From contig JAUSJX010000006.1 of the NCBI GenBank assembly GCA_030647435.1, positions 1 to 64,000 on the forward strand: 64,000 nucleotides of DNA, read 5' to 3'. Source of the DNA: Candidatus Rokuibacteriota bacterium. GTDB lineage: Bacteria > Methylomirabilota > Methylomirabilia > Rokubacteriales > CSP1-6. The translations under genes were made by a program, and so were the position numbers. Shown here one piece after another: positions 1 through 64,000 of this stretch (positions within the stretch are counted from its first letter, which is position 1; every line of letters begins with the position of its first letter). Below the pieces are notes generated by a model. The model was not told where the DNA came from. It did not search any database and saw only the letters and a list, made by a program, of their open reading frames with translations.

Positions 1-1
1 C

Positions 2-505
2 GTTCCCGGCGACGTCAGCCTGGAGGTCGTGGCGACGGACTTCGAGGGCATGGTCAAGGAGGGCAAGGAGCTGGCGCAGGTCGCGAAGAACGTCGTGGTC
101 AAGTGCCCGCTGACCAAGGACGGGCTCAAGGCCGTCAAGTACCTCTCGGGCGAGGGGATACGGATCAACCAGACGCTCTGTTTCTCGGCGCCCCAGGCGC
201 TGCTTTCAGCCAAGGCCGGTGCGACCTACATCAGCCCCTTCCTCGGGCGCCTCGACGACATCGGCGCGGTGGGTATGGATCTGGTGCGGGACATCTGCGA
301 GATCTACCGCAACTACGGCTTCAAGACCCAGGTGCTCGCGGCCTCGATCCGCAGCCCGCTTCACGTGGTGGACGCGGCGAAGGCGGGGGCGCACGTGTGC
401 ACGATGCCGTTCTCCGTGCTGGAGATGCTGATGAAGCATCCGTTGACGGATATCGGGTTGAAGAAGTTCCTCGATGATTGGAACAAGTCGGGGGCGAAGA
501 TTTAG
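2..505 (+). CDS. Transaldolase / fructose-6-phosphate aldolase-like protein (5' end outside window)
   Basis: The reading frame is already open at the window edge, so the N-terminus is missing; about 167 residues are present. Small transaldolases and fructose-6-phosphate aldolases (about 215-220 residues) are class I aldolases that form a Schiff base through a lysine. Here the segment VVVKCPLT matches the strand carrying that lysine, and [25 protein letters not shown] and [10 protein letters not shown] match the following barrel strands. The enzyme would act in the cytoplasm in sugar-phosphate metabolism. Whether it is a transaldolase (three-carbon transfer) or a true aldolase cannot be decided without the N-terminal half. 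No same-strand neighbour follows closely, so it probably ends its transcript here. Confidence 0.88.
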
Positions 506-759
506 GCTGCTGCTGTCTTAGCGCTCTGCGCCGGGCAGCGGCGCGGCCGGGGCGCCGATCAACTCGGGCCTCGCCTCACGGCTTCGCCGCTCAGCTCGAA
601 CTGCTACCCCCGACGGCCATGGGGGTTCGGGGGGCATCCCCGGCCCCACCGCCGCCCTGACCCTTCTTGAGGTTTCCTCTCAGTGCCAGCTTTTCTATTA
701 GTGCCATCCGCGGTGCGGCTTCCGCCCTTTCGCTGTCGGCTGGCCGTATACCTGGGTGT
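506..759. other. Intergenic region with small GC-rich hairpin and possible promoter
   Basis: About 250 bases without a convincing gene separate the aldolase from the sigma factor. A short inverted repeat (ACCCCC at 606-611 against GGGGGT at 621-626) lies in a very G-rich stretch and could be the aldolase terminator, but there is no T run. TATACC at 747-752 sits 7 nt before the chosen ATG of the sigma factor and resembles the -10 boxes found directly before other starts in this window. Nothing else is recognisable. Confidence 0.35.
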
Positions 760-1278
760 ATGGGCGCTTTGGAGGAGGAGCGGCGGTGGATGGGGCGGGT
801 GGCCCGGGGGGACGAGGCGGCCTTCGGCGAGCTTGTCGGGCGGTATGGGGGGCGGCTGCTTGGGGTGGCGCGGCGCCTCTTGGGGTCGCGGGCCGACGCT
901 GAAGATGCCGTGCAGCGCGCGCTCCTCCAGTGTTACCTGGGCGCGGGGACGTACCGCTCCGAGTGGGCCGTGTCCACGTGGCTGTACCGGATCCTGACCA
1001 ACGTCTGCATGGACGAGCTCAGGCGCCGCAAAAGCCGCTCGGGCGAGCTCGAGCCCCCGGCGCGTCCCGATCCGCCGGGCGAGCACCTCGACCTCCGCCG
1101 GGCGCTCCACCGCGTGCCGACCGAGGCGCGCGTGCTCCTGGCGCTGCGGTACGTGGACGGGCTTTCCTACGGCGAGCTCGCGCGCATCCGCGGCATCTCG
1201 ATCAACACGGTCAAGAGCCAGCTCCAGCGGGGCAAGAGCCTGCTCAAGACTGCGCTCACCAAAGGAGATCCGGCATGA
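760..1278 (+). CDS. ECF-type RNA polymerase sigma factor
   Basis: A 172-residue sigma-70 family protein with only regions 2 and 4, the ECF architecture. Region 2 spans roughly residues 15-85 (FGELVGRYGGRLLGVARRLL, DAEDAVQRALLQCY, WLYRILTNVCMDELRRRK). Region 4 spans about 115-165 (PTEARVLLALRYVDGLSYGELA and the helix-turn-helix GISINTVKSQLQRG). I chose the ATG at 760 because the homologous part begins there; a TTG at 667 would only add a low-complexity extension. The stop overlaps the next gene by ATGA, so it is translationally coupled to an Ada-like methyltransferase and then a 2OG oxygenase. No anti-sigma gene with a membrane segment is adjacent. The context suggests control of an alkylation-damage response, which is an inference. 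Confidence 0.88.
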   Translation: MGALEEERRWMGRVARGDEAAFGELVGRYGGRLLGVARRLLGSRADAEDAVQRALLQCYLGAGTYRSEWAVSTWLYRILTNVCMDELRRRKSRSGELEPPARPDPPGEHLDLRRALHRVPTEARVLLALRYVDGLSYGELARIRGISINTVKSQLQRGKSLLKTALTKGDPA

Positions 1279-1988
1279 AGACGGACCGCATCGACGACAT
1301 CCTCAAGCGGTACTTCCAGCCCGACGCCGAGCCGGGAGATCTGGCGAAGCAGGTGCTCATGGCGGCGCGCGCGTCGGCGCGGGAGACCGGCCGGCTCCTC
1401 GACAGGATCTCCATCCAGGCGACCCCCGACGGCGTCTCGCTGATCCGCGCCGGGCGCCTCCCGAAGCCCGCCACGGCGGCCGCGCGCAGAGTGGCTACGC
1501 TCGCGCGCGAGGAGCTTTCCGAGTACTTCCAGGGCAAGCGGGCCTTCTTCTCCGTGCCGGTGGATCTCTCCGAGGCGCCGGACTTCCAGAAGAAGGTCCT
1601 CGCCGCGGCCCGCCGCATCCCGTTCGGCGAGGTGCGTCCCTACGCCTGGGTCGCCCGGCGCATCGGCCACCCGCGCGCGGTGCGGGCCGTCGGCACGGCG
1701 CTCGGAAGGAATCCCGTGCCCTTCATCGTGCCCTGCCACCGCGTGCTGCAGACGGGCGGCGGGCTCGGCGGCTATCTCTTCGGCACGGACGTGAAGCGCC
1801 GGCTCCTGTCTCTCGAGCGGACCACGCCGGTCTACGAAGGCTGCGCCAGCACCCGCATCGTCTGCCGCGTGGGCTGCGTTCACGGCCGCCACATGCGCCC
1901 CGACAACCGCGTGGTCTTCGCGTCGGTGGACGACGCGCGCTCCGTCGGCTACCGCCCGTGCAAAGTCTGCAAGCCCCAAGCGGCGTGA
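1275..1988 (+). CDS. O6-methylguanine-DNA methyltransferase with C-terminal Ada-type zinc-binding domain
   Basis: A 237-residue protein. Residues about 45-98 look like the variable N-terminal part of methylated-DNA methyltransferases, and 100-182 form the catalytic domain with IVPCHRV (acceptor Cys154) and the preceding winged-helix segment RAVGTALGRNPVPF. Residues 190-235 match the Ada metal-binding domain: Cys197-x3-Cys201 and Cys229-x2-Cys232, ending GYRPCKVCKP. In classical Ada that domain is N-terminal and is followed by an AraC domain; here it is C-terminal and no AraC domain exists. The zinc domain would take a methyl group from DNA phosphotriesters and the catalytic domain from O6-alkylguanine. 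Residues 1-40 have no recognised match and could contact the sigma factor encoded immediately upstream (speculative). Both gene borders are four-base overlaps. Confidence 0.85.
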   Translation: MKTDRIDDILKRYFQPDAEPGDLAKQVLMAARASARETGRLLDRISIQATPDGVSLIRAGRLPKPATAAARRVATLAREELSEYFQGKRAFFSVPVDLSEAPDFQKKVLAAARRIPFGEVRPYAWVARRIGHPRAVRAVGTALGRNPVPFIVPCHRVLQTGGGLGGYLFGTDVKRRLLSLERTTPVYEGCASTRIVCRVGCVHGRHMRPDNRVVFASVDDARSVGYRPCKVCKPQAA

Positions 1989-2698
1989 ACACGTCGATCG
2001 CCGACCGGCTGACCCGGCTCGACTGGGCCGAGATCGGGGCTTCGCTCGATGAGTGGGGCCATGCGCGGACTCCCGCGCTCCTGAGCCCTGCCGAATGCGC
2101 CGAGCTGCGCGTCCTCTACGCGGATCCCGCGCGCTTCAGGAGCCGGGTGGATATGGCGCGGTACCGCTTCGGCGTGGGCGAGTACAAGTACTTCTCCGAG
2201 CCGCTGCCGCCCAGCGTTCGGGAGATTCGCGAGCGCGCCTACCCGCCGCTGGCGGTCATCGCCAACCGATGGGAGGCCGCGCTCAAGACGCGGGTCCGCT
2301 ACTCCGCGGACCTCGCCGGACTGCTGACTCTCTGTGCGCGCCGCGGCCAGAAGAAGCCCACGCCGCTGCTGCTGCGCTACGACGCGGGGGGCTACAACTG
2401 CCTCCACCAGGATCTCTACGGCGAGGTGGTCTTTCCCATCCAGCTGACGGTGCTGCTGAGCGAGCCGGGCAAGGACTTCGAGGGCGGAGAGTTCCTCCTG
2501 GTCGAGCAGCGCCCACGCGCCCAGTCGCGGGGCAGCGTGGTGCACCTCGAGCAGGGCGAGGCGGTGATCTTCACGACGCGATACCGGCCCGCGGCGGGCG
2601 CCCGCGGCCACCACCGCGTCAACATGCGCCACGGCGTGAGCCGCGTCCTCTCAGGCGAGCGCTACACCCTCGGCGTCATCTTCCACAACGCCGCGTAG
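1985..2698 (+). CDS. 2OG-Fe(II) oxygenase of the AlkB/prolyl-hydroxylase superfamily
   Basis: A 237-residue double-stranded beta-helix oxygenase. The iron ligands appear as His141 and Asp143 (NCLHQDLYGE) and a distal His216 (MRHGVSR), with arginines just after it that can bind 2-oxoglutarate. It resembles the COG3826-type oxygenases, which I recall being found beside ada genes, rather than canonical AlkB. The GTG start overlaps the preceding stop as GTGA; I preferred it to an upstream in-frame GTG at 1958 because coupling is the rule here. The likely role is oxidative dealkylation or a related reaction in alkylation stress, inferred from the operon. The substrate (DNA, RNA or protein) cannot be read from sequence. 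Confidence 0.8.
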   Translation: MNTSIADRLTRLDWAEIGASLDEWGHARTPALLSPAECAELRVLYADPARFRSRVDMARYRFGVGEYKYFSEPLPPSVREIRERAYPPLAVIANRWEAALKTRVRYSADLAGLLTLCARRGQKKPTPLLLRYDAGGYNCLHQDLYGEVVFPIQLTVLLSEPGKDFEGGEFLLVEQRPRAQSRGSVVHLEQGEAVIFTTRYRPAAGARGHHRVNMRHGVSRVLSGERYTLGVIFHNAA

Positions 2699-2759
2699 CG
2701 CCGCCCGGGCGCGAAGAGGCCCCCCGGGGCGCCCCGGGCCCCCCTGCTGCCGGGCGGCG
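2699..2759. terminator. Bidirectional hairpin between convergent genes
   Basis: Ten-base arms CGCCGCCCGG (2699-2708) and CCGGGCGGCG (2750-2759) are perfectly complementary and enclose a second GC-only inverted repeat. The structure sits between the 2OG oxygenase stop and the stop of the convergent oxidoreductase. There is no long T run on either side, so intrinsic termination is plausible but not certain. Confidence 0.5.
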
Positions 2760-2767
2760 GAAGCTCT

Positions 2768-3691
2768 CTATTCGGTGAGGTGGCGGATGTCTTCGGTAAA
2801 GCGGCGCATGAGCGTGAGGTGCTCGTCGAGGTCGCGGGCGGGTGCCTCGAGCACGATGTGGCTCACTCCCACGTCGGCGTAGCGCTGAATCTGCTCGGCA
2901 ATGAACTGGGGCGGGCCCAGGAGGCTCGCCTTCGGGTGCGGCGAAGCTTCCTCGCGGATGCTGTAGCCCGCTCGCACGGAGAAGGTCAAGTCCGTGCCGA
3001 GCCGGCCGACGTTCTCGCATGCCTTCCACACCTCGCGGATCTGCTCTCGCATGACGTCGGGAGCCGACCACGCGGCGTGGAAGCCGTCGCCGAAGCGCGC
3101 CACGCGCCGGTAGGCCGCGGCCGTGCGGCCGCCGATCCAGAGCGGGGGATACGGCTTCTGCGCGGGCTTGGGGAAGCAGCCGACGTCGTCGAAGTGGAAG
3201 AACTCGCCCTCGTGCTTGGATCGCTCGTCGGCCCAGCAGCGCTTCATGACCCCGAGCGCCTCGTCGCTCCACGCTCCGCGGCGCTCGAAGGGCACGCCGA
3301 AGAGCTCGATCTCGTCGCGCAGCCAGCCGACGCCCGCGCCCACGATGACGCGCCCGCCCGAGAGATTGTCGAGCGTGGCGATGGTCTTGGCGGCGAGCAC
3401 GGGGTGACGGTGCGGGAGGACCAGCACCGTGGTGCCGAGCCTGACCCGCTCCGTCACGGCCGCGACGAGTGCCAGGGCCGTCAGCGGCTCGAGGAAGACG
3501 TCGGTCGGCGGGACCGGGAACGTGCCCGTCCGGCTCGAGCCGTACGGCGTCGTCGGCTCGAAGGGCAGGGCGACGTGATCGGAGACGAAGACCGACTCGA
3601 AGCCGCGCGTTTCCGCCTCGCGCGCAACCAGAATCAGGTTCTCGCGAGTGGCGAGGCGGCCGTAGCAGGGCAGATGCCAGCCGAAGTCCAC
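2768..3691 (-). CDS. LLM class flavin/F420-dependent oxidoreductase (copy 2)
   Basis: A 307-residue luciferase-like monooxygenase-fold protein. The start is VDFGWHLPCYGRLATRENL, from a GTG at 3691; sequence upstream belongs to other frames. Family hallmarks are ESVFVSDHVALP, LGTTVLVLPHRHPVLAAKT, LSGGRVIVGAGVGW and the C-terminal HIVLEAPARD. It is closest to the Rv2161c-like group of predicted F420-dependent oxidoreductases; flavin use cannot be excluded. It lies 14 bases downstream of a close paralogue on the same strand and at the end of a four-gene minus-strand set (deacetylase, acyl-AMP ligase, two oxidoreductases). The two paralogues may act as a heteromer or on successive intermediates. 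The substrate is unknown. Confidence 0.85.
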   Translation of the reverse strand: MDFGWHLPCYGRLATRENLILVAREAETRGFESVFVSDHVALPFEPTTPYGSSRTGTFPVPPTDVFLEPLTALALVAAVTERVRLGTTVLVLPHRHPVLAAKTIATLDNLSGGRVIVGAGVGWLRDEIELFGVPFERRGAWSDEALGVMKRCWADERSKHEGEFFHFDDVGCFPKPAQKPYPPLWIGGRTAAAYRRVARFGDGFHAAWSAPDVMREQIREVWKACENVGRLGTDLTFSVRAGYSIREEASPHPKASLLGPPQFIAEQIQRYADVGVSHIVLEAPARDLDEHLTLMRRFTEDIRHLTE

Positions 3692-3705
3692 GGGGGCGGC
3701 CGGGC

Positions 3706-4623
3706 CTACACCTTCGGCCGGATGTCGCGCGCGAAGGTCTCGAAGGTGCGCACCATGTGGGCGAGGTCGCGGTAGCTCGCCTCCATCAGCACGTGGCTCA
3801 CCCCGAGAGCCTTGAAGCGCCTGAGATCCTCCACGATCTCCTCCGGCGTGCCCTGGAGCGCCTTGCGGTCCGGGCCGCCCGGGGCCGGGCGGATGGCGAG
3901 GCCCGCGCGCATCGTGATGGTCAGCTCGTCGAACCGCCGCTTCTGCCTGGCGCACTCCTCGCGCAGCTCGCGGAGGCCGCTCTCGAGGCCGGCCGCGGTG
4001 GGAAAGGCCGCGTGCCATCCGTCCGCCAGCGCGACGATGCGCCTGAGCGCGGGCTTGGCGTGCCCGCCCATCCAGATGGGGATGTCGCCGCGGACGGGCT
4101 TTGGGAAGCAGCCGATGTCGTCGAAGTTGAAGAAGCGCCCGTGAAAGCTGGTACGCTCGTCCCGCCAGCAGGCGCGCATGATCCGGATCGCCTCGTCGGA
4201 CCAGGCGCCTCGCTCAGCGAACGGCGCGCCCAGGAGCTCGATCTCCTCGCGCATCCAGCCGACGCCCGCGCCCAGGATGACGCGGCCGCCCGAGAGGTGG
4301 TCGAGCGTGGCCAGCGCCTTCGCCGCCAGCACCGGGTGGCGGTGGGGTAGGACGAGGACCGTGGTGCCGAGCTTCGCGCGCTCGGTCACCCCGGCGACCA
4401 TGGCGAGCGCCGTCAGCGGCTCGAGGAAGGTCGCGTCCGGCGCCAGCGGGAACTGCCCCGTGTCGCTGTACGGGTAGCGGGAGCGGATCGTGTGCGGGAT
4501 GACGATGTGGTCGCTCGCCCAGAGGCTCTCGTAGCCGAGCTGCTCCATCTCCCGCGCGAAGGCGAGCAGGCTCGTGCGCGTCGCGGCGGGACCGAAGATG
4601 GGAAGGTGGCAGCCGAATTCCAC
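3706..4623 (-). CDS. LLM class flavin/F420-dependent oxidoreductase (copy 1)
   Basis: A 305-residue paralogue of the downstream gene, sharing ESLWASDHIVIPH, LGTTVLVLPHRHPVLAAKA, LSGGRVILGAGVGW and IGCFPKPVRGDIPIWMGG. The barrel fold binds F420 or FMN and transfers hydride to or oxidises small organic substrates. The start is a GTG at 4623, three bases after the acyl-AMP ligase stop, so translation is probably coupled to that gene. The pair looks like a tandem duplication that has diverged considerably (many substitutions between matching motifs), arguing for distinct roles. The exact reaction is not predictable. Confidence 0.86.
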   Translation of the reverse strand: MEFGCHLPIFGPAATRTSLLAFAREMEQLGYESLWASDHIVIPHTIRSRYPYSDTGQFPLAPDATFLEPLTALAMVAGVTERAKLGTTVLVLPHRHPVLAAKALATLDHLSGGRVILGAGVGWMREEIELLGAPFAERGAWSDEAIRIMRACWRDERTSFHGRFFNFDDIGCFPKPVRGDIPIWMGGHAKPALRRIVALADGWHAAFPTAAGLESGLRELREECARQKRRFDELTITMRAGLAIRPAPGGPDRKALQGTPEEIVEDLRRFKALGVSHVLMEASYRDLAHMVRTFETFARDIRPKV

Positions 4624-4626
4624 GCG

Positions 4627-6231
4627 CTACTCCCTGTGGGCGCCCGACGCGTAGACGAGGCGGTCGCCGAGCTCCCCGCCGGCGATCATCTGGCCGAGGC
4701 GGGAGTGCTGGATCTTTCCGCTCGACGTCTTGGGGATGGTGCCCGGGCGGACGAGTAGGACGCGGGCGGGGCGGTGGCCGCGCCCCTGGTGGACGCGCTG
4801 GACGATCTCGCGGACGATCCCGCTCAACGCCTCCGTGTCGTCGGCGCCCTCGCGCACCTCGGCGACGACGTGGAGGCGCTGGCTGCCGGTCCGCTCGCTG
4901 TCGATGCCGACGGCGGCCGAGTACCGCACGCCGGGGATATGGTCCACGATCTCCTCGATGTCGACGGGCACGATGTTCTCACCGCCCACGATGATGAGGT
5001 CCTTGAGCCGCCCGGTGACGAAGAGATAGCCCTCGCGGTCGACGAATCCAAGATCGCCGGTGCGCAGCCACCCGTCCGGGGAGACCACCCGGCGCGTCGC
5101 TTCGGGGTTGTTGTGGTAGCCCTGCATGACGCCGGGGCTCTTGACACAGATCTCGCCCTCGAGCCCTGGCGCGACCGGTCCTGCCTCGTCGACGATCCTG
5201 ACCGACACGCCCCTGCACGGTTGCCCGACCGAGAGGAACCTGCCCGAGGGGTCGGGGCGGAGCGGCGTCCGGCGCGGCCAGATGGCCACGGCCAGCGTCG
5301 CCTCGGCCAGCCCGTAAGCCGGCGTGATCAGGTTCTGGACGCCGAACTTCTTCTCGAACGCCTCGATGGTGCTGACGCGCACGGGCTCGGCGCCCGAGAG
5401 CGCCTGCTTGACCGACGAGAGATCGATGCCCGAGACATCGCCGATGTTGCGCACGCAGTTCCTGAACCCGAAGTCCGGGGAGACGGTGAAGGTCGCCCGC
5501 ACCTTGGTCACGAGCTCGAGCCAGGTGCGCGGGTTCCTGAGGTCGGGCGGCAGGAGCCACAGGTCTGCGCCCATCGAGGACGGCGTGAAGGCGCAGCCGA
5601 TCAGCCCCATGTCGTGGTAAAGCGGCAGCCACGACACGACCACGTCCTCGCGAGTGAGCTGAGCCGCCTCGGCCATGAAGGCGACGGTCTGCGTGACGTT
5701 GGCGTGGCTCAGCACCACGCCGCGAGGATTGCCGGTGCTGCCTGAGGTGTACTGGATGAAGGCCGTGTCGGTCTCGTGAGGCGTGGGGAAGGCGGGCGAG
5801 GGCCCGTCCACTTCGAGGTCCTGGGGCTCGAGCACGTGCCGGATATTGGACGCGGCGGCCTGGCTCTCCTCCACGCCCTTGCGAAACCAGCCGATGGTGG
5901 CGACGGCCTTGGCTTCGGAGTCGCGGAAGACGCCCGCCGTCGCCTCGACGCCCAGCGTGGGGTAAAGCGGCACCGGGACGGCGCCCAGCCGGAGCGCGCC
6001 GAAGAAGGTGAAGAAGAACTCCTTGCACGTGGGATAGATGAGGCAGACCTTGTCGCCGCGGTCGATGCCCGCCCGGCGGAGCCCGGCGGCGTAGCGGGCG
6101 CTTTCCTTCCAGAGCTGGCCGTACGTGACCGCTTCGTCGTAGAGGTGGAAGTACGGCGCGTCCGGCTCGGCCGAGACGCTCCGGCCCATCAGCTCCGTCA
6201 GCGTCGTCGGCGTCGTTGTCGATCCCGCCAT
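4627..6231 (-). CDS. Acyl-AMP ligase / acyl-CoA synthetase family enzyme
   Basis: A 534-residue ANL-superfamily adenylating enzyme. The P-loop YTSGSTGNPRGV is at about 161-172, followed by WLPLYHDMGLIG, the AMP-binding AYGLAEATL, LRTGDLGFVDREGY with the hinge aspartate region, and the C-terminal catalytic lysine in PKTSSGKIQ. The LPLYHDMGLIG and SPDFGFRNCVRNI segments resemble fatty-acyl-AMP ligases, which load acyl adenylates onto carrier proteins rather than CoA, but no carrier protein is nearby, so a CoA ligase remains possible. It sits between an LmbE-type deacetylase and two LLM oxidoreductases on the same strand, with a 3-base gap to the next gene. Together they suggest activation and redox processing of an acyl substrate. 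Confidence 0.85.
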   Translation of the reverse strand: MAGSTTTPTTLTELMGRSVSAEPDAPYFHLYDEAVTYGQLWKESARYAAGLRRAGIDRGDKVCLIYPTCKEFFFTFFGALRLGAVPVPLYPTLGVEATAGVFRDSEAKAVATIGWFRKGVEESQAAASNIRHVLEPQDLEVDGPSPAFPTPHETDTAFIQYTSGSTGNPRGVVLSHANVTQTVAFMAEAAQLTREDVVVSWLPLYHDMGLIGCAFTPSSMGADLWLLPPDLRNPRTWLELVTKVRATFTVSPDFGFRNCVRNIGDVSGIDLSSVKQALSGAEPVRVSTIEAFEKKFGVQNLITPAYGLAEATLAVAIWPRRTPLRPDPSGRFLSVGQPCRGVSVRIVDEAGPVAPGLEGEICVKSPGVMQGYHNNPEATRRVVSPDGWLRTGDLGFVDREGYLFVTGRLKDLIIVGGENIVPVDIEEIVDHIPGVRYSAAVGIDSERTGSQRLHVVAEVREGADDTEALSGIVREIVQRVHQGRGHRPARVLLVRPGTIPKTSSGKIQHSRLGQMIAGGELGDRLVYASGAHRE

Positions 6232-6279
6232 CAGGGGAGTCCTCCGCGATCAGGGTGCGCGCGCGGGCCGGGCCCGCTG

Positions 6280-6981
6280 CTAGCGCTCGATCAGGATGCG
6301 GTCGAAGGTCTCGGCGTAGGCGTAGCCCTTTGGTTTCCCCAGCATGGCGCCGCGCTCGCGGACGCGCTTCTCCATCCCCGCCAAATCCGGAAGTTGGCTC
6401 ACGTGGCACTGGAGCGCCTTGATCTTGAGGTCGATCGTGTCGGCGGTGTCGACGACGACCTCGGGGTCGTCCCACCACATCGTGTGCACTTCCTTGACCC
6501 TGTGCGGCTCGAGCCCCTGCGCCAGCAGCTCGGGGAACGCCATGTGGTCCCGCGCCAAGGGGTAGACGCAGTCGAGCGCGATGCCGGCGGCCGCCCGGTG
6601 GTCGCGGTGGGAGCCGCCGAGATTCTTCGTCCGGTTCGGATTCTGGCAGATGATGAGGTCCGGCTTGTGGCGCCTGATGGCGGCCGTGACGGCCATCCGG
6701 GACTCGCGGGTGTTCTCGAGCTCGCAATCCGGGAAACCGAGGAAGTCCACCGTGTCCACCCCGAGGACGCGCGCGGCGTTCTTCTGCTCCTCCTCGCGGA
6801 TCCCGACCAGCCGTTCGGGTGTCATGCTGCGGTCGCTCGAGCCCTTGTCGCCGTTCGTGAGGATGCAGTAAATGACGGTCTTGCCTTCCCTCGTGAGCTT
6901 CGCCACGGTGCCGCCCGCGCCAAACTCCGAATCGTCCGGGTGCGCGGTCACGACCATCACACGCTTGATCCGCTCGGGCAT
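6280..6981 (-). CDS. PIG-L/LmbE family deacetylase
   Basis: A 233-residue zinc-dependent deacetylase. The metal site motif AHPDDSE is at residues 13-19 and the second histidine motif is HRDHR near residue 125; VIYCILTNGDKGS and LGFPDCELENT are also typical. Family members remove acetyl from N-acetylglucosaminyl groups (mycothiol and bacillithiol precursors, GPI anchors) or other amides. The start at ATG 6981 is preceded by GAGGAGAGGAC, a clear ribosome-binding site. It is the first gene of the minus-strand set leading to the acyl-AMP ligase 48 bases downstream. A second, divergent member of the family lies near 60 kb. Confidence 0.88.
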   Translation of the reverse strand: MPERIKRVMVVTAHPDDSEFGAGGTVAKLTREGKTVIYCILTNGDKGSSDRSMTPERLVGIREEEQKNAARVLGVDTVDFLGFPDCELENTRESRMAVTAAIRRHKPDLIICQNPNRTKNLGGSHRDHRAAAGIALDCVYPLARDHMAFPELLAQGLEPHRVKEVHTMWWDDPEVVVDTADTIDLKIKALQCHVSQLPDLAGMEKRVRERGAMLGKPKGYAYAETFDRILIER

Positions 6982-7032
6982 GTCCTCTCCTCGTTCGGGG
7001 TTGAGAGCTTCGGCCATTCTACCCCGATTTGC

Positions 7033-7038
7033 TATGAT
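7033..7038 (+). promoter_or_regulatory. -10-like box TATGAT directly before a start codon
   Basis: TATGAT ends 9 nt before the GTG at 7048 and there is no Shine-Dalgarno sequence between them. In a GC-rich context this fits a leaderless or very short-leader promoter. No convincing -35 box is seen. Confidence 0.45.
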
Positions 7039-7047
7039 GCGGCCGTC

Positions 7048-7227
7048 GTGAGAACTGCGCTCCCCGCCGTCCTCCTGCTGCTCCTGCTGGCCGCCTACCC
7101 GCTCATTGGCGCGCTGCCCTCCGAGGCCGGCAGCATCCGCGTCGCGGGCCTCGCCCTCCTGTGGTGGTACGGCGCCGTCGTCGCCCCCGCGCTCGCGTGG
7201 CTGGCGGCGGTGGTCCTCCACCGGTGA
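7048..7227 (+). CDS. Small two-helix membrane protein
   Basis: A 59-residue hydrophobic protein from a GTG start. Two membrane segments are evident: LPAVLLLLLLAAYPLIGAL and LALLWWYGAVVAPALAWLAAVVL. The length and layout are like the DUF3311 small subunits that pair with sodium:solute symporters, but the following gene is not a recognisable symporter, so I would not name it. The stop overlaps the GTG of the next gene (GTGA), implying that the two are made together and may form a complex. Confidence 0.6.
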   Translation: MRTALPAVLLLLLLAAYPLIGALPSEAGSIRVAGLALLWWYGAVVAPALAWLAAVVLHR

Positions 7228-8759
7228 TCTCCGGCGCGCGCACCCTGGCCGTCTGGCTCACCCCGGCCGCGTGGCTCGCGGTGCCGGCCCTCGTCCTCGA
7301 GGGCGGGCCCGACGGCGTCTGGGCTGGACTCCTGCTCCTGGTCGCGCCGCTCCTGGCGCTCGCGGTGGCGGGCGGCGATGCGCGGGCGGCCCAGCCCGCC
7401 CGCGACGCTCTCTTCCCAGTCGTCATCTTCCTCCTCGTCGCCGGGCTTCTCGTCTGGGCCAGCCTGGTGCTGGCGGGTGACGCGGCCGCGTGGCTCGGCG
7501 CGCCGCGCTGGCAGGGCATCGGGATCGCGGCGGGCGGGGCATGGCTCCTCGTGATCTGGCGCAAGGCCGGGCGCCTCGTGCCGTGGCTTCTCCTCGCCGG
7601 TATGCTCGGCCTGGCCGTGCCCTTGTTGGTCATCGCGCGCGGGGCCGCCGTGGGCCCGCTGGGCGCCTGGGAGCGGGTAGCTTCACAGCCCGCGTTCCGG
7701 TTTCCCGCTTCGAGCCCGTGGGTCAGCGCCGGGCGCGAGCTGCGCGCGGGGCGCGGGCCCGGGGTGCTGGTCTTCGAGGAGGAGCACCGGATCACGACGG
7801 CCGGCCCGGCCCAGATTCACGTCCGCGCGCGCGACGGCGCGCGGGTGAGCGAGAGCGACTGGGAGCTCCAGGCCGGGCAGTCGGTGACGCTCCGACCCGG
7901 CGACGAGCTGACGTGGCCTCCGGGCGCGCGGCTGCGCTTCGAGGCGGGCAAGGCCGTCCCCGGAGCGCCGTCTTCCGGGATCGCCTGGGCCGACGGCCGG
8001 CGTGGCGATTCCTCGCGGCGCTGGGGGCTTCTGCTCACGCTGGCGGGCGGCGCGCTCGCTCTCATCGGGTATGGCGCAACGACCAGGGTCACTCGCCGCC
8101 AGATGGCCGCCGTCGGCGCGGGGCTCCTCGCGGTCTTCGTCTGGGGAATCGGCTGGGCCGTCTACTGCGCGCTCGGCGCTCCCGATATCTTCCTGGGCGG
8201 CGTCGCCCTCGAGCGGCTGGTGAGGCCGCCGTCCTTATCTTGGGCTGCAGGCGTTGGGGCCGCGGGCGCGGGGTCTTGGGCTGCAGGCGTTGGGGCCGCG
8301 GGCGCGGGGCGCTTCGTCCTGGCGCTCGTGCCGGTGGCCGGGCTCGCGAGCTTCTTCGCCTCGAGCGTGGCGCTTCGCGAGCGGATCGGCGGGCTCGATG
8401 TCACGGGAGGCGGAGAGATCGGCCATGATCTCGGGCTCTGGTCGGCGATCATCGGCGCGGCGGCGGTGGCGAGCCTCTGGCCTACCGAGCCGTGGGTGCT
8501 CGTTCTAACAGCACTGGGACTCGCGGCGTCCACCCTCGCGCCGGCGGTGCTGCTGCCGCCGCCCGCGGCGCGCGCCCGCTGGGGTACGTGGGCGGGGTTC
8601 GTGGGGCTCGCGGTCTTCGGCGCCCTGGCGCTCCTGGGGCAGTGGACGGGCGGCGGCTCGCCGGGCTGGGCGGGGCTGCCGCTGGCCTACCCCGCCGTGG
8701 TTGCGGCCCCGGCCGCCGCGCTCGTGCTCCGGCTCGCCCGGCGCGCGCGCAAGGGCTAG
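7224..8759 (+). CDS. Polytopic membrane protein of unknown function
   Basis: A 511-residue, strongly hydrophobic protein with an estimated 11-13 membrane segments. Between the fourth and fifth segments lies a soluble, probably extracytoplasmic part of about 120 residues (roughly 150-270: [18 protein letters not shown] to [11 protein letters not shown]) with beta-rich composition. I recognise no family. If the small upstream partner is a DUF3311-type subunit, a transporter is conceivable, but the sodium-symporter motifs are absent. A 36-bp exact tandem duplication adds 12 residues in a loop. uvrA follows 12 bases later, with its own -10-like box overlapping the stop of this gene. Confidence 0.7.
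8238..8309 (+). repeat. Exact 36-bp tandem duplication, in frame
   Basis: Two identical adjacent 36-bp copies (8238-8273 and 8274-8309) encode [12 protein letters not shown] twice inside the polytopic membrane protein. Absence of any mismatch suggests a recent slippage event. It keeps the reading frame. Confidence 0.95.
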
Positions 8760-8762
8760 AAT
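8757..8762 (+). promoter_or_regulatory. -10-like box TAGAAT before uvrA
   Basis: TAGAAT ends 9 nt before the uvrA ATG and overlaps the TAG stop of the preceding gene. There is no Shine-Dalgarno sequence in the 9-nt gap, so a leaderless uvrA transcript is plausible. I see no obvious LexA-type operator. Confidence 0.4.
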
Positions 8763-8771
8763 GGGGCTCCG

Positions 8772-11536
<2,765 letters not shown>

Positions 11537-11540
<4 letters not shown>

Positions 11541-12955
11541 GACGCACGCGGATCGTGTGCACCATCGGACCGGCCAGCCGGGACCCGCTCATGCTCCGCA
11601 AGCTGGTCGAGGCGGGCATGGACGTGGCGCGGCTCAACTTCTCTCACGGTACTCACGACGAACACGCGGCCGCGATCCGCGCCATCCGCGAGGGCGAGGC
11701 GGGGTGGGGTCACCCGATCACCATCATCCAGGACCTCCAGGGCCCCAAGGTCAGGCTCGGCAACTTCGTCGGCGGCCGCGCCATGCTCCTCGCGGGCGAG
11801 CTCTTCGTGCTGACGGCCGAGACGGTGCCGGGGACGGCCGCGCGCGCCTCGCTCGACGACCCGAAGCTCTTCGCCTCGCTCAAGCCCGGCGACCAGATCT
11901 GGATGGACGACGGCACGATCCAGCTCGTCGTCGAGCGGGTGGAGGCGCGCGAGGCGCACTGCCGCATCACGGCCGGCGGGGTCGTGTCCGACCACAAGGG
12001 CGTGTCGCTGCCGGGGCTGCCGCTGCCGGTCTCCTGTCTCACGGCCAAGGACAAGGACGATCTCCGCTTCGGGATCGAGCACGGCGTGGACTACGTCGCC
12101 GTGTCGTTCGTGCGGTCGTCCTCCGACATCCAGGAGGTGCGCAAGTTCCTCCTGGAGCAGCGGGCGAGCCTGCCCATCATCGCGAAGCTCGAGCGCGCGG
12201 AGATCGTCGCCAACCTGCCGGGCATTCTCGCCCTCGTGGACGCGGTCATGGTGGCGCGCGGCGATCTCGGCCTCGAGGTGCCGCTCGAGGAAGTGCCGAT
12301 CATCCAGCGAGACGTGATCAGGCAGGCGCGGCTCGCCAAGGTGCCCGTCATCGTCGCCACGCAGATGCTCGAGTCCATGGTTACCTACCTCCGCCCCACC
12401 CGGGCAGAAGTGACCGACGTCGCCACGGCCATCTTCGAGGGCGCGGACGCGATCATGCTCTCGGCCGAGACGGCCTCGGGCCGGCACCCCGTGGAGGCGG
12501 TCGAGGTCATGTCGCGCGTGGCGGCCCGCGCCGAGCGCGAGACCTCGCGGGCCGCGGCCCTGCCGCCCCGTCCCGAGGCGTACGGTTTTTCCGAGGCCGT
12601 CGCGGAGTCGGCCTGCCGCGCCGCCGAGGTGCTCCACGCCAAGGCCATCGTCGCCTTTACCCAGTCGGGTTTCAGCGCGCGTCTCATCTCGTCCGAGCGG
12701 CCCGACGTGCCGGTGGTGGCGCTCACGCCCTTTCCGGAAGTCCAGCGGCGGCTCGGCCTCTACTGGGGGGTCAGCTCCCGCCTCATCCGAAAAGTCGAGA
12801 CCACGGACGAGATGGTCCACGAGGTCGAGGCGACGCTCCTCGGGGACGGGACGGTGCGCAACGGCGACGTGATCGTCATCATCTCGGGCGCGCCCATGTG
12901 GGTCACCGGCACGACCAATCTCTTGAAGCTGCACCGCGTCGGCGATCGTCGCTGA
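11537..12955 (+). CDS. pyk: Pyruvate kinase
   Basis: A 472-residue pyruvate kinase, the normal bacterial length. It starts at a GTG overlapping the uvrA stop: [17 protein letters not shown]. Diagnostic segments are [25 protein letters not shown], the catalytic lysine in [14 protein letters not shown], the metal-binding [12 protein letters not shown] and [11 protein letters not shown], and the C-terminal effector domain from about residue 345. It converts phosphoenolpyruvate and ADP to pyruvate and ATP in the last step of glycolysis. Coupling to uvrA puts central metabolism and DNA repair on one transcript; no regulatory reason is visible. Confidence 0.97.
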
Positions 12956-12977
12956 CCACCCCTCTAAGGAGACCTGC

Positions 12978-13766
12978 ATGGGCTACGAGACCATCCGCTA
13001 TGACGTCAAGGACGCGGTCGCGACCATCACGCTGAACCGCGCCGATGCCTACAACGCGCTGAACCTGGCGCTCGGCCGCGATCTCTTCCACGCCACGCTC
13101 GAGGCGGACGAGGACCGCGCGGTGCGCTGCATCGTCGTGACGGGCGCGGGCAAGGCGTTCTGCGCGGGTGGCGACGTCAAGGACTTCAACGACAGTCCCG
13201 ACCGCATCGGCATCCTCATCAAGGAGCTGACGACGTATCTCCATGGCTCGGTTTCGCGGCTCGCCCGCACGGCCAAGCCCGTCGTCATGGCCGTCAACGG
13301 CATCGCCGCCGGGGGCGGTATGAGCCTGGCACTGGCCGGGGACCTCGTGGTCGCGGCCGAGTCGGCCAAGTTCACCATGGCGTATTCCAGGATCGCCGCC
13401 TCGCCCGACGGCTCGTCTTCCTACTTCCTGCCGCGCATGATCGGGCTGCGGCGCGCGCTCGAGCTTCACTACACCAACCGGATCCTCTCGGCCCGCGAGG
13501 CCATGGACTGGGGGCTCGTCAACCGCGTCCATCCCGACGCCGAGTTCCCGGCAGCGGTGGCGGCGCTGGCCACAGAGCTCGCCCAAGGGCCGACGCTCGC
13601 CTTCGGCCGGGCCAAGCTCCTCTTCCACCAGTCCACGCAGGAAAGCCTTGAGAGCCAGATGGAGCTCGAGGCTCAGGCCATCGCCGCCAGCGGCCACACG
13701 GAAGACTTCAAGAACGGCGTCGCGGCGTTTGCCAAGAAGCAGTCGGTGGTCTTCCACGGCCGATAG
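12978..13766 (+). CDS. Enoyl-CoA hydratase/isomerase family protein
   Basis: A 262-residue crotonase-fold protein preceded by a good ribosome-binding site (AAGGAGA). The oxyanion-hole segments are GKAFCAGGDVKDF and MAVNGIAAGGGMSLALAGDLVVAA. The usual catalytic glutamates of hydratases are not both obvious: the segment RIAASPDGSSSYFLPRMIG has Asp/Gly where many hydratases have Glu. It may therefore be an isomerase, hydrolase or other crotonase. It acts on acyl-CoA thioesters in the cytoplasm. It lies 22 bases after pyruvate kinase on the same strand. Confidence 0.92.
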   Translation: MGYETIRYDVKDAVATITLNRADAYNALNLALGRDLFHATLEADEDRAVRCIVVTGAGKAFCAGGDVKDFNDSPDRIGILIKELTTYLHGSVSRLARTAKPVVMAVNGIAAGGGMSLALAGDLVVAAESAKFTMAYSRIAASPDGSSSYFLPRMIGLRRALELHYTNRILSAREAMDWGLVNRVHPDAEFPAAVAALATELAQGPTLAFGRAKLLFHQSTQESLESQMELEAQAIAASGHTEDFKNGVAAFAKKQSVVFHGR

Positions 13767-13770
13767 GAGC

Positions 13771-15117
13771 GTGATCGTCCGGTTTGCCGGCGCGGCGCTC
13801 CTGGTTCTGACGCTGGCGGCGTCGGCGCAGGCGTGGCCGCTCTCCTACGGCGGGCCCGGCGCGAACCGGGTTGCCGCGGGGAAGGGGACCTTCCCCCGCC
13901 TGCTCGTGATCTCCGCCGTTGGCGAAGCGCCGTTTCGCTGGGTCGTTTCCCTGCCACCCAAGCGGCTGGCCTGCATCGACGCCAACGGCACCCTGTGGAT
14001 CTTCGAGCTCGGCCAGACGGAGCTCCAGGTGCTGGGACGCTACGGTGAGGTTGCGAGCCCCGACGGCCCGCCTGTCGTCGTCGCGCTCGGCGAGGGGCGG
14101 AGCGCGGTCGTCGCCGTGTCGCCCGAGGGCCGCCTCCTCGTGTGGAGCGAGGGCGCGCTTCGCGCCTTCGACGTTGGTGGCGCCCTTTCCCGGCTGACCT
14201 CGCCTGTTCCCGTCACCCTCGAGGGAAAGGGTTGGGACGACCTCCTGGCCGTGGCCGCCGACGGCGCCCTCGTGCTCATCGGAAGCCTGCCCTCCGGTCC
14301 CCGCGTGGTTTCACGCGTGGACGCGCAGGCGCTGCCCGACTCGCGGATCACGCTCGGCAGTCTGGACGGCTCCTCCGGGCTCCAGGCTGTGGTCCTGTCG
14401 GACCCGACCGAGCGCTACCCGCACGGCGTCCTCGGAAACAAGCTCGAGGCGTCGGCCGTGACCGTGATCGCCGTCGTGCCCAACGCTCTCACGATCCGGT
14501 TCCGCTACGTCGTCCGCGCGCCCGCAGTCCTCGAGGACCTGATCGCGATCATGGCGCCGATCGGCGAAGGCCGCCGCCCGGCGGCGGTCGTCGTCAAGAG
14601 CGCGCCGCGCCAGGGCTCCTCGATCCTCGTGCTCGGCTGGCGCGAAGGCGGGCTCGAGGTCCTGGCCGAGGGGCCCGCCTTCGGTCAGAGCAACCGCTGG
14701 GTGCACGTGATCGGCGCGGCGGACGTCTCGGGCGACGGCATTCCCGAGCTCATCGCTGTCAACACGCCGCATCTCGCCGGCGTCTTGGTGGCGTACGAGC
14801 GGAGGGCCGCGTCCCTCATTCCGTCGGGGAAGGCCCTGGGCTACTCCTCGCATGCGGCCGGGTCCCGCAATCAGGACCAGGCCGTGATCGCCGACATGAG
14901 CGGCAACGGTCGGCTCGAGGTCATCCTGCCGCGCCAGGGCCGCGACGTGCTGGCCGCGCTGGAGCTGACGGGCCGCCGCTGGGAGGAGCGCTGGGCGCTC
15001 CAGCTCACGGGCCCGGTCCAGTCCAACCTTCTGGTGGAAGACCTCGACGGCGACGGCCTGCTTGACCTCGTCGTCGCGGACCGTCGCGGGCTCCACGTGT
15101 TCTTGAGCGTGCGGTAG
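13771..15117 (+). CDS. Secreted FG-GAP/VCBS-repeat protein
   Basis: A 448-residue protein with an N-terminal signal sequence (VIVRFAGAALLVLTLAASAQAWP). The start GTG at 13771 has AGGAG in front, four bases after the hydratase stop. Repeats with calcium-loop-like motifs appear: DVSGDGIPELIAV near residue 320, DMSGNGRLEVILP near 375, DLDGDGLLDLVVAD near 435, and weaker ones earlier. This indicates a beta-propeller of FG-GAP/VCBS type located outside the cytoplasm. Function is unknown; such propellers bind ligands or proteins. No catalytic domain is attached. Confidence 0.75.
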   Translation: MIVRFAGAALLVLTLAASAQAWPLSYGGPGANRVAAGKGTFPRLLVISAVGEAPFRWVVSLPPKRLACIDANGTLWIFELGQTELQVLGRYGEVASPDGPPVVVALGEGRSAVVAVSPEGRLLVWSEGALRAFDVGGALSRLTSPVPVTLEGKGWDDLLAVAADGALVLIGSLPSGPRVVSRVDAQALPDSRITLGSLDGSSGLQAVVLSDPTERYPHGVLGNKLEASAVTVIAVVPNALTIRFRYVVRAPAVLEDLIAIMAPIGEGRRPAAVVVKSAPRQGSSILVLGWREGGLEVLAEGPAFGQSNRWVHVIGAADVSGDGIPELIAVNTPHLAGVLVAYERRAASLIPSGKALGYSSHAAGSRNQDQAVIADMSGNGRLEVILPRQGRDVLAALELTGRRWEERWALQLTGPVQSNLLVEDLDGDGLLDLVVADRRGLHVFLSVR

Positions 15118-15128
15118 GGCAGCCGGCC

Positions 15129-15686
15129 ATGGATCGTCAATCGGGGGATCGCCAATCGGGTCATCCGGCGGGCAGAACGCCCAAGCTGCCGCCGCTCGAG
15201 CTCGGCGCGCGGCTCGACAGGATCCTGGCATGTACCGGAACACTGCTGGCCGCGCTCCCCGTCAGCGCGCTCGACCACAAGCCGCCCCAGCGCGACCGGA
15301 GCGTGCGGGATCTGGCCTTCCACGTTTTCAGGCTGTCGCTGGCCTATGTCGACGGCATGGACATGGGTGAGCTGCGCGAGTCGTGGCTCCAGGAGAAGGC
15401 GCCGCCGGACCTCGTCGACGGCCCGGCGGTCGCGCGCTACGGCGCGCTCGTGCGCGGGCGCGTCTCCGGCTGGTTCGAGGGCGCCGGCCCTTCCGAGTAC
15501 GCTCGCACCATCAAGGTCTACTACGGCCCGCAGAACGGCCACGAGCTGCTCGAGCGCACCACATGGCACGCGGCCCGGCACCTCCGCCAGCTCTATGCCC
15601 TGGCCGCCGACCTCGGCGTCACGCCCCCGGAACCGCTACCCACATCGGACTTCGAGGGGCTGCCGCTGCCGGCAAGCCTCTGGTAG
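15129..15686 (+). CDS. DinB-like four-helix metalloprotein
   Basis: A 185-residue protein whose layout fits DinB/YfiT-like helical bundles: a first-helix segment LGARLDRILACTGTLLAAL, a first histidine in DLAFHVFRLSLAYVDG, and a TTWHAARHLRQLYALA segment supplying two more metal-ligand histidines. Such proteins bind a divalent metal; several are thiol S-transferases. The N-terminus has a short duplicated DRQSG sequence with no homology, so a start further downstream is possible. It lies between the FG-GAP protein (11-base gap) and a RidA family gene (14-base gap) on the same strand. Confidence 0.72.
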   Translation: MDRQSGDRQSGHPAGRTPKLPPLELGARLDRILACTGTLLAALPVSALDHKPPQRDRSVRDLAFHVFRLSLAYVDGMDMGELRESWLQEKAPPDLVDGPAVARYGALVRGRVSGWFEGAGPSEYARTIKVYYGPQNGHELLERTTWHAARHLRQLYALAADLGVTPPEPLPTSDFEGLPLPASLW

Positions 15687-15700
15687 TCAAGGAGAACTCA

Positions 15701-16090
15701 ATGGCGAAAAAGTTCGTGATCCAGACAAACAAGGCGCCCGAACCCCTCCAGGGGGCGCCCTACTCGCAGGCCATCAAGGTGGACAATCTCGTCTTCGTCT
15801 CCGGCCAGATCGCTCTCAAGCCCGGCGAGACCGCGCTCACGGGCTCATCCGTCGGCGAGCAGACCGAGCAGATCTTCGCCAACCTCAAGGCGATCCTCGA
15901 CAGCTGCGGCAGTAGACTCGACCGGATGGTCAAGGCCACGGTGTTCCTCGCGCGGATGGAAGATTTCGCCGAGATGAACGAGGTCTACAAGCGGCACGCG
16001 GGGGCGCAGCCGCCGGCCCGCTCGACCGTCCAGGTGGCCAAGCTGCCCGCCGGTGCGCTCGTCGAGATCGACGTCATCGCTCACACGTAG
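15701..16090 (+). CDS. RidA family enamine/imine deaminase
   Basis: A 129-residue RidA/YjgF protein with APYSQAIKVDNLVFVSGQIALKP at the N-terminus, the central SRLDRMVKATVFLARMEDFAEMNEVYKRH and the C-terminal PARSTVQVAKLPAGALVEIDVIAH, including the conserved arginine of PARST. It hydrolyses reactive enamines such as 2-aminoacrylate produced by PLP enzymes. The ATG is preceded by AAGGAGA. Two PLP aminotransferases are encoded within 8 kb, a reasonable metabolic context. Confidence 0.95.
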   Translation: MAKKFVIQTNKAPEPLQGAPYSQAIKVDNLVFVSGQIALKPGETALTGSSVGEQTEQIFANLKAILDSCGSRLDRMVKATVFLARMEDFAEMNEVYKRHAGAQPPARSTVQVAKLPAGALVEIDVIAHT

Positions 16091-16141
16091 GACGGCGCTG
16101 TATCCGACGCGACACACTTGAAATGAAGGCGGGCGGAGGGC

Positions 16142-16147
16142 TAGAGT
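16142..16147 (+). promoter_or_regulatory. -10-like box TAGAGT before a GTG start
   Basis: TAGAGT ends 6 nt before the GTG at 16154; no ribosome-binding site intervenes. It is a candidate leaderless promoter of the same type as others in the window. Confidence 0.35.
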
Positions 16148-16153
16148 AGCGCC

Positions 16154-16561
16154 GTGGACGCCGAGACCCGCGCTTACCTCGACCAGGCTCTGGGCGGCTT
16201 CCGCGACGATTTGAGCCGCGAGTTCGGGACCCTGCGCCAGGAGTTCGGGACCCTGCGCGGGGAGTTCGGGACCCTGCACGGGGAGTTCGGGACCGTGCGC
16301 GGGGAGTTCGAGGCACTCCGCCAGGAAGTGCGAGACACCGCCGCCGAAACCCGGCGCCATTTCGACGTCGTGGCGGAGCACCTTCGTCACGACATACGCG
16401 GCATTGCGGAGGGTGTGATCGTCCTCTCTGAACGCGTGGATCGCCAGGGTACCGGCCTGCGCACTGAGATGAACGAGCGCTTCGCGGCGACCCATGCCGT
16501 CGTTCGTGTCGCATTCCAGGAAGTCCGGCGGGACATCGAAGGCCTCCGCACAAGTCTGTAG
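16154..16561 (+). CDS. Coiled-coil protein with five exact-length heptad repeats
   Basis: A 135-residue protein, almost entirely charged alpha helix. Residues about 23-57 are five seven-residue units: EFGTLRQ, EFGTLRG, EFGTLHG, EFGTVRG, EFEALRQ. This is a perfect heptad pattern encoded by 21-bp DNA repeats. The rest continues as coiled coil (VRDTAAETRRHFDVVAEHLRHD). No signal peptide or membrane segment is present. It resembles many small bacterial coiled-coil proteins of unknown role; oligomerisation is all that can be inferred. Its TAG stop abuts the stop of the convergent gene at 16562. Confidence 0.7.
   Translation: MDAETRAYLDQALGGFRDDLSREFGTLRQEFGTLRGEFGTLHGEFGTVRGEFEALRQEVRDTAAETRRHFDVVAEHLRHDIRGIAEGVIVLSERVDRQGTGLRTEMNERFAATHAVVRVAFQEVRRDIEGLRTSL
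16220..16324 (+). repeat. Five tandem 21-bp repeats
   Basis: Units starting GAGTTCG recur every 21 bases at 16220, 16241, 16262, 16283 and 16304. Each encodes one heptad of the coiled-coil protein. Unit-length expansion or contraction would keep both frame and heptad register. Confidence 0.9.
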
Positions 16562-17227
16562 TCAGTCCGCAGCGCGAACCAGCCGGAAGCCGTAGTCGGA
16601 GTAGCGCAGGTCGGGCGGCAGGGACGAGCGGTGGGCGACGGGGCTCCACGGATCCTGGTGCCGCCAGGCGCCGCCACGCGAGACGCGCCGCGTGCCGCGG
16701 GGCGGTCCCAGTGGGTTCCGCTCGGGTGATGCCGCGTAGTACCCCTCGTCCTCCCAGTCGAGACACCACTCGTGGCAGACGCCTGAGAGCGCGTGGAGTC
16801 CCAGCGGGTTGGCGGCTGTTTCGGTGACCTGTGGCGGCCTGTCGAAGCCCGCCGCCGCGGGTCTCTCGTCCCCCCACGGGAAGCGCACGCCTTCGAGCCC
16901 GCCGCGAGCCGCCTTCTCCCACTCGGCTTCCGTCGGCAGCCGGTAGCGTCCGCGGCTCGCACTCGACAGCCAGTCGCAGTAGAGCGACGCCTCGAACCAG
17001 TTGACGCCGACCACGGGCTGCCCCGGATCGCTGAAGCGTGGGTCGTCCCACCAGGGCGGGGGAGCGGCCTCCGCCGCCTCCAGGAAGCGGGCGTACTCGG
17101 CGTTGGTCACTGGAGCGCGGGCGATGGCGAAGCCATCGAGCCAGACCCGGTGGCGCGGTCGCTCGCCCGGATGCCCCTCCTCCCAACCCATCCAGAACCA
17201 GCCCGCCGCGACCTCCACCAGCTCCAT
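16562..17227 (-). CDS. SUMF1/formylglycine-generating-enzyme-like protein
   Basis: A 221-residue protein of the SUMF1/FGE-sulfatase fold: ELVEVAAGWFWMGWEEG at the start, PVTNAEYARFLEAAE, VVGVNWFEASLYCDWLS, YRLPTEAEWEKAARGG, and the end RGGAWRHQ...RYSDYGFRLV. True formylglycine-generating enzymes have two copper-binding cysteines near the C-terminus; here cysteines are in GVCHEWCLDW, so activity is uncertain. Many relatives are regulatory or EgtB/PvdO-like. I chose ATG 17227; an in-frame ATG at 17251 would leave only one base between divergent genes. No sulfatase is encoded nearby. Confidence 0.8.
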   Translation of the reverse strand: MELVEVAAGWFWMGWEEGHPGERPRHRVWLDGFAIARAPVTNAEYARFLEAAEAAPPPWWDDPRFSDPGQPVVGVNWFEASLYCDWLSSASRGRYRLPTEAEWEKAARGGLEGVRFPWGDERPAAAGFDRPPQVTETAANPLGLHALSGVCHEWCLDWEDEGYYAASPERNPLGPPRGTRRVSRGGAWRHQDPWSPVAHRSSLPPDLRYSDYGFRLVRAAD

Positions 17228-17236
17228 GGCGTCGAG

Positions 17237-17242
17237 TATAAT
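17237..17242 (+). promoter_or_regulatory. -10 box TATAAT before the aminotransferase
   Basis: A consensus TATAAT lies 10 nt upstream of the ATG at 17253 in the 25-base gap between divergent genes. Its reverse, ATTATA, could also serve the minus strand. There is no room for a normal leader, so the mRNA probably begins at or next to the start codon. Confidence 0.55.
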
Positions 17243-17252
17243 CGTCGCCATC

Positions 17253-18422
17253 ATGAACTTCGCCGAGCGCATGTCACGGCTGGGTACCGAGTCCGCCTTC
17301 GAGGTGCTGGCCCGCGCCAAGGCCCTCGAGCGGCAGGGCAAGGAGATCGTCCACCTCGAGATCGGCGAGCCGGACTTCGACACGCCCGCCCACATCCGCG
17401 AGGCGGCCAAGCGGGCCCTCGATGACGGCGCCACGCACTACGGCCCCGCCGCCGGGCTGCCCGAGCTGCGAGAGGCGATCGCCAAGGACATAGGCGGAAC
17501 GCGCAACATCCCGGTGGCGCCCGAGGAGATCGTGGTGACGCCGGGCGCCAAGCCCATCATGTACTTCGTGATCACCGCCCTGGTGAATCCGGGTGACGAA
17601 GTGATCTATCCGAACCCGGGCTTCCCGATCTACGAGTCAGTCATCAACTTCGTGGGCGGCGTCCCCGTGCCCATCCCGCTTCGCGAGGAGAGCGACTTCG
17701 GCTTCGACATGGCGGTCTTCGAGAAAGCCGCCTCGAAGAAGACCAGGCTCATCATCATCAACTCGCCTCAGAATCCGACGGGCGGCGTGCTGGGCCTGGA
17801 CCAGCTCGGCCGCATCGCGGAGATCGCCGTGAAGTACCAGATCCCGGTGCTGACCGACGAGATCTACAAGGCGTTCCTCTACGAGGGCGAGTTCGCGTCG
17901 ATCACCCGCTTCCCCGGGATGCGCGATCTCGCCATCATCCTGGACGGCTTCTCCAAGAGCTATGCAATGACGGGCTGGCGCATGGGCTACGGTGTCATGC
18001 CGGTGCCGCTCGCGGAGCACGTGGCGCGGCTGATGGTCAACTCGAACTCCTGCACCGCCTCCTTCACCCAGTGGGCGGGCATCGCCGCGCTCCAGGGCGA
18101 CCAGATGCCGGTGCGCCAGATGGTGGCGGAGTTCAAGCGGCGGCGGGACATCATCGTGGCGGGGCTCAACGCGCTGCCGGGGGTGACGTGCCGGACACCC
18201 AAGGGCGCCTTCTACGTCTTCCCCAACATCAAGGCGCTCAAGCGGCCGTCCAGCGAGGTTGCCGAGGCCATCCTCCAGGAAGGCGGCGTGGCCGTCCTCG
18301 GCGGCACGGCCTTCGGCCAGTACGGCGAGGGTTACCTGCGCCTGTCGTACGCCAACTCGGAGGCCAACATCCGCAAGGCGCTCGACCGGATGCGCCCCGT
18401 CCTCGCCCGCCTCGCCGGCTAG
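17253..18422 (+). CDS. PLP-dependent aminotransferase, class I/II
   Basis: A 389-residue fold-type I aminotransferase. Key segments are IVHLEIGEPDFDTP, THYGPAAGLPELREAI, VTPGAKPIMYFVITALVNPGDE, NSPQNPTGGVL, VLTDEIYKAF and the PLP lysine in LDGFSKSYAMTGWRMGY (about residue 237), with the substrate-carboxylate arginine in GYLRLSYANS. It is most like aspartate/alanine-type transaminases of the Igamma group; substrate cannot be fixed. It begins at an ATG immediately downstream of a TATAAT box. Two MaoC-domain genes and a ThDP enzyme follow with 8-base gap and overlaps, so they are likely co-transcribed. Confidence 0.93.
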   Translation: MNFAERMSRLGTESAFEVLARAKALERQGKEIVHLEIGEPDFDTPAHIREAAKRALDDGATHYGPAAGLPELREAIAKDIGGTRNIPVAPEEIVVTPGAKPIMYFVITALVNPGDEVIYPNPGFPIYESVINFVGGVPVPIPLREESDFGFDMAVFEKAASKKTRLIIINSPQNPTGGVLGLDQLGRIAEIAVKYQIPVLTDEIYKAFLYEGEFASITRFPGMRDLAIILDGFSKSYAMTGWRMGYGVMPVPLAEHVARLMVNSNSCTASFTQWAGIAALQGDQMPVRQMVAEFKRRRDIIVAGLNALPGVTCRTPKGAFYVFPNIKALKRPSSEVAEAILQEGGVAVLGGTAFGQYGEGYLRLSYANSEANIRKALDRMRPVLARLAG

Positions 18423-18430
18423 CGTCCCCC

Positions 18431-18928
18431 GTGGCTTACGACGTCAAGGCGGTGAAGAAGCAGTGGGAGGGGTATGAAACCCCGCTGCGATGGGGGCGCT
18501 ACCCGGTGGAGCACGAGCCCATCCGCCGCCACTGCCAGATGCTCGACGACATGAACCCGCGCTTTCTGGAGGACGGGCACTGCCCGCCCGTGATGGTGGA
18601 CTATTTCGCTTCCCTCGGGCCGTACCCGCCGGCCGACTACGACATCTTCCCGGTGGTCCGCCAGATCCCGACGCCCGGCGACCGGTTGATCAACCTCAAC
18701 CAGGCGTTCGAGTGGCACCAGCCCGTGAAGGTGGGCGACCGCCTCGGCGCCAGCCACAAGGTGGTCGCCATCCACCAGCGCGGAACCAAGCTCGACCCGC
18801 TCTCGGTCTGGATCCGCACCGAGACCACGATCGTGAACCAGAAGCAGGACGTCGTCGCCAAGCGGACCAACCAGATCCTCGTCCACCGCACGCCCGACGA
18901 GATCGCCACGGGAGTGAGCCGGGCATGA
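18431..18928 (+). CDS. MaoC-like dehydratase, N-terminal-type hot-dog subunit
   Basis: A 165-residue hot-dog-fold protein starting at GTG 18431. It matches the FAS1-like or MaoC N-terminal dehydratase half: an internal CPPVMVDYFASLGPYPP, LINLNQAFEWHQPVKVGDRL and the strand VWIRTETTIVNQKQDVVAKRTNQILV. In two-domain R-hydratases this half is structural and lacks the catalytic Asp-His pair, which sits in the next gene. The stop overlaps the next start as ATGA, supporting a heterodimer of the two products that hydrates enoyl-CoA. Confidence 0.85.
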   Translation: MAYDVKAVKKQWEGYETPLRWGRYPVEHEPIRRHCQMLDDMNPRFLEDGHCPPVMVDYFASLGPYPPADYDIFPVVRQIPTPGDRLINLNQAFEWHQPVKVGDRLGASHKVVAIHQRGTKLDPLSVWIRTETTIVNQKQDVVAKRTNQILVHRTPDEIATGVSRA

Positions 18929-19359
18929 GCGAAGGGGCGCGCCGGGAAAGTCCGGCTTGGGAAGACGTGCAGGAAGGGGAGGAGATCAAGGGCTTCTCGC
19001 TCGAGCTGACGCCGACGCGCATGGTCGCCCAGGTCTCGGGCACCCAGGACTTCTACCCGATTCACCACGACCGCGAATTCGCCCAGCAGGCCGGGCACAA
19101 GGACATCTTCATCAACACGGCCTTCATCCGCGGCTGCCTCTGCCGCGTGGTCACCGACTGGATGGGCGAGGACGGCTTCGTCAAGTCGCTCGGCTTCCAG
19201 ATGCGGCGGCCGAACTTCGCCGGCGAGACCATCGCGGCCCGCGGGCGCGTCAAGAAGAAGGGCCCGGACGGCCGCGTCGACCTCGAGCTGTGGCTCGAGA
19301 ACGCGGGCGAGGTGACCGTCCCCGGCACCGCGACCGTGATCCTGCCCGTCCGTTCCTGA
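18925..19359 (+). CDS. MaoC family dehydratase, catalytic subunit
   Basis: A 144-residue hot-dog protein with the hydratase motif QDFYPIHHDREFAQQAG, containing the catalytic Asp and His, then FINTAFIRGCLCRVVTDWMG and a typical end strand. It starts by ATGA overlap with the N-terminal-type partner and its stop overlaps the ThDP enzyme start (TGATG). It would perform R-specific hydration of 2-enoyl-CoA or a related acyl thioester, working as the active half of a split dehydratase. Confidence 0.87.
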   Translation: MSEGARRESPAWEDVQEGEEIKGFSLELTPTRMVAQVSGTQDFYPIHHDREFAQQAGHKDIFINTAFIRGCLCRVVTDWMGEDGFVKSLGFQMRRPNFAGETIAARGRVKKKGPDGRVDLELWLENAGEVTVPGTATVILPVRS

Positions 19360-20999
19360 TGCCCACCGTCGCCGAGATCCTGATCGACGGCCTGCGCCGC
19401 GCCGGAGTCCAGCGCATCTTCGGCGTCCCGGGCGGCGGCTCAAACCTCGAACTGCTCGAGGCCGCGCGTGTGCAGGGCCTGCCCTTCGTCCTCTGCCACC
19501 AGGAGTCCGCCGCGTGCATCATGGCCGCCGTGACGGGCGAGCTCGGCGGCGCTCCGGGCGCGGTGCTGTCAACGTTGGGCCCCGGCGTCAGCGCCAGCGC
19601 GACCGGCCTCGCCCACGCCTTCCTGGATCGGAGCCCGCTGATCTATCTCTCGGACCGCCACCCCGAGGCGACGCTCGGCTTCGCCACGCACCAGGCCTTC
19701 GACCACGCGGCCTTCCTGGCGCTGGTGGTGAAGGGCAGCCTTGCCGTCACGGCGGAGTCGGCCGGCCACTGGGTCGCCCATGCCGCCCAGCTCGCGATGA
19801 AGGAGCCGAGAGGCCCCGTGCATCTGGATCTGCCGGCCGACATAGCGAGCCAGCCCGCCGTGCCGGTCGCGACGACGGCGACGCCCGCGCCGCTGCCACA
19901 GCCGGCCGCCGCCGATCTCGACGGCGCGGTGGCGTTGATCAAGAAGGCCAAGCGGCCCGTGGTCCTGGCGGGGCTTCAGTGCCGCGCCGCCGACGCGAAG
20001 TGGCTGCGCGCCTTTGCCGAAGCGCTGCCCGCGCCCGTCCTGACCACCTACAAGGCCAAGGGCGCGCTGCCCGATCCTCACCCGCTGGCGATGGGCGTGT
20101 TCACGGGCGGCGCGCTCGAGGAGCCCGTGGTCGGTCGCGCCGACCTCATCATCGCCTTCGGCCTCGACACGGTCGAGCTGATCCCGCGCCGCTGGAGCTA
20201 CACCGCGCCCGTGCTGAGTCTGGTGCGGGGGCCGTCCGGAGCGCCTTCGCTCACCGCTGTTGGGGGCGGGGGCTACTTCTCCCCGGCTCTCGAGGTGGTG
20301 GGCGACCTCGGCGTCATCCTCGAGGAGCTGGCGCCGCGGCTCCACCAGCACCACGCCGACTGGGACGTGGTCGAGGTGGACAGGCTGCGCCGCGAGCGAC
20401 AGCGCGCGCTCGAGATCGGCGTGCCGGGGTTGGCGCCGCACCGGGTGGTCCAGATCACCCGCGAGTTGACTCCCGCCGGGACCATCGCGACGGTGGACGC
20501 CGGCGCCCACATGTTCCAGGCCGCCGAGTACTGGCAGGCTGTGGAGCCGGGGGAGTTCCTGATCTCGAACGGGCTCGCGACTATGGGCTTCGCGCTGCCG
20601 GCGGCCATCGCCGCCCAGCTCGCCTTCCCCGAGCAGCGGGTGGTGTGCTTCACGGGCGACGGCGGCTTCATGATGGTCGCGGCGGAGCTCGAGACGGCCG
20701 CGCGACTGCGCCTGCCCATCACCGTCATCGTGTTCAACGACGCGGCGCTGTCGCTCATCGAGATCAAGCAGGAGCAGAAGGGCTACGCGGGCGCGTCCAT
20801 GCGCTACGCGGGGCCCGATCCGGCGCTCCTCGCGCGCTCGTTCGGCGTGACGGCCTGGACCGCGGCGGACGAGGCGGGCTTCGCCGGCGCGCTCGTCGCC
20901 GCGCAGGGTGCGCCGGGGCCGACCCTGATCGACGCCCGCATCGATCCCTCCGGTTACCGCCGCATGCTCGAGATCGTGCGGGGAGCGCCGCGGGCGTGA
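19359..20999 (+). CDS. Thiamine-diphosphate-dependent enzyme, acetolactate-synthase-like
   Basis: A 546-residue three-domain ThDP enzyme. Domain 1 has IFGVPGGGSNLELLEA and the activating glutamate in LCHQESAACIMA. The middle domain spans about 190-320. Domain 3 has the ThDP-binding GDGGFMMVAAELETAARLRLP...FND. It belongs to the acetolactate synthase/benzoylformate decarboxylase/oxalyl-CoA decarboxylase superfamily. The usual FAD-binding features of acetolactate synthase are weak and there is no small regulatory subunit gene, so a catabolic 2-oxoacid decarboxylase or carboligase is likelier. Translation is coupled to the MaoC pair, suggesting a shared acyl-CoA or oxoacid pathway. Confidence 0.85.
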   Translation: MPTVAEILIDGLRRAGVQRIFGVPGGGSNLELLEAARVQGLPFVLCHQESAACIMAAVTGELGGAPGAVLSTLGPGVSASATGLAHAFLDRSPLIYLSDRHPEATLGFATHQAFDHAAFLALVVKGSLAVTAESAGHWVAHAAQLAMKEPRGPVHLDLPADIASQPAVPVATTATPAPLPQPAAADLDGAVALIKKAKRPVVLAGLQCRAADAKWLRAFAEALPAPVLTTYKAKGALPDPHPLAMGVFTGGALEEPVVGRADLIIAFGLDTVELIPRRWSYTAPVLSLVRGPSGAPSLTAVGGGGYFSPALEVVGDLGVILEELAPRLHQHHADWDVVEVDRLRRERQRALEIGVPGLAPHRVVQITRELTPAGTIATVDAGAHMFQAAEYWQAVEPGEFLISNGLATMGFALPAAIAAQLAFPEQRVVCFTGDGGFMMVAAELETAARLRLPITVIVFNDAALSLIEIKQEQKGYAGASMRYAGPDPALLARSFGVTAWTAADEAGFAGALVAAQGAPGPTLIDARIDPSGYRRMLEIVRGAPRA

Positions 21000-21002
21000 G
21001 GG

Positions 21003-21008
21003 TATACT
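21003..21008 (+). promoter_or_regulatory. -10 box TATACT before the selenoprotein candidate
   Basis: TATACT ends only 5 nt before the ATG at 21014, with no ribosome-binding site. It suggests a separate leaderless transcript starting right at this gene despite the close upstream ThDP gene. Confidence 0.45.
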
Positions 21009-21013
21009 GAGCC

Positions 21014-21667
21014 ATGGGATACCTCACGGCCCAGGACGAGCAGGCGGTCACGCGGGAGTTCGAGAAGCTCACGGGACCGGTGACGCTGACGGTCTTCGCT
21101 TCGGAGCTCGGGCCCGAGAACAACGCCCAGACCGTCTCGCTCATCAAGGAGGTGGCCGCCCTCTCCGAGAAGATCACCGTCAAGCTGATGAATCCCCACA
21201 TCGAGCGGGACGAGGCCCTAGCCTACGGCGTGTCGGTCACGCCTGCGATCGTGGTCGAGGGCGCCAAGGACTACGGCATCCGCTTCCTGGGCACCCCGGC
21301 GGGCTACGAGTTCTCCAACCTGATCGACTCCATCGTCGCCGTCTCCACGGGCGAAGCGCAGCTCAAGGACGAGACGAAGGCGGCCCTGGCCGGGCTGACC
21401 GAAGACGTCACCATCAAGGTCTTCGCCACGCCGACCTGACCGCACTGCCCGCGGGCCGTGCGCCTGGCACAGCACATGTCGATTGCCTCGGAGCACGTCC
21501 GGTCCGAGTGCGTCGAGGCGACGGAGTTCCCCGAGCTGTCGCAGCGCTACCAGGTCATGGCGGTGCCGAAGATCGTGATCAACGACCGCGTCGAGTTCGA
21601 GGGTGCCATCCCGGAGAGCGATTTCGTCAACGCCGTGCTCCAGGCCGTCAGCGCCAAGGAGGTCTAG
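21014..21667 (+). CDS. Protein disulfide oxidoreductase (two thioredoxin folds), probable selenoprotein with UGA at 21437
   Basis: Read through the in-frame TGA at 21437-21439, the frame gives 217 residues, the size of glutaredoxin-like protein disulfide oxidoreductases. Domain 1 (1-120) keeps the fold (TLTVFASELGPENN, GVSVTPAIVVEG with cis-Pro) but lacks a CxxC. Domain 2 starts DVTIKVFATPT, then codon 142 is TGA, then PHCPRAVRLAQ, with cis-Pro in VMAVPKIVIN. Relatives have TPTCPYCP at this place, so TGA replaces exactly the first, nucleophilic cysteine: UPHC. Homology and coding character continue without frameshift to the TAG at 21665. Selenocysteine insertion is the best reading; a TGC-to-TGA sequencing error or an inactive allele is the alternative. 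It would reduce disulfides or peroxides in the cytoplasm. Confidence 0.82.
21437..21469 (+). promoter_or_regulatory. UGA codon with candidate bacterial SECIS hairpin
   Basis: Directly after the UGA, CGCAC (21441-21445) pairs with GTGCG (21458-21462), extended inward by GCC/GGC (21447-21449 with 21454-21456) across one mismatch. An alternative fold pairs TGCC (21446-21449) with GGCA (21466-21469) and CGC (21450-21452) with GCG (21460-21462), leaving a G-rich seven-base apical loop and a small bulge containing U. Bacterial SECIS elements lie just 3' of the UGA and have loose sequence, so either could work. The apical loop is rather close to the UGA, which weakens the case. Confidence 0.45.
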
Positions 21668-21766
21668 GTGGAGTGGGCACCGATCCTCACGGGGGTTGTC
21701 GCGCTTTGCGCCTGGATAGGCCTCGTCCGCTTCGTCCTCCCGCGCTTCGGCATCAAGGTTGGCTGA
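21668..21766 (+). CDS. 32-residue single-helix membrane peptide
   Basis: Beginning with a GTG directly after the TAG of the selenoprotein candidate (no spacer), a 32-residue frame encodes one membrane helix (ILTGVVALCAWIGLVRFVL) followed by the basic tail PRFGIKVG. Direct abutment of stop and start suggests translational coupling. The cysteine inside the helix is notable next to a redox protein. I know no family; it could anchor or recruit the oxidoreductase at the membrane. The short length limits confidence. Confidence 0.5.
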   Translation: MEWAPILTGVVALCAWIGLVRFVLPRFGIKVG

Positions 21767-21838
21767 GGCTCGCCCACCACCAGCTCCCGTGAGGAGCCGC
21801 CGAAGGCCACCGAGACCCGCCTGCCGTAGTCGGGCATC

Positions 21839-22660
21839 GTGAGCCCGGCCCGGCTCAGGCGTTTGCTGATCCCCGAGTTCTCACTCCTCCGCATCGTCCT
21901 CTCGCTGGCGTTCATCTACGCGGCCGTCGGCGCGTGGGTCTGGGTCGCCTCCGACCGTATGATCTTCCTGCCTCCCGCTCCGAGCTACCGCGACACGCCC
22001 GACGTCCTCAGGCTGACCACCGCCGGCGGCGAGCGGATCGCCGCGGTCTACCTTCCGAACCCTGGGGCGACGTACACGGTGCTCTTCAGCCACGGCAACG
22101 GGGAAGACCTGGGCTCGGTGCTGCCGCTGCTGCCCGTCCTGCGGGATCTGGGCTTCAGCGTGTTCGCCTACGACTACCGCGGCTACGGTCTCTCCGAGGG
22201 GCGGCCGTCGGAGCCGAACGTCTACGCCGATATCGATGCCGCGTACGATTACCTGACGCGTGACCTGCGCGTTCAGCCCGAGCGGATCATCCTCTACGGC
22301 CGCTCGCTGGGCGCCGGAGCGGCGGTGGACCTGGCGGCGCGCAGGTTCGTCGGCGGGCTCATTCTGGAGAGCCCCTTCCTGTCGGCCCTCCGGGTGATGA
22401 CGCGGATCCCGGTCTTCCCCGTCGACAAGTTCCGCAACGTGGACAAGATCCGCCGGGTGCGATGCCCCGTGCTGGTCATGCACGGGGAGGCCGACGAGAT
22501 CGTGCCGCTCTGGCACGGCCGGCGCCTCTTCGAGAGGGTGACGGGGCCCAAGACCCTGGTCGTGATTCCGGGAGCGCATCACAACGATTTCATGTGGGTG
22601 GCGGGCGCCCGCTACGCCGCCGCGCTGCGTGACTTCGAGGCCCTGCTCCGTGGACGCTGA
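21839..22660 (+). CDS. Alpha/beta hydrolase with N-terminal membrane anchor
   Basis: A 273-residue protein. An N-terminal hydrophobic helix (LRIVLSLAFIYAAVGAWVWVA) anchors or exports it. The hydrolase domain resembles the YqkD/ABHD17-like group: FSHGNGEDLG (oxyanion region), YDYRGYGLSEGRPSE, nucleophile serine in YGRSLGAGAA, acid Asp in MHGEADEIVPL, and His in PGAHHNDF. It is a serine esterase or thioesterase of unknown substrate, with the catalytic domain probably outside the membrane. The GTG start at 21839 is preceded by no clear ribosome site. Its 3' end overlaps the next gene by 11 bases. Confidence 0.87.
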   Translation: MSPARLRRLLIPEFSLLRIVLSLAFIYAAVGAWVWVASDRMIFLPPAPSYRDTPDVLRLTTAGGERIAAVYLPNPGATYTVLFSHGNGEDLGSVLPLLPVLRDLGFSVFAYDYRGYGLSEGRPSEPNVYADIDAAYDYLTRDLRVQPERIILYGRSLGAGAAVDLAARRFVGGLILESPFLSALRVMTRIPVFPVDKFRNVDKIRRVRCPVLVMHGEADEIVPLWHGRRLFERVTGPKTLVVIPGAHHNDFMWVAGARYAAALRDFEALLRGR

Positions 22661-23039
22661 GCCTCTGCTCTTCGTGTACGGCACGCTCATGCGCGGCTTC
22701 CGGCTCCACGCGCTGCTCGAGGGCCGCGCCGACTCCGTGGGCGACGGGGAGGTCGCCGGCCTCCTCTTCGATCTGGGCCGCTACCCGGCCGCGCTGCGGG
22801 ACGGAGGCGGCGTGATCCGCGGCGAGGTCTACCGGCTCAAGGACCCCGGCTTCTGGTTGGCGCTGGACTCCGTCGAGGGCAGCCAGTATCATCGCGGGGA
22901 GGTTGGGGTGCGGTTGGCCGGAGGGAGGCAGGTCACGGCGTACATCTACTGGTACGTCGGGCCGCTCCGCCGGGCCGTGCCGATCCCCGGCGGCGACTAC
23001 CGGGCGCATTCGCCCGCCCAGTCCATTTATCATCGCTGA
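22650..23039 (+). CDS. Gamma-glutamylcyclotransferase-like protein (AIG2/GGCT fold)
   Basis: A 129-residue protein starting at GTG 22650 inside the end of the hydrolase gene. The signature FVYGTLMRGFRLHALL at residues 8-23, the acidic catalytic residue in SVEGSQYHR, and YIYWYVG near the end fit the GGCT/AIG2 fold, which cyclises gamma-glutamyl amines to 5-oxoproline. In bacteria the substrate is often unknown. The 11-base overlap implies coupling with the hydrolase. Confidence 0.88.
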   Translation: MDAEPLLFVYGTLMRGFRLHALLEGRADSVGDGEVAGLLFDLGRYPAALRDGGGVIRGEVYRLKDPGFWLALDSVEGSQYHRGEVGVRLAGGRQVTAYIYWYVGPLRRAVPIPGGDYRAHSPAQSIYHR

Positions 23040-23059
23040 TCCACTCGAGGAGGCATCCG

Positions 23060-24415
23060 ATGGCCGTGCAGGCCGCAGAGCTGATCAAGTCCGACCAGGA
23101 TCACCTGATCCACCCGCTGCATCACCCGAGCGATCACCTCGAGCCCATGGTCTACGTCAAGGGCCGCGGCGCCACGATCACCGACATCCAGGGGCGGGAG
23201 TACATCGACGGCCTGGCGGGGCTCTGGAACACCAACGTCGGCCACGGCCGCGAGGAGCTGGCGAAAGCCGCCGCGGCGCAGATGAGCGAGCTGGCCTACT
23301 TCTCGGCCTACGCGGGCTCGTCGAACATCCCGGCGGTGCAGCTCGCGGAGAAGCTCATCTCGATCTCGTACCCGAACATGCAGGGGGTCTTCTTCACGTG
23401 CGGCGGGGCCGAGTCGAATGAATCAGCGTTCAAGACGGCGCGCTTCTACTGGAAGGCCAAGGGCAAGCCCGACAAGGTCAAGGTGATCTCGCGCTTCAAC
23501 GCCTACCACGGCGTGACGCTCCAGGCGATGAGCGCCACCGGCATGCCGCCCTACTGGAAGATGTTCGAGCCCCGGGTGCCGGGCTTCGTCCACATCCCGA
23601 CCTGCTACCCGTACCGCCAGGAGGGCGCGAAGCCCGGCGAGACGGCGGGGCAGACCGCGGCGCGCCTGCTCGAGGAGGCGATCGTCCGTGAGGGCGCCGA
23701 CACGGTGGCGGCCTTCATCGCCGAGCCCATCCACGGCGGCGGCGGCGTCATCTATCCGACCGACGACTACTTCCCGCTGGTGCGCAAGGTGTGCGACAAG
23801 CACCAGGTCCTCTTCATCGCCGACGAGGTGATCACGGGCTTTTGCCGGACGGGCCACTGGTTCGCGATGACGCACTGGAACGTGCTGCCCGACATCATGT
23901 CCTTCGCCAAGGGCGTGTCCTCGGGCTATCTCCCGCTGGGCGGCATCATGGTCTCCAAGGACGTCAAGGAGGCCATGGACTCGGTCAAGCCCGAGGACAA
24001 GTGGATGCACGCCTTCACCTACTCGGGGCACCCGACCTGCTGCGCCGTCGGCCTCAAGAACGTCGAGATCATGGAGCGCGAGCGGCTCTCGGAGCGCTCG
24101 GCCACCCTCGGCACGCGCCTGCACAAGGCCCTGCACGCGGCGTTCGACAGCCATCCGAACGTCGGCGACATCCGCTCGGGCAAGGGGCTGCTGGCCGCCG
24201 TCGAGCTGGTCGAGGACAAGGCGACGAAGAAGTCTTACGGCGCGGACCAAAAGATCGGCGCGCGGCTCATGCAGGAGATGAGCAAGCGCGGCGTGATCAC
24301 GCGCGCGCGGATGGAGAACATCTTCTTCTCTCCGGCGCTGGTCATCACCGAGGAGCAGCTCGACCGGATGGTCTCGGTCACCCAGGAAGCCGTCAAGGCC
24401 GTCACCGGCAAGTAG
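23060..24415 (+). CDS. Aminotransferase class III (omega-amino acid:pyruvate type)
   Basis: A 451-residue PLP enzyme with a good ribosome site (GAGGAGG). Features include IDGLAGLWNTNVGHGREELA, FFTCGGAESNESAFKTARFY, AYHGVTLQAMSATG, the PLP-stacking Asp in LFIADEVITGFCRTG, catalytic lysine in MSFAKGVSSGYLPLGG, and FTYSGHPTCCAVG. It matches omega-transaminases such as beta-alanine or putrescine:pyruvate enzymes. An SDR gene follows 16 bases later. The substrate is not predictable. Confidence 0.93.
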   Translation: MAVQAAELIKSDQDHLIHPLHHPSDHLEPMVYVKGRGATITDIQGREYIDGLAGLWNTNVGHGREELAKAAAAQMSELAYFSAYAGSSNIPAVQLAEKLISISYPNMQGVFFTCGGAESNESAFKTARFYWKAKGKPDKVKVISRFNAYHGVTLQAMSATGMPPYWKMFEPRVPGFVHIPTCYPYRQEGAKPGETAGQTAARLLEEAIVREGADTVAAFIAEPIHGGGGVIYPTDDYFPLVRKVCDKHQVLFIADEVITGFCRTGHWFAMTHWNVLPDIMSFAKGVSSGYLPLGGIMVSKDVKEAMDSVKPEDKWMHAFTYSGHPTCCAVGLKNVEIMERERLSERSATLGTRLHKALHAAFDSHPNVGDIRSGKGLLAAVELVEDKATKKSYGADQKIGARLMQEMSKRGVITRARMENIFFSPALVITEEQLDRMVSVTQEAVKAVTGK

Positions 24416-24431
24416 CCGCGGGCCGACCGCG

Positions 24432-25208
24432 TTGAGCTCGCTCGCCGGCAGGGTGGCGATCGTCACCGGCGCGTCGGCCGGGATCGGGGAAGCGACGGCG
24501 CGTGTTCTGGCAGGGGTGGGGATGCGCGTGGCAGTCTGCGCGCGGCGGCGCGAGCGCCTCGACCGGCTGGCGAAGCAGATCGCGGCCGCCGGAGGCGAGG
24601 CGGCGGTCTACCGCGTCGACGTGACCGATGCGGGTGCGGTGCGCGCCATGGTTGACGACGTCGCGTCGCGCTGGGGACGGATCGACGTCCTCGTCAACAA
24701 CGCGGGGCGGGGGCTGTCCGCCACGGTGGAAGACACCAAGCCTGACGAGTTCCGCGCCCTCCTCGAGCTCAACGTCATGGCAGTCTTCACGGCCACGCAG
24801 GCCGTGCTGCCGTGGATGCGGCGGCAGGGACGGGGGCACATCATCAACGTCTCGTCCATCGTCGGGCGCCGCGGCGTGCCCTATCGCGGCGCGTACAGCG
24901 CCACCAAGTTCGCGCTCGGCGGGTTCAGCGAGGCGCTGCGGGTGGAGCTCGCGAGCACGGGCATCTCGGTCAGCCTGGTGTACCCGATCGGCACGGCGAC
25001 GGAGTTCCACGAGGTCGAGGCGCGGCGCGCGGGGCCGGGATCCCACGGCCCCATCCAGTCTTCCGAGCACGTCGCACGGTGCATCCTCCGCTGCGTCAGG
25101 CGGCCGCGCGCGGAGGTCTATCCCTTCCGGCCGTCGTGGATCCTCTCGGTCGCGAGCGTGATCGCCCCGCGCCTGGTTGACGCCGGCCTGCGCCGGCTAC
25201 TTCGCTGA
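24432..25208 (+). CDS. Short-chain dehydrogenase/reductase
   Basis: A 258-residue classical SDR: the glycine-rich TGASAGIGEA at residues 12-21, VDVTD, the NNAGRG motif, catalytic Ser in INVSSIVGRRG and YSATK with catalytic Tyr and Lys. CARRRERLDRL after the second beta strand suggests NADP preference. The C-terminal VASVIAPRLVDAGLRRLLR is hydrophobic. The start is TTG at 24432, 16 bases after the aminotransferase. It may reduce or oxidise a product of that enzyme, which is inference from proximity. Confidence 0.92.
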   Translation: MSSLAGRVAIVTGASAGIGEATARVLAGVGMRVAVCARRRERLDRLAKQIAAAGGEAAVYRVDVTDAGAVRAMVDDVASRWGRIDVLVNNAGRGLSATVEDTKPDEFRALLELNVMAVFTATQAVLPWMRRQGRGHIINVSSIVGRRGVPYRGAYSATKFALGGFSEALRVELASTGISVSLVYPIGTATEFHEVEARRAGPGSHGPIQSSEHVARCILRCVRRPRAEVYPFRPSWILSVASVIAPRLVDAGLRRLLR

Positions 25209-25223
25209 GCGCCGCCCGGCACG

Positions 25224-26375
25224 CTACTTCGTCTTCACATTGCGGATCATCGCGTAGAGGAGGAGATCGTAGACGATCTTCAGCCCGCCGCCCAGGAAGA
25301 AGGGGGCCGACAGCGACAGCCCCTGCATGATCCAGCCGGTCGCGGCGGGAGTCACGGACTGGGCCAGGGTCCGGCTGAGGTTCGTCACGGCCGCGGCATG
25401 CTCACGCTCGTGGTCCTCGACGGCCAGCATGAGGAAGGTCTGCCGCGTCGGCACGTCCATCTGCGAGAGGAGGTGGCGCGCCAGCAGGAAGGCGACGGCC
25501 ATCCAGGCGACCGGTGACAGCGCCACGCAGATCAGCAGCACGTTCGAGATCAGGTGGGAGAAGACCATGGTGTTGACGAGACCGAGCCGCGGCGCGACCC
25601 GGGCTGCCAGCAGCAGCGAGAGACCCGAGAGGATCTGCACGCCGAAGAAGATCCAGCCGAGCTCGGCGAGACCCAAGCCGAAGCGCGTGTAGAACCAGTA
25701 GGTGATGAGGCTCTGGACGACGAAGCCGCCCGCGAAGGAGTCGAGGGCGAAGATGGCCGCGACGCGCCGCACGAAGGGCCGCGACGGCGCTCCCGCCGCC
25801 CGCCGGGCCGCCGCCGACGGCGGCTTCCGGGACGCCATGAGACCGTAGGCCGCGATCTGGACGAGCCCGCTCAGCAGGAAGAGCGCGAAGAGGAAGCGCG
25901 GCGAGGCGCCTGCGCGCGCGACGGCGGCGGCCCCCAGGCCGGCCGCCGCATAGCCCGTCAGGTTGTAGAGGGAGAGCGCCATCGTCAGCCGCTCGCGCGG
26001 CGTGGCGCGCGTGACGATGACCTGCTCGAGCGCGAGGAAGGGCCCGGTCTCGCCCGTGCCCACGGCAAGATTGCCGATCATGGCTGCGAGCACCACGAGC
26101 CATGGATTTCGCGTCCAGAGGAAGAGCGCGGCCGAGCCGACGATGAGCACCGACTGCGCCATCAACGCGACCCGGGGGCTCCAGCGCTCGGCCGGCCAGC
26201 GGATGGCGAACGTCATCGCGGTGCTGGCGAGCAGGGTCAGGGTCACCGCGATGCCGAGCTCGGTCGCGTCCAGCCCCAGCTGGGTCAGGTAGACGGGCAG
26301 GAGAACGCCGAGGAAGCCGTAGCAGAAGGTGCGGGCCGACTTCGCAACGAAGACGAGCCGGGCGTCACGCCCCAC
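25224..26375 (-). CDS. MFS transporter
   Basis: A 383-residue major facilitator with about 12 membrane helices; the first is FCYGFLGVLLPVYLTQLGLDA and the cytoplasmic loop WPAERWSPRVALMAQ follows helix 2. The GTG start at 26375 overlaps the end of the upstream chromate-resistance gene by 11 bases, so it belongs to that operon. MFS genes are frequent extra members of chr operons. Transport direction and substrate (chromate or metal efflux versus something else) are not visible. It ends 15 bases from the convergent SDR. Confidence 0.88.
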   Translation of the reverse strand: MGRDARLVFVAKSARTFCYGFLGVLLPVYLTQLGLDATELGIAVTLTLLASTAMTFAIRWPAERWSPRVALMAQSVLIVGSAALFLWTRNPWLVVLAAMIGNLAVGTGETGPFLALEQVIVTRATPRERLTMALSLYNLTGYAAAGLGAAAVARAGASPRFLFALFLLSGLVQIAAYGLMASRKPPSAAARRAAGAPSRPFVRRVAAIFALDSFAGGFVVQSLITYWFYTRFGLGLAELGWIFFGVQILSGLSLLLAARVAPRLGLVNTMVFSHLISNVLLICVALSPVAWMAVAFLLARHLLSQMDVPTRQTFLMLAVEDHEREHAAAVTNLSRTLAQSVTPAATGWIMQGLSLSAPFFLGGGLKIVYDLLLYAMIRNVKTK

Positions 26376-26799
26376 GCGGCAGCCCGCTCCGGCAGTAGGC
26401 ATAGAGCGCGTCGTAGACGGGGAACTGGCGCTCCATGTTCTCGAAGTCGTCGCGGCTGATTTCGCGGAAGCCGCTCGCCACGGCGTAGAGCCCCCAGGCC
26501 TCCTTCGCGATGCCGCGCGCGTCGGTGTCAGCGCCGCGCACGATGAGGGCGAGCGCCTGGAGCGCGGGATCGGTGAGGCGGTACTTGTCGAGGAAGGCGT
26601 CGAAGGAGCAGCGCTCCCCGTGATGGCCGAGCTCGACTCCCGGTACATCGAAGGGTGTCGCGCCCTCACGCGTGGCCGTCGCCATCACTTCGGCATCGGG
26701 GACGAAGAGGAACTCCGCCTGCTTGTCAATGAAGCGGCGGATGAGCCATGGGCAGGCGATCCTGTCCACGCGGGCCTTCGCTCGGGTGATCCACTTCAT
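26365..26799 (-). CDS. ChrB C-terminal-domain protein (chromate resistance)
   Basis: A 144-residue stand-alone version of the ChrB C-terminal domain (Chrome_Resist): MKWITRAKARVDRIACPWLIRRFIDK, the histidine-cysteine cluster GVELGHHGERCSFD, and LIVRGADTD. The full ChrB at 28.4-29.4 kb carries the same pattern (RIASAWLIKRFLD, GVEFGHQGDHCTFE), so the operon holds two copies of this domain. Start ATG 26799 has GGAGAG upstream and overlaps the preceding stop (ATGA). The conserved His/Cys residues probably bind metal or sense chromate. Confidence 0.88.
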   Translation of the reverse strand: MKWITRAKARVDRIACPWLIRRFIDKQAEFLFVPDAEVMATATREGATPFDVPGVELGHHGERCSFDAFLDKYRLTDPALQALALIVRGADTDARGIAKEAWGLYAVASGFREISRDDFENMERQFPVYDALYAYCRSGLPRGA

Positions 26800-27197
26800 G
26801 TTGCTCTCCATCCGTCGAGCAGGCGCTCGATGTGTTCCCGGATGACCGCGCGCGCGGCCGGCAGTCCGTCGCTCACAGCCGGCACGTCCTCCCACTGCTC
26901 GATCCTGTCGCCATCGGGCGCCGCGGCGCCGAGGCCGCAGCCGAAAGCGACGACTCTCGTGGCGCCGGCCGCCATCTCGCGCGTCACGAGCCTGGGCGTT
27001 CGCCCGGCCATGTCCACGCCCTCGGCCTGGAGCGCGGCCAGCACCGGCGGCGCGATCTCGGGATCGGGCTCGGTGCCCGCCGACTCGGCGGCGATGGGCA
27101 GGCCGCGCTCCTTCGCCATGCGCTCGAAATCGGCTGCGGCCAGAACACTCTTGGCCGCGCCGTGGAGACAGACGAAAAGGACCTTCTGATGTGTCAT
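26796..27197 (-). CDS. Low-molecular-weight phosphatase/arsenate-reductase-like protein with altered P-loop
   Basis: A 133-residue protein of the LMW tyrosine phosphatase/ArsC fold. The loop is VCLHGAAKSVLAA: the nucleophile Cys9 is present, but the arginine of the usual Cx5R(S/T) motif is lysine. It lacks the second and third cysteines of ArsC as far as can be seen (one cysteine in FGCGLG). Start ATG 27197 follows GGAGACAAG. Placed between chrA and a ChrB-domain gene, it may handle an oxyanion or sense chromate; true phosphatase activity is doubtful because of the Arg-to-Lys change. Confidence 0.8.
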   Translation of the reverse strand: MTHQKVLFVCLHGAAKSVLAAADFERMAKERGLPIAAESAGTEPDPEIAPPVLAALQAEGVDMAGRTPRLVTREMAAGATRVVAFGCGLGAAAPDGDRIEQWEDVPAVSDGLPAARAVIREHIERLLDGWRAT

Positions 27198-27276
27198 GGC
27201 TTGTCTCCAAATTGAGGGGGCTCGAACTTCGTGATGCTGTCGGCCTTGGACCAGACGCACGTCCCTAGGGGTGACC

Positions 27277-28446
27277 TCATGCCGCGCCTCGCAGCCAGAA
27301 GATGGCAAAGCCTATCAGGCCCGCACCGACGATGAGGATCGGTTCGGGGACCTTGAAGCGCCACAGGAGCGCGAGCGCTGCCACCGCAAGCGCAGCCGTC
27401 GGCCAATCGAAGATCGCGCGCTTGCCCAGCACGAAGCAGGCGCCCGCGATGGCGCCCGCGGCCGCGGCCGTGACACCTTTGACGAAGGCCCTAACTTGAG
27501 AATTGGCGCTCCACTTGTCGAACCAGGGATACGGGATGACGACGAAGAGATAGACGGGCAGGAAGACGCCGATGCCCGCCGCGATGGCCCCGCCCATCCC
27601 CGCGACGAGATAGCCGATGAACGCGACCGTGATCACGACCGGGCCCGGCGTGATCATGGCAACCGCGACGGCGTCGAGGAACTGCTTGTCGTTCAACCAG
27701 TGGTGCTCCTGGACCACGCCGCCGTAGAGGAAGGGGACGATGGCGAGCCCGCTGCCGAAGACAAAGGCGCCGGCCTTGGTAAAAAACCAGAGGATGTCGA
27801 GCAGGACGCCGAAAGTCGCGGTGGCGCCGAGACCGGTGAGGAGCAGGGCCGGCCACGGGGCGCTCCAGAGGGCCTTGTGCGAGCCCACGAGACCCAAGAG
27901 GCGGCGCGGCGGCGCCTGGACCAGCAGGACGAACACGCCGCAGAGGACGAAGAGCACGCCGATCTCGGACTCGGTCCACGCCGTGACCAGCGCCATCACA
28001 GCGAAGATGCCCCAGAGCAGCCGATCTCCCGCCATGGTCATGGTGCCGAGTTTCCACGCCGAGCGGACGATGATCCCGATCACGGCTGCGCCCACGCCGT
28101 AGAAGGCCGCCTGCATCCAGGACAGCCCGCCATAGGCGAGGTAGAGGGCGCCCAGGGCCACGGTCATGAGGAACGACGGTGCGATGAAGGCGACTCCGAC
28201 CGCTGTGGCGCCCCACACCCGGCCGTGCGTGTAGCCGAGGCAGATCGCGAGCTGGGCGGCGAGGGGCCCCGGAGCCAGCTGAGAAAGCGCGAGGCCTTTG
28301 AGGTATTCCTCCTTCGTGAACCAGCCACGCTGCTCGACGAGGTCGCGCTGCATGTAGCCGATCAGGGCCACAGGGCCGCCGAAGCCCAGACTCCCGAGAT
28401 AGAGGAAGTAGTGTATGAGGCCCGACGTGGTTCGCTGTTGGATCAT
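27277..28446 (-). CDS. chrA: Chromate transporter ChrA
   Basis: A 389-residue long-chain ChrA with two homologous halves: LGSLGFGGPVALIGYMQRDLVEQRGW...LSQLAPGPLAAQLAICLGY in the first and FTKAGAFVFGSGLAIVPFLYGGVVQEHHWL...AVAVAMITPGPVVITVAFIGYL in the second. It exports chromate from the cytoplasm using the proton gradient. The start overlaps the chrB stop (ATGA). About 80 bases without a gene separate it from the phosphatase-like gene, the only sizeable gap in the operon. Confidence 0.95.
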   Translation of the reverse strand: MIQQRTTSGLIHYFLYLGSLGFGGPVALIGYMQRDLVEQRGWFTKEEYLKGLALSQLAPGPLAAQLAICLGYTHGRVWGATAVGVAFIAPSFLMTVALGALYLAYGGLSWMQAAFYGVGAAVIGIIVRSAWKLGTMTMAGDRLLWGIFAVMALVTAWTESEIGVLFVLCGVFVLLVQAPPRRLLGLVGSHKALWSAPWPALLLTGLGATATFGVLLDILWFFTKAGAFVFGSGLAIVPFLYGGVVQEHHWLNDKQFLDAVAVAMITPGPVVITVAFIGYLVAGMGGAIAAGIGVFLPVYLFVVIPYPWFDKWSANSQVRAFVKGVTAAAAGAIAGACFVLGKRAIFDWPTAALAVAALALLWRFKVPEPILIVGAGLIGFAIFWLRGAA

Positions 28447-29369
28447 CGGCGCTCTCCAATCGTCGAGTAGAGTCCATCGAACAGGGTCAGTCCCTGTGCC
28501 AGCGCCTCGTGGTCGTCCTTGATCGCGGCGAGGAGCCCGCGCAGGACCAGATCAAGGCCGCGCGCTTCTTCTCGCTGGAACTTGGCGTCGTGGACATCGG
28601 CCTCGTGGACGATCTCGGCGATGGCCGCCAGGCGACGATCGCGAAGCCCCGAGCGGTGAAGCAGGGTTTCGAAGGTGCAGTGATCGCCCTGGTGGCCGAA
28701 CTCCACGCCCGCCATGTCGAAGGGGATGGCGTCGACCGGCAGCTCGTCGGCCGCGGCGAAGACGAACTCAGCCGCCGGATCGAGGAAGCGCTTGATGAGC
28801 CACGCCGAAGCGATGCGATCCACGTGCGGCCGCGGGCGGGTGGCCCAGCGGCGGCCCTGGAGGGCCTCGAGGTCCAGCCGCCCGGCCGGCCGAGCGCCGG
28901 CCTTGGGCAGTCCCGTCATCCGCCGCTCTGCCGCTTCCCGGGCACGCAGCGCCTGCTGGCGGCCGGGGGCTTCGAAGAAGTCGATGTCGGCCAGGCGATC
29001 CAGCTCGCGCGCCAGCCGCGCCAGCTCTTCGGCCGCCCGTGGCCGCTTGGCCGAGCCGAGCTTCCTGTAGCGATCCGTAAGGGACGCGTAGTCGATGTTG
29101 CGGGCCTCATGGAAGAGCCGGACGACCTCGGGCTGCTTCATGTTCTCCACGCGGTCCACCTTGAGGAGGGTCGCCTCGCCCCGGTCCTTCTGGACCTCCT
29201 GGGCGAGCCACTGGAACTGCTCGTAGCGGTCGGGAGAGAAGGGCAGGAGGTAGGCCCCGCTCTTCAGCGCGACCGCGCCCAGCGCCTTGAGCCTGCGCCA
29301 TGCGCGTACCCGCAGGCTCGATGGGCGGGGCGGCAGGCTCAGCAGGAGAAGCAGCCATGGCTGTAACAT
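28443..29369 (-). CDS. chrB: Chromate resistance protein ChrB
   Basis: A 308-residue ChrB with both domains: N-terminal region (RAWRRLKALGAVALKSGAYLLPF, FQWLAQEVQKDRGEATLL) and C-terminal Chrome_Resist domain (PHVDRIASAWLIKRFLDPAAEF, GVEFGHQGDHCTFETLL, EIVHEADVHDAKF). ChrB proteins are chromate-responsive regulators or accessory factors of chrA. I start at ATG 29369; an ATG at 29396 would add nine residues without homology. Upstream of the gene, GTTG/CAAC sequences at 29373-29398 form an imperfect dyad that could be its operator (weak). Confidence 0.93.
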   Translation of the reverse strand: MLQPWLLLLLSLPPRPSSLRVRAWRRLKALGAVALKSGAYLLPFSPDRYEQFQWLAQEVQKDRGEATLLKVDRVENMKQPEVVRLFHEARNIDYASLTDRYRKLGSAKRPRAAEELARLARELDRLADIDFFEAPGRQQALRAREAAERRMTGLPKAGARPAGRLDLEALQGRRWATRPRPHVDRIASAWLIKRFLDPAAEFVFAAADELPVDAIPFDMAGVEFGHQGDHCTFETLLHRSGLRDRRLAAIAEIVHEADVHDAKFQREEARGLDLVLRGLLAAIKDDHEALAQGLTLFDGLYSTIGERR

Positions 29370-29518
29370 GTGTTGCTGACCATAACAGTTGTTCAACTCA
29401 AGCGCGAGGGGAAAACCTCAGCGTCGTGACGCTCGGACCGAAGCTCTCGCCCGAGTCTACCGTCTCAATGACATGGATGTAGCGAAGCGCGGGCAGGTGA
29501 GGCGGAAGTCGAAAAGGC

Positions 29519-29548
29519 TTGACGTATTACTCGTCGTATGTTTAGTAT
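29519..29548 (+). promoter_or_regulatory. Sigma-70-type promoter TTGACG-18-TAGTAT
   Basis: TTGACG (29519-29524) and TAGTAT (29543-29548) are separated by 18 bases. A short leader follows with GGAGGG before ATG 29585. Unlike the leaderless sites elsewhere this one has both boxes and a ribosome site. The remaining bases 29400-29518 hold no recognisable feature. Confidence 0.55.
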
Positions 29549-29584
29549 CAAAGCCCATCATTAGATAGGGGACAGGAGGGACAC

Positions 29585-29863
29585 ATGAACCCGCTGGATT
29601 GTCTGCTTCGTGATGAGCTGAACCGCTTGCTCGACCGCATCGCCTCGTCGACCCGGGCCGGGGTCGTCAAGGTCTCGGCCAGACAGTTGCCCGAGCTCCG
29701 TGCCCGCCTCGATGAGGCTGAGGGGCGGCTCGCCGCGATGCGCCAGGCGCTGCTGGAGCAATACGCCGGCTGGCAAGAGGCGCTGGACTCCTGCGAGGAC
29801 CTCTGGGCTGTCACCCAGCTCGAACTCGAGGAGACGGGTGCCGGGTCGCTGAGGGCCGCCTAG
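29585..29863 (+). CDS. Small helical protein of unknown function
   Basis: A 92-residue acidic, helical protein with heptad-like leucine spacing (LPELRARLDEAEGRLAAMRQALLEQYAGWQEALDSCEDLW). No signal peptide or membrane segment. It has its own promoter and strong GGAGGG ribosome site. Its TAG stop shares bases with the stop of the convergent gene (CTAG at 29860-29863). I do not recognise a family; oligomerisation by coiled coil is likely. Confidence 0.7.
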   Translation: MNPLDCLLRDELNRLLDRIASSTRAGVVKVSARQLPELRARLDEAEGRLAAMRQALLEQYAGWQEALDSCEDLWAVTQLELEETGAGSLRAA

Positions 29864-30327
29864 GGGTTGAACAGGCGCTTCAGGAAGCCCGTTGACGGAG
29901 GCGGCGAAGCGAGGTACGCCTCGGCATGGGCCGCCCGGTAGACTTCGAGGCGCTGCCAGTAGTCGGGCAGCTGCCGGGCGAGGAAGATCTGGCCGCGCAG
30001 CTCACGCGCGCGCGGATCGGCGCCCCCGGCCCGCGCCCGCTCCAGGTCCGGGCGGCGCTCCGCATCGAGACCAGCTTCGAAGGCCCGTCCGAGATGCGCG
30101 AGGAGCTCGCCAGCCAGGGTTTGGAACTCCTCACGGTCGGCACGGCTGTCTGTCTCCGGCGCCGGGCGGTTGTGCCGCTTGCGGAGCTCGACGAGCAGGT
30201 GGAGCGCGGCCATCTCCACCGCCTCTTCGATGCGCTCCGCCAGCTGCCCGTCGATGCGCTCGATCAGGCCGCGCGGGTCGTCCGTGCCGTGGCGAAGCCC
30301 GGTGGTCTTGAAGGGGTGGTCCGTCAC
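29860..30327 (-). CDS. Conserved hypothetical protein, helical
   Basis: A 155-residue, highly charged helical protein (RIDGQLAERIEEAVEMAALHLLVELRKRH, LAGELLAHLGRAFEAGLDAERR, IFLARQLPDYWQRLEVYRAAHAEAYLA) from a GTG start that overlaps the stop of the NDUFA9-like gene (GTGA). No cysteine motif, membrane helix or catalytic signature is visible. Tight coupling to the reductase suggests a shared role; function unknown. Confidence 0.7.
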   Translation of the reverse strand: MTDHPFKTTGLRHGTDDPRGLIERIDGQLAERIEEAVEMAALHLLVELRKRHNRPAPETDSRADREEFQTLAGELLAHLGRAFEAGLDAERRPDLERARAGGADPRARELRGQIFLARQLPDYWQRLEVYRAAHAEAYLASPPPSTGFLKRLFNP

Positions 30328-31226
30328 GGCGTCTCGAGCATGCGCTTGAGCCCCTGGGCCAGCGGCTCGGGAGTCATCCCGAAGTCGGTGTAGAAGCGGC
30401 TGGAGTCGGTGACGTTGCCCTCCTCCAGCATGATCAGCTGGTCCGTGGTCACCGGGAAAAAGGGCAGCCAGCCCAGCGCCCGCGTCATCGCCTTCACCAC
30501 TCCAAGCGGCACGTAGACCTTGCGGACCCGCGGCAGTCCGAGCGCCGCGCCGATCAGATCGAGGAGATCCACGAAGCGGCAGGGCTCGGGCCCGCCGATC
30601 TCGTAGGTCTGCGCTGCGGCCGTTGCGAGCCGGAGTGCGCGCGCGAAGCCCTCCGCGACGTGCTCGACGGCGACCGGCTGGACGCGGTACTGGCCGTCGC
30701 CCAGCACGGGCACGGCGGGTAGGCGGCGGACCATGCGGGCCAGCACGGAGACGAACTCGTCGCCCGGACCGTAGATCAGCGAGGGCCGGATGATCGTCCA
30801 GTCGAGCGCGCTCGCGCGCACGATCTCCTCGGCCTGCCACTTGCTCTGGTGGTAGCGCGACGTTGCGCCCGGCCGCGTGCCGACGGCGCTCATCTGGATA
30901 TAACGCTTGACGCCTGCCTCGTGGGCGACCGCCACCATGTTCGCCGTCGCCTGCGTGTGCAGGCGGTCGAAGGTGATGCCGCGCGCGCGGTGCTCGCGGA
31001 TGATGCCGACCAGGTTGACGACCGCTCCGCACCCTTCGACGGAGGCGGCGAGCTTGTCGGGCTCGAGCACGTCGCCCGGGACGCGGTCGATGGACTCGAA
31101 GCCCTTGAGCGCCGCCTCGGAGCCCGGTCTCACCAGGCACCGCACGAGGAAGCCGTGGGCGACGAGCGCCCGCACCACGGCGTGCCCCACGAAGCCCGTG
31201 GCGCCCGTAACGAAGATCCGCTGCAT
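30324..31226 (-). CDS. NAD(P)-binding NDUFA9-like reductase/epimerase family protein
   Basis: A 300-residue extended-SDR-like protein: the nucleotide-binding IFVTGATGFVGHAVVRAL at residues 3-20, LVRPGSEAAL, VNLVGIIREHRARG typical of the complex I NDUFA9 subfamily, and YHQSKWQAEEIVRAS where YxxxK is only partly retained. Bacterial members are often called complex I NDUFA9 family proteins and may bind NADPH structurally or reduce quinone-linked or sugar substrates. A TAGGAT box (31236-31241, minus strand) ends 9 nt before the ATG, suggesting a leaderless mRNA. Confidence 0.85.
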   Translation of the reverse strand: MQRIFVTGATGFVGHAVVRALVAHGFLVRCLVRPGSEAALKGFESIDRVPGDVLEPDKLAASVEGCGAVVNLVGIIREHRARGITFDRLHTQATANMVAVAHEAGVKRYIQMSAVGTRPGATSRYHQSKWQAEEIVRASALDWTIIRPSLIYGPGDEFVSVLARMVRRLPAVPVLGDGQYRVQPVAVEHVAEGFARALRLATAAAQTYEIGGPEPCRFVDLLDLIGAALGLPRVRKVYVPLGVVKAMTRALGWLPFFPVTTDQLIMLEEGNVTDSSRFYTDFGMTPEPLAQGLKRMLETP

Positions 31227-31287
31227 GACGGTGGAATCCTAGCACGGGGGCGGCGATTTTCTCCGGCAGTCGCCCCGGGCGCGCCGC

Positions 31288-31293
31288 TATCAT
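31288..31293 (+). promoter_or_regulatory. -10-like box TATCAT before the NamZ fusion gene
   Basis: TATCAT ends 6 nt before ATG 31300. On the other strand, the TAGGAT box of the divergent reductase lies about 50 bases away, so this 73-base gap holds two outward-facing short-leader promoters. Confidence 0.4.
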
Positions 31294-31299
31294 GGAGCC

Positions 31300-33624
31300 A
31301 TGCTGAGGCGCGCCGCGGCCCTCCTGGCCGCCTTCCTCCTGTTCCCTGCCGCCGCGGCGGCCCAGAGCCTCGACTGGTCGGACCTCGATCGGGTCGTGCG
31401 CGAGTCGGTCGCCGGGGGCGACACGCCCGGCGCCGTCATCCTGGTCGGCCAGGGCAACCGCCTGCTCTACCGAAAGGCCCTGGGCTTGCGCGCCGTGACA
31501 CCGGCCGTGGAGCCGATGACGACCGACACCATCTTCGATATCGCCTCGCTGACCAAGGTCGTGGCGACGGCCCCCGCGATCCTCGCCCTCGTGGATGACC
31601 GCAAGCTCGACCTCGACGCGCCTCTCGGCCGCTACCTCAAGGAGTTCCAGGGCCCGCAGCTGGCCTGGCTGACCGTGCGGAGGGTGCTGACCCACACGGC
31701 GGGCTTCGCCGACCTGCCGTCCAGCGAGGCCATCGCCAACGGCTTCCCTGATGGCATGCGGCTGCTCGCCGCGGGCGTGTCGGAGCCGTCGCCGACGGCG
31801 CCCTTCCGCTACAGCGACACGGGCTTCATCGTGCTCGCGGAGCTCGTGCGCCGGGTGAGCGGCGAGCCGCTCGACCGCTTCACACGGAAGCGCTTCTACC
31901 AGCCGCTCGGCATGCGGGAAACGACCTTCAACCCGCCGGCCGCCTGGCGCGCCCGCATCGCCCCGACCGAGTTCTTCCAGGGCCAGATGCTGCGCGGCGT
32001 GGTTCACGACCCGCGCGCCCGCCAGCTCCACGGCGTCGCCGGGCACGCGGGGCTCTTCTCGACGGCGGACGACCTCGGGCGTTTCTGCCGGATGCTGCTC
32101 GGCGACGGCATGGACGGCGGCCGCCGCTACCTCTCCAGCGCTTCGGTCCACGCCATGTTCGCGCCGAACGGGGCGGGCGAAGCCACGCGCGGGCTCGGCT
32201 GGGACATGGCCTCGGGCTACTCGCGCACCCTGGGCTCGTTCTTTCCGGTGGGCTCGGTCGGGCACACGGGCTTCACGGGCACGTCCATCTGGATGGATCC
32301 GCCGACTCGCACGTATGCCATCATCCTGACGAACCGCGTGCACCCGGCGGGCAAGGGCTCCGTTGTCGAGCTTCGCCGGCGCGTGAGCGCCATCGTGGGC
32401 GCCAAGCTCTTCGCGCCCAATACCGTGCCCGCGGCCGGCGAGGGCGAGATACAGCCCGCCGGCGGCGTGACGGCCGACGGGCTGCCGCGCATCAGGGCCC
32501 GCACCGGCCTCGACGTCCTCGCGATCGAGGATTGGGCGCAGCTCAAGGGCCGGGTCATCGGGCTCGTGACGAATCAGACCGGGGTGGACGCCGAGGGCAG
32601 GCGCAACGTCGATCTCCTCGCGAAGGCCCAGGGCGTGAGGCTTCAGTCCGTCTTCTCGCCCGAGCATGGGCTCGACGGCGTGTTGGACGCGCGCGTGCCC
32701 CACGGCACGCACCCTGCCACGGGCCTGACCGTCTGGAGCCTGTACGGCAGCGACAGGCGGCCCACGGCAACGATGCTCCATGGGCTCGACACTCTTGTCT
32801 TCGACATCCAGGACGTGGGGGTGCGCTTCTACACCTACCTGACGACGCTCGTGTACATCCTCGAGGAGGCGGCGAACCACGGCATCTCCGTCGTGGTGCT
32901 CGACCGGCCGAACCCGCTCACGGGGGTCATCGTCGAAGGCCCCGTGATGGACGCCGACCTGCGCTCCTTCACGGCCCCGCACCCGATCCCGGTCCGCAGC
33001 GGGATGACTCTCGGCGAGTTTGCCAGGATGGTCGCCGGCGAGCGGAAGATCCCCGTCAGGCTGACGGTGGTGCCGCTCGAGCACTGGAAGCGGAGCATGT
33101 GGTTCGACCAGACGGGGCTGCCCTGGGTCAATCCCTCGCCGAATATCCGCTCGCTGACTGAGGCGCTCCTGTACGCAGGCGTCGGGCTTCTGGAAGCAAC
33201 GAATCTTGCCGTGGGGCGGGGCACCGCGACACCGTTCGAGGTGGTCGGGGCGCCCTGGATCACCGACCCCAGCGGTCTGGCTGACGCCCTCAACGCGACG
33301 GCCATGCCCGGCGTGACCTTCCAGCCGGTCAACTTCCAGCCCGACGCCAGCGTCTACTCGGGGCAGATGCTGGGCGGCGTGCGGCTCGTGGTCACTGACC
33401 GCGACGCACTTCGCCCGGTGACGGTCGGCCTAACCATGGGGCGGACGCTGCTCGAGCGCTACCCGAGGGAGTTCCGGGCGGCGTCCATCCAGAACCTCCT
33501 GGTCAACCGCTCGACGATCTGGGCTCTCCTGCGAGGGGACTCTCTCGCGCGCCTGAAGCAGTGGGCTGAAGCGGATCGGGCGAGCTTTCTCCAGCGGCGC
33601 GCGTCGTACCTCATCTATAAGTAG
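31300..33624 (+). CDS. Secreted fusion: serine beta-lactamase-fold amidase-like domain + NamZ-type (DUF1343) exo-muramidase
   Basis: A 774-residue protein with an N-terminal signal sequence (LLAAFLLFPAAAAAQS). Residues about 25-370 form a beta-lactamase/penicillin-binding fold: SLTK (Ser83-Lys86), a YSDTGF tyrosine motif near residue 170, and HTGFTGTS near 325 as the KTG-like strand. Residues about 405-774 match DUF1343, represented by B. subtilis NamZ, which releases N-acetylmuramic acid from peptidoglycan ends: GLVTNQTGVD, SVFSPEHGLDG, VFDIQDVGVRFYTY, VVLDRPNPL. In B. subtilis the amidase AmiE (also beta-lactamase-fold) and NamZ are separate neighbours; here one polypeptide joins them, suggesting coupled trimming of peptide and MurNAc in wall recycling. 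Confidence 0.85.
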   Translation: MLRRAAALLAAFLLFPAAAAAQSLDWSDLDRVVRESVAGGDTPGAVILVGQGNRLLYRKALGLRAVTPAVEPMTTDTIFDIASLTKVVATAPAILALVDDRKLDLDAPLGRYLKEFQGPQLAWLTVRRVLTHTAGFADLPSSEAIANGFPDGMRLLAAGVSEPSPTAPFRYSDTGFIVLAELVRRVSGEPLDRFTRKRFYQPLGMRETTFNPPAAWRARIAPTEFFQGQMLRGVVHDPRARQLHGVAGHAGLFSTADDLGRFCRMLLGDGMDGGRRYLSSASVHAMFAPNGAGEATRGLGWDMASGYSRTLGSFFPVGSVGHTGFTGTSIWMDPPTRTYAIILTNRVHPAGKGSVVELRRRVSAIVGAKLFAPNTVPAAGEGEIQPAGGVTADGLPRIRARTGLDVLAIEDWAQLKGRVIGLVTNQTGVDAEGRRNVDLLAKAQGVRLQSVFSPEHGLDGVLDARVPHGTHPATGLTVWSLYGSDRRPTATMLHGLDTLVFDIQDVGVRFYTYLTTLVYILEEAANHGISVVVLDRPNPLTGVIVEGPVMDADLRSFTAPHPIPVRSGMTLGEFARMVAGERKIPVRLTVVPLEHWKRSMWFDQTGLPWVNPSPNIRSLTEALLYAGVGLLEATNLAVGRGTATPFEVVGAPWITDPSGLADALNATAMPGVTFQPVNFQPDASVYSGQMLGGVRLVVTDRDALRPVTVGLTMGRTLLERYPREFRAASIQNLLVNRSTIWALLRGDSLARLKQWAEADRASFLQRRASYLIYK

Positions 33625-33631
33625 CCCTCCT

Positions 33632-34585
33632 TTATTGCCGCTCCACCACTTTCGCTCCGGGTGACCGCCGGACCTTGTCGAGCGTGCCCGGCGGTACGGT
33701 GATCACCGACGCATCGCCGTCGCTGACGTAGCGCTCCTGTGGATTCCGCTCGAAGTAGCCCAGCCAGTGGGCGAGCTCGCTCTCGAGCGCCTGGATGCGC
33801 GGCAGGTGATACGGGTCGAAGCCGCGCGCGTGCGGCGACGGCGCCGCGCCGCCCGCGACCCTGAGGACGGCGTCGTGGCGGTAGGCGACCTGTCCCTCCG
33901 CTCCCTCGATGGCCCAGCGAATATCCTGGGGGTAGGCGCCCATGGGCAGCGCCAGCGTCCGGATGCGGTAGCCGGGCACGTGGCGCTGGATCCATTCCTG
34001 CGCCGTCGCGAGCTGCCGGCGCACCACGCGTACGGGATACTTCGCCAGATTCGCGTGCCAGAGCGTGTGGTTGCCGATCTCGTAACCGTGGGCCGCCAGG
34101 TACTGGAGCTTGCGCCCCGCCAGGTCCTTCTGGTCGAAGAGGCGGTTGGGTGGATCGGCCCCCGGCAGGACGAAGAAGGTCGCCGCGCGGCCGAACTCCG
34201 GGTGCTGCCGCTCGAAGGCCTCGAGGATGCCGACGGCGCAGTCGGGGTCCGGCACCCAGTCGCCGTTCCGCTCGATCAGCCTGAACTGGCCGGGTGACGA
34301 ATCGTCGAACGTGAGGACGACGGGCGTCGTGCCCCGCGAGGTGGCGATCCGGCCGTCAAGGAGATCGTTGAGCGCCACCAGCCGGTAGCCGCGCTCCCAG
34401 AGGCGGTCGAGGTCGCCACGGAAATTGGCGGGGGTGCGGGTCCAGCGCTCCTCGGGCTGATCCACCTTGTGGTATTCGAGGATCATCACGCGCCCGAGCT
34501 CGTTCGGCTGAAGCGACCCGGCCGAGGCAGCCGCCGGCAGGAGCACCGCGGCCGCGAGCGCGATGGCGTAGAGGTGGCGGGACAC
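33632..34585 (-). CDS. Polysaccharide deacetylase family protein, exported
   Basis: A 317-residue protein with a signal peptide (AIALAAAVLLPAAASAGS) and a NodB-homology domain: VILEYHKV-type start (VMILEYHKVDQP), LTFDDSSPG with the catalytic/metal aspartates, and NHTLWHANL with the two zinc histidines, then IRTLALPMGAYP. It deacetylates an N-acetylated cell-wall or extracellular polysaccharide. The GTG start lies two bases after the TAG of the upstream glycoside-hydrolase-like gene, so they are coupled. It ends 7 bases from the convergent NamZ fusion, making a cell-envelope neighbourhood. Confidence 0.88.
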   Translation of the reverse strand: MSRHLYAIALAAAVLLPAAASAGSLQPNELGRVMILEYHKVDQPEERWTRTPANFRGDLDRLWERGYRLVALNDLLDGRIATSRGTTPVVLTFDDSSPGQFRLIERNGDWVPDPDCAVGILEAFERQHPEFGRAATFFVLPGADPPNRLFDQKDLAGRKLQYLAAHGYEIGNHTLWHANLAKYPVRVVRRQLATAQEWIQRHVPGYRIRTLALPMGAYPQDIRWAIEGAEGQVAYRHDAVLRVAGGAAPSPHARGFDPYHLPRIQALESELAHWLGYFERNPQERYVSDGDASVITVPPGTLDKVRRSPGAKVVERQ

Positions 34586-34587
34586 GC

Positions 34588-36003
34588 CTAGGGGATGGCC
34601 TTCGCCGTGGCCGTCGTTTTTGGGGCGAGCGCGCCGCCCGTGTAGTCGTTCTTGGGGTTCCACAGCATGAAGCCCACCGCCCCCCCGTCGCGCGCCCCGC
34701 GGATCTGAGCGCGGATCTCGTTGACGCCGAAGATGCGCTTGTCGAAGGCATAGTCGCGGAAGTCCTGGAGCCACGGCCTGACCTGGACGGTGTGGGTGGC
34801 AGCACGCTTCCGCGTCAGCCTCACGCTCTCTTTGACGATCTCGTAGGGCTGGGCCACGGGGTTGCGCACCCCGGGGATGCCCCGGTGATAGCCGGAGGGA
34901 TAGACCATGGGGCAGATGTAGTCGAGGTGCCGGGCGAGCTCCTCGACGCGCTGCCCGATGTCGGTGTCGTTGTCGTTGAAGGCGGTATAGCCGAAGACGT
35001 CGGCGGCGAGGAAGGCTCCTGTCGGCCCGAGCTCGCGGCGCGCCTTGGCGAGGAACCCGGCGATGGCGGGCAGCCGCGTCTGCGCGTTGTTGGGCTGGGA
35101 GTACTTGGCCGCCGAGAGCTTGCCGTCGGTCGGGAAGCGGACGTAGTCGAACTGGACCTCGTCGAAGCCCTTCGCCACGGCCTCCTTGGCCACGGCGATG
35201 GCGTAGTCCCAGACCTCCTCGCGGAAGGGATCCACCCAGGCGAGCTTCTCGTTGTCGAGCCAGGGCTTGCCCGTACGCGTGTCGATGACGGCCCAGTCGG
35301 GGCGGCGCTGGGCGAGCACGTTGTCCTTGAAGGTGACGATGCGCGCGATGGTGTAGACGTTCTTCGCCTTGAGCGAGGCCATGAGCCCGTCGAAGTCCTT
35401 GATGATGACCGGCCCCTGCGCGCCAGCCTCGAGGGCCAGCGGCACGGCGGTGCGGTAGGGGATGAGGCCGCGATCGCCTTTGACGTCGATCACCACGGCG
35501 TTCAGCTCGGTGCGCGCCACGAGCTCGAGCACCCGGCCGCGGATGCCCTTGTCGGCCACGCCGTAGTAGGTCAGGTAGGCGGCGCGCACCACCTTGGGCG
35601 CGAGCGCCACGGTCACCTGGTCCGTGTCCGCCGCCAGGCGGCGAAGCTCATAGCCCGGGACCTTGACGAGGAATGAGGCGCCGGGCCTGAGCGGCTCGGT
35701 GGTGAAGCGGCCTTCGTCGTCGGTCCGGACCTCGGTGGGGCCGACCCAGACCGACGCGCCCGCCAACGGCGCGCCGCTCTCGGCGTCCAGCACCCGCCCG
35801 CGCACCGCGCGCTCGGCGGGCTCGGCGGAGGGCGCCGTCTCGGCCGGCTGGGTGGTCGCCGCGGCGACCTGGCGCTGGAGGAGCAGGGAGGGCGACAGGA
35901 GCACCCAGCCCGTCGCGACGATCGCGACGAGCGTGCCCACCACGAGGGCTCCGTAGAGGACGGGGCGCTCTGTGTGGTCGGCCGGTACCGGGACAGGATC
36001 CAT
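34588..36003 (-). CDS. Membrane-anchored putative glycoside hydrolase (DUF4015-type) with carboxypeptidase-regulatory-like domain
   Basis: A 471-residue protein with an N-terminal membrane anchor (LYGALVVGTLVAIVATGWVLL). Residues about 65-130 are a carboxypeptidase-regulatory-like beta sandwich (VRGRVLDAESGAPLAGASVWV, DDEGRFTTEPLRPG). Residues about 135-470 form a TIM-barrel of the DUF4015/putative glycoside hydrolase type: AVVIDVKGDRG, FDEVQFDYVRFPTDG, FLAADVFGYTAF, DYICPMVYPSGYH, and VRPWLQDF. The acidic residues of FDEVQFDYVRFP are likely catalytic. The ATG 36003 has CAGGAG ahead. It probably acts on an extracytoplasmic polysaccharide together with the downstream deacetylase. Confidence 0.83.
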   Translation of the reverse strand: MDPVPVPADHTERPVLYGALVVGTLVAIVATGWVLLSPSLLLQRQVAAATTQPAETAPSAEPAERAVRGRVLDAESGAPLAGASVWVGPTEVRTDDEGRFTTEPLRPGASFLVKVPGYELRRLAADTDQVTVALAPKVVRAAYLTYYGVADKGIRGRVLELVARTELNAVVIDVKGDRGLIPYRTAVPLALEAGAQGPVIIKDFDGLMASLKAKNVYTIARIVTFKDNVLAQRRPDWAVIDTRTGKPWLDNEKLAWVDPFREEVWDYAIAVAKEAVAKGFDEVQFDYVRFPTDGKLSAAKYSQPNNAQTRLPAIAGFLAKARRELGPTGAFLAADVFGYTAFNDNDTDIGQRVEELARHLDYICPMVYPSGYHRGIPGVRNPVAQPYEIVKESVRLTRKRAATHTVQVRPWLQDFRDYAFDKRIFGVNEIRAQIRGARDGGAVGFMLWNPKNDYTGGALAPKTTATAKAIP

Positions 36004-36064
36004 TCGCACTCCTGAATCTACGGGGTAAGCGCGATCAGCCCAAAGTTTTTTCTGCACGCCGCGC

Positions 36065-36070
36065 TACAAT
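36065..36070 (+). promoter_or_regulatory. -10-like box TACAAT before the hydrolase
   Basis: TACAAT ends 7 nt before ATG 36078. An in-frame ATG at 36069 overlaps the box itself and is therefore a less likely start. No ribosome site is present. Confidence 0.4.
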
Positions 36071-36077
36071 GCTGCCC

Positions 36078-36929
36078 ATGACCTCCCAACCCTCCTATGC
36101 GTGTGACGCGGCCGCGCGGCGCTCATTCACCGTCAACGGCATGACCCTCCGGGCCCTCGAGTGGGGGCAGCCCGGCCGGCCTGCCCTCTGCTTCCTCCAC
36201 GGCGGCTCGGCCCACTCACACTGGTTTGACGCCGTGGTGCCGTCCTTCGTTGACAGGTTCCACATCATTTCTCTCGACCAGCGGGGGCACGGGCAGAGCG
36301 ACTGGGCGCCCGATGCCCGCTATGGCACGGAGCAGTTCGCCTCGGACCTGGTCGGCGTCATGGACCACCTGGGCTGGGAGCGGATGGTGGTGGTGGGGCA
36401 TTCCATGGGCGGCCACAATTCGATCGGCTTCTCGGCCTGGCACCCGGACCGGGTGCGGGCGCTCTGCGTGGTGGACAGCCGCCCGGCGCTGCCTGCCGAG
36501 CGCCTCCAGGCCATGCACAAGCGCGGGCACCGAGGGCCGCGGCGCCACGAGACGCTCGACCTGGCGCTCCGGAGCTTCAGGCTCCTGCCGGCCGAGACGC
36601 TGGCCGCGCCCGACCTCCTCGAACACCTGGGCCGCGAAGGCATTGCCGAGCGCGAAGGGAAATTTCTCTACCGCTTCGACCCCCAGTGCAACGGCGGCCG
36701 GAAGCCGGTGGACGGCTGGGCGCTCCTGCCCAACATCAAGGCGCCGACGCTCCTCGTGCGCGGAGAGCTCTCACCGATCATGCCGAAGGAGATGGCCGAG
36801 CGGATGGCGGCGGCCATCCCGAACGCCACCCTCGTGACGATGCTGGGCGTCTACCACCACCTCGTCCTCGACGCCCCCGACGCCTTCTCCCGTATCCTCG
36901 ACGACTTCCTCCGCGAGCTCCCCGACTAG
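36078..36929 (+). CDS. Alpha/beta hydrolase
   Basis: A 283-residue cytoplasmic alpha/beta hydrolase: LCFLHGGSAHSHWFD (oxyanion hole), ISLDQRGHGQSDW, nucleophile Ser in VVGHSMGGHNS, acid region LVRGELSPIMP, and histidine in GVYHHLVLDAP. It resembles the C-C bond hydrolase/epoxide hydrolase/esterase group. The start is chosen downstream of the -10-like box; three extra residues are possible. Its TAG stop shares CTAG with the stop of the convergent formate dehydrogenase gene (36926-36929). Confidence 0.9.
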   Translation: MTSQPSYACDAAARRSFTVNGMTLRALEWGQPGRPALCFLHGGSAHSHWFDAVVPSFVDRFHIISLDQRGHGQSDWAPDARYGTEQFASDLVGVMDHLGWERMVVVGHSMGGHNSIGFSAWHPDRVRALCVVDSRPALPAERLQAMHKRGHRGPRRHETLDLALRSFRLLPAETLAAPDLLEHLGREGIAEREGKFLYRFDPQCNGGRKPVDGWALLPNIKAPTLLVRGELSPIMPKEMAERMAAAIPNATLVTMLGVYHHLVLDAPDAFSRILDDFLRELPD

Positions 36930-39598
36930 ACCCTCTCGAGCCTCACGGCGCAGACTTTGTATTCGGGAATCTTGGACGTGGGGTCGTGGGCGGAGTTGGT
37001 GAGGAAGTTGGCGGCTGAGTCGGCGAGCTTGACGAAGGGGACGAAGATCGCCCCCGGACGTACCGCCTCGGTCACGTGCGCGTAGCCGTGGAGCTCGCCG
37101 CGGCGCGAGATCACCCTGAGCGCACCGCCCTCGTCGAACCCCAGCCGCCGCGCGTCCGCCGGGTTGACGGCGATCTCGAGACGCGGCGCCAGCTCGAGGA
37201 GACCCTGCACGCGCCGAGTCAGCGTGCCGCCGTGCCAGTGGTAGAGCAGTCGCCCCGTGTTGAGCACGAAGGGATAGTCGCTGTCGGGCATCTCGGCCGC
37301 CGTCTCGCCCTGGCTGACAGGCACGAAGCGGCCGCGCCCCGTCGGAAAGTCCTCGCCGTAGAGAAAACGAGTGCCCGGGTGATCCGCCGTCGGGCAGGGC
37401 CACTGGATGCCGCCTGCTTCCAGCCTCGCGTAGGAGAGCCCGCCGATCGCGGGCCAGAGCCGAGCCATCTCGTCGAAGATTTCCGAGGGATGCGCGAAGT
37501 CGAAGCCCGGAGCCGGCGCGCCCAGCCGCCGCGCCACGCGCTTCGCCAGCTCGGAGGTGATCCACCAATCAGCCCTGGCCTGACCGGGCGGCTCGATGGC
37601 TTTCCTCACCCGCTGCACCCGCCGCTCGGAGTTGGTGAAGGTGCCGTCCTTCTCGGCGAAGGCCGCCGCCGGCAGGAAGATATGGGCGAGGTCGGCCGTC
37701 TCGTGCATGAAAAGGTCCTGGACGATCAGGCAGTCGAGCTGGTTGAGAGCCTTCGCGACGTGATTGAGGTCCGGCTCAGCGAGCATGGGGTTCTCGCCGA
37801 CGACGTACATGGCGCGGATCGTCCCGTCGAAGCACCCTTCCGTCATCTCCGTGACGACGAGCCCCGGCGTGGCGGGCGGCCTGACGCCCCAGGCCTTCTC
37901 GAAGCGCTGGAGGCTCGCGGGCGAGTAGTCGGCGTAGCCGGGGAGATTCGTCGGGATCGCGCCCGCGTCGCCACAGCCCTGGACGTTGTTCTGGCCGCGG
38001 AGCGGCGAGATGCCCGAACCCGTGAAGCCCATCTGGCCCGCCGCCAGCGACAGGTTCAGGAGCGCATGCGCGTTGGCCGTGCCGTTCACGTGCTGGGTGA
38101 TGCCCATGCCCCAGATGAGGCAGGAGCCCGAGAAGGCCGGCCGCGCGTACCAGCGGGCGGCTTCCGCGATGGCCGCCTGCGGCACGCCGGTGATCTCTTC
38201 GGCGTAGTCCGCCGTATAGGGCTCGAGGGAGGCGGCCCAGGCCTCGAACCCCTCGGTGCGAGAGCGGATGAAGTCGAGGTTGGCCAGGCCCTCGTCGAGG
38301 ATGACCTTGGCCATCGCGTTGAAGAGCGCGACGTCGGTGCCCGGCCGCTCCTGGATCCACAGGTCCGCCTGGTCGCAGAGCTCGATGCGCTTAGGATTGA
38401 CCACGATGAGCTTGGCGCCGCGGCTCACGGCCCGGCGCAGGCGAATCGCGATGACGGGGTGGTTGGCTGAGGCGTCCGCCCCCACCACCATCAGGCAGCC
38501 CGCCTCCTCGTAGTCCTGGTAGGAGTTCGACGTCGCGCCGGAGCCCATGGACGTCAGCATGGCCTCGACCGAGGGCGAGTGGCAGAGCCGCGTGCAGTGG
38601 TCCACGTTGTTGGTGCCCATGACCACGCGTGCGAGCTTCTGGATGATGTAGCCGTCCTCGTTGGTGGCCTTGGCCGATGCGAAGGCGCCGAAGCGCCCGT
38701 GGTTCCTCGCCAGGCCATCGGCCGCGGCGTCGAGCGCCTCGTCCCACGTCACCTCGCGCCACTCGCCGTCGCGCTTGATCATGGGCGCGGTGATTCGGTC
38801 GCCCGCGTGGACGAAGCCGGTGCCAAAGCGTCCCTTGACGCACAAGGTCCCGAGGCTCGAGCGGTTCTGCGGTACGTCGTCGGCCATGACCGCGAGCCTG
38901 CCGTCCTGTCTGACCTTGAGCGTGATGCCGCAGCCGACGCCGCAGTAGGGACACGTTGTCTCAACCTCCCGCTCAATGACCGCCGGCGACTCCTTCGGCC
39001 TCAGCGCGCCCGTCGGGCAGGTCGCGACGCACTGGCCGCAGGAGGTGCAGACGGAGGACGACATCAGGCCGTCGCCCGCCACGCCCACGCGCATGTCGTG
39101 GCCGCGGCCGAGGAGCGAGATGGCGCCGATCAGCTGGACGTCGTCGCAGGCCGTGGTGCAGCGGCCGCAGAGGATGCAGGCCTCGCGGTCGAGGACGAAG
39201 AAGCTCTTCGACTCGTCCACCGCAAATCGGTGCCGCGCCGCATGGCTCGGCGCGGCGAGCGCATGGTGTCCGGCCGCTTCGCCGACCTGGCCGAAGCCGT
39301 CGCGACCCTCGCCCGGCGTGAGCATGGACCAAGTGAGATCGAGCACGGCCTTGCGCGTCTTGACCGCGTCCGGGTGGCGCGTGTCGACGACCATCCCGTC
39401 GCGCGCTGGCAGGTGGCAAGAGGCCGGCAGGCCGCGCTGGCCCTCGACGTGGACGAGGCAGGTGCGGCAGGCGCCGAGCGGCGCGCGGTCGGGGTCCTTG
39501 CAGAGCTGGGGCAGGGGGATACGCAGGCGGTTGACGGCGTCCAGCACCGTCGCCCCGGCCGCGACCTCGACCGTCGTCCCGTCGATGGTCAGCTTCAC
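36926..39598 (-). CDS. fdhA: Formate dehydrogenase alpha subunit (NAD-linked type, cysteine form)
   Basis: An 890-residue molybdopterin oxidoreductase with the N-terminal ferredoxin modules of soluble NAD-dependent enzymes: [2Fe-2S] (Cys33, Cys44, Cys47, Cys61), two [4Fe-4S] clusters (CILCGRCTTAC at 141-151, CTSCGQCVATC at 184-194), and the catalytic-domain cluster CPYCGVGC at 216-223. The molybdenum ligand position is Cys339 in CTRLCHSPSV, where some homologues have selenocysteine. It oxidises formate to CO2 and passes electrons to the diaphorase encoded just upstream. GTG 39598 is chosen: it begins the ferredoxin fold and TAAGAT (39606-39611, minus strand) lies 7 nt upstream. Confidence 0.93.
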   Translation of the reverse strand: MKLTIDGTTVEVAAGATVLDAVNRLRIPLPQLCKDPDRAPLGACRTCLVHVEGQRGLPASCHLPARDGMVVDTRHPDAVKTRKAVLDLTWSMLTPGEGRDGFGQVGEAAGHHALAAPSHAARHRFAVDESKSFFVLDREACILCGRCTTACDDVQLIGAISLLGRGHDMRVGVAGDGLMSSSVCTSCGQCVATCPTGALRPKESPAVIEREVETTCPYCGVGCGITLKVRQDGRLAVMADDVPQNRSSLGTLCVKGRFGTGFVHAGDRITAPMIKRDGEWREVTWDEALDAAADGLARNHGRFGAFASAKATNEDGYIIQKLARVVMGTNNVDHCTRLCHSPSVEAMLTSMGSGATSNSYQDYEEAGCLMVVGADASANHPVIAIRLRRAVSRGAKLIVVNPKRIELCDQADLWIQERPGTDVALFNAMAKVILDEGLANLDFIRSRTEGFEAWAASLEPYTADYAEEITGVPQAAIAEAARWYARPAFSGSCLIWGMGITQHVNGTANAHALLNLSLAAGQMGFTGSGISPLRGQNNVQGCGDAGAIPTNLPGYADYSPASLQRFEKAWGVRPPATPGLVVTEMTEGCFDGTIRAMYVVGENPMLAEPDLNHVAKALNQLDCLIVQDLFMHETADLAHIFLPAAAFAEKDGTFTNSERRVQRVRKAIEPPGQARADWWITSELAKRVARRLGAPAPGFDFAHPSEIFDEMARLWPAIGGLSYARLEAGGIQWPCPTADHPGTRFLYGEDFPTGRGRFVPVSQGETAAEMPDSDYPFVLNTGRLLYHWHGGTLTRRVQGLLELAPRLEIAVNPADARRLGFDEGGALRVISRRGELHGYAHVTEAVRPGAIFVPFVKLADSAANFLTNSAHDPTSKIPEYKVCAVRLERV

Positions 39599-39603
39599 GG
39601 TGT

Positions 39604-41865
39604 CTATCTTAGCTCCACCGGGAACTCGCGCAGGGCGGACAGGATGGACAGCGGGGCGGCCTGGCCCAGGCCGCAGAGCGAAGCCACGCGCACAACCTCG
39701 GAGAGCTCCGCGACGGCGGCGTGATCGAGGGAGGCCTCGGCATCGAGCATGTCGCGGAGCCGGGCCGTGCCCTCGCGACAGGGCGTGCACTTGCCGCAGG
39801 ATTCCCGCGTGTTGAAGTCGAGCAGCGTCCTCACCACGTCATGCACCGAGACCGTTTCGTCGATGGCCACGATGCCGCCTGTGCCCGGGTTCACGCGGCC
39901 GCCGGGCAGGAGAGGCTCGTCGAAATCTCGCGGCGGCACGATGATGCCCGAGGGTCCGCCCAGGACCGCGCCCTTGAGCGCGCGAGCCCCGGCCACGCCG
40001 CCCCCGGCCGCTCCGCCACCAATACGCTCGAGAAGATCGCGCAGCGTTGCGCCCATATCCACCTCGACCAGGCCCGGCCTCGCCACGTGCCCCGAGAGGC
40101 CGAAGCACTTGGTGCCGTGGCCGCGGCCGAGGGCAGCCCACCACTCGGCGCCGCGGGCCACGATCAGCGGCACGGCGAAGAGCGTCTCCACGTTGTTGAT
40201 GACCGTCGGCTTCCCCCAGAGCCCCGATTCAGTCGGGAAGGGGGGCTTGGGGCGCGGCATGGCCCGACGGCCTTCGAGCGACTCCATGAGCGCCGTCTCC
40301 TCGCCCAGCACAAAGCCGCCCGCGCCTCGCCTGATTTCTACCTCTACCGAAAAGTCGCTGGCGAGGATGCGATCACCCACGAGTCCCCACCGCCGGGCGT
40401 CCTCCACCGCGTGAGCCATGCGTTGGGCGGAGAGATGCGCCTCGCCGTGAATGTAGAGGTAGATGCGGGACGCCCCCGACGCGTACGCCGCGAGCAGCGC
40501 GCCTTCGAGGAGCCGGTGCGGGTCGCCCTCCATGAGGTGGCGGTCCTTGAAGATGCCGGGCTCGCCCTCTTCGGCGTTGACGATGAGGTACGTGGGCGCG
40601 CCGCGCGCGCTGCGGGCGCCTTCCCACTTGAGCGCCGCGGCGAAGTACGCGCCGCCGCGCCCCCGCAGGCCCGCCGCCTTGACCGTTTCGATGACGGCGA
40701 GAGGATCGCGGCTCGCGAGCGCGTCGGCCAGCGCGGCATAGCCGCCGCGGCGAATCGCGTCGGCGATGTCGCCGGGGTCCACCAGGCCGCAGCGCGCCGT
40801 CAGCTCCCGGCGCTGGTGGCCGAGGAAGTCGCCGGCGCCTGGGTGGACCTCGAGCCGGTCGGCTGCCGCCGCGTCGAGGAGAGCCGGGACGCGATCGGCC
40901 GTCGCGTGAGGCAGGAGGCGGCTCTCGCCGTCTGGGGCGACGATGGTCACGACCGGTGCGGCCCAGCAGAGCCCGCCGCAGCCGGCCGTCACGATGCGCG
41001 CGCTCCAGCTCCGCCGCACGACTTCCTCATGAAGCGCCGCGAGAGTCTCGGCGGCGCCAACCGCGAGGCTGCAGGAGCCCACGGCCAGGATGAGGGTCAG
41101 GCCGGGGCGCGCGAGGGACTCGGCGTGGCGCAGCAGGTCGGTGTATGAACCCCCCCCCACCCCAACCCTCTCCCTTGAGGGGAGAGGGGGTCCAACAGAA
41201 CCCCCGCCCCCGAAGGGGAGAGGGAGTCCAACAGAACCCTCGCCCCCGGAGGGGAGAGGGGGTCCAACAGAACCCCCGCCCCCGGAGGGGAGAGGGGGTC
41301 CAACAGAACCCTCGCCCCCGGAGGGGAGAGGGGGTCTTGCAGAACCCTCGCCCCCGAAGGGGAGAGGGAGTCCAACAGAACCCTCGCCCCCGGAGGGGAG
41401 AGGGGGTCTTGCAGAACCCTCGCCCCCGAAGGGGGAGAGGGCAGGGTGAGGGGGAGTGTTGAGCACTCGCTCCACGTCGCCGACGCCCACGCGCCCGTGA
41501 CAGGCGCCATCCACCTCGACCACCGGCGCCACCGAGCAGTTGAAGGCGCAGTCGTAGGGCTCGAGCGTGACGTCGGGGTCCGCGACGGCGTCCATCGCTT
41601 TCAGCAGATCGAGCCCGCCCCGGATCCTGCACGACACCCCCGTGCAGACTCGCACGATCCGCTTGGCCGGCTCGGCCAGCCGGAATTCAGGGTAGTGCGT
41701 GGCGACGCCGTACGCCTCGGACAGCGGCACGCGCAGATGCGAGGCGATCTCTCCCAGCGCATCGGCCGGGATCCAGCGCAGCTCGTGCTGGACGGCGTGG
41801 AGCGCGGGCAGGAGCCAGGTGCGCTCTCTGGGGAAGGCTCGGACGGCAGCGTGCCAGTCGCTCAC
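39604..41865 (-). CDS. Fused NuoE-NuoF-type NADH-binding subunit of formate dehydrogenase
   Basis: A 753-residue fusion. Residues 1-135 are a NuoE-like thioredoxin fold with the [2Fe-2S] cysteines Cys74, Cys79, Cys106 and Cys110 (CTGVSC, CAFNC). About 137-240 is a repetitive Gly/Pro/Ser linker made by a DNA repeat array. A second thioredoxin-like stretch (LTLILAVGSCSLAVGAAETLAAL) follows, then NuoF: FMN/NADH site GLRGRGGAYFAAALKW, NAEEGEPGIFKDRHLM, and the [4Fe-4S] motif SCGKCTPCREGT. It transfers electrons between the formate dehydrogenase catalytic subunit and NAD. The gene is 5 bases upstream of fdhA. Homologues are usually two proteins or have a short linker. Confidence 0.88.
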   Translation of the reverse strand: MSDWHAAVRAFPRERTWLLPALHAVQHELRWIPADALGEIASHLRVPLSEAYGVATHYPEFRLAEPAKRIVRVCTGVSCRIRGGLDLLKAMDAVADPDVTLEPYDCAFNCSVAPVVEVDGACHGRVGVGDVERVLNTPPHPALSPFGGEGSARPPLPSGGEGSVGLPLPFGGEGSARPPLPSGGEGSVGPPLPSGGGGSVGPPLPSGGEGSVGLPLPFGGGGSVGPPLPSRERVGVGGGSYTDLLRHAESLARPGLTLILAVGSCSLAVGAAETLAALHEEVVRRSWSARIVTAGCGGLCWAAPVVTIVAPDGESRLLPHATADRVPALLDAAAADRLEVHPGAGDFLGHQRRELTARCGLVDPGDIADAIRRGGYAALADALASRDPLAVIETVKAAGLRGRGGAYFAAALKWEGARSARGAPTYLIVNAEEGEPGIFKDRHLMEGDPHRLLEGALLAAYASGASRIYLYIHGEAHLSAQRMAHAVEDARRWGLVGDRILASDFSVEVEIRRGAGGFVLGEETALMESLEGRRAMPRPKPPFPTESGLWGKPTVINNVETLFAVPLIVARGAEWWAALGRGHGTKCFGLSGHVARPGLVEVDMGATLRDLLERIGGGAAGGGVAGARALKGAVLGGPSGIIVPPRDFDEPLLPGGRVNPGTGGIVAIDETVSVHDVVRTLLDFNTRESCGKCTPCREGTARLRDMLDAEASLDHAAVAELSEVVRVASLCGLGQAAPLSILSALREFPVELR
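41151..41453. repeat. Array of 36-bp palindromic repeats inside the NuoE-NuoF fusion gene
   Basis: Seven units start at exact 36-base intervals (41191, 41227, 41263, 41299, 41335, 41371, 41407), each containing a GC-rich hairpin of the form CCCTCgCCCCCgGAGGGGAGAGGG with small differences (CCAACAG versus CTTGCAG; GGAGG versus GAAGG). The ends (CCACCCCAACCCTCTCCC on the left, GGGAGAGGGCAGGGTGAG on the right) are imperfect inverted repeats. Unit length is a multiple of three, so the coding frame is kept and the array is translated as a (SVGPPLPSGGEG)n linker. There are no spacers, so it is not CRISPR; it is a REP-like mobile palindrome that expanded in place. Confidence 0.92.
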
Positions 41866-41875
41866 GGCAGTGGGA

Positions 41876-42565
41876 TCAGTGCGCCGAGGGAACCGGATCG
41901 GCGATTCGCGCCTCGGCGAAGCCCTTCTTGCGCAGGAGGCACGAGTCGCAGAGGCCGCAGGCTCGGCCGTCCGGCTCGGGCTCGTAGCACGACCACGTCA
42001 GTGAGAGATTCACCCCGAGCTCGAACGCGCGGGCGACGATCTGGGCCTTGGAGAGCGTGATCAGCGGCGTGTGCACGCGGAAGCGGCTCGTGCCCTCGAC
42101 GCCCGCCTGGGTGGCGAGATTGGCCAGCCGCTCGAAGGCCTCGACGAACTCGGGCCGGCAATCGGGATATCCGGAGTAGTCCAAAAAATTGACCCCGATG
42201 AAGATGTCCTGGGAACCGAGCGTCTCGGCCCAGGCGAGCGCGTGGCTGAGGAAGATGGTGTTGCGCGCGGGCACGTAGGTGACCGGAATGCCGGCGCCGA
42301 TGGCCTCGTGGCTCCTGCCCTTTGGCACTTCGATGTCGCCGGTCAGCGCCGAGCCGCCGATGGCGCGGAGATCGAGGCGGAGCGTGAGGTGCGTGACGGC
42401 GCCGAGAGACGCCGCGACCTGCTTCGCCGATTCCAGCTCGCGGGCGTGGCGCTGGCCGTAGTCGAAGGAGAGAGCGAAGCACTCGTACCCTTCTTCGCGC
42501 GCGACGGCGAGCGTCGCCGCCGAGTCGAGCCCGCCGGAGAGGAGGACGACCGCGCGCCCTGTCAT
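41876..42565 (-). CDS. queC: 7-cyano-7-deazaguanine synthase
   Basis: A 229-residue QueC: PP-loop [16 protein letters not shown] at residues 7-22, [32 protein letters not shown], and the zinc cysteines CYEP...CGLCDSC near 205-221. It converts 7-carboxy-7-deazaguanine to preQ0 with ATP and ammonia in queuosine synthesis. The start overlaps the queE stop by one base (TGATG). It is third in the queD-queE-queC order. Confidence 0.97.
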
Positions 42566-43242
42566 CAGACGCCCCGCTTGGCGCCCCAGAGCAGCACGTG
42601 CAGACGGGGCGAGAAGCCGAAGCCGTGGCGCTTACAGGCTTCGACGACCCCGGGCGAGCGCTCGAGGAGATCTTCGCGACGGGCGCCTTCCGGCTGGAGG
42701 AGGATGCGGGGGCGTGGCAGGGCGAAGCGCTCGGCCAGCTGGAGCACCTCACTCACGTCGGAGTCATTCGTGACCACGAACTTCCACCAGGCATCCCTCG
42801 CGAGGAAGCTCCGGATGGCTTCGGGGCTCAGTCGGCGCGCCTCGTCCACCCCCGAGCCGGCAAGCTTGAGCGAGACGTTCCACTGGATGGCCCGGTCGAC
42901 GCTGGGTGGCGGCGGCAGGATGCCCGAAGTCTCGACCTCGATGGAGAAGCCCAGGCTGCCGAGTGCCCGCAGCAGGGGAACGAACAGCGCTGATTCGAGC
43001 GGTTCACCGCCGGTCACGACGGCACGGCGGCAGGGATAAGCCGAAACTTCCTCCACGAGCGTGTCGAGCTCGACGGCGCTCCCGGCCTCGGGGTCCCAGG
43101 AGTACTTCGTGTCGCACCAGGCGCAGCCCACCGAGCAGCCCTGGAGTCGCACGAAGACGGCCGGCAGACCGGCCGTGACGCCCTCGCCCTGGATCGAATA
43201 GAAGACCTCGGCGACGCGCCCGGCCAGGTTTCGGCTGGTCAC
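42565..43242 (-). CDS. queE: 7-carboxy-7-deazaguanine synthase (radical SAM)
   Basis: A 225-residue radical-SAM enzyme beginning [25 protein letters not shown]. The cluster motif is [15 protein letters not shown] (CxxxCxxC form), followed by [11 protein letters not shown] and a C-terminal [10 protein letters not shown]. It rearranges 6-carboxytetrahydropterin to 7-carboxy-7-deazaguanine. The GTG start overlaps the queD stop (GTGA); longer in-frame starts upstream lie in queD and have no homology. Confidence 0.96.
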
Positions 43243-43667
43243 GCCTGCGGCCGCGACATGGCGCTGCCGCAGCTGGGCGTCTCGCGGATGGCGACGCGCT
43301 CGAGCGCGATGCCCGCGGGCAGCTGAGGCTCGAGCCGTGTCCACGCCTCGCGCGTCAGCACCTCGGCCGTGGGCTGGCCGGGGAGCAGGACCACCCGGTC
43401 GGGCGCCTCGCGCTGGACGGCTGAGATGGCCGGACCGAGCGGGTCGTCGGCGGCCAGGAGGGTCGAGTGGTCCCAGAGATCGAGGACGGCCTTTCGCACC
43501 GCGTCACGCAGGTCGTCGAAGTCCATGACCATGCCGAGCGGGTTCAGCGTCGGGCTGCTGACCGTCACTTCGAGGTGATAGGTGTGGCCATGGAGCCACG
43601 CGCACTTGCCCGGGTGCCCGGCAATACGGTGCGCTGCGTCAAAGACGTAGCTGGTGGTGAGGTCCAT
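43239..43667 (-). CDS. queD: 6-carboxy-5,6,7,8-tetrahydropterin synthase
   Basis: A 142-residue QueD/PTPS protein: FDAAHRIAGHPGKCAWLHGHTYHLEV supplies the zinc histidines and the catalytic cysteine, GMVMDFDDLRDAVRKAV and the DHSTLLAADDP loop follow, and PTAEVLTREAWTRL holds the glutamate region. It makes 6-carboxytetrahydropterin from dihydroneopterin triphosphate, the first dedicated step to preQ0. A TAGGAT box (43680-43685, minus) ends 12 nt before the ATG. queF and tRNA-modifying enzymes are not in the window. Confidence 0.96.
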   Translation of the reverse strand: MDLTTSYVFDAAHRIAGHPGKCAWLHGHTYHLEVTVSSPTLNPLGMVMDFDDLRDAVRKAVLDLWDHSTLLAADDPLGPAISAVQREAPDRVVLLPGQPTAEVLTREAWTRLEPQLPAGIALERVAIRETPSCGSAMSRPQA

Positions 43668-43758
43668 AGGCCACTGGAAATCCTAGCATGAGAAACGCCT
43701 TGCGGCCCCTGGGCACCTCTGCTATCTAATGGTACGAATTCGAAAGGGGGCCCCTCCT

Positions 43759-44034
43759 ATGGCTATGAGCCTGACCGACTCGCTCAAGCACGACCGCTAC
43801 AGCGTCGTCGCGGTGGACAAGACCGCGGGCCGCCTGCGCATCAAGAGCGAAGCCGCATTGTGCACGGACTTCGCCTGCGGGGAGGCCGAGATCGTCACGG
43901 ACGAGGGTCGCACCCGGGACCTCGACGAGATCAACCCGGGCGACATCATCATGCTCGAGCACAAGGACGGCAAGGCGAATGAAATCCGTGTCGTCCGCCG
44001 CGTCTTCGACGAGTACTCCAGCCCCGAGTGGTAA
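43759..44034 (+). CDS. Small protein of unknown function with CTDFAC motif
   Basis: A 91-residue acidic protein, probably all beta: YSVVAVDKTAGRLRIKSEAALC, EAEIVTDEGRTRDLDEINPGDIIMLEH, NEIRVVRRVFDEYSSPEW. Two cysteines in CTDFAC might bind metal or form a disulfide. The layout (short strands, INPGDIIMLE) resembles small beta-barrel proteins, but I cannot assign a family. A TATCTAAT sequence at 43723-43730 may be its -10 box, and AAAGGGGG precedes ATG 43759; an in-frame ATG at 43729 is possible but overlaps that box. A strong terminator follows. Confidence 0.7.
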   Translation: MAMSLTDSLKHDRYSVVAVDKTAGRLRIKSEAALCTDFACGEAEIVTDEGRTRDLDEINPGDIIMLEHKDGKANEIRVVRRVFDEYSSPEW

Positions 44035-44063
44035 CCCGCGCCTGACCGCGCGCTGAACTCACC

Positions 44064-44096
44064 AAGGCCCCGGGACTCCCTCCCGGGGCCTTTCCT
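44064..44096 (+). terminator. Rho-independent terminator
   Basis: Perfect 11-bp arms AAGGCCCCGGG (44064-44074) and CCCGGGGCCTT (44082-44092) with a 7-base loop, ending in TTTCCT. It closes the small beta-protein gene and is the clearest intrinsic terminator in the window. Confidence 0.9.
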
Positions 44097-44121
44097 CATC
44101 TTCCAGTCAATGGGGACACAT

Positions 44122-44694
44122 ATGAGACGGACTCTGCTGTTGTCATGCGTGATGGCTGTGCTGGGGGTCGGTGTTGCGCATGGCAAGGAATGCAAGGGTA
44201 TCAACTTCCCGGAGCAGGCCCAGGTCGAAGGCGGCAATCTGACGCTCAACGGCCTTGGCTTACGCCAGGCGACGATGTTCAAGGTCAATGTCTACGTCGC
44301 CGCGCTCTATGTGGCCAAACCGTCGAGCGATCCGGCCGCCATCCTCGGATCCGGAGCTCCGAGTGAGCTGATCCTCCAATTCGTGCGCAACGTGGGCGCC
44401 GACGACCTCAGGAAGGCCTGGGACGAAGGCTTCGCAAAAAATGCCAAGGAGCAGTTGCCTGCCCTGAGGGAGCGCATCACGACGCTGAATGGCTGGATGG
44501 TCGACGTGAAAGCGGGCCAACGGCTGACCTTCATTCATAAGCCGGGTGCCGGTATCCAAGTCGATGTGACCGGGACGGTGAAGGGCACGATCAAAGGCGA
44601 TGATTTCGCGAAGGCGTTCCTCTCGATCTGGCTGGGTGGCGATCCGCCGAATCCAGAGATGAAGAGCGGGCTGCTCGGCGGCGCCTGCGGCTAG
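44122..44694 (+). CDS. Exported chalcone-isomerase-like domain protein
   Basis: A 190-residue protein with a signal peptide (MRRTLLLSCVMAVLGVGVAHG). The mature part matches the bacterial chalcone isomerase-like (Chalcone_3) domain: LTLNGLGLRQATMFKVNVYVAALYV, a middle helix, and VDVTGTVKGTIKGDDFAKAFLSIWLG at the C-terminus. Bacterial members are periplasmic, lack proven isomerase activity and probably bind fatty acid-like ligands. ATG 44110 in the same frame would add four residues before the signal peptide. The downstream IS element begins about 155 bases after the stop. Confidence 0.87.
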   Translation: MRRTLLLSCVMAVLGVGVAHGKECKGINFPEQAQVEGGNLTLNGLGLRQATMFKVNVYVAALYVAKPSSDPAAILGSGAPSELILQFVRNVGADDLRKAWDEGFAKNAKEQLPALRERITTLNGWMVDVKAGQRLTFIHKPGAGIQVDVTGTVKGTIKGDDFAKAFLSIWLGGDPPNPEMKSGLLGGACG

Positions 44695-44849
44695 CGTCCC
44701 CGAGTGAGGATGCGGTCTGACTGGAGCCACCAAGCTGACCCGCATCGACCCGTCATGATCTGCGTCCTTGACCTGCAGCACGGCATCGATGCGTACACGC
44801 GTCTGGAATTCAACGTCCACCCGGGCGGTGTCCACGGAGCGTAGATAGG
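44695..44849. other. Gap between chalcone-isomerase-like gene and IS element
   Basis: About 155 bases. Read on the minus strand, one frame (44700-44845) has protein-like composition (DTARVDVEFQTRVRIDAVLQV) without a start or stop of its own and might be a fragment of a gene cut by the IS insertion; I do not recognise it. No promoter or terminator is evident. Confidence 0.25.
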
Positions 44850-44856
44850 ATGAAGC

Positions 44857-44940
44857 GGCTGGCCTCTCGCTTGACGTGGTGGCATAGCTGCCCCACACGA
44901 GCACTCACGCGGTCAACGCCGCAGGGAGGAGAGGCCAGCC
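44857..44940 (+). other. Structured leader of the IS110 transposase gene
   Basis: GGCTGGCCTCTC (44857-44868) and GAGAGGCCAGCC (44929-44940) are a perfect 12-bp inverted repeat; the second arm ends right at the transposase ATG and covers the end of the ribosome site. Inside, TTGAC (44871-44875) pairs with GTCAA (44912-44916), and GTGG-t-GGC (44876-44883) pairs with GCCCCAC (44890-44896) around the loop ATAGCT. The nested stems suggest either part of a family guide RNA or a fold that hides the ribosome-binding site. Confidence 0.6.
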
Positions 44941-45984
44941 ATGGACCATATTGGCATCGACGTCCACAAGAAGGACAGCCAGTTCTGTACCCTGGCCGAG
45001 GGGGGCGAGCTGATCGAGCAGCGGATCCGCACCGAGCCCGAGCGGTTCGCAGCGGTGCTCGGCGAGCGGCCCCGGGCGCGGATCGTGATCGAGGCCTCGA
45101 CCGAGAGTGAATGGGTGGCCCGCTGCCTGGAGGGGTTGGGCCACGAGGTCATCGTCGCCGATCCCAACTTCGCGCCCATGTATGCCACGCGCACGCGGAA
45201 GGTGAAGACCGACCGGCGGGACGCCCGCGCCCTGGCGGAGGTCTGCCTGCTCGGCGCCTACCGCCGGGCGCATCGGCTCTCCGATCCCCAGCGCCACGTG
45301 CGCGGCCGCCTCACCGTCCGTGACGCGGTCGTGCGCACCCGCAGCCGATACATCTCCCTCATCCGCGCGCTCCTCCGCCAGCAGGGCTACCGCGTGCCCT
45401 CGGGCAGCGCCGAGGGTTTCCTGCACCGGGTGCGCGCCATGCCCCTGCCCGGCCGCCTGGTCTCCACCATCGCGCCGCTGCTGGCCGTCATGCGGCACCT
45501 CAACGCCCAGCTCGCGTACTCCGACGAGACGATCGCGCGCGTGACCGCGCACGATGCGCGCGTCCAGCGCCTGCGCACCGTCCCCAGCGTCGGGCCCGTG
45601 ACCGCCGCCGCCTTCGTCGCGACCCTCGATGACGCCCAGCGCTTCCGCCACGCGCACCAGGTTGAAGCCTACCTCGGCCTGGTGCCGCGTGAGTACAGCT
45701 CCGGTGAGAGCCAGCACCGCGGCCACATCACCAAGGCGGGGCCTCCCCGCATGCGCTGGCTCCTGGTGCAAGTCGCCGTCTCCATCCTGCGGCGCCGGCC
45801 GCCGGAGGCGGAGGCCCTCCACGCGTGGGCCCTGCACATTGCGGCGCGGCGCGGCAAGCACATCGCCGTCGTGGCCCTCGCCCGCCGGGTGGCCGGCATC
45901 CTCTATGCGCTCCTCCGGGACGGCACGACGTTCGACTCCCAACGCTCGCCCCGACGCGTGGTCACGGCCACGCTCCCAGTCTAA
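44941..45984 (+). CDS. IS110 family transposase
   Basis: A 347-residue transposase, full length. The N-terminal RuvC-like DEDD domain shows HIGIDVHKKDSQF (first Asp), IVIEASTESEWVARCL (Glu), and VKTDRRDARALAEVCL (Asp-Asp pair). The C-terminal Tnp20 domain has RLRTVPSVGPVTAAAFVATL and YLGLVPREYSSGESQHRGHITKAGPPRMRW with the catalytic serine region. The ribosome site GGGAGGAGAGG precedes the ATG. All motifs are intact, so the element may be active. These enzymes recombine DNA under direction of an element-encoded RNA. Confidence 0.95.
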   Translation: MDHIGIDVHKKDSQFCTLAEGGELIEQRIRTEPERFAAVLGERPRARIVIEASTESEWVARCLEGLGHEVIVADPNFAPMYATRTRKVKTDRRDARALAEVCLLGAYRRAHRLSDPQRHVRGRLTVRDAVVRTRSRYISLIRALLRQQGYRVPSGSAEGFLHRVRAMPLPGRLVSTIAPLLAVMRHLNAQLAYSDETIARVTAHDARVQRLRTVPSVGPVTAAAFVATLDDAQRFRHAHQVEAYLGLVPREYSSGESQHRGHITKAGPPRMRWLLVQVAVSILRRRPPEAEALHAWALHIAARRGKHIAVVALARRVAGILYALLRDGTTFDSQRSPRRVVTATLPV

Positions 45985-46584
45985 AGGATTGGAGTAGCGC
46001 GCGTGACTGTCCCGGTCTCTCGCAGGTTCGACGGGTGGGTGAGCGCGAGTGTCGCCTTGGCCGCCCTCGAGGGCCGTCGCATAGATGGCGCCCCCACCCT
46101 TCGAATCCCCTCGTGCGCCGGCGAGCACAATCGCTCGCCCCTGAAGAGCGCGAATAGAAGGATGACGAAACCTCGCGAGACCGGACGCGGCGCGTGCGCG
46201 ATGCACAGCGGCAAGAACACGGCAGGGCATGGAGGAGGGACATGAGGAGTTGACACGGCCAGCCGCTTCATAGAAGGCGACATAAAGGCCATTCTCAGTC
46301 ATGGCCCGCCTCGCCCGAGGGTCTTCCCCCCGGGGTCTGCCTTGTCACAGGATCGGCATAATCTTCGACGGCGTTAGGAGGCTACGATCCTCACCCATAG
46401 AGCGAAGCAGGCGCCGCGACGGACACAAGTACGGTGGTACCCAACCCACGGATATCAGGATGATCAACCGTCGCAGTTACAGGCTCCGTCTCTGCAGGTG
46501 GCTCGAGCAACCACCGTGAAGCCCAACGGCACGCGCGGTCCTCGCGTGATCGTGGCACAGGCTCTCGCCTTGGCACAGCCCGCA
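45985..46584. other. Non-coding IS 3' end and intergenic region
   Basis: Bases 45985-46256 are the 3' non-coding part of the IS element and could encode its guide RNA; no single long stem is obvious by eye. From 46272 to 46584 there is no gene I can support. This part contains one copy of a direct repeat (46281-46298) and ends at the stop of the phosphoesterase. Base composition is visibly less G+C-rich than the core genes. Confidence 0.4.
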
Positions 46585-47575
46585 CTATTCCCGTGGCAGG
46601 ACCTCGATCAGAATCGCTTCTGGGTCGGCGCCCCAGCGCCAGGGGAGCCCGACACTCCCCAACCCGCGCGTCACCACGAGGAGCGAAGAACGGAATGAAA
46701 AGAGTCCTTCATCGAGGCAGAACTGGCTGTGGCGGATAATTGGTGGTCCGTTTGGGAAGCGGATCTGGCCGCCATGAGTGTGGCCTGAGAGGGTTAGGGG
46801 CACTCCGTGGCCTTCGGCCTCGTAAAAGTGATCAGGATTGTGGGCTAGGAGCAGATGAGGTGCGCCGTGTTGGGAGACCAGACGCTGCCAGTCGGGCCTG
46901 CCGAAGATGAGATCGTCGATGGCGCCGAGGAAACACCGTCCCTGGCCATGCGCGAGCGCCACGGATTCGTTCTTCAACGTCGTGATGCCGATGGAGCTCA
47001 GGTCTTTGCGAAGTTCTTCCGGGTCTCCGCCAAAATAGTCATGGTTACCGTAGGCATACCAGGCGCCGAGCGGCGCCCGCGACAGCGGCGCCAAGGCATC
47101 GAGAAACGGGCGCACCTCATTCGAATGGCCTGTCACGATGTCTCCTACGATCGTCACGAGGTCAGGCTTGAGCTCCATCAACGACAGAATGAGGTCGGCC
47201 AGCGTCTGTGGTTTGAGAAATATGCCGGTATGGATATCTGAGATCAGCAACACCCGAAGCGGATGGAGCTCTCGTGGCCAGCCGGCCGGTGAGACCGACG
47301 TTTCGGTCAAAACGAAGCGCCTCTCGAGCAACCAGCTGTACGGATTCCACACTCGGCTCATATGAGGATACAAGAAGCGCGACACGATTATGTCCAGGTT
47401 GCGCTCCAATATCTTCACCAAGCCTTTGTTCGGGTTGATCCAGCGCCGCTCCTTGCCAGTCATGAGACGCGCCGGACCTAGTCGTCGTGTTCGGTGAATC
47501 GACGCCGATATGTCTGCGTTCATGCCTCAGCGGTCTTCCGTAGGAGAGCGTAGGCAACATAAAGGCCATGATCAG
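46281..47575 (+). repeat. Direct repeats flanking the phosphoesterase gene
   Basis: CATAAAGGCCATnnnCAG occurs at 46281-46298 and again at 47558-47575 in the same orientation, with AGGCrA just upstream in both copies (about 20 of 24 bases shared). Between them lies the metallophosphoesterase gene. On the minus strand both copies encode GLYVA(F/Y), so they may be remnants of a duplicated coding segment rather than target-site duplications. Confidence 0.6.
46585..47523 (-). CDS. Metallophosphoesterase (YkuE/UDP-diacylglucosamine-type calcineurin fold)
   Basis: A 312-residue calcineurin-like phosphoesterase. Metal-site motifs in order: LLISDIHTGIFL, VTIVGDIVTGHS, YAYGNHDYFGG, LLLAHNPDHF, LTLSGHTHGGQI. 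The N-terminal 60 residues contain a hydrophobic/basic stretch typical of membrane-associated YkuE-like enzymes. Start at ATG 47523 or ATG 47463; the longer form is given. Its base composition is lower in G+C than the surrounding genes and it sits between mobile-element remains and direct repeats, which suggests acquisition by transfer. The substrate is unknown. Confidence 0.9.
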   Translation of the reverse strand: MNADISASIHRTRRLGPARLMTGKERRWINPNKGLVKILERNLDIIVSRFLYPHMSRVWNPYSWLLERRFVLTETSVSPAGWPRELHPLRVLLISDIHTGIFLKPQTLADLILSLMELKPDLVTIVGDIVTGHSNEVRPFLDALAPLSRAPLGAWYAYGNHDYFGGDPEELRKDLSSIGITTLKNESVALAHGQGRCFLGAIDDLIFGRPDWQRLVSQHGAPHLLLAHNPDHFYEAEGHGVPLTLSGHTHGGQIRFPNGPPIIRHSQFCLDEGLFSFRSSLLVVTRGLGSVGLPWRWGADPEAILIEVLPRE

Positions 47576-47734
47576 ACCGGGCCAGGGCCGGCGGGCACCG
47601 ACGGCGGGGTGGCTGGCGCCGAGAGAGCCACGCGGAGCGCATCGGTGATCCTGCAGCCGGGCCAGTCATCAACGGCGATCTTGCGCCGGCGCCCGCGGGG
47701 CAGTCAAGACGCGTCCTGCAGGGGCAGAGTCCCA

Positions 47735-48256
47735 CCCCGAGGCGGGGAGGGATTACTGGCGGGAGGTGGCTGCAGCGCGCAGGTCGGCCGACGGCGGGGC
47801 CGCCCCCGGATAGTCCGCCGGGTGGAGCCGGCCCAGGTGCGCGAGGATCGTGCCCACCACGGCCGGGTCCTCCACCGTGGCGATGCGCCGCAGCGTGGGC
47901 ACGCGAGCACGTCGATCCCGAAGGCCCGGCGCATCAGGGTGGCCCAGGCCCAGGAGCGCGGGCAGCGTGATGCTCCGCGCTCAACCCGCCGGGCGGCCGC
48001 CTCCTCGCTCGCCGGCGACCTGCGAAAACCGACGATCTGCCGGCGCCAGCGAGCATGCGGCGTCAGGACCCCGTGGGAGAGGAGCACGTGCACCTCGGGC
48101 CGCGGCGTCAGCGCGGCCAGCTTCTCCAGGAACTCGACGGGCTCGAACAGCAGATGCGTCGTGCCATCCGCCACGCCTTCCGCAGCTCGACCAGCACGCA
48201 CCCATCGGCGCGGCGTCGCAGCCGCTCCTGGGCCAGCGGCGGGCGAAGCAGGCAGT
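47735..48256 (-). pseudogene. IS91-type transposase, C-terminal remnant with two frameshifts
   Basis: Three frames read consecutively on the minus strand give an IS91-like C-terminus: first RPPLAQERLRRRADGCVLV (about 48245-48190), then after a frameshift near 48178 DGTTHLLFEPVEFLEKLAA and HGVLTPHARWR, then GIDVLACPRCG, and after a second shift near 47905 IATVEDPAVVGTILAHLG. These are standard features of rolling-circle Y-transposases of the IS91/IS801 group. The catalytic N-terminal part is missing and the frame is broken twice, so it is not functional. Confidence 0.82.
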
Positions 48257-48271
48257 ATGCGGAGCGGGGAG

Positions 48272-48361
48272 TTATGCGGACCAGGCGCCTACGTGGTCGG
48301 GAGGAACGCTGAGAATGCCGCGGCTTCGGTCACCTCGGAGGGTATGACCCGGTCCGCATAA
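48272..48361. repeat. 11-bp inverted repeat pair TTATGCGGACC / GGTCCGCATAA
   Basis: TTATGCGGACC at 48272-48282 and its exact complement at 48351-48361 enclose about 70 bases upstream of the integrase fragment. The same core TATGCGGA recurs at 48256, 48612 and in the palindrome at 48681. It is probably an end or recombination sequence of the decayed element. Confidence 0.65.
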
Positions 48362-48413
48362 TTCGGGCACGCTGGGGTCCCCATTCACCGGGCTTCGGCC
48401 CAAGGAGGACACC

Positions 48414-48670
48414 ATGCTCGAGCGCTGCTTCAAGAACCCCCTCACCCTCCACCGTCTCCACAGCGGACCTGCGGGGCCGTTTCTCGACGGGTTTGCGGAG
48501 TCCATGTGTGCCAAGGGCTACTCGTCCGAGACGAGCGGCTCGTACCGGCAAGCCGCCGACCACCTGGGCAGTGGGCCGCGCGCCGCGGCGTGCCGCGCTG
48601 CGCGCCTCCACGGTTATGCGGAGCCCCGACGCGGTCAACCCATGAAGGGGACGACGAAATGGTCCCGGAG
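48414..48670 (+). pseudogene. Tyrosine recombinase (integrase) N-terminal fragment
   Basis: From ATG 48414, preceded by AAGGAGG, the frame encodes an integrase SAM-like N-terminal domain: LTLHRLHSGPAGPFLDGFAESMCAKGYSSETSGSYRQAADHLG. Near 48565 a frameshift moves the expected continuation (QWAARRGVP) to another frame, and the catalytic domain is absent. Tyrosine recombinases next to IS91-type transposases are common in such elements, so this fragment and the remnant at 47.7-48.3 kb probably belonged together. Confidence 0.65.
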
Positions 48671-48680
48671 GGCCGCATAG

Positions 48681-48712
48681 TGCCGCTTATGCGGAGCTCC
48701 GCATAAGCGGCA
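48681..48712. repeat. Perfect 32-bp palindrome
   Basis: The arms TGCCGCTTATGCGGAG and CTCCGCATAAGCGGCA are exact complements with no spacer. It lies just after the integrase fragment and contains the TTATGCGGA core repeated elsewhere in this 0.5-kb stretch. Such a cruciform could be the terminus of the IS91/integrase element. Bases 48713-48860 hold nothing I recognise. Confidence 0.9.
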
Positions 48713-48866
48713 GAGGCGCTCCAGACCCGCGCGGTCGCCGGCCGGCACCCAGACGGCATCCATCCGACGGCTATCGGTTCCTCGTCGATCACCGCCGCAG
48801 GCCCTATCTCCAACCCCTCATCAAGCAGTAAGATAGGGTCAGGCGGACAGAGGAGGGAACTACACT

Positions 48867-49073
48867 ATGAAGTGGATCGTGGCCGATCCGGAACACCTTG
48901 GGGGCAAGCCCCGCGTTGACGGCACCCGCATATCGATCGCGTTCCTTCTCGAGTCGCTCGCCGCTGGCATGACGATCCCGGAGATCGTGCGCGCGTATCC
49001 GACGCTGACCGAAGAGGCGGTGCGGGGAGCCCTGGAGGAGCTGGCCCAGTCGAAAGAACTCACCATCTCGTGA
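48867..49073 (+). CDS. DUF433 antitoxin-like protein
   Basis: A 68-residue DUF433 protein: ADPEHLGGKPRVDGTRISIAFLLESLAAGMTIPEIVRAYPTLTEEAVRGALEEL, with the winged/helix-turn-helix region typical of this family. DUF433 proteins commonly pair with a DUF5615 PIN-like protein as a VapBC-type module; that partner follows with a GTGA overlap. The antitoxin would bind the toxin and the operon promoter. It may stabilise the accessory region. Confidence 0.9.
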   Translation: MKWIVADPEHLGGKPRVDGTRISIAFLLESLAAGMTIPEIVRAYPTLTEEAVRGALEELAQSKELTIS

Positions 49074-49408
49074 GAGTACTTCTCGATGAGAACCTCCCCG
49101 AGGGTCTCGTCGAACCGCTCAGACTCCTTGGGCACACGGTCGACTCAGTCGCGTCGCTTCGCCTGAAGGGTCTGGACAACGGTCGGCTCTACGGGGAGGT
49201 TGCCTCAGCCTACGATCTCTTCTTCACGAAGGACCGCGAGTTTGCCAATCGAGTCAGCACCCTGGCAGAGCCCGCTCCGGTCAGGGTGATCCTCACGGTT
49301 ATACCCCAGCAGCCAGAGGCTCAATTTGTAGCCGCGTTCATGGCGAGTTTTGCCTCTACGGACTGGGCTATCGCTGGACCCGTGCGTGAGTGGCCGAGTT
49401 CCCCCTGA
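49070..49408 (+). CDS. DUF5615 PIN-like protein (toxin partner)
   Basis: A 112-residue Mut7-C/PIN-like protein: MRVLLDENLPEGLVEPLRLLGHTVDSV with the first acidic residues (DEN), FFTKDREFANRV with the second acidic site, and a C-terminal RVILTVIPQQPE. DUF5615 proteins are predicted PIN-fold ribonucleases encoded beside DUF433 antitoxins. The GTG start overlaps the antitoxin stop. Toxicity is not proven for most members. Confidence 0.88.
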   Translation: MRVLLDENLPEGLVEPLRLLGHTVDSVASLRLKGLDNGRLYGEVASAYDLFFTKDREFANRVSTLAEPAPVRVILTVIPQQPEAQFVAAFMASFASTDWAIAGPVREWPSSP

Positions 49409-49469
49409 CGCAGGGGCTTCGCCGTGCTGTGGAAAGCCTGGCCTCGCAGCCTGACACGCAGTACCGCTG

Positions 49470-49620
49470 TTGGAGCGTGCGACCTCGCGTCCCGTCACCC
49501 GCCTCGCCACCAAGGCCTTGAGCAACCCGATCCGCGGGGTTTCCTTCTGACTCATCGTGAGTGTCTCCCATGTCTTCATCGGGTGACACTTTCACGGAAC
49601 AGTTACGGGGTGACATGTTC
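49470..49620 (-). pseudogene. Transposase N-terminal fragment with element end
   Basis: On the minus strand, ATG 49554 starts MSQKETPRIGLLKALVARRVTGREVA, the helix-turn-helix start of a transposase of the ISNCY/IS21-like kind, after which the frame decays (about 49475). Upstream of it GGTGACA..TTCA occurs twice in direct orientation (49585-49594 and 49607-49616), resembling the repeated terminal sequences of such elements. The rest of the gene is gone. The remaining bases between 49409 and 49640 hold no intact gene. Confidence 0.5.
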
Positions 49621-49650
49621 ATAGACCAACAGCAGCTTCGAGGCTCCGGT

Positions 49651-49679
49651 TTGACCTTTCGGACGCGCTCTGGCAGGAT
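49651..49679 (+). promoter_or_regulatory. Promoter TTGACC-17-CAGGAT before aldehyde dehydrogenase
   Basis: TTGACC (49651-49656) and CAGGAT (49674-49679) are 17 bases apart. The -10 region CTGGCAGGATCG is identical to that of the promoter at 62902-62930 in front of the solute-binding protein. A leader of about 90 bases follows. Confidence 0.5.
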
Positions 49680-49772
49680 CGGCGCGAGACGGGAGGGGAG
49701 TCCATCTCCCCTGCGACAAGGCTGAAAGACGCCCGCGGACGCGCCGAGCACGACCGACTCAAGGAGCGACCC

Positions 49773-51296
49773 ATGGCCGCAGACGATGACTCTGTTCGGT
49801 TGCCACTGTACTGTCCACTGGTCATCAACGGTGAAGAGGGCAAGGCCGCGAACGGCCAGCAATTCAAGAGAGAGAACCCAGCAGACATCCGCCAGCTAGC
49901 CACCATCGCCGAGCAGGGGACGCCGGAGGACGCGCGCGCCGCCATTGACGCCGCCCGCGTCGCCTTCGACAGCAATGTCGGCAACTGGATTTACAACTAC
50001 AAGCTCAGAGAGCAGGTGTTGTTTCGCACGGCTCGCCTGATCCGCGACAACGCTGACCGGCTGGCACGGGTGGTGAGCCTGGAAGTGGGCATGCCGATAC
50101 GGCAGGCGGTGCCCCACGTCGCGGCCGCGGCCGACATCTTCGAGTTTTATGCCGGGCTGGCGGGCAAGATCTACGGAGAAAGTTTCACCCTGCCCAGTGG
50201 CTCCATGATCAACGTGGTCAAGGAACCGGTGGGCGTGGTGGGTTTGATAACCCCCTGGAACTTCCCTTTGACTCAGACCGCCAGGAAAGTGGCCCCGGCC
50301 CTTGCCGCCGGGTGCACCGTCGTAATCAAGCCGGCGAGTTATACCCCGGCGGCTGGCTACGAATTGGTGAAGCTGATGCTCCAGACCGGGCTACCCAAAG
50401 GTGTGCTGAACCTGGTCCCGGGGCCCGGGCATGTCGTCGGCTCGGAGATCATCGTCAACAAGAAGGTGGACAAGATCTCATTCACCGGCGAAACAGGCAC
50501 CGGCAAGGCGATTGCGGCCCAGGCGGCTATCGAGGTGAAGCGGATCAGCCTGGAACTGGGGGGCAAAGCCCCTTACCTGATCTTCGACGACGCCGACGTG
50601 GAAGCTGCCGCCCGCGCCGCCGTCCTCGGGATGTTCCGCAATGCAGGCCAGGCCTGTGGCGCCACGACTCGGCTGCTCGTCCAGGATGGGATCCACGACC
50701 GGCTCCTTGCCCGCGTGGTGGAGTTGACCCGGAAGATCGAAGTCGGGCATCCATCCAGACAGTCCACCGACATGGGGCCGCTGATCTCCGGCAGCCAGGA
50801 GCGCGTGGTCCAGGGTTACATCAAGCTCGGACTGGACGCGGGATTCGATCTGGTCACCGGCGGCCACAAGCTCTCCGGTGACGCCTACGACCACGGCTAT
50901 TACGTGGAGCCCACCATCTTCGATCGAGTCGATAATGCGTCCAAGCTCGGCCAGGAGGAGATTTTTGGCCCGGTGGTGACGGTGACCACCTTCAGGGATG
51001 AAAGCGAGGCGGTGGACCTGGCAAACGCGGTGGAGTTCGGGCTGGTGGCCGGGGTCTGGAGCGCCGACTACCCACGCGCGATGCGGGTGGCCCGCCGAAT
51101 TCGCGCGGGGACGATCTGGATCTGGGACAACTACGCCCAGCCGGTCGAGGGTATCTGGGGAGGGTACAAGCAAAGTGGCATGGGGCGGGAGCTTGGCTAC
51201 CACGGGCTGAACGACTTCATCGAGGTCAAGCAGATTTTCACCGACGGCACCGGTCTCACGATGAAGCCAGCGTATGGCCAGGTGATCAAGGAGTAG
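49773..51296 (+). CDS. Aldehyde dehydrogenase family protein
   Basis: A 507-residue NAD(P)-dependent aldehyde dehydrogenase. Key parts: TPWNFPLTQTARKVAPALAAGCTVVIKPA (cofactor lysine), FTGETGTGKAI, catalytic Glu in LELGGKAPYLIF and catalytic Cys in RNAGQACGATTR, then QEEIFGPVVTV and GGYKQSGMGRELG. It oxidises an aldehyde to the acid; substrate class unknown. The start ATG follows AAGGAGCGACCC. Codon use is a little less GC-biased than in the core genes and it adjoins the mobile region, so transfer is possible. A short truncated frame follows with its own ribosome site. Confidence 0.95.
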   Translation: MAADDDSVRLPLYCPLVINGEEGKAANGQQFKRENPADIRQLATIAEQGTPEDARAAIDAARVAFDSNVGNWIYNYKLREQVLFRTARLIRDNADRLARVVSLEVGMPIRQAVPHVAAAADIFEFYAGLAGKIYGESFTLPSGSMINVVKEPVGVVGLITPWNFPLTQTARKVAPALAAGCTVVIKPASYTPAAGYELVKLMLQTGLPKGVLNLVPGPGHVVGSEIIVNKKVDKISFTGETGTGKAIAAQAAIEVKRISLELGGKAPYLIFDDADVEAAARAAVLGMFRNAGQACGATTRLLVQDGIHDRLLARVVELTRKIEVGHPSRQSTDMGPLISGSQERVVQGYIKLGLDAGFDLVTGGHKLSGDAYDHGYYVEPTIFDRVDNASKLGQEEIFGPVVTVTTFRDESEAVDLANAVEFGLVAGVWSADYPRAMRVARRIRAGTIWIWDNYAQPVEGIWGGYKQSGMGRELGYHGLNDFIEVKQIFTDGTGLTMKPAYGQVIKE

Positions 51297-51305
51297 GAGG
51301 TGCCC

Positions 51306-51380
51306 ATGATGCTTGGAGACATCGTCGAGCCGTCGGCCGTCGTGCGCAACTTGGACGCGGCGGTCGCGACGTCGGGGGTC
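51306..51380 (+). pseudogene. 5' remnant of a gene, PtsN-like N-terminus
   Basis: Directly after the aldehyde dehydrogenase stop, GTAGGAGGTG precedes ATG 51306 and a frame MPMMLGDIVEPSAVVRNLDA, which resembles the start of nitrogen-PTS IIA proteins (LxDIlxPexVvxdL). The similarity ends within about 25 codons, where the sequence runs into the end of ubiE. It looks like a gene start left behind by a rearrangement. The match is short and could be coincidental. Confidence 0.25.
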
Positions 51381-51391
51381 AACCTGACCCC
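51375..51391. terminator. Short hairpin between convergent transcripts
   Basis: GGGGTCA (51375-51381) and TGACCCC (51385-51391) form a 7-bp stem with a 3-base loop, four bases beyond the ubiE stop. There is no T run; it could end transcription from either side or be protected RNA 3' structure. Confidence 0.4.
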
Positions 51392-51394
51392 GTC

Positions 51395-52114
51395 TCACGC
51401 GATGCCGGTGTGGATGGTGACGGTGCCGAGACCGAGGCGGCGGTACTTGACGCCGCGGAGGCCGACTGCCTCCATGAGCGCGGAGAGCTCGGGCGGCGTG
51501 AGGAAGCGGTCCACCGACTGCGGGAGATAGGTGTAGGCCTCGCGGTCGCCGCCCACGAGCGCCCCCACGCGCGGCACGACGTGGTGAAAGTAGGCGCGGA
51601 AGAGGGGCGCCCAGCCGGGCAGGTCGGCCTGCGTGATCTCGAGCGCGACGACGCGGCCGCCGGGGCGCGAAACGCGGCGCATCTCCGCGAGCCCTTGCCG
51701 GAGATCGGCGAGGTTTCGCAGGAGGAAGGCCGAGGTCACGAACGCGAAGGTGCGCGCCTCGAAGGGCAGGGAGAGCGCGTCGGCCTCGACCAGCCGGATG
51801 CGGCTGCCCGTGTCCTCCGCGCGGCGCTTCTCCTCGGCGATCGTCAGCATTCCGTGGGCGAAGTCCGCGCCCACGATGGTCCGGTGAGGGTGGATCTGGC
51901 CCAGCTCGAGCGCCAGGTCGCCCGTGCCCGTCGCCAGGTCCAGGCCCGGCCCGTCGGGAGAGGGGATGGTCTCGCGCGCGGCTGCCCGCCGCCACGCGTG
52001 GTGCATGCCGAAGGTCATCAGGCCGTTCATCAGGTCGTAACGTCCCGCGATGCGCGAGAACATCTCGCTGACGAAGCGCGCCTTGCCCGGGCCCTCGCCG
52101 AGTCCGACGCTCAG
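51395..52114 (-). CDS. ubiE: UbiE/COQ5-type quinone C-methyltransferase
   Basis: A SAM-dependent methyltransferase of the UbiE/MenG family, about 239 residues: REMFSRIAGRYDLMN-like start (VSEMFSRIAGRYDLMNGLMTFG), SAM motif GLDLATGTGDLALEL, VGADFAHGMLTIA, the FAFVTSAFLLRNLADL segment and FHHVVPRVGALVGGDREAYTYLPQSV. It methylates demethylmenaquinone or a ubiquinone precursor. No ATG or GTG exists at the expected start; CTG at 52114 overlapping the ubiA stop (CTGA) is the best candidate, while ATG 52063 would remove conserved residues. It is third in the ubiD-ubiA-ubiE order. Confidence 0.9.
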   Translation of the reverse strand: MSVGLGEGPGKARFVSEMFSRIAGRYDLMNGLMTFGMHHAWRRAAARETIPSPDGPGLDLATGTGDLALELGQIHPHRTIVGADFAHGMLTIAEEKRRAEDTGSRIRLVEADALSLPFEARTFAFVTSAFLLRNLADLRQGLAEMRRVSRPGGRVVALEITQADLPGWAPLFRAYFHHVVPRVGALVGGDREAYTYLPQSVDRFLTPPELSALMEAVGLRGVKYRRLGLGTVTIHTGIA

Positions 52115-52962
52115 AAGAGCCTCCCGCCCAGGACGGCGGCGAAGAGGATCAGCGCGATATACCCGTTGACGTTGAAGAAGGCGACGTCGAGCCGCGAGAG
52201 ATTCGTCGGCGAGACCAGCGAATGCTCGTAGACGAACAGGCCCGCCACGACGACCACGCCCGCCCAGTAGAGCCAGCCGAGCCCCATCGTCCAGCCGAGC
52301 GCGCCGAAGGCGACGACCGTCAGCACGTGGCAGACCTTGGCGGCGTGAAGCGCGGGGGCGATACCGAAGCGCGCGGGGAAGGAATGGAGCCCGGCACGCC
52401 TGTCGAAGTCCACGTCCTGGCAGGCGTAGATCAGGTCGAAGCCGGCGATCCAGACCGTCAGCGCGAACCAGAGCACGAACGTGGGCGGAGCGAACACCCC
52501 GCTCACGGCGATCCAGCCTCCCGCGGCCGCGATGCCGTCGGTGAACCCGAGGATCCAGTGGCTCGTCCAGGTAAAGCGCTTGGTGTAGGAGTAGCCGATC
52601 AGGAAGAGGGCGGCCCAGGGCGCCAGCTTGAGACAGAGCGGGTTGAGCATCCACCCGGAGAGGGCGAGGAGCGCGCCGGAGGCGACGGCCGCCAGCAGCA
52701 TGTGCCAGGGCGCCAGGAGCCCCGTGGGCAGGTGGCGCCGCGCGGTGCGCGGATTGGCCGCGTCGACCAGCCGGTCGGCCAGACGGTTGACGCTCATCGC
52801 GAGCGTCCGCGCACCCGTCATGGCCAGCGTCACCCACACCACCACGCGCCAAGCCGGCCAGCCGTCCGCCGCCAGGACCATCGCCACGTAGGCGAAGGGC
52901 AGGGCGAAGACGGTGTGTTCGAACTTGATCGCGTCCAGGAAGTTGCGAAACGTGCTGGGCAC
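52111..52962 (-). CDS. ubiA: UbiA-family prenyltransferase (4-hydroxybenzoate/menaquinone type)
   Basis: A 283-residue integral membrane prenyltransferase with about eight helices, starting VPSTFRNFLDAIKFEHTVFALPFAY. The two aspartate-rich motifs are NRLADRLVDAANPRTARRHLP and YACQDVDFDRRAGLHS; they bind the Mg-diphosphate of the polyprenyl donor. The GTG start overlaps the ubiD stop (TAGTG). With UbiD and UbiE it makes a membrane quinone; the residues do not by themselves separate ubiquinone from menaquinone or futalosine routes. Confidence 0.93.
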   Translation of the reverse strand: MPSTFRNFLDAIKFEHTVFALPFAYVAMVLAADGWPAWRVVVWVTLAMTGARTLAMSVNRLADRLVDAANPRTARRHLPTGLLAPWHMLLAAVASGALLALSGWMLNPLCLKLAPWAALFLIGYSYTKRFTWTSHWILGFTDGIAAAGGWIAVSGVFAPPTFVLWFALTVWIAGFDLIYACQDVDFDRRAGLHSFPARFGIAPALHAAKVCHVLTVVAFGALGWTMGLGWLYWAGVVVVAGLFVYEHSLVSPTNLSRLDVAFFNVNGYIALILFAAVLGGRLF

Positions 52963-54413
52963 TACAGGCCGTATTCTTGCCAGCGCTTCGTCACGAGCGA
53001 GCGCATCTCCTCGCTCATGACGATCTCCTCGGGCCACGGTTGGCCGATGCCGTCGTCCGCGGTCTTTTCCGTCGCGTCGATGCCCATCTTGCCGCCGAAG
53101 CGGTGGCGGAGCGCCGCGTGGTCGAGGTCGTCCATCGGCCCGTCCACGATGACGATGTCGCGCTTGGCGTCCACGTTGCCCGTGGCGCGCCAGGCGACTT
53201 CGGAGAGGTTCTGGACGTCGACGTGGTCGGAGACGACGAGAATGTTCTTGGCCAGCATCATGAGCCCGAGCCCCCAGAGGGCGTACATGACCTTGCGCGC
53301 CTGGCCGGGATACCGCTTCTTGATCGAGACGATGACGAGGTTGTGGAAGACACCCTCCGCGGGCATGTTCATGTCCACGACCTCGGGCAGCATGAGCCGG
53401 ATGATGGGCAGGAAGATGCGCTCGGTCGCTTTGCCGAGCCAGTAGTCCTCCTGCGGCGGCCGGCCCACGATGGTCGTGGGATAGATCGGCTGCTTGCGGC
53501 GCGTGACGGCCTTCAAGTGGAAGACCGGGTAGTCCCGCGCCAGCGAGTAGTAGCCCGTGTGATCGCCGAAGGGCCCTTCGATCCTCCGTTCGGCTGGATC
53601 CACTGTGCCCTCGAGGATGATCTCAGCCTCGGCGGGCACCTCGAGGTCCACCGTCTTGGCCTGCACCATGGGGATGCCGGATCCGCGCAGCCACCCCGCG
53701 AAGACCATCTCGTCTATGCCCGGAGGCAGCGGGGCCGAGGCGGAGTAGATCGAGGCGGGGTCGCCGCCCAGCGCGATGGCGACGTCCATCGGCTTGCTCC
53801 GCTCCTCCGCGAGCCGCTGGTGCTCGGCCGAGCCCTTGTGGATCTGCCAGTGCATGCCGAGCGTGCGATCGTCGAACACCTGGAGCCGGTACATGCCCAC
53901 GTTGCGCGCCCCGCTCACAGGGTCCTTCGTAAAGACCATCGGAAGCGTGATGAAGCGCCCCGCGTCCCCCGGCCAGCAGCGCAGCACGGGCAGGGTCGCC
54001 AGGCTCGGACGCTCCGTCTCGACGACCTCCTGGCACGCCGCGGAGCGCACGCGCTTGGGGCCGGCTTTCGCGACGTCGAAGAGGTCGCCGAGCTTCTTGA
54101 GCTTGTCGACGAGCGTGCCCGGCATCTTCATGTCGAAGAGCTTCGCGACCCGCGCCGACAGCTCGTTCAGGTGCTCGACGCCGAGCGCCGCCGCCATGCG
54201 ATCCGGCGAGCCGAAAGCGTTGATGAGCACCGGCGTGTCGAACCCCTCGACGCTCTCGAACAGCAGGGCCTGGTTGCGCTCCGCCGGGCCCTTCGAGACG
54301 CGGTCCGCGATCTCGGCGATCTCGAGGTCGCGGGAGACGCGGGCGCGCACGCGCTTGAGGTGCCCGGTCTTGTCGAGGTGGGCGACGAACTCGCGGAGAT
54401 CGTCGAAGGCCAC
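52962..54413 (-). CDS. ubiD: UbiD family decarboxylase (prenylated-FMN dependent)
   Basis: A 483-residue UbiD: MAFDDLREFVAHLDKTGHLKRV start, GARNVGMYRLQVFDDRTLGMHWQIHKG (prFMN-binding Arg), IILEGTVDPAERRIEGPFGDHTGYYS with the catalytic Glu residues, and IVVSDHVDVQNLSEVAWRATGNVDAKRD at the C-terminus. It decarboxylates the prenylated aromatic acid in quinone synthesis. UbiX, needed to make the cofactor, is not in the window. GTG start at 54413, four bases after the permease stop. Confidence 0.95.
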   Translation of the reverse strand: MAFDDLREFVAHLDKTGHLKRVRARVSRDLEIAEIADRVSKGPAERNQALLFESVEGFDTPVLINAFGSPDRMAAALGVEHLNELSARVAKLFDMKMPGTLVDKLKKLGDLFDVAKAGPKRVRSAACQEVVETERPSLATLPVLRCWPGDAGRFITLPMVFTKDPVSGARNVGMYRLQVFDDRTLGMHWQIHKGSAEHQRLAEERSKPMDVAIALGGDPASIYSASAPLPPGIDEMVFAGWLRGSGIPMVQAKTVDLEVPAEAEIILEGTVDPAERRIEGPFGDHTGYYSLARDYPVFHLKAVTRRKQPIYPTTIVGRPPQEDYWLGKATERIFLPIIRLMLPEVVDMNMPAEGVFHNLVIVSIKKRYPGQARKVMYALWGLGLMMLAKNILVVSDHVDVQNLSEVAWRATGNVDAKRDIVIVDGPMDDLDHAALRHRFGGKMGIDATEKTADDGIGQPWPEEIVMSEEMRSLVTKRWQEYGL

Positions 54414-54417
54414 GCGG

Positions 54418-54927
54418 CTACTCGTGGTAGTAGAGCTTCACCAGCCAGCCCGCGATCACCGGGAAGGCCAGGCTCGGGATGGTGCGCACGAGGACGAAGC
54501 GCCACCCCATGAGCGGCGCCTCCCAGGCGATGATCCGCTGGACGCCGAAGAGCGACCAGGACGTCATGTAGGCCACGAGCGGGCCGAGCGCCATGCCGGA
54601 GTTCGCGAGCACCACGAGGAGCGGCACGCTGACCATGGGGCCGCCGGGCGTCAGCACGCCGGCTGCCGACGCCATGAGGATCGCGCCGATGCCGGACTGC
54701 CGGCCGAAGTAGCGCGCCACGGTCTCCTCGGGAATGATCACCTGAAGCATCCCGGCCAGGATCAGGGCCGGGATGAGCCGCGGCAGGATGAACCAGACCA
54801 TGCTGAGCCCGCTCTTCGCCCCGAGCAGGGGCAGGCCGGGGTCCTTCCAGTAGGCGACGCCGGTGGCCACCACGGCCAGCGCGATCAGGACGAAGGCGGA
54901 CAGATCGAGCGAAAGACCGCGCGGCAT
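54418..54927 (-). CDS. Small permease-like membrane protein (COG0701/UPF0718 half-size)
   Basis: A 169-residue membrane protein with four to five helices: LSAFVLIALAVVATGVAYW, LIPALILAGMLQVII, ARYFGRQSGIGAILMASAAGVLTPGGPMVSVPLLVVLANSG, and a C-terminal pair. The GVLTPGGPM...PLL segment matches one repeat of the COG0701 predicted permeases (ArsP-related), which normally contain two; this is a single half and may dimerise. It precedes ubiD on the same strand with a 4-base gap. Substrate unknown. Confidence 0.75.
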   Translation of the reverse strand: MPRGLSLDLSAFVLIALAVVATGVAYWKDPGLPLLGAKSGLSMVWFILPRLIPALILAGMLQVIIPEETVARYFGRQSGIGAILMASAAGVLTPGGPMVSVPLLVVLANSGMALGPLVAYMTSWSLFGVQRIIAWEAPLMGWRFVLVRTIPSLAFPVIAGWLVKLYYHE

Positions 54928-54933
54928 GCAGGC

Positions 54934-54960
54934 ATTATACGACAGGCTCTGCGCTATACT
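54934..54960. promoter_or_regulatory. Divergent -10 boxes TATAAT (minus) and TATACT (plus)
   Basis: On the minus strand TATAAT (54939-54934) ends 6 nt before the permease ATG at 54927. On the plus strand TATACT (54955-54960) lies 28 nt before the ATG of the hybrid kinase. The two promoters are packed in a 61-base gap between the genes, and the permease/ubiDAE transcript appears leaderless. Confidence 0.55.
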
Positions 54961-54988
54961 AGCCGAGGGCCCGAGAGCGGGCTCGCTC

Positions 54989-57900
54989 ATGCGCCTGACG
55001 ATCCGGACGAAGCTCGCGGTCCTGGTGTTGGCCGTGTTGCTGCCGCTCTTGGCGGCCGCGGCCTTCAAGTTTTGGAGCGATCTGTCGGAGGGCCGCCGCC
55101 TGGCCCACCAGAACCAGCTCGACGTGGCACGCCTCGTCGCCGCCCAGCTCGACGAGGTGTTGAGCGGTGAGACCGAGAGCCTCCTCGCGCTCGCCAGTTT
55201 TCGGACGCTCGACCGTATCCAGGACTCCGACCTCGAGGCCCTCGCCGTCCGCGTCCGGGTGCAGCACCCCTTCATGCATCGCTTCGTCGCCGCCGGCGTC
55301 GACGGGCGCGTGCTGGCCGCGAGCGGCCCGCGCGTGCCCGAGGCGACATTCATCGCCCGAGATGTCCTCGACGCGGTCTTGCGGCGGGGCGAGCCGGAGG
55401 TGACGGCACCGCAGAGGAGTTCCACGGACCAGCGGCAGGTGGTGCTCCTGATGGTCCCCGTTCAGGACCGCCGGGGCAGGATCGTCGGGGTCGTCGGCGC
55501 CGGGATCGACCTCGAGACCCTCTCTCGCTATCTCACCGCGCTGCCGCTCAGCCGTGGGCAGTCGGTCGCCATCGTGGCCCCCGGCGGCGCCGTCCTGGCC
55601 CGCTCGGCCAGCCCGGACAAGTTCTTCGATCGCCACCTGGGCGGTGTTCCCGAGGCGGGGCCGCTGCTCCGCCGGACCAGCGGCACGGCCGAGTGGACTT
55701 CGCCGAGCGGCGCGCCTCACCTGGCCGGCGCGGCCGGAATGGACAGGGCAGCGTGGCTCGTCATGGCCGCGGTCCCGAGCCGCGTCGCCTACTCGCCCGC
55801 GGCCGGTCGGTTCAAGCGTGACCTGCTCGGCCTCGGCGCGGCCACGATGGTGGCGCTCCTGGTCGCCTGGCTCATCGGCAACCGGATGCACGGCTCCGTG
55901 CGCGCGCTCATCCGCGGCACCCGCGACCTCGAGTCGGCGCAAGGGCCGCCCATCACGGTGTCCACGGGGGACGAGCTGGCGGAGCTCGCCGAGCATTTCA
56001 ACCGCGCCCTGCAAGCGCGGCGGCAGGCCCAGATGGAGCTCGACGCGCGCCAGCGGCGCCTTCGCGCGCTGGCCGACGTCAACGCGGCGCTCTCGCAGCA
56101 GCTCGACCTCGAGCCGCTCCTGAAGCAGATTACGCTCGCCCTCGCCCAGCTGACCGGCGCGCGCAACGTGGTCTTCTGGGAGGTGGACGCCGCGCGCGGG
56201 TGTCTGGTGCGCCGCGCCTGGTCATCCGACCCGTCCATCTCCGCCGACGATCTGCCGTCGGCGCTGCCGTTCGACAAGGGGGGCACGGGCTGGGTTGCCA
56301 GCCACCGGCAGGCTCTGTTCATCGAGGACGTCACGCGCGACCCGCGCATCCAGTCCCAGCAGTGGGCGGCCGCGCACGGGCTCTTTTCCTTCGTCGGCGT
56401 CCCGGTCGTGTCGGGCGACGATCTCCTCGGCGTGCTGACCCTCAACCTGCCCCGCGAGGACCTGCCGGCCGAGGACGACCGCGAGATCCTGACGTCCTTC
56501 GCCTCGCAGGCCGCCGTGGCCGTGCGCAACGCGCGGCTCTTCGCCGAGGCGACGCGCCGCCGCCGGGAGGCCGAGGAGCTGGCGGACGGCGCCCGCATGC
56601 TCACCGAGAGCCTCGACATCTCCGAGGTCGCCGACCGGGTCGTGAAGAGCGTCCTGCCCATCTTCGGGGTGGACTCGGCAGGCCTGCGCCTCCTGCGCCC
56701 CGACGGGACGCTCGAGGCCATCGCCTGGACGGGCCCGGCGGCGGCCCACTTCAAGCCCGGCCACGTGATCGAGCCCGGCATCGGCCTCGCGGTCCGCGTG
56801 ATCGCCGAGGGGCGGGCCGTCTCCACAAGCGATATCTTCGCGGACCCGGCGCTGGCGCTGACCGACGACCTCAGGTTGCGGCTCGAGCAGTCCGGCACGC
56901 GCGCGCTCCTGGCAGTGCCGCTCCGCGCCAAGGGGGAGTTGATCGGGGTCCTGCTCATCGCCTCCGGCGTCGTCCGCGAATTCTCCGACGCCGACGCGGC
57001 GCTCCTGCAGGCCTTCGCGGACCAGGCAGCGCTGGCGATGGAGAACGCGCGGCTCTACGGCGAGGCGACGCGGCGTCAGCACGAAGCCGAGGAGATCGCG
57101 CGCGTCGCCCAGACGCTCACGGGCAGCCTGGACGTCAGCGACATCGCCCAGCGGATCGTCGGCAGCGTCCTGCCGGTCCTCCGCGGCCGCTCCTCGGGCT
57201 TCCGTCTCGTCCAGCCCGACGGCTCGCTGATGGTGATCGCACAGGGACAGGCCGGCGGGGTCCACGCTCCCTACGGCCACGTCGTGCCGGCCGGCTACGG
57301 CGTCACGGGCCGGGCTGTGGCCGATGGGCTCCCGGTCGTGACGGCCGACGTGCTGCACGACTCGCGCATCCTCCTGACCGAGGAGATGCGCAGCCGGGCG
57401 GAAACCTCCGGCCTCGGCGCGTTCCTGACCGTGCCGCTCCGCGTCGAGGGCCGGGTCATCGGGGCGCTCTCCATCGCGGATCGGACGGGCCGGCGCTTCA
57501 CGGACGTCGAGACGGCGCTGCTCCAGACCTTCGCGGACCAGGCCGCGCTGGCGCTCGACCACGCGCGCCTGTACGAGCAGACGCGTCAGCGGCTGCGCCA
57601 TGTCGAAAGCATCCGCGAAGTCGTCGAACAGATCCTCGTGCCGTTCACCCTCGAGGAGCGGCTGAACCTGATCGCCCGCAACGCGGCGGAGATGTTCGAC
57701 GCCGACCTGGCCCTGGTCGGCTTGCGGGCCGAAGGCGAGGATCGCCTGGTCATTCGCGCGGGCCACCGGCTCGTCGCGGGAGAGCTCGGGCAGTCCATCG
57801 CGATGGGCGAGGGGGCGTTGGGGCTGGCGGCGGCGAAGCGCGAGGGCGTGCTGGTCAACGACTACGCCTCGTGGTCGGGGCGCATGCGCCGCATGCTCAC

Positions 57901-59269
57901 GCCGGAGCGCCGCGACCTGCTCGGGGCGACGATCGCCTATCCGCTGATGATCCGCGGGGAAGTCATCGGCGCGCTGTCGGTCGCCTACCTCGGGAAGGAG
58001 GAGCGCCGCTTCGTCCCCGACGACCTGGACCGGCTGGCGACGCTGGCGGCGCCCGCGGCGCTAGCCATCGAGCACAGCCGCCTCTACGACGAGCTGGCCT
58101 CGCGCGTCCGCCAGCTGCAGGAGACGCAGGCGCAGCTGGTGCAGGCGGGCAAGCTGTCCGCCGTCGGCCAGCTCGTCTCGGGCGTCGCCCACGAGCTCAA
58201 CAATCCGCTGTCCGTCGTCATCGGCTACGGCCAGCTGCTGAAGGGCAAGCCGCTGCCCGCCGATGTCCGCGGCCCCCTCGAGATGATGGTGGCGCAGGGC
58301 GAGCGCATGGCGAAGATCGTCCAGGGCCTGCTGCTCTTCTCGCGCCAGCGCAAGCCCGAGCGCGCCCCCGTGGACCTGCCGGCCGTCATCGAGCAGACCA
58401 TGACGCTGCGCGCGACGCGGCTGCGTCTCTCGGGTATCCGCTTCGAGCTCGACCACGCCCCCGGCGTGCCGCCCGCGGAAGGCGACGTGCACCAGCTCCA
58501 GCAGGTGTTCCTGAATCTCCTGCTCAACGCGGAGCACGCCATCATGACGGGCGGCGCGGGCGACACGATCCGCGTCCGGGCCCGCGAGCGGACGGAGAGC
58601 GGCCGGTCGTGGGTGGTGGTCGAGTTCGAGGACAACGGCTCCGGCATCGCGCCCGAGGTCATGCCGCGCATCTTCGAGCCCTTCTTCACGACGAAGAAGG
58701 TGGGCGAGGGGACGGGGCTCGGGCTCTCCGTGTCCTACGGCATCGTCCAGCAGCACGGCGGGCGGCTCACCGTCGAGAGTGTGCCCGGCCGCACCGTGTT
58801 CACCGTCGAGCTGCCGTCCGCCGCGCAGGCCGAGCCGGCGCGCCAGACGGTCTCGCCGCTCCAGGCCGGCGTGTACGGCTTCGGCCGGCGCGCCCTCGTC
58901 GTGGACGACGAGCCCGGCATGGTGGACCTCGTGATGGCGCTGTTGAAGGACACGGGCTGGCAGGTGGAGGTTGCCTCCACCGGGCGCTCGGCCCTCGAGC
59001 GCGTGCGCGCGGCCCGCTTCGACGTCGTGCTCACGGACATCCGGATGCCGGACGGCAGCGGCGAGGACTTCTACCGCGCGGTGGTTCGCGAGCAGCCCGC
59101 TTTGGCGAAGCGCTTCGTCTTCATGACGGGGGATACCGCCAACCCGTCGGCGTGGCAGTTCCTGGAGGCCGAGCAGGTGCCGGTGCTCGAGAAGCCGTTC
59201 ACGGCCGACAGCCTCTTCCGGGTGCTGGAGCAGGTAACCACCTTGACTTCGCGCGGGGCTTTCGAGTAG
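54989..59269 (+). CDS. Hybrid sensor histidine kinase with Cache-like domain, four GAF domains and C-terminal receiver
   Basis: About 1,426 residues. TM1 at 8-26, extracytoplasmic Cache-like sensor to about 275, TM2 at 276-296, HAMP, then four GAF domains (about 367-524, 544-690, 710-860, 884-1030) each ending in an ADQAALA(M/L)-like helix. HisKA follows with the phosphorylated His in SGVAHELNNPLSVV (about 1066), HATPase with DNGSGIAPEVMPRIFEPFFTTK and GTGLGLSVSYGIV, and a receiver domain with VVDDEPGM and VLTDIRMPDGSG (phospho-Asp about 1349). It senses an external and probably several cytoplasmic small-molecule signals. No output response regulator is adjacent; HU follows 12 bases later. 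Confidence 0.93.
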   Translation: MRLTIRTKLAVLVLAVLLPLLAAAAFKFWSDLSEGRRLAHQNQLDVARLVAAQLDEVLSGETESLLALASFRTLDRIQDSDLEALAVRVRVQHPFMHRFVAAGVDGRVLAASGPRVPEATFIARDVLDAVLRRGEPEVTAPQRSSTDQRQVVLLMVPVQDRRGRIVGVVGAGIDLETLSRYLTALPLSRGQSVAIVAPGGAVLARSASPDKFFDRHLGGVPEAGPLLRRTSGTAEWTSPSGAPHLAGAAGMDRAAWLVMAAVPSRVAYSPAAGRFKRDLLGLGAATMVALLVAWLIGNRMHGSVRALIRGTRDLESAQGPPITVSTGDELAELAEHFNRALQARRQAQMELDARQRRLRALADVNAALSQQLDLEPLLKQITLALAQLTGARNVVFWEVDAARGCLVRRAWSSDPSISADDLPSALPFDKGGTGWVASHRQALFIEDVTRDPRIQSQQWAAAHGLFSFVGVPVVSGDDLLGVLTLNLPREDLPAEDDREILTSFASQAAVAVRNARLFAEATRRRREAEELADGARMLTESLDISEVADRVVKSVLPIFGVDSAGLRLLRPDGTLEAIAWTGPAAAHFKPGHVIEPGIGLAVRVIAEGRAVSTSDIFADPALALTDDLRLRLEQSGTRALLAVPLRAKGELIGVLLIASGVVREFSDADAALLQAFADQAALAMENARLYGEATRRQHEAEEIARVAQTLTGSLDVSDIAQRIVGSVLPVLRGRSSGFRLVQPDGSLMVIAQGQAGGVHAPYGHVVPAGYGVTGRAVADGLPVVTADVLHDSRILLTEEMRSRAETSGLGAFLTVPLRVEGRVIGALSIADRTGRRFTDVETALLQTFADQAALALDHARLYEQTRQRLRHVESIREVVEQILVPFTLEERLNLIARNAAEMFDADLALVGLRAEGEDRLVIRAGHRLVAGELGQSIAMGEGALGLAAAKREGVLVNDYASWSGRMRRMLTPERRDLLGATIAYPLMIRGEVIGALSVAYLGKEERRFVPDDLDRLATLAAPAALAIEHSRLYDELASRVRQLQETQAQLVQAGKLSAVGQLVSGVAHELNNPLSVVIGYGQLLKGKPLPADVRGPLEMMVAQGERMAKIVQGLLLFSRQRKPERAPVDLPAVIEQTMTLRATRLRLSGIRFELDHAPGVPPAEGDVHQLQQVFLNLLLNAEHAIMTGGAGDTIRVRARERTESGRSWVVVEFEDNGSGIAPEVMPRIFEPFFTTKKVGEGTGLGLSVSYGIVQQHGGRLTVESVPGRTVFTVELPSAAQAEPARQTVSPLQAGVYGFGRRALVVDDEPGMVDLVMALLKDTGWQVEVASTGRSALERVRAARFDVVLTDIRMPDGSGEDFYRAVVREQPALAKRFVFMTGDTANPSAWQFLEAEQVPVLEKPFTADSLFRVLEQVTTLTSRGAFE

Positions 59270-59281
59270 AGAGGGAGGGCC

Positions 59282-59554
59282 ATGACCAAAGCCGATCTGG
59301 TGTCCGCCATGGCCAAGGCCTCTGGCGGGAGCAAGGTGTCGGCCGAGCGGGCGCTGGACGCCTTCTTCGTGAGCGTCTTCGACGCGCTCAAGAGGGGCCG
59401 CCGCGTCACGATCGGCGGCTTCGGCACCTTCATGGTCAGCAAGCGCGCCGAGCGCAACGGCCGGAACCCGCGCACGGGCACGGCCATCAAGATCCCAGCC
59501 ACGCGCGTGCCCCGCTTCAAGTCGAGCCGCTCGCTGAAGTCCGCCGTTCTCTAG
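59282..59554 (+). CDS. HU family DNA-binding protein
   Basis: A 90-residue DNABII protein: MTKADLVSAMAKASGGSKVSAERALDAFF helical body, VTIGGFGTFMVSKRAERNGRNPRTGTAIKIPATRVPRFK with the beta arm (RNPRTG) and the conserved proline. It binds and bends DNA non-specifically as HU. The ribosome site GAGGGAGGG precedes the ATG. It lies directly behind the hybrid kinase gene, and its stop is the first bases of a large palindromic repeat. Confidence 0.95.
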   Translation: MTKADLVSAMAKASGGSKVSAERALDAFFVSVFDALKRGRRVTIGGFGTFMVSKRAERNGRNPRTGTAIKIPATRVPRFKSSRSLKSAVL

Positions 59555-59680
59555 CAGGCGGCTGAAAAAGGCCCATCTGCTTCGTTGACGCCCTCGGCCA
59601 CACGCTCAACGTACGGGGAGTACGCCTCGCGTGCGGCCGTCGGGCGCCGCCTCGCATCTGGACCTTTTTGAGCCGCCTGC
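59554..59680. repeat. 127-bp near-palindromic intergenic repeat
   Basis: GCAGGCGGCTGAAAAAGG at 59554 and its near-complement CCTTTTTGAGCCGCCTGC ending at 59680 are the outer parts of arms about 60 bases long that stay alignable to the centre near 59617 (shared blocks include GGCC, GCACGC/ACACGC and GTAC). It would form one long imperfect hairpin with AAAAA/TTTTT near the base, able to terminate transcription from both the HU gene and the convergent deacetylase. It looks like a non-autonomous MITE-like repeat. Confidence 0.85.
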
Positions 59681-59692
59681 GGGGTGAGCGGC

Positions 59693-60496
59693 TCACGGCT
59701 CGTGGAGGCGCATGAGCCGGAAGGACTCCGCCGCTTCCAGCTCCCGCGGGGCGCCCTGCATGCGCGCCCACCCGGTGATCATCTCGGTCGGATCCCACGT
59801 GCCCATCTGGGTGCGGTGCTCCTTGAGGGCGGCGAGCTTGACCGAGAGAACCTCCGAGATGTCGATGAAGGTGTCGGGCGACTCCGAGCCGTGGATGAAC
59901 ACCGCCCGGACCTTGTGCGGCGCGAGCCCCTCGTCGAGAAGCTCCGGGAAGATGAGCCTCGTCTCGGCCGAGGGGAACACGGCGTCGAGGGCGGCGTCGG
60001 ACGCGGCGCGATGGTCCGGATGATTCATGTACATGGCGCCGTAGTAGCGCACCGTCGGATCGCCGCACACCACCGCGTCCGGACGGTGGCGGCGGATGAC
60101 CCGCGTCAGCTCCCGCCGCAGCGCGAGCGAGGGCTCGAGCGTGCCGTCCTCGTAGCCGAGGAAGACCACCTCGGAGACGCCGAGCACGCGGCAGGCCTGC
60201 CGCTGCTCCTCTTCGCGGATCGGCACGAGCGCCTCCCGCGTCATGTCCGGCGGCGTGTGCTCGTTGGAGCCGGCGCCGCCGCTGGTGATGCACACCGTGA
60301 CGACATGGCTGCCTGCCCGCGCCCACTTCGCCAGCGTGCCGCCCACGGTGAACTCCTGGTCGTCCGGATGCGCGTGGATGGAGAGCACGCGGGCAGGGGC
60401 GGCCGGCTCGCGCGTATCCGGTTTCGCCGGCACGGCGCGCTCCGGGATGCCGGGGGTGGGGGCGGGGGCGTCTTTCTCTGGCTCGGCCGGCATCAT
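59693..60496 (-). CDS. PIG-L/LmbE family deacetylase (second copy)
   Basis: A 267-residue zinc deacetylase with AHPDDQEF at about residues 42-49, an N-terminal proline-rich extension of about 35 residues, the fold segment VLGVSEVVFLGYEDGTLEPS and the second metal motif MNHPDHRAASD. It is clearly diverged from the copy at 6.3 kb (different C-terminus, extra N-terminus). The ATG 60496 is preceded by GGAGACC. The substrate is unknown; an amide or N-acetyl sugar is likely. It faces the HU gene across the palindromic repeat. Confidence 0.9.
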   Translation of the reverse strand: MMPAEPEKDAPAPTPGIPERAVPAKPDTREPAAPARVLSIHAHPDDQEFTVGGTLAKWARAGSHVVTVCITSGGAGSNEHTPPDMTREALVPIREEEQRQACRVLGVSEVVFLGYEDGTLEPSLALRRELTRVIRRHRPDAVVCGDPTVRYYGAMYMNHPDHRAASDAALDAVFPSAETRLIFPELLDEGLAPHKVRAVFIHGSESPDTFIDISEVLSVKLAALKEHRTQMGTWDPTEMITGWARMQGAPRELEAAESFRLMRLHEP

Positions 60497-60525
60497 GGTC
60501 TCCAGCGTCTACTATCTATCGGCTG

Positions 60526-62793
60526 TCAAGGGCCGACCGTGTCCCGGATCGCGGCGAACACCAGCGCGGGAGTCAGCGGAAGGACCGTGATGCCGACTCC
60601 CCGGTCGCGGAGCGCGTCACAGACGGCGTTGGCGATGGCGCCGCCCAGGCCCGGGTTGCCGCACTCGCCCAAGCCCCGGAGGCCGAGCGGGTTCGTCGTC
60701 GCCCTGACTTCCTGGTAGAAGCCGTCCACGGGCGGGACGTCCTGCGCATACGGCAGGGCGTAGTCCATGAGCGTGCCCGAGAGAAGCTGCCCGCCGGCGT
60801 CGTACTCGAGCGTTTCGTGCAGCGTGTTGCCGATGCCGAAGGCGACGCCGCCGACGAGCTGCGCGTCGACCAGGGCGGGGTTGACGGCGCGGCCGACGTC
60901 GGCGCCGATCACGACGCGCGCGAGGCGCACGGCGCCGGTCTCGATGTCCACGTCGGCGATCACCCCGACCGCGCAGCCCGCATACGTGATTTTCGGCACG
61001 TTGAACGAGGCGCCCACGGCAAGCCGTCGCTCGGCGGCCAGCTCGCCGAGCGTCATGCGTCGCCCGGGCGCCTCAAGCGTTCCGGCGGCGTACCCGACCT
61101 CGGCCTCCGGCACGCCCCACTTGACGGCCGCCCTCGACGTCGCCTCGTCGACGAGCTTCGCCGCGGCCATGGCGACGGCATTCCCCGCCGTCACCGTGCC
61201 GCGCGAGCCGTACGTGCCGACGCCGCTCTCGACGTTGGACGTATCGGCGTGGCGGACCTCGAAGCGGTCGGCTGTCACGCCGAGGGTCTCGCCCAGGATC
61301 TGCGCGAGCACCGTCTCGAGCCCGGGCCCCATGGACGAGGCGCCGGTGTCGACGGTGAACCGCCCGTCGGCCCGTGCCTCGAGATGGGCGGTCTCGAACG
61401 GCCCGAGGCCGGTCTTCTCCACGTATACGCAGAGCCCGATCCCCCGCCGCGGCCCCGGCCGCGCGTTGTGCGCCGCCAGCGTAGCGCGCGCCCGATCGTA
61501 GTCCAGGCGGCGCAGCAGCTCGTCGAAGAGCGCCGGGTAGTCGCCCGAGTCGTAGACGGTGTTCGCGCCGAACGACTTGGTGCCGCAATCGTAGGGCATC
61601 TCGTCGGCGCGGATCAGGTTGCGCCGCCGGATCTCCGCCGGATCGAGCCCGAGCCGGGCGGCCCCGAGGTCCATCAGGCGCTCGCGGGCGAAGTTGCACT
61701 CGGGGCGCCCGGGGGAGCGGAGCGTCCCCGCCGGCGTCTTGTTGGTGACGACCGACCAGAGATCGCACGCATAGCTGGGCACGCGATACGGACCCGGGAA
61801 GAGCGCGGCGCCGAATTCCGCGGGCACCAGGGCCGCCGTTCTCACGTACGCGCCGATGTCGGCAAAGATCAGGGCCCGCAGGCCGAGGATGCGCCCGGCT
61901 CCGTCGAAGCCCATCTCGACCTGGTACTCGACCTGGCGCGCGTGGTTCGTCGCCATCAGGCTCTCGCGGCGCTCCTCGATCCACCGAACGGGGCGGCCGA
62001 GCTTCATGGCCGCGAGCGGCACCAGGATGTCCTCCGGGTAGAGCTCGCCGCGCACGCCGAATCCGCCGCCCACGTCCACCTCGGTCAGGCGAAGGGCCCC
62101 GAGCGGGATCCCGAAGATCGGGGCCAGGATGCTCCGGTTGATGTGGATGCACTTGGTCGATCCGATGAGGTGGAGCTCGCCGCCGGCGGGATCCGGCGGC
62201 ACGGCGACGAGCCCCCGCGTCTCGAGGGCCGCCGCGGTCTGCCGGGGATAGACGAACCGCTCGCGGATGACCACGGCCGCCGCGGCGAGCGCCGCGTCGA
62301 CGTCGCCGACCCGCATCGCGATCACCGCGACATTGTTGGACTCGGTGCGGGGGAAGAGGAGCGGCGCGCCGGGCGCGAGCGCCCCCGCCACGGTTGCGCA
62401 GACGGGCAGGGGATCGTAGACGACGTCGATCAGCTCGAGCGCGTCCTCCGCGACGTAGCGATCATCGGCTACGACGAGGGCCACCGGCTCGCCCACGTAC
62501 CGGACGACGCCGCGGGCGATCGCGGGCTGGAGATAGCGCTCGGTTCCGGGCGGCGCTCCCACGCGGTTCGGGATGACGGCGGCTTCGGGCACGTCGGCGA
62601 CCGTGAGCACGGCGCGGACACCGGGCAGCTCGAGCGCCCGCTTGGCGTCGATCCCGACCAGCCGGGCGTGGGCGTGGCGCGAGCGAAGCACCGCCGCGTG
62701 GAGCATGCCGGGCGCGCGAACGTCTGCCACGAAGTGTCCAGCTCCCGCGGCGAGCCGATCGCCGCCGATGCGGTAGTGGGAAGCGCCGATCAT
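60526..62793 (-). CDS. Xanthine dehydrogenase/aldehyde oxidase family molybdopterin subunit (CoxL-like)
   Basis: A 755-residue large subunit: an N-terminal hammerhead domain (AGHFVADVRAPGMLHAAVLRS, GVRAVLTVADVPEA, YVGEPVALVVADDRYVAEDA), VDVGGGFGVRGELYPED, GTLRSPGRPECNFARERLMD where CO dehydrogenases have an AYRCSFR loop, and the catalytic glutamate in GLGECGNPGLGGAI. The active-site loop rules out form I CO dehydrogenase. Such enzymes hydroxylate aldehydes, purines or aromatic heterocycles. The medium (FAD) and small (2Fe-2S) subunits are not adjacent in this window, which is unusual. AGGAGGGC precedes ATG 62793. Confidence 0.93.
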   Translation of the reverse strand: MIGASHYRIGGDRLAAGAGHFVADVRAPGMLHAAVLRSRHAHARLVGIDAKRALELPGVRAVLTVADVPEAAVIPNRVGAPPGTERYLQPAIARGVVRYVGEPVALVVADDRYVAEDALELIDVVYDPLPVCATVAGALAPGAPLLFPRTESNNVAVIAMRVGDVDAALAAAAVVIRERFVYPRQTAAALETRGLVAVPPDPAGGELHLIGSTKCIHINRSILAPIFGIPLGALRLTEVDVGGGFGVRGELYPEDILVPLAAMKLGRPVRWIEERRESLMATNHARQVEYQVEMGFDGAGRILGLRALIFADIGAYVRTAALVPAEFGAALFPGPYRVPSYACDLWSVVTNKTPAGTLRSPGRPECNFARERLMDLGAARLGLDPAEIRRRNLIRADEMPYDCGTKSFGANTVYDSGDYPALFDELLRRLDYDRARATLAAHNARPGPRRGIGLCVYVEKTGLGPFETAHLEARADGRFTVDTGASSMGPGLETVLAQILGETLGVTADRFEVRHADTSNVESGVGTYGSRGTVTAGNAVAMAAAKLVDEATSRAAVKWGVPEAEVGYAAGTLEAPGRRMTLGELAAERRLAVGASFNVPKITYAGCAVGVIADVDIETGAVRLARVVIGADVGRAVNPALVDAQLVGGVAFGIGNTLHETLEYDAGGQLLSGTLMDYALPYAQDVPPVDGFYQEVRATTNPLGLRGLGECGNPGLGGAIANAVCDALRDRGVGITVLPLTPALVFAAIRDTVGP

Positions 62794-62901
62794 CGTGCCC
62801 TCCTGTGAGATGTGCGCCCGCTTGAGAGGTCGGCGGTGGACCGTCCGGAACCTATAGCATGGCCGCCCATGGAAGAAAAGGGGACCCGCCGAGCTTCGCG
62901 T

Positions 62902-62930
62902 TTGACGCGGCCGCCGCGATCTGGCAGGAT
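62902..62930 (+). promoter_or_regulatory. Promoter TTGACG-17-CAGGAT before the solute-binding protein
   Basis: TTGACG (62902-62907) and CAGGAT (62925-62930) are 17 bases apart, with the -10 context TCTGGCAGGATCG identical to the site at 49651-49679. The start codon of the binding protein lies 31 bases after the box and has GGGAGG ahead of it. The rest of the 168-base divergent gap shows nothing further. Confidence 0.55.
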
Positions 62931-62961
62931 CGCCGCGGCGCCATGAAAGGGAGGCTCGGAC

Positions 62962-64000
62962 ATGAAAGGTAAACGGACGCTCGCCCTGTCTTGTCTGCTC
63001 TTGCTGTGCGTGCTCCCCGCGGGTGGCTCCGTCGCCCCGGCGTCGGCCCAAGCCAAGCCGGAGGGAGAGATGCGCTGGGCGCTGTATGTGACGCTGGCGC
63101 CGGCCTGGTTCGACCCGGGCGAGTCTGTCGTGGGCGTGATCACGCCCTTCTGGGTCCTGTACGCGCTCCACGACGCGCTCGTCAAGCCCATGCCCGGCAA
63201 CCAGTTGACGCCGAGCCTGGCCGAGTCGTGGACGGTGAGCGCGGACCAGCGCGTCTACGAGTTCAAGCTGCGCGAGGGCCTCCGGTTCCACAACGGTGAT
63301 CCCTTCACTGCCGAGGACGTGAAGTTCAGCTTCCATCGGACCAGGGGCGCAGGCGCCAAGACCCTCCAGGAGAGAGTCCGGGACGTCACGATCGTGGATC
63401 CCTACCGGATCCGCTTTCAGCTGCACGAGCCCTTTCCGGATTTCATGGCCTACTACGGCACGCTGGCGACCGGGGCGGGCTGGGTCGTGCCCAAGAAGTA
63501 CTTCGAGCAGGTCGGCGCCGACGGCTTCAAGAAGCACCCGATCGGCCTCGGGCCCTACAAGTTCGTGAGCAACACGCCCGGCGTCGAGCTTGTCATGGAA
63601 GCGTACGAAGGCTACTGGCGGAAAGTCCCCTCGGTGAAGCGGCTGGTCTACAAGAGCGTCCCGGAGGCCACCACCCGGATGGCCATGCTGAAGAGGGGCG
63701 AGGTGGATCTCGCGTATCTCCTGGATGGCCCGCAGGCGCAGGATGTGAAGCGCGATTCCGTTCTCAAGCTCGCCTTCTCCGGAGGCATCGGGACTTTCTA
63801 CGTGGATTTCCTCGACCAGTGGGATCCCAAGTCACCCTGGCACGACCGGCGGGTGCGGCTGGCCGCCATGCATGCCATCGACAGCCGCGCGCTGAACGAG
63901 GCGGAGAATCTCGGAGCCTCGCGGCTCACCGGCAGCATCGTGCCGAGAAAGTTCGACTTCGCGCTTCCCCTCGAACCCTACGCGTACGATCCCGCCAAGG
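62962..64000 (+). CDS. ABC transporter substrate-binding protein, family 5 (peptide type), 3' end outside window
   Basis: At least 346 residues, still open at the window edge. A signal peptide (MKGKRTLALSCLLLLCVLP up to about residue 30, ASAQA) is followed by the SBP_bac_5 fold: LTPSLAESWTVSADQRVYEFKLREGLRFHNGDPFTAEDVKFSF, IGLGPYKFVSNTPG, EATTRMAMLKRGEVDLAYL and RVRLAAMHAIDSRALNE. Family 5 proteins deliver peptides, glycosides or other small molecules to an ABC importer; full length is normally 500-560. The permease and ATPase genes are expected just beyond the window. It is divergent from the molybdoenzyme gene. Confidence 0.95.
   Translation, partial: MKGKRTLALSCLLLLCVLPAGGSVAPASAQAKPEGEMRWALYVTLAPAWFDPGESVVGVITPFWVLYALHDALVKPMPGNQLTPSLAESWTVSADQRVYEFKLREGLRFHNGDPFTAEDVKFSFHRTRGAGAKTLQERVRDVTIVDPYRIRFQLHEPFPDFMAYYGTLATGAGWVVPKKYFEQVGADGFKKHPIGLGPYKFVSNTPGVELVMEAYEGYWRKVPSVKRLVYKSVPEATTRMAMLKRGEVDLAYLLDGPQAQDVKRDSVLKLAFSGGIGTFYVDFLDQWDPKSPWHDRRVRLAAMHAIDSRALNEAENLGASRLTGSIVPRKFDFALPLEPYAYDPAK

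Follow-up and report, generated by a model that had tools for sequence, protein, structure and literature searches.

Organization of the Locus

We analyzed a 64,000-nucleotide stretch of DNA (the window) from a Candidatus Rokuibacteriota bacterium belonging to the order Rokubacteriales (contig JAUSJX010000006.1). It contains a reading frame for a protein disulfide oxidoreductase (PDO) that carries one internal TGA, at codon 142, just as the initial annotation of this DNA had described, and terminates with TAG (Table 1). The frame starts 14 nt past the stop codon of a gene for a TPP enzyme and is followed by a microprotein-sized ORF and by genes for an alpha/beta hydrolase, a GGACT-family protein and a class III aminotransferase, in this order. 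Judged by its sequence, the ORF directly downstream of the PDO gene possibly encodes a microprotein with one hydrophobic stretch. A Pfam search with this ORF gave no match; hydrophobic ORFs of 30-33 residues ending in LPRFG are found 3' of the PDO gene at about ten related loci, and the ORF is broken in the closest relative (G024). Elsewhere in the window, positions 16154-16561 of the forward strand contain a coiled-coil-like ORF in which a sequence is repeated in tandem (EFGTLRGEFGTLHGEFGTVRGEF).

Table 1. Features of the PDO locus (coordinates refer to the window)
Feature	Position	Strand	Remarks
Predicted Sec-containing protein disulfide oxidoreductase (PDO)	21014..21667	+	217 residues, two thioredoxin folds, TAG stop included
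Degenerate first active site PENN, residues 34-37	21113..21124	+	CxxC here in two-site PDOs
In-frame UGA, predicted to be read as selenocysteine	21437..21439	+	Residue 142, first position of U-P-H-C
Predicted SECIS hairpin CGGGC-CGUGC-GCCUG, 5 bp, loop 21457-21461	21452..21466	+	Codons R147-L151, synonymous invariance
cis-Pro position Pro185 in MAVPK, second thioredoxin fold	21566..21568	+	Invariant in alignment
32-codon hydrophobic ORF, C-terminal RFVLPRFGIK	21668..21766	+	Directly after PDO stop
Gamma-glutamyl cyclotransferase-like (GGACT) protein, PF06094	22629..23039	+	Conserved Rokubacteriales neighbor
Class III aminotransferase, PF00202	23060..24415	+	Conserved Rokubacteriales neighbor

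The Read-Through Product Is a PDO with a Single UxxC Site

When the internal UGA is read through, the product scores 250 bits against the TIGR02187 profile (cut-off 185), with residues 6-211 aligned to model positions 2-209; the NCBIfam name of this model is PDO_seleno_TRX. The product aligns end to end with the Pyrococcus PDO (1a8l), and codon 142 falls on the first Cys of the TPTCPYCP segment. Solved PDOs have the first Cys of their CPYC motif at this residue, Cys occupies the equivalent codon in other phyla, and relatives of the window gene have TGA there; the view that UGA replaces the first Cys of a CxxC motif was thus borne out by the alignment. The AlphaFold model of the protein (mean pLDDT 93.3) retrieved PDOs first in a Foldseek search of the PDB (2ayt and 1a8l, TM 0.93, with 38% identity to 1a8l), and the next-best matches were N-terminal domains of AhpF (TM 0.81-0.88; 0.83-0.88 for 5h29 and 1zyn).

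The first thioredoxin fold of the window PDO reads ELGPENN (residues 31-37) and is devoid of a CxxC motif, and we therefore classify the protein as a one-site and not as a classical two-site PDO. The first-fold CxxC is absent from every Rokubacteriales copy that we read; many copies in the order keep the second Cys of this site (SETC, DLC), and both Cys residues are lost in the genus of the window. These findings agree with the initial proposals of a first domain that no longer possesses a CxxC and of the UPHC motif, which we located in the second fold, as the sole redox center. The strand VMAVPKIVIN, described as the cis-Pro strand, is present as well, and from what is known of the thioredoxin fold we take its Pro185 to be in the cis configuration. 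Conservation in the PDO alignment is particularly high in the segment that follows the UGA, in which the resolving Cys is located.

A Predicted SECIS Hairpin Follows the UGA Codon

In bacterial SECIS elements, the distance between the UGA and the loop is 16-37 nt (PMC10778597) and the loop contains an invariant G (PMC4607533). The hairpin of the window gene starts 12 nt after the UGA and places its loop, CGUGC, 17 nt after it, so that it possesses both of these published characteristics. In a comparison of 29 members of the order, we considered the 58 columns in which a conserved residue has four- or six-fold degenerate codons. All 29 use a single codon in six of these columns, namely T141, which precedes the UGA, and R147 to L151. 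The hypergeometric chance that all five columns from R147 to L151 are found among the six invariant ones is about 1.3e-6, a value for a block that had already been noticed when this test was applied to it. Most relatives possess one extra base pair on the stem, and a further member of the order (L083) carries two synonymous changes, both of them in the loop, with the stem kept.

Across 19 Sec genes, including those from Bacillota, 87% of the alignment cells in the stem pair, compared to at most 51% when the partner strand is slid, and one stem pair changes from G-C to U-A in three sequences; the stem recurs with this compensatory change in Bacillota Sec homologues. The covariation score of the hairpin in these 19 genes was attained by 7 of 500 shuffles; since part of these sequences had served to define the structure, we regard the covariation as support and not as proof. 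The hairpin sits at the expected place downstream of the UGA, where folding of the RNA had been suggested previously, but 39 nt of the window sequence folded alone by energy preferred other hairpins, and the 5-bp stem was best only in a short fragment. Likewise, single sequences did not stand out when hairpin energies were compared with those of synonymous shuffles. Single-sequence energies gave no clear signal; the case for a SECIS element comes from its conservation and from base pairing that is maintained in different lineages.

The Genome Encodes the Selenocysteine Pathway

The initial annotation had called for a genome search for selA, selB, selD and tRNA-Sec, and all four were found in the window genome (98% complete). 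The selA, selB and tRNA-Sec genes lie together on one contig (C56), and selD, which itself has one in-frame TGA, is located on another (C98). Searches of the window itself with Rfam (gathering thresholds) and ARAGORN gave no match; the tRNA-Sec gene is on another contig. Since the upstream TPP-enzyme gene terminates with TGA (positions 20997-20999), this codon is not generally reassigned in the genome.

Analysis of a sequence cannot show which residue is inserted at a UGA, and this codon could in principle be read as an ordinary amino acid such as Trp, or the 141-residue truncated product could be functional. Both options are extremely improbable in view of the use of UGA as a stop just upstream, the alignment of codon 142 with a catalytic Cys, the presence of the Sec pathway and of the SECIS hairpin, and the high conservation of the post-UGA part with its resolving Cys. 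Decoding of UGA142 as Sec is instead very likely: the mRNA hairpin would recruit SelB with Sec-tRNA-Sec to the codon.

At least five further redox genes of the window genome are interrupted by UGA (L101/L226, L102, L103, L104, L105); among them are peroxiredoxin-like genes with TPGU and PTU motifs and a TlpA-like gene with the motif WATWUPTC. Four of these genes (L102 to L105) possess a strong hairpin 10-13 nt after the UGA; AGGAA is an example of the loops. We predict from these genes a sizeable selenoproteome.

Conservation of the UGA Codon in the Order Rokubacteriales

A match to the PDO was present in 51 of the 60 genomes of the order inspected, and 50 of these 51 have a single in-frame TGA. 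It is placed at the equivalent of codon 142 in the more than 30 order loci that we read, with the exception of a single AGA codon. No Cys form of the PDO was found among the 51 genomes with a match. A nonsense mutation, a dead gene or a sequencing error hiding a TGC or TGT codon would also interrupt the PDO frame with a TGA, and the AGA codon demonstrates that a single-base change or error does occur at this position. Against such an origin stand the occurrence of the TGA in all but one of the genomes with a match, the strong conservation of the protein after it, the nearby block of invariant synonymous sites and the lack of a Cys codon in the order, and we consider it to have almost no likelihood. 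Specifically, a chance TGA is excluded because the downstream protein is conserved in 51 genomes of the order and a 15-nt block is frozen at its synonymous sites, and a base-call error is implausible because dozens of independently assembled genomes have the same TGA. Unrelated sequence after the TGA, which would have spoken against the initial annotation, was not observed; relatives in the order keep both the TGA and the downstream protein. The assignment of the window PDO as a selenoprotein of the TIGR02187 family, with a predicted recoding event, is therefore well supported.

The AGA (Arg) codon is found in a genome from the genus of the window (G023; locus L026, contig G023:C122). Since the hairpin block is intact and a UGA is retained in a peroxiredoxin gene of this genome, the AGA is likelier to stem from a point change of recent date or from an error in the assembly than from a loss of Sec use; selA was not found in this 78% complete genome. 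Two genomes without the PDO (G021, G053) did not yield a tRNA-Sec over the cut-off either, and two others (G006, G044) possess tRNA-Sec and lack the PDO. A Sec PDO of the Rokubacterial type was also detected on a contig filed under Elusimicrobia GWA2_69_24 (L108; MGTY01000078.1), and this copy groups inside the Rokubacteriales. There was no match to selA in the GWA2_69_24 genome, and the contig is likely to be mislabelled or misbinned.

Sec and Cys Forms outside the Order

Outside the order, most PDO copies recovered in our scan of GTDB genomes were Cys forms with two CxxC sites, in a search with two patterns, one of which included Cys codons and thereby biased the result against Sec forms. 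Sec and Cys PDOs both occur in the Bacillota sample, and the Sec forms are found with or without the first CxxC. A PDO from a genome of the same class but outside the order (G077) combines CPTC with UPYC; since it groups elsewhere in the tree, it seems to have a different history from the Rokubacteriales copies. In a quick tree, the Rokubacteriales PDOs, all of which are one-site proteins, form one supported clade; a minimum of six changes of state is needed for the C-terminal position, and five for the N-terminal site.

Our set of contigs had suggested that Sec always accompanies the loss of the first CxxC. We rejected this idea, since G077 and copies from Bacillota (L194, L197-L200, L202, L204, L207, L209, L210) have Sec together with an intact CxxC, and the association of the two traits on the tree draws on only two independent pairs on well-supported branches. 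In a Cys-form PDO from Bacillota (L193, genome G168), a SECIS-like element (CGGGC-GGUGC-GCCUG) still follows the Cys codon, perhaps as the trace of a recent change from Sec to Cys.

Gene Neighborhood and Proposed Function

The GGACT and class III aminotransferase genes follow the PDO gene at all 15 Rokubacteriales comparison loci. Both are absent from the stretch that was read around a Sec PDO gene of the same class outside the order (L095). In seven genomes (G032, G033, G036, G045, G047, G059 and that of L114), a gene for a peroxiredoxin with a TPGU or SPGU motif lies directly 3' of the PDO gene; loci with adjoining Sec PDO and Sec peroxiredoxin genes are L033, L045, L050, L057, L063, L099 and L114. 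The microprotein ORF is situated between the two genes in G045 and G047. In the window, no such peroxiredoxin gene adjoins the PDO gene. As judged by eye, the adjoining Sec peroxiredoxins carry an apparent export signal and the PDO does not; the two proteins of these relatives may therefore not meet.

In Sulfolobus, electrons pass from NADPH via the thioredoxin reductase Tr and the PDO to Bcp1, Bcp3 and Bcp4; the C-terminal site of SsPDO is decisive for thiol transfer, and its isomerase activity needs both sites (PMC7465337). Since the first site has been lost in the window PDO, we favor a function as a reductase. The loss of one site should abolish isomerase and retain thiol-transferase activity, which makes a role as general cytosolic disulfide oxidant or isomerase quite improbable, even though the window PDO shares its family and fold with the two-site PDOs of thermophiles that would serve as its model.

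We propose that U142-P-H-C145 in the second fold would be the only redox center, and that the first fold would have become a scaffold or a domain for docking, a situation known from the N-terminal domain of AhpF. The protein would act as a cytosolic reductase that passes electrons from NADPH and thioredoxin reductase to peroxiredoxins, including Sec-containing ones, and to other disulfides. A thioredoxin reductase over the cut-off and UGA-containing peroxiredoxin-like genes are present in the window genome. By analogy with Sulfolobus, we regard this particular electron route as about an even bet. To the explanation as a whole, i.e., Sec at residue 142 inserted via SelB and the hairpin, a single UPHC center, and a role as peroxiredoxin reductase, we assign a probability of roughly 0.85.

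The GGACT and aminotransferase neighbors do not point to peroxide defense. Their presence at 15 loci is more constant than that of the peroxiredoxin gene (seven genomes), and the PDO could instead be a glutaredoxin-like Sec reductase that functions with these two proteins in the metabolism of gamma-glutamyl compounds or low-molecular-weight thiols. However, this synteny may merely reflect short evolutionary distance, the neighbors are missing at L095, and the PDOs that have been characterised receive their electrons from thioredoxin reductase (PMC7278568), and we thus view such a role as unlikely. Within the reading as a peroxiredoxin reductase, a tentative extension, which we consider less likely than not, is that the Rokubacteriales PDO might be a one-site Sec reductase dedicated to Sec peroxiredoxins, operating in a Sec-to-Sec relay with the first fold for docking and sometimes encoded adjacently to its partner.

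Comparison with Known Systems

Rokubacteria are uncultured bacteria of soil and groundwater. The window PDO points to active use of Sec in this group, and an annotation that ends at the UGA would miss the redox center together with the entire half in which it lies. The Cys two-site, Sec two-site and Sec one-site forms provide a natural series of PDOs in which the effect of Sec can be tested.

The proposal of a Sec form of a two-fold PDO was supported by all checks that were run, and it needs to be corrected in two respects. The family itself is not new, since it has already been published as a selenoprotein family, known since 2006 (PMC13188914; PMC9312934; PMC1794560, tables; PMC11227280), and the NCBIfam model is called PDO_seleno_TRX. 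In addition, the occurrence of Sec does not depend on the loss of the first CxxC, as the Bacillota copies and G077 demonstrate. The descriptions of the family in the available parts of these four articles do not name Rokubacteriales, and we found no selenoprotein study of Rokubacteria in the open literature. What may therefore be new is the fixation of the Sec form in this order, its one-site architecture there and, in seven relatives, the location of a Sec peroxiredoxin gene beside that of the PDO. The window PDO resembles the published Sec family, which includes members from Asgard Sifarchaeia, in its score over the curated TIGR02187 cut-off and in its UxxC motif; here, the Sec form is fixed across an order, and its first fold is devoid of a CxxC.

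With the two-site PDOs of Pyrococcus (1a8l), Aquifex (2ayt) and Sulfolobus (SsPDO), the window protein shares the two thioredoxin folds and the place of the C-terminal site. In contrast to them, it is predicted to carry Sec where their second site has Cys, it lacks the first CxxC, and its host does not belong to the groups of hyperthermophiles from which PDOs were originally reported. AhpF has one functional center, located in the second fold of its N-terminal domain. The window PDO is similar in fold to this domain, but it scores only 78.8 bits with the AhpF model TIGR03140 (cut-off 502.9), and it is a stand-alone protein that ends at residue 217, lacks a flavoprotein domain and is predicted to use Sec in place of Cys.
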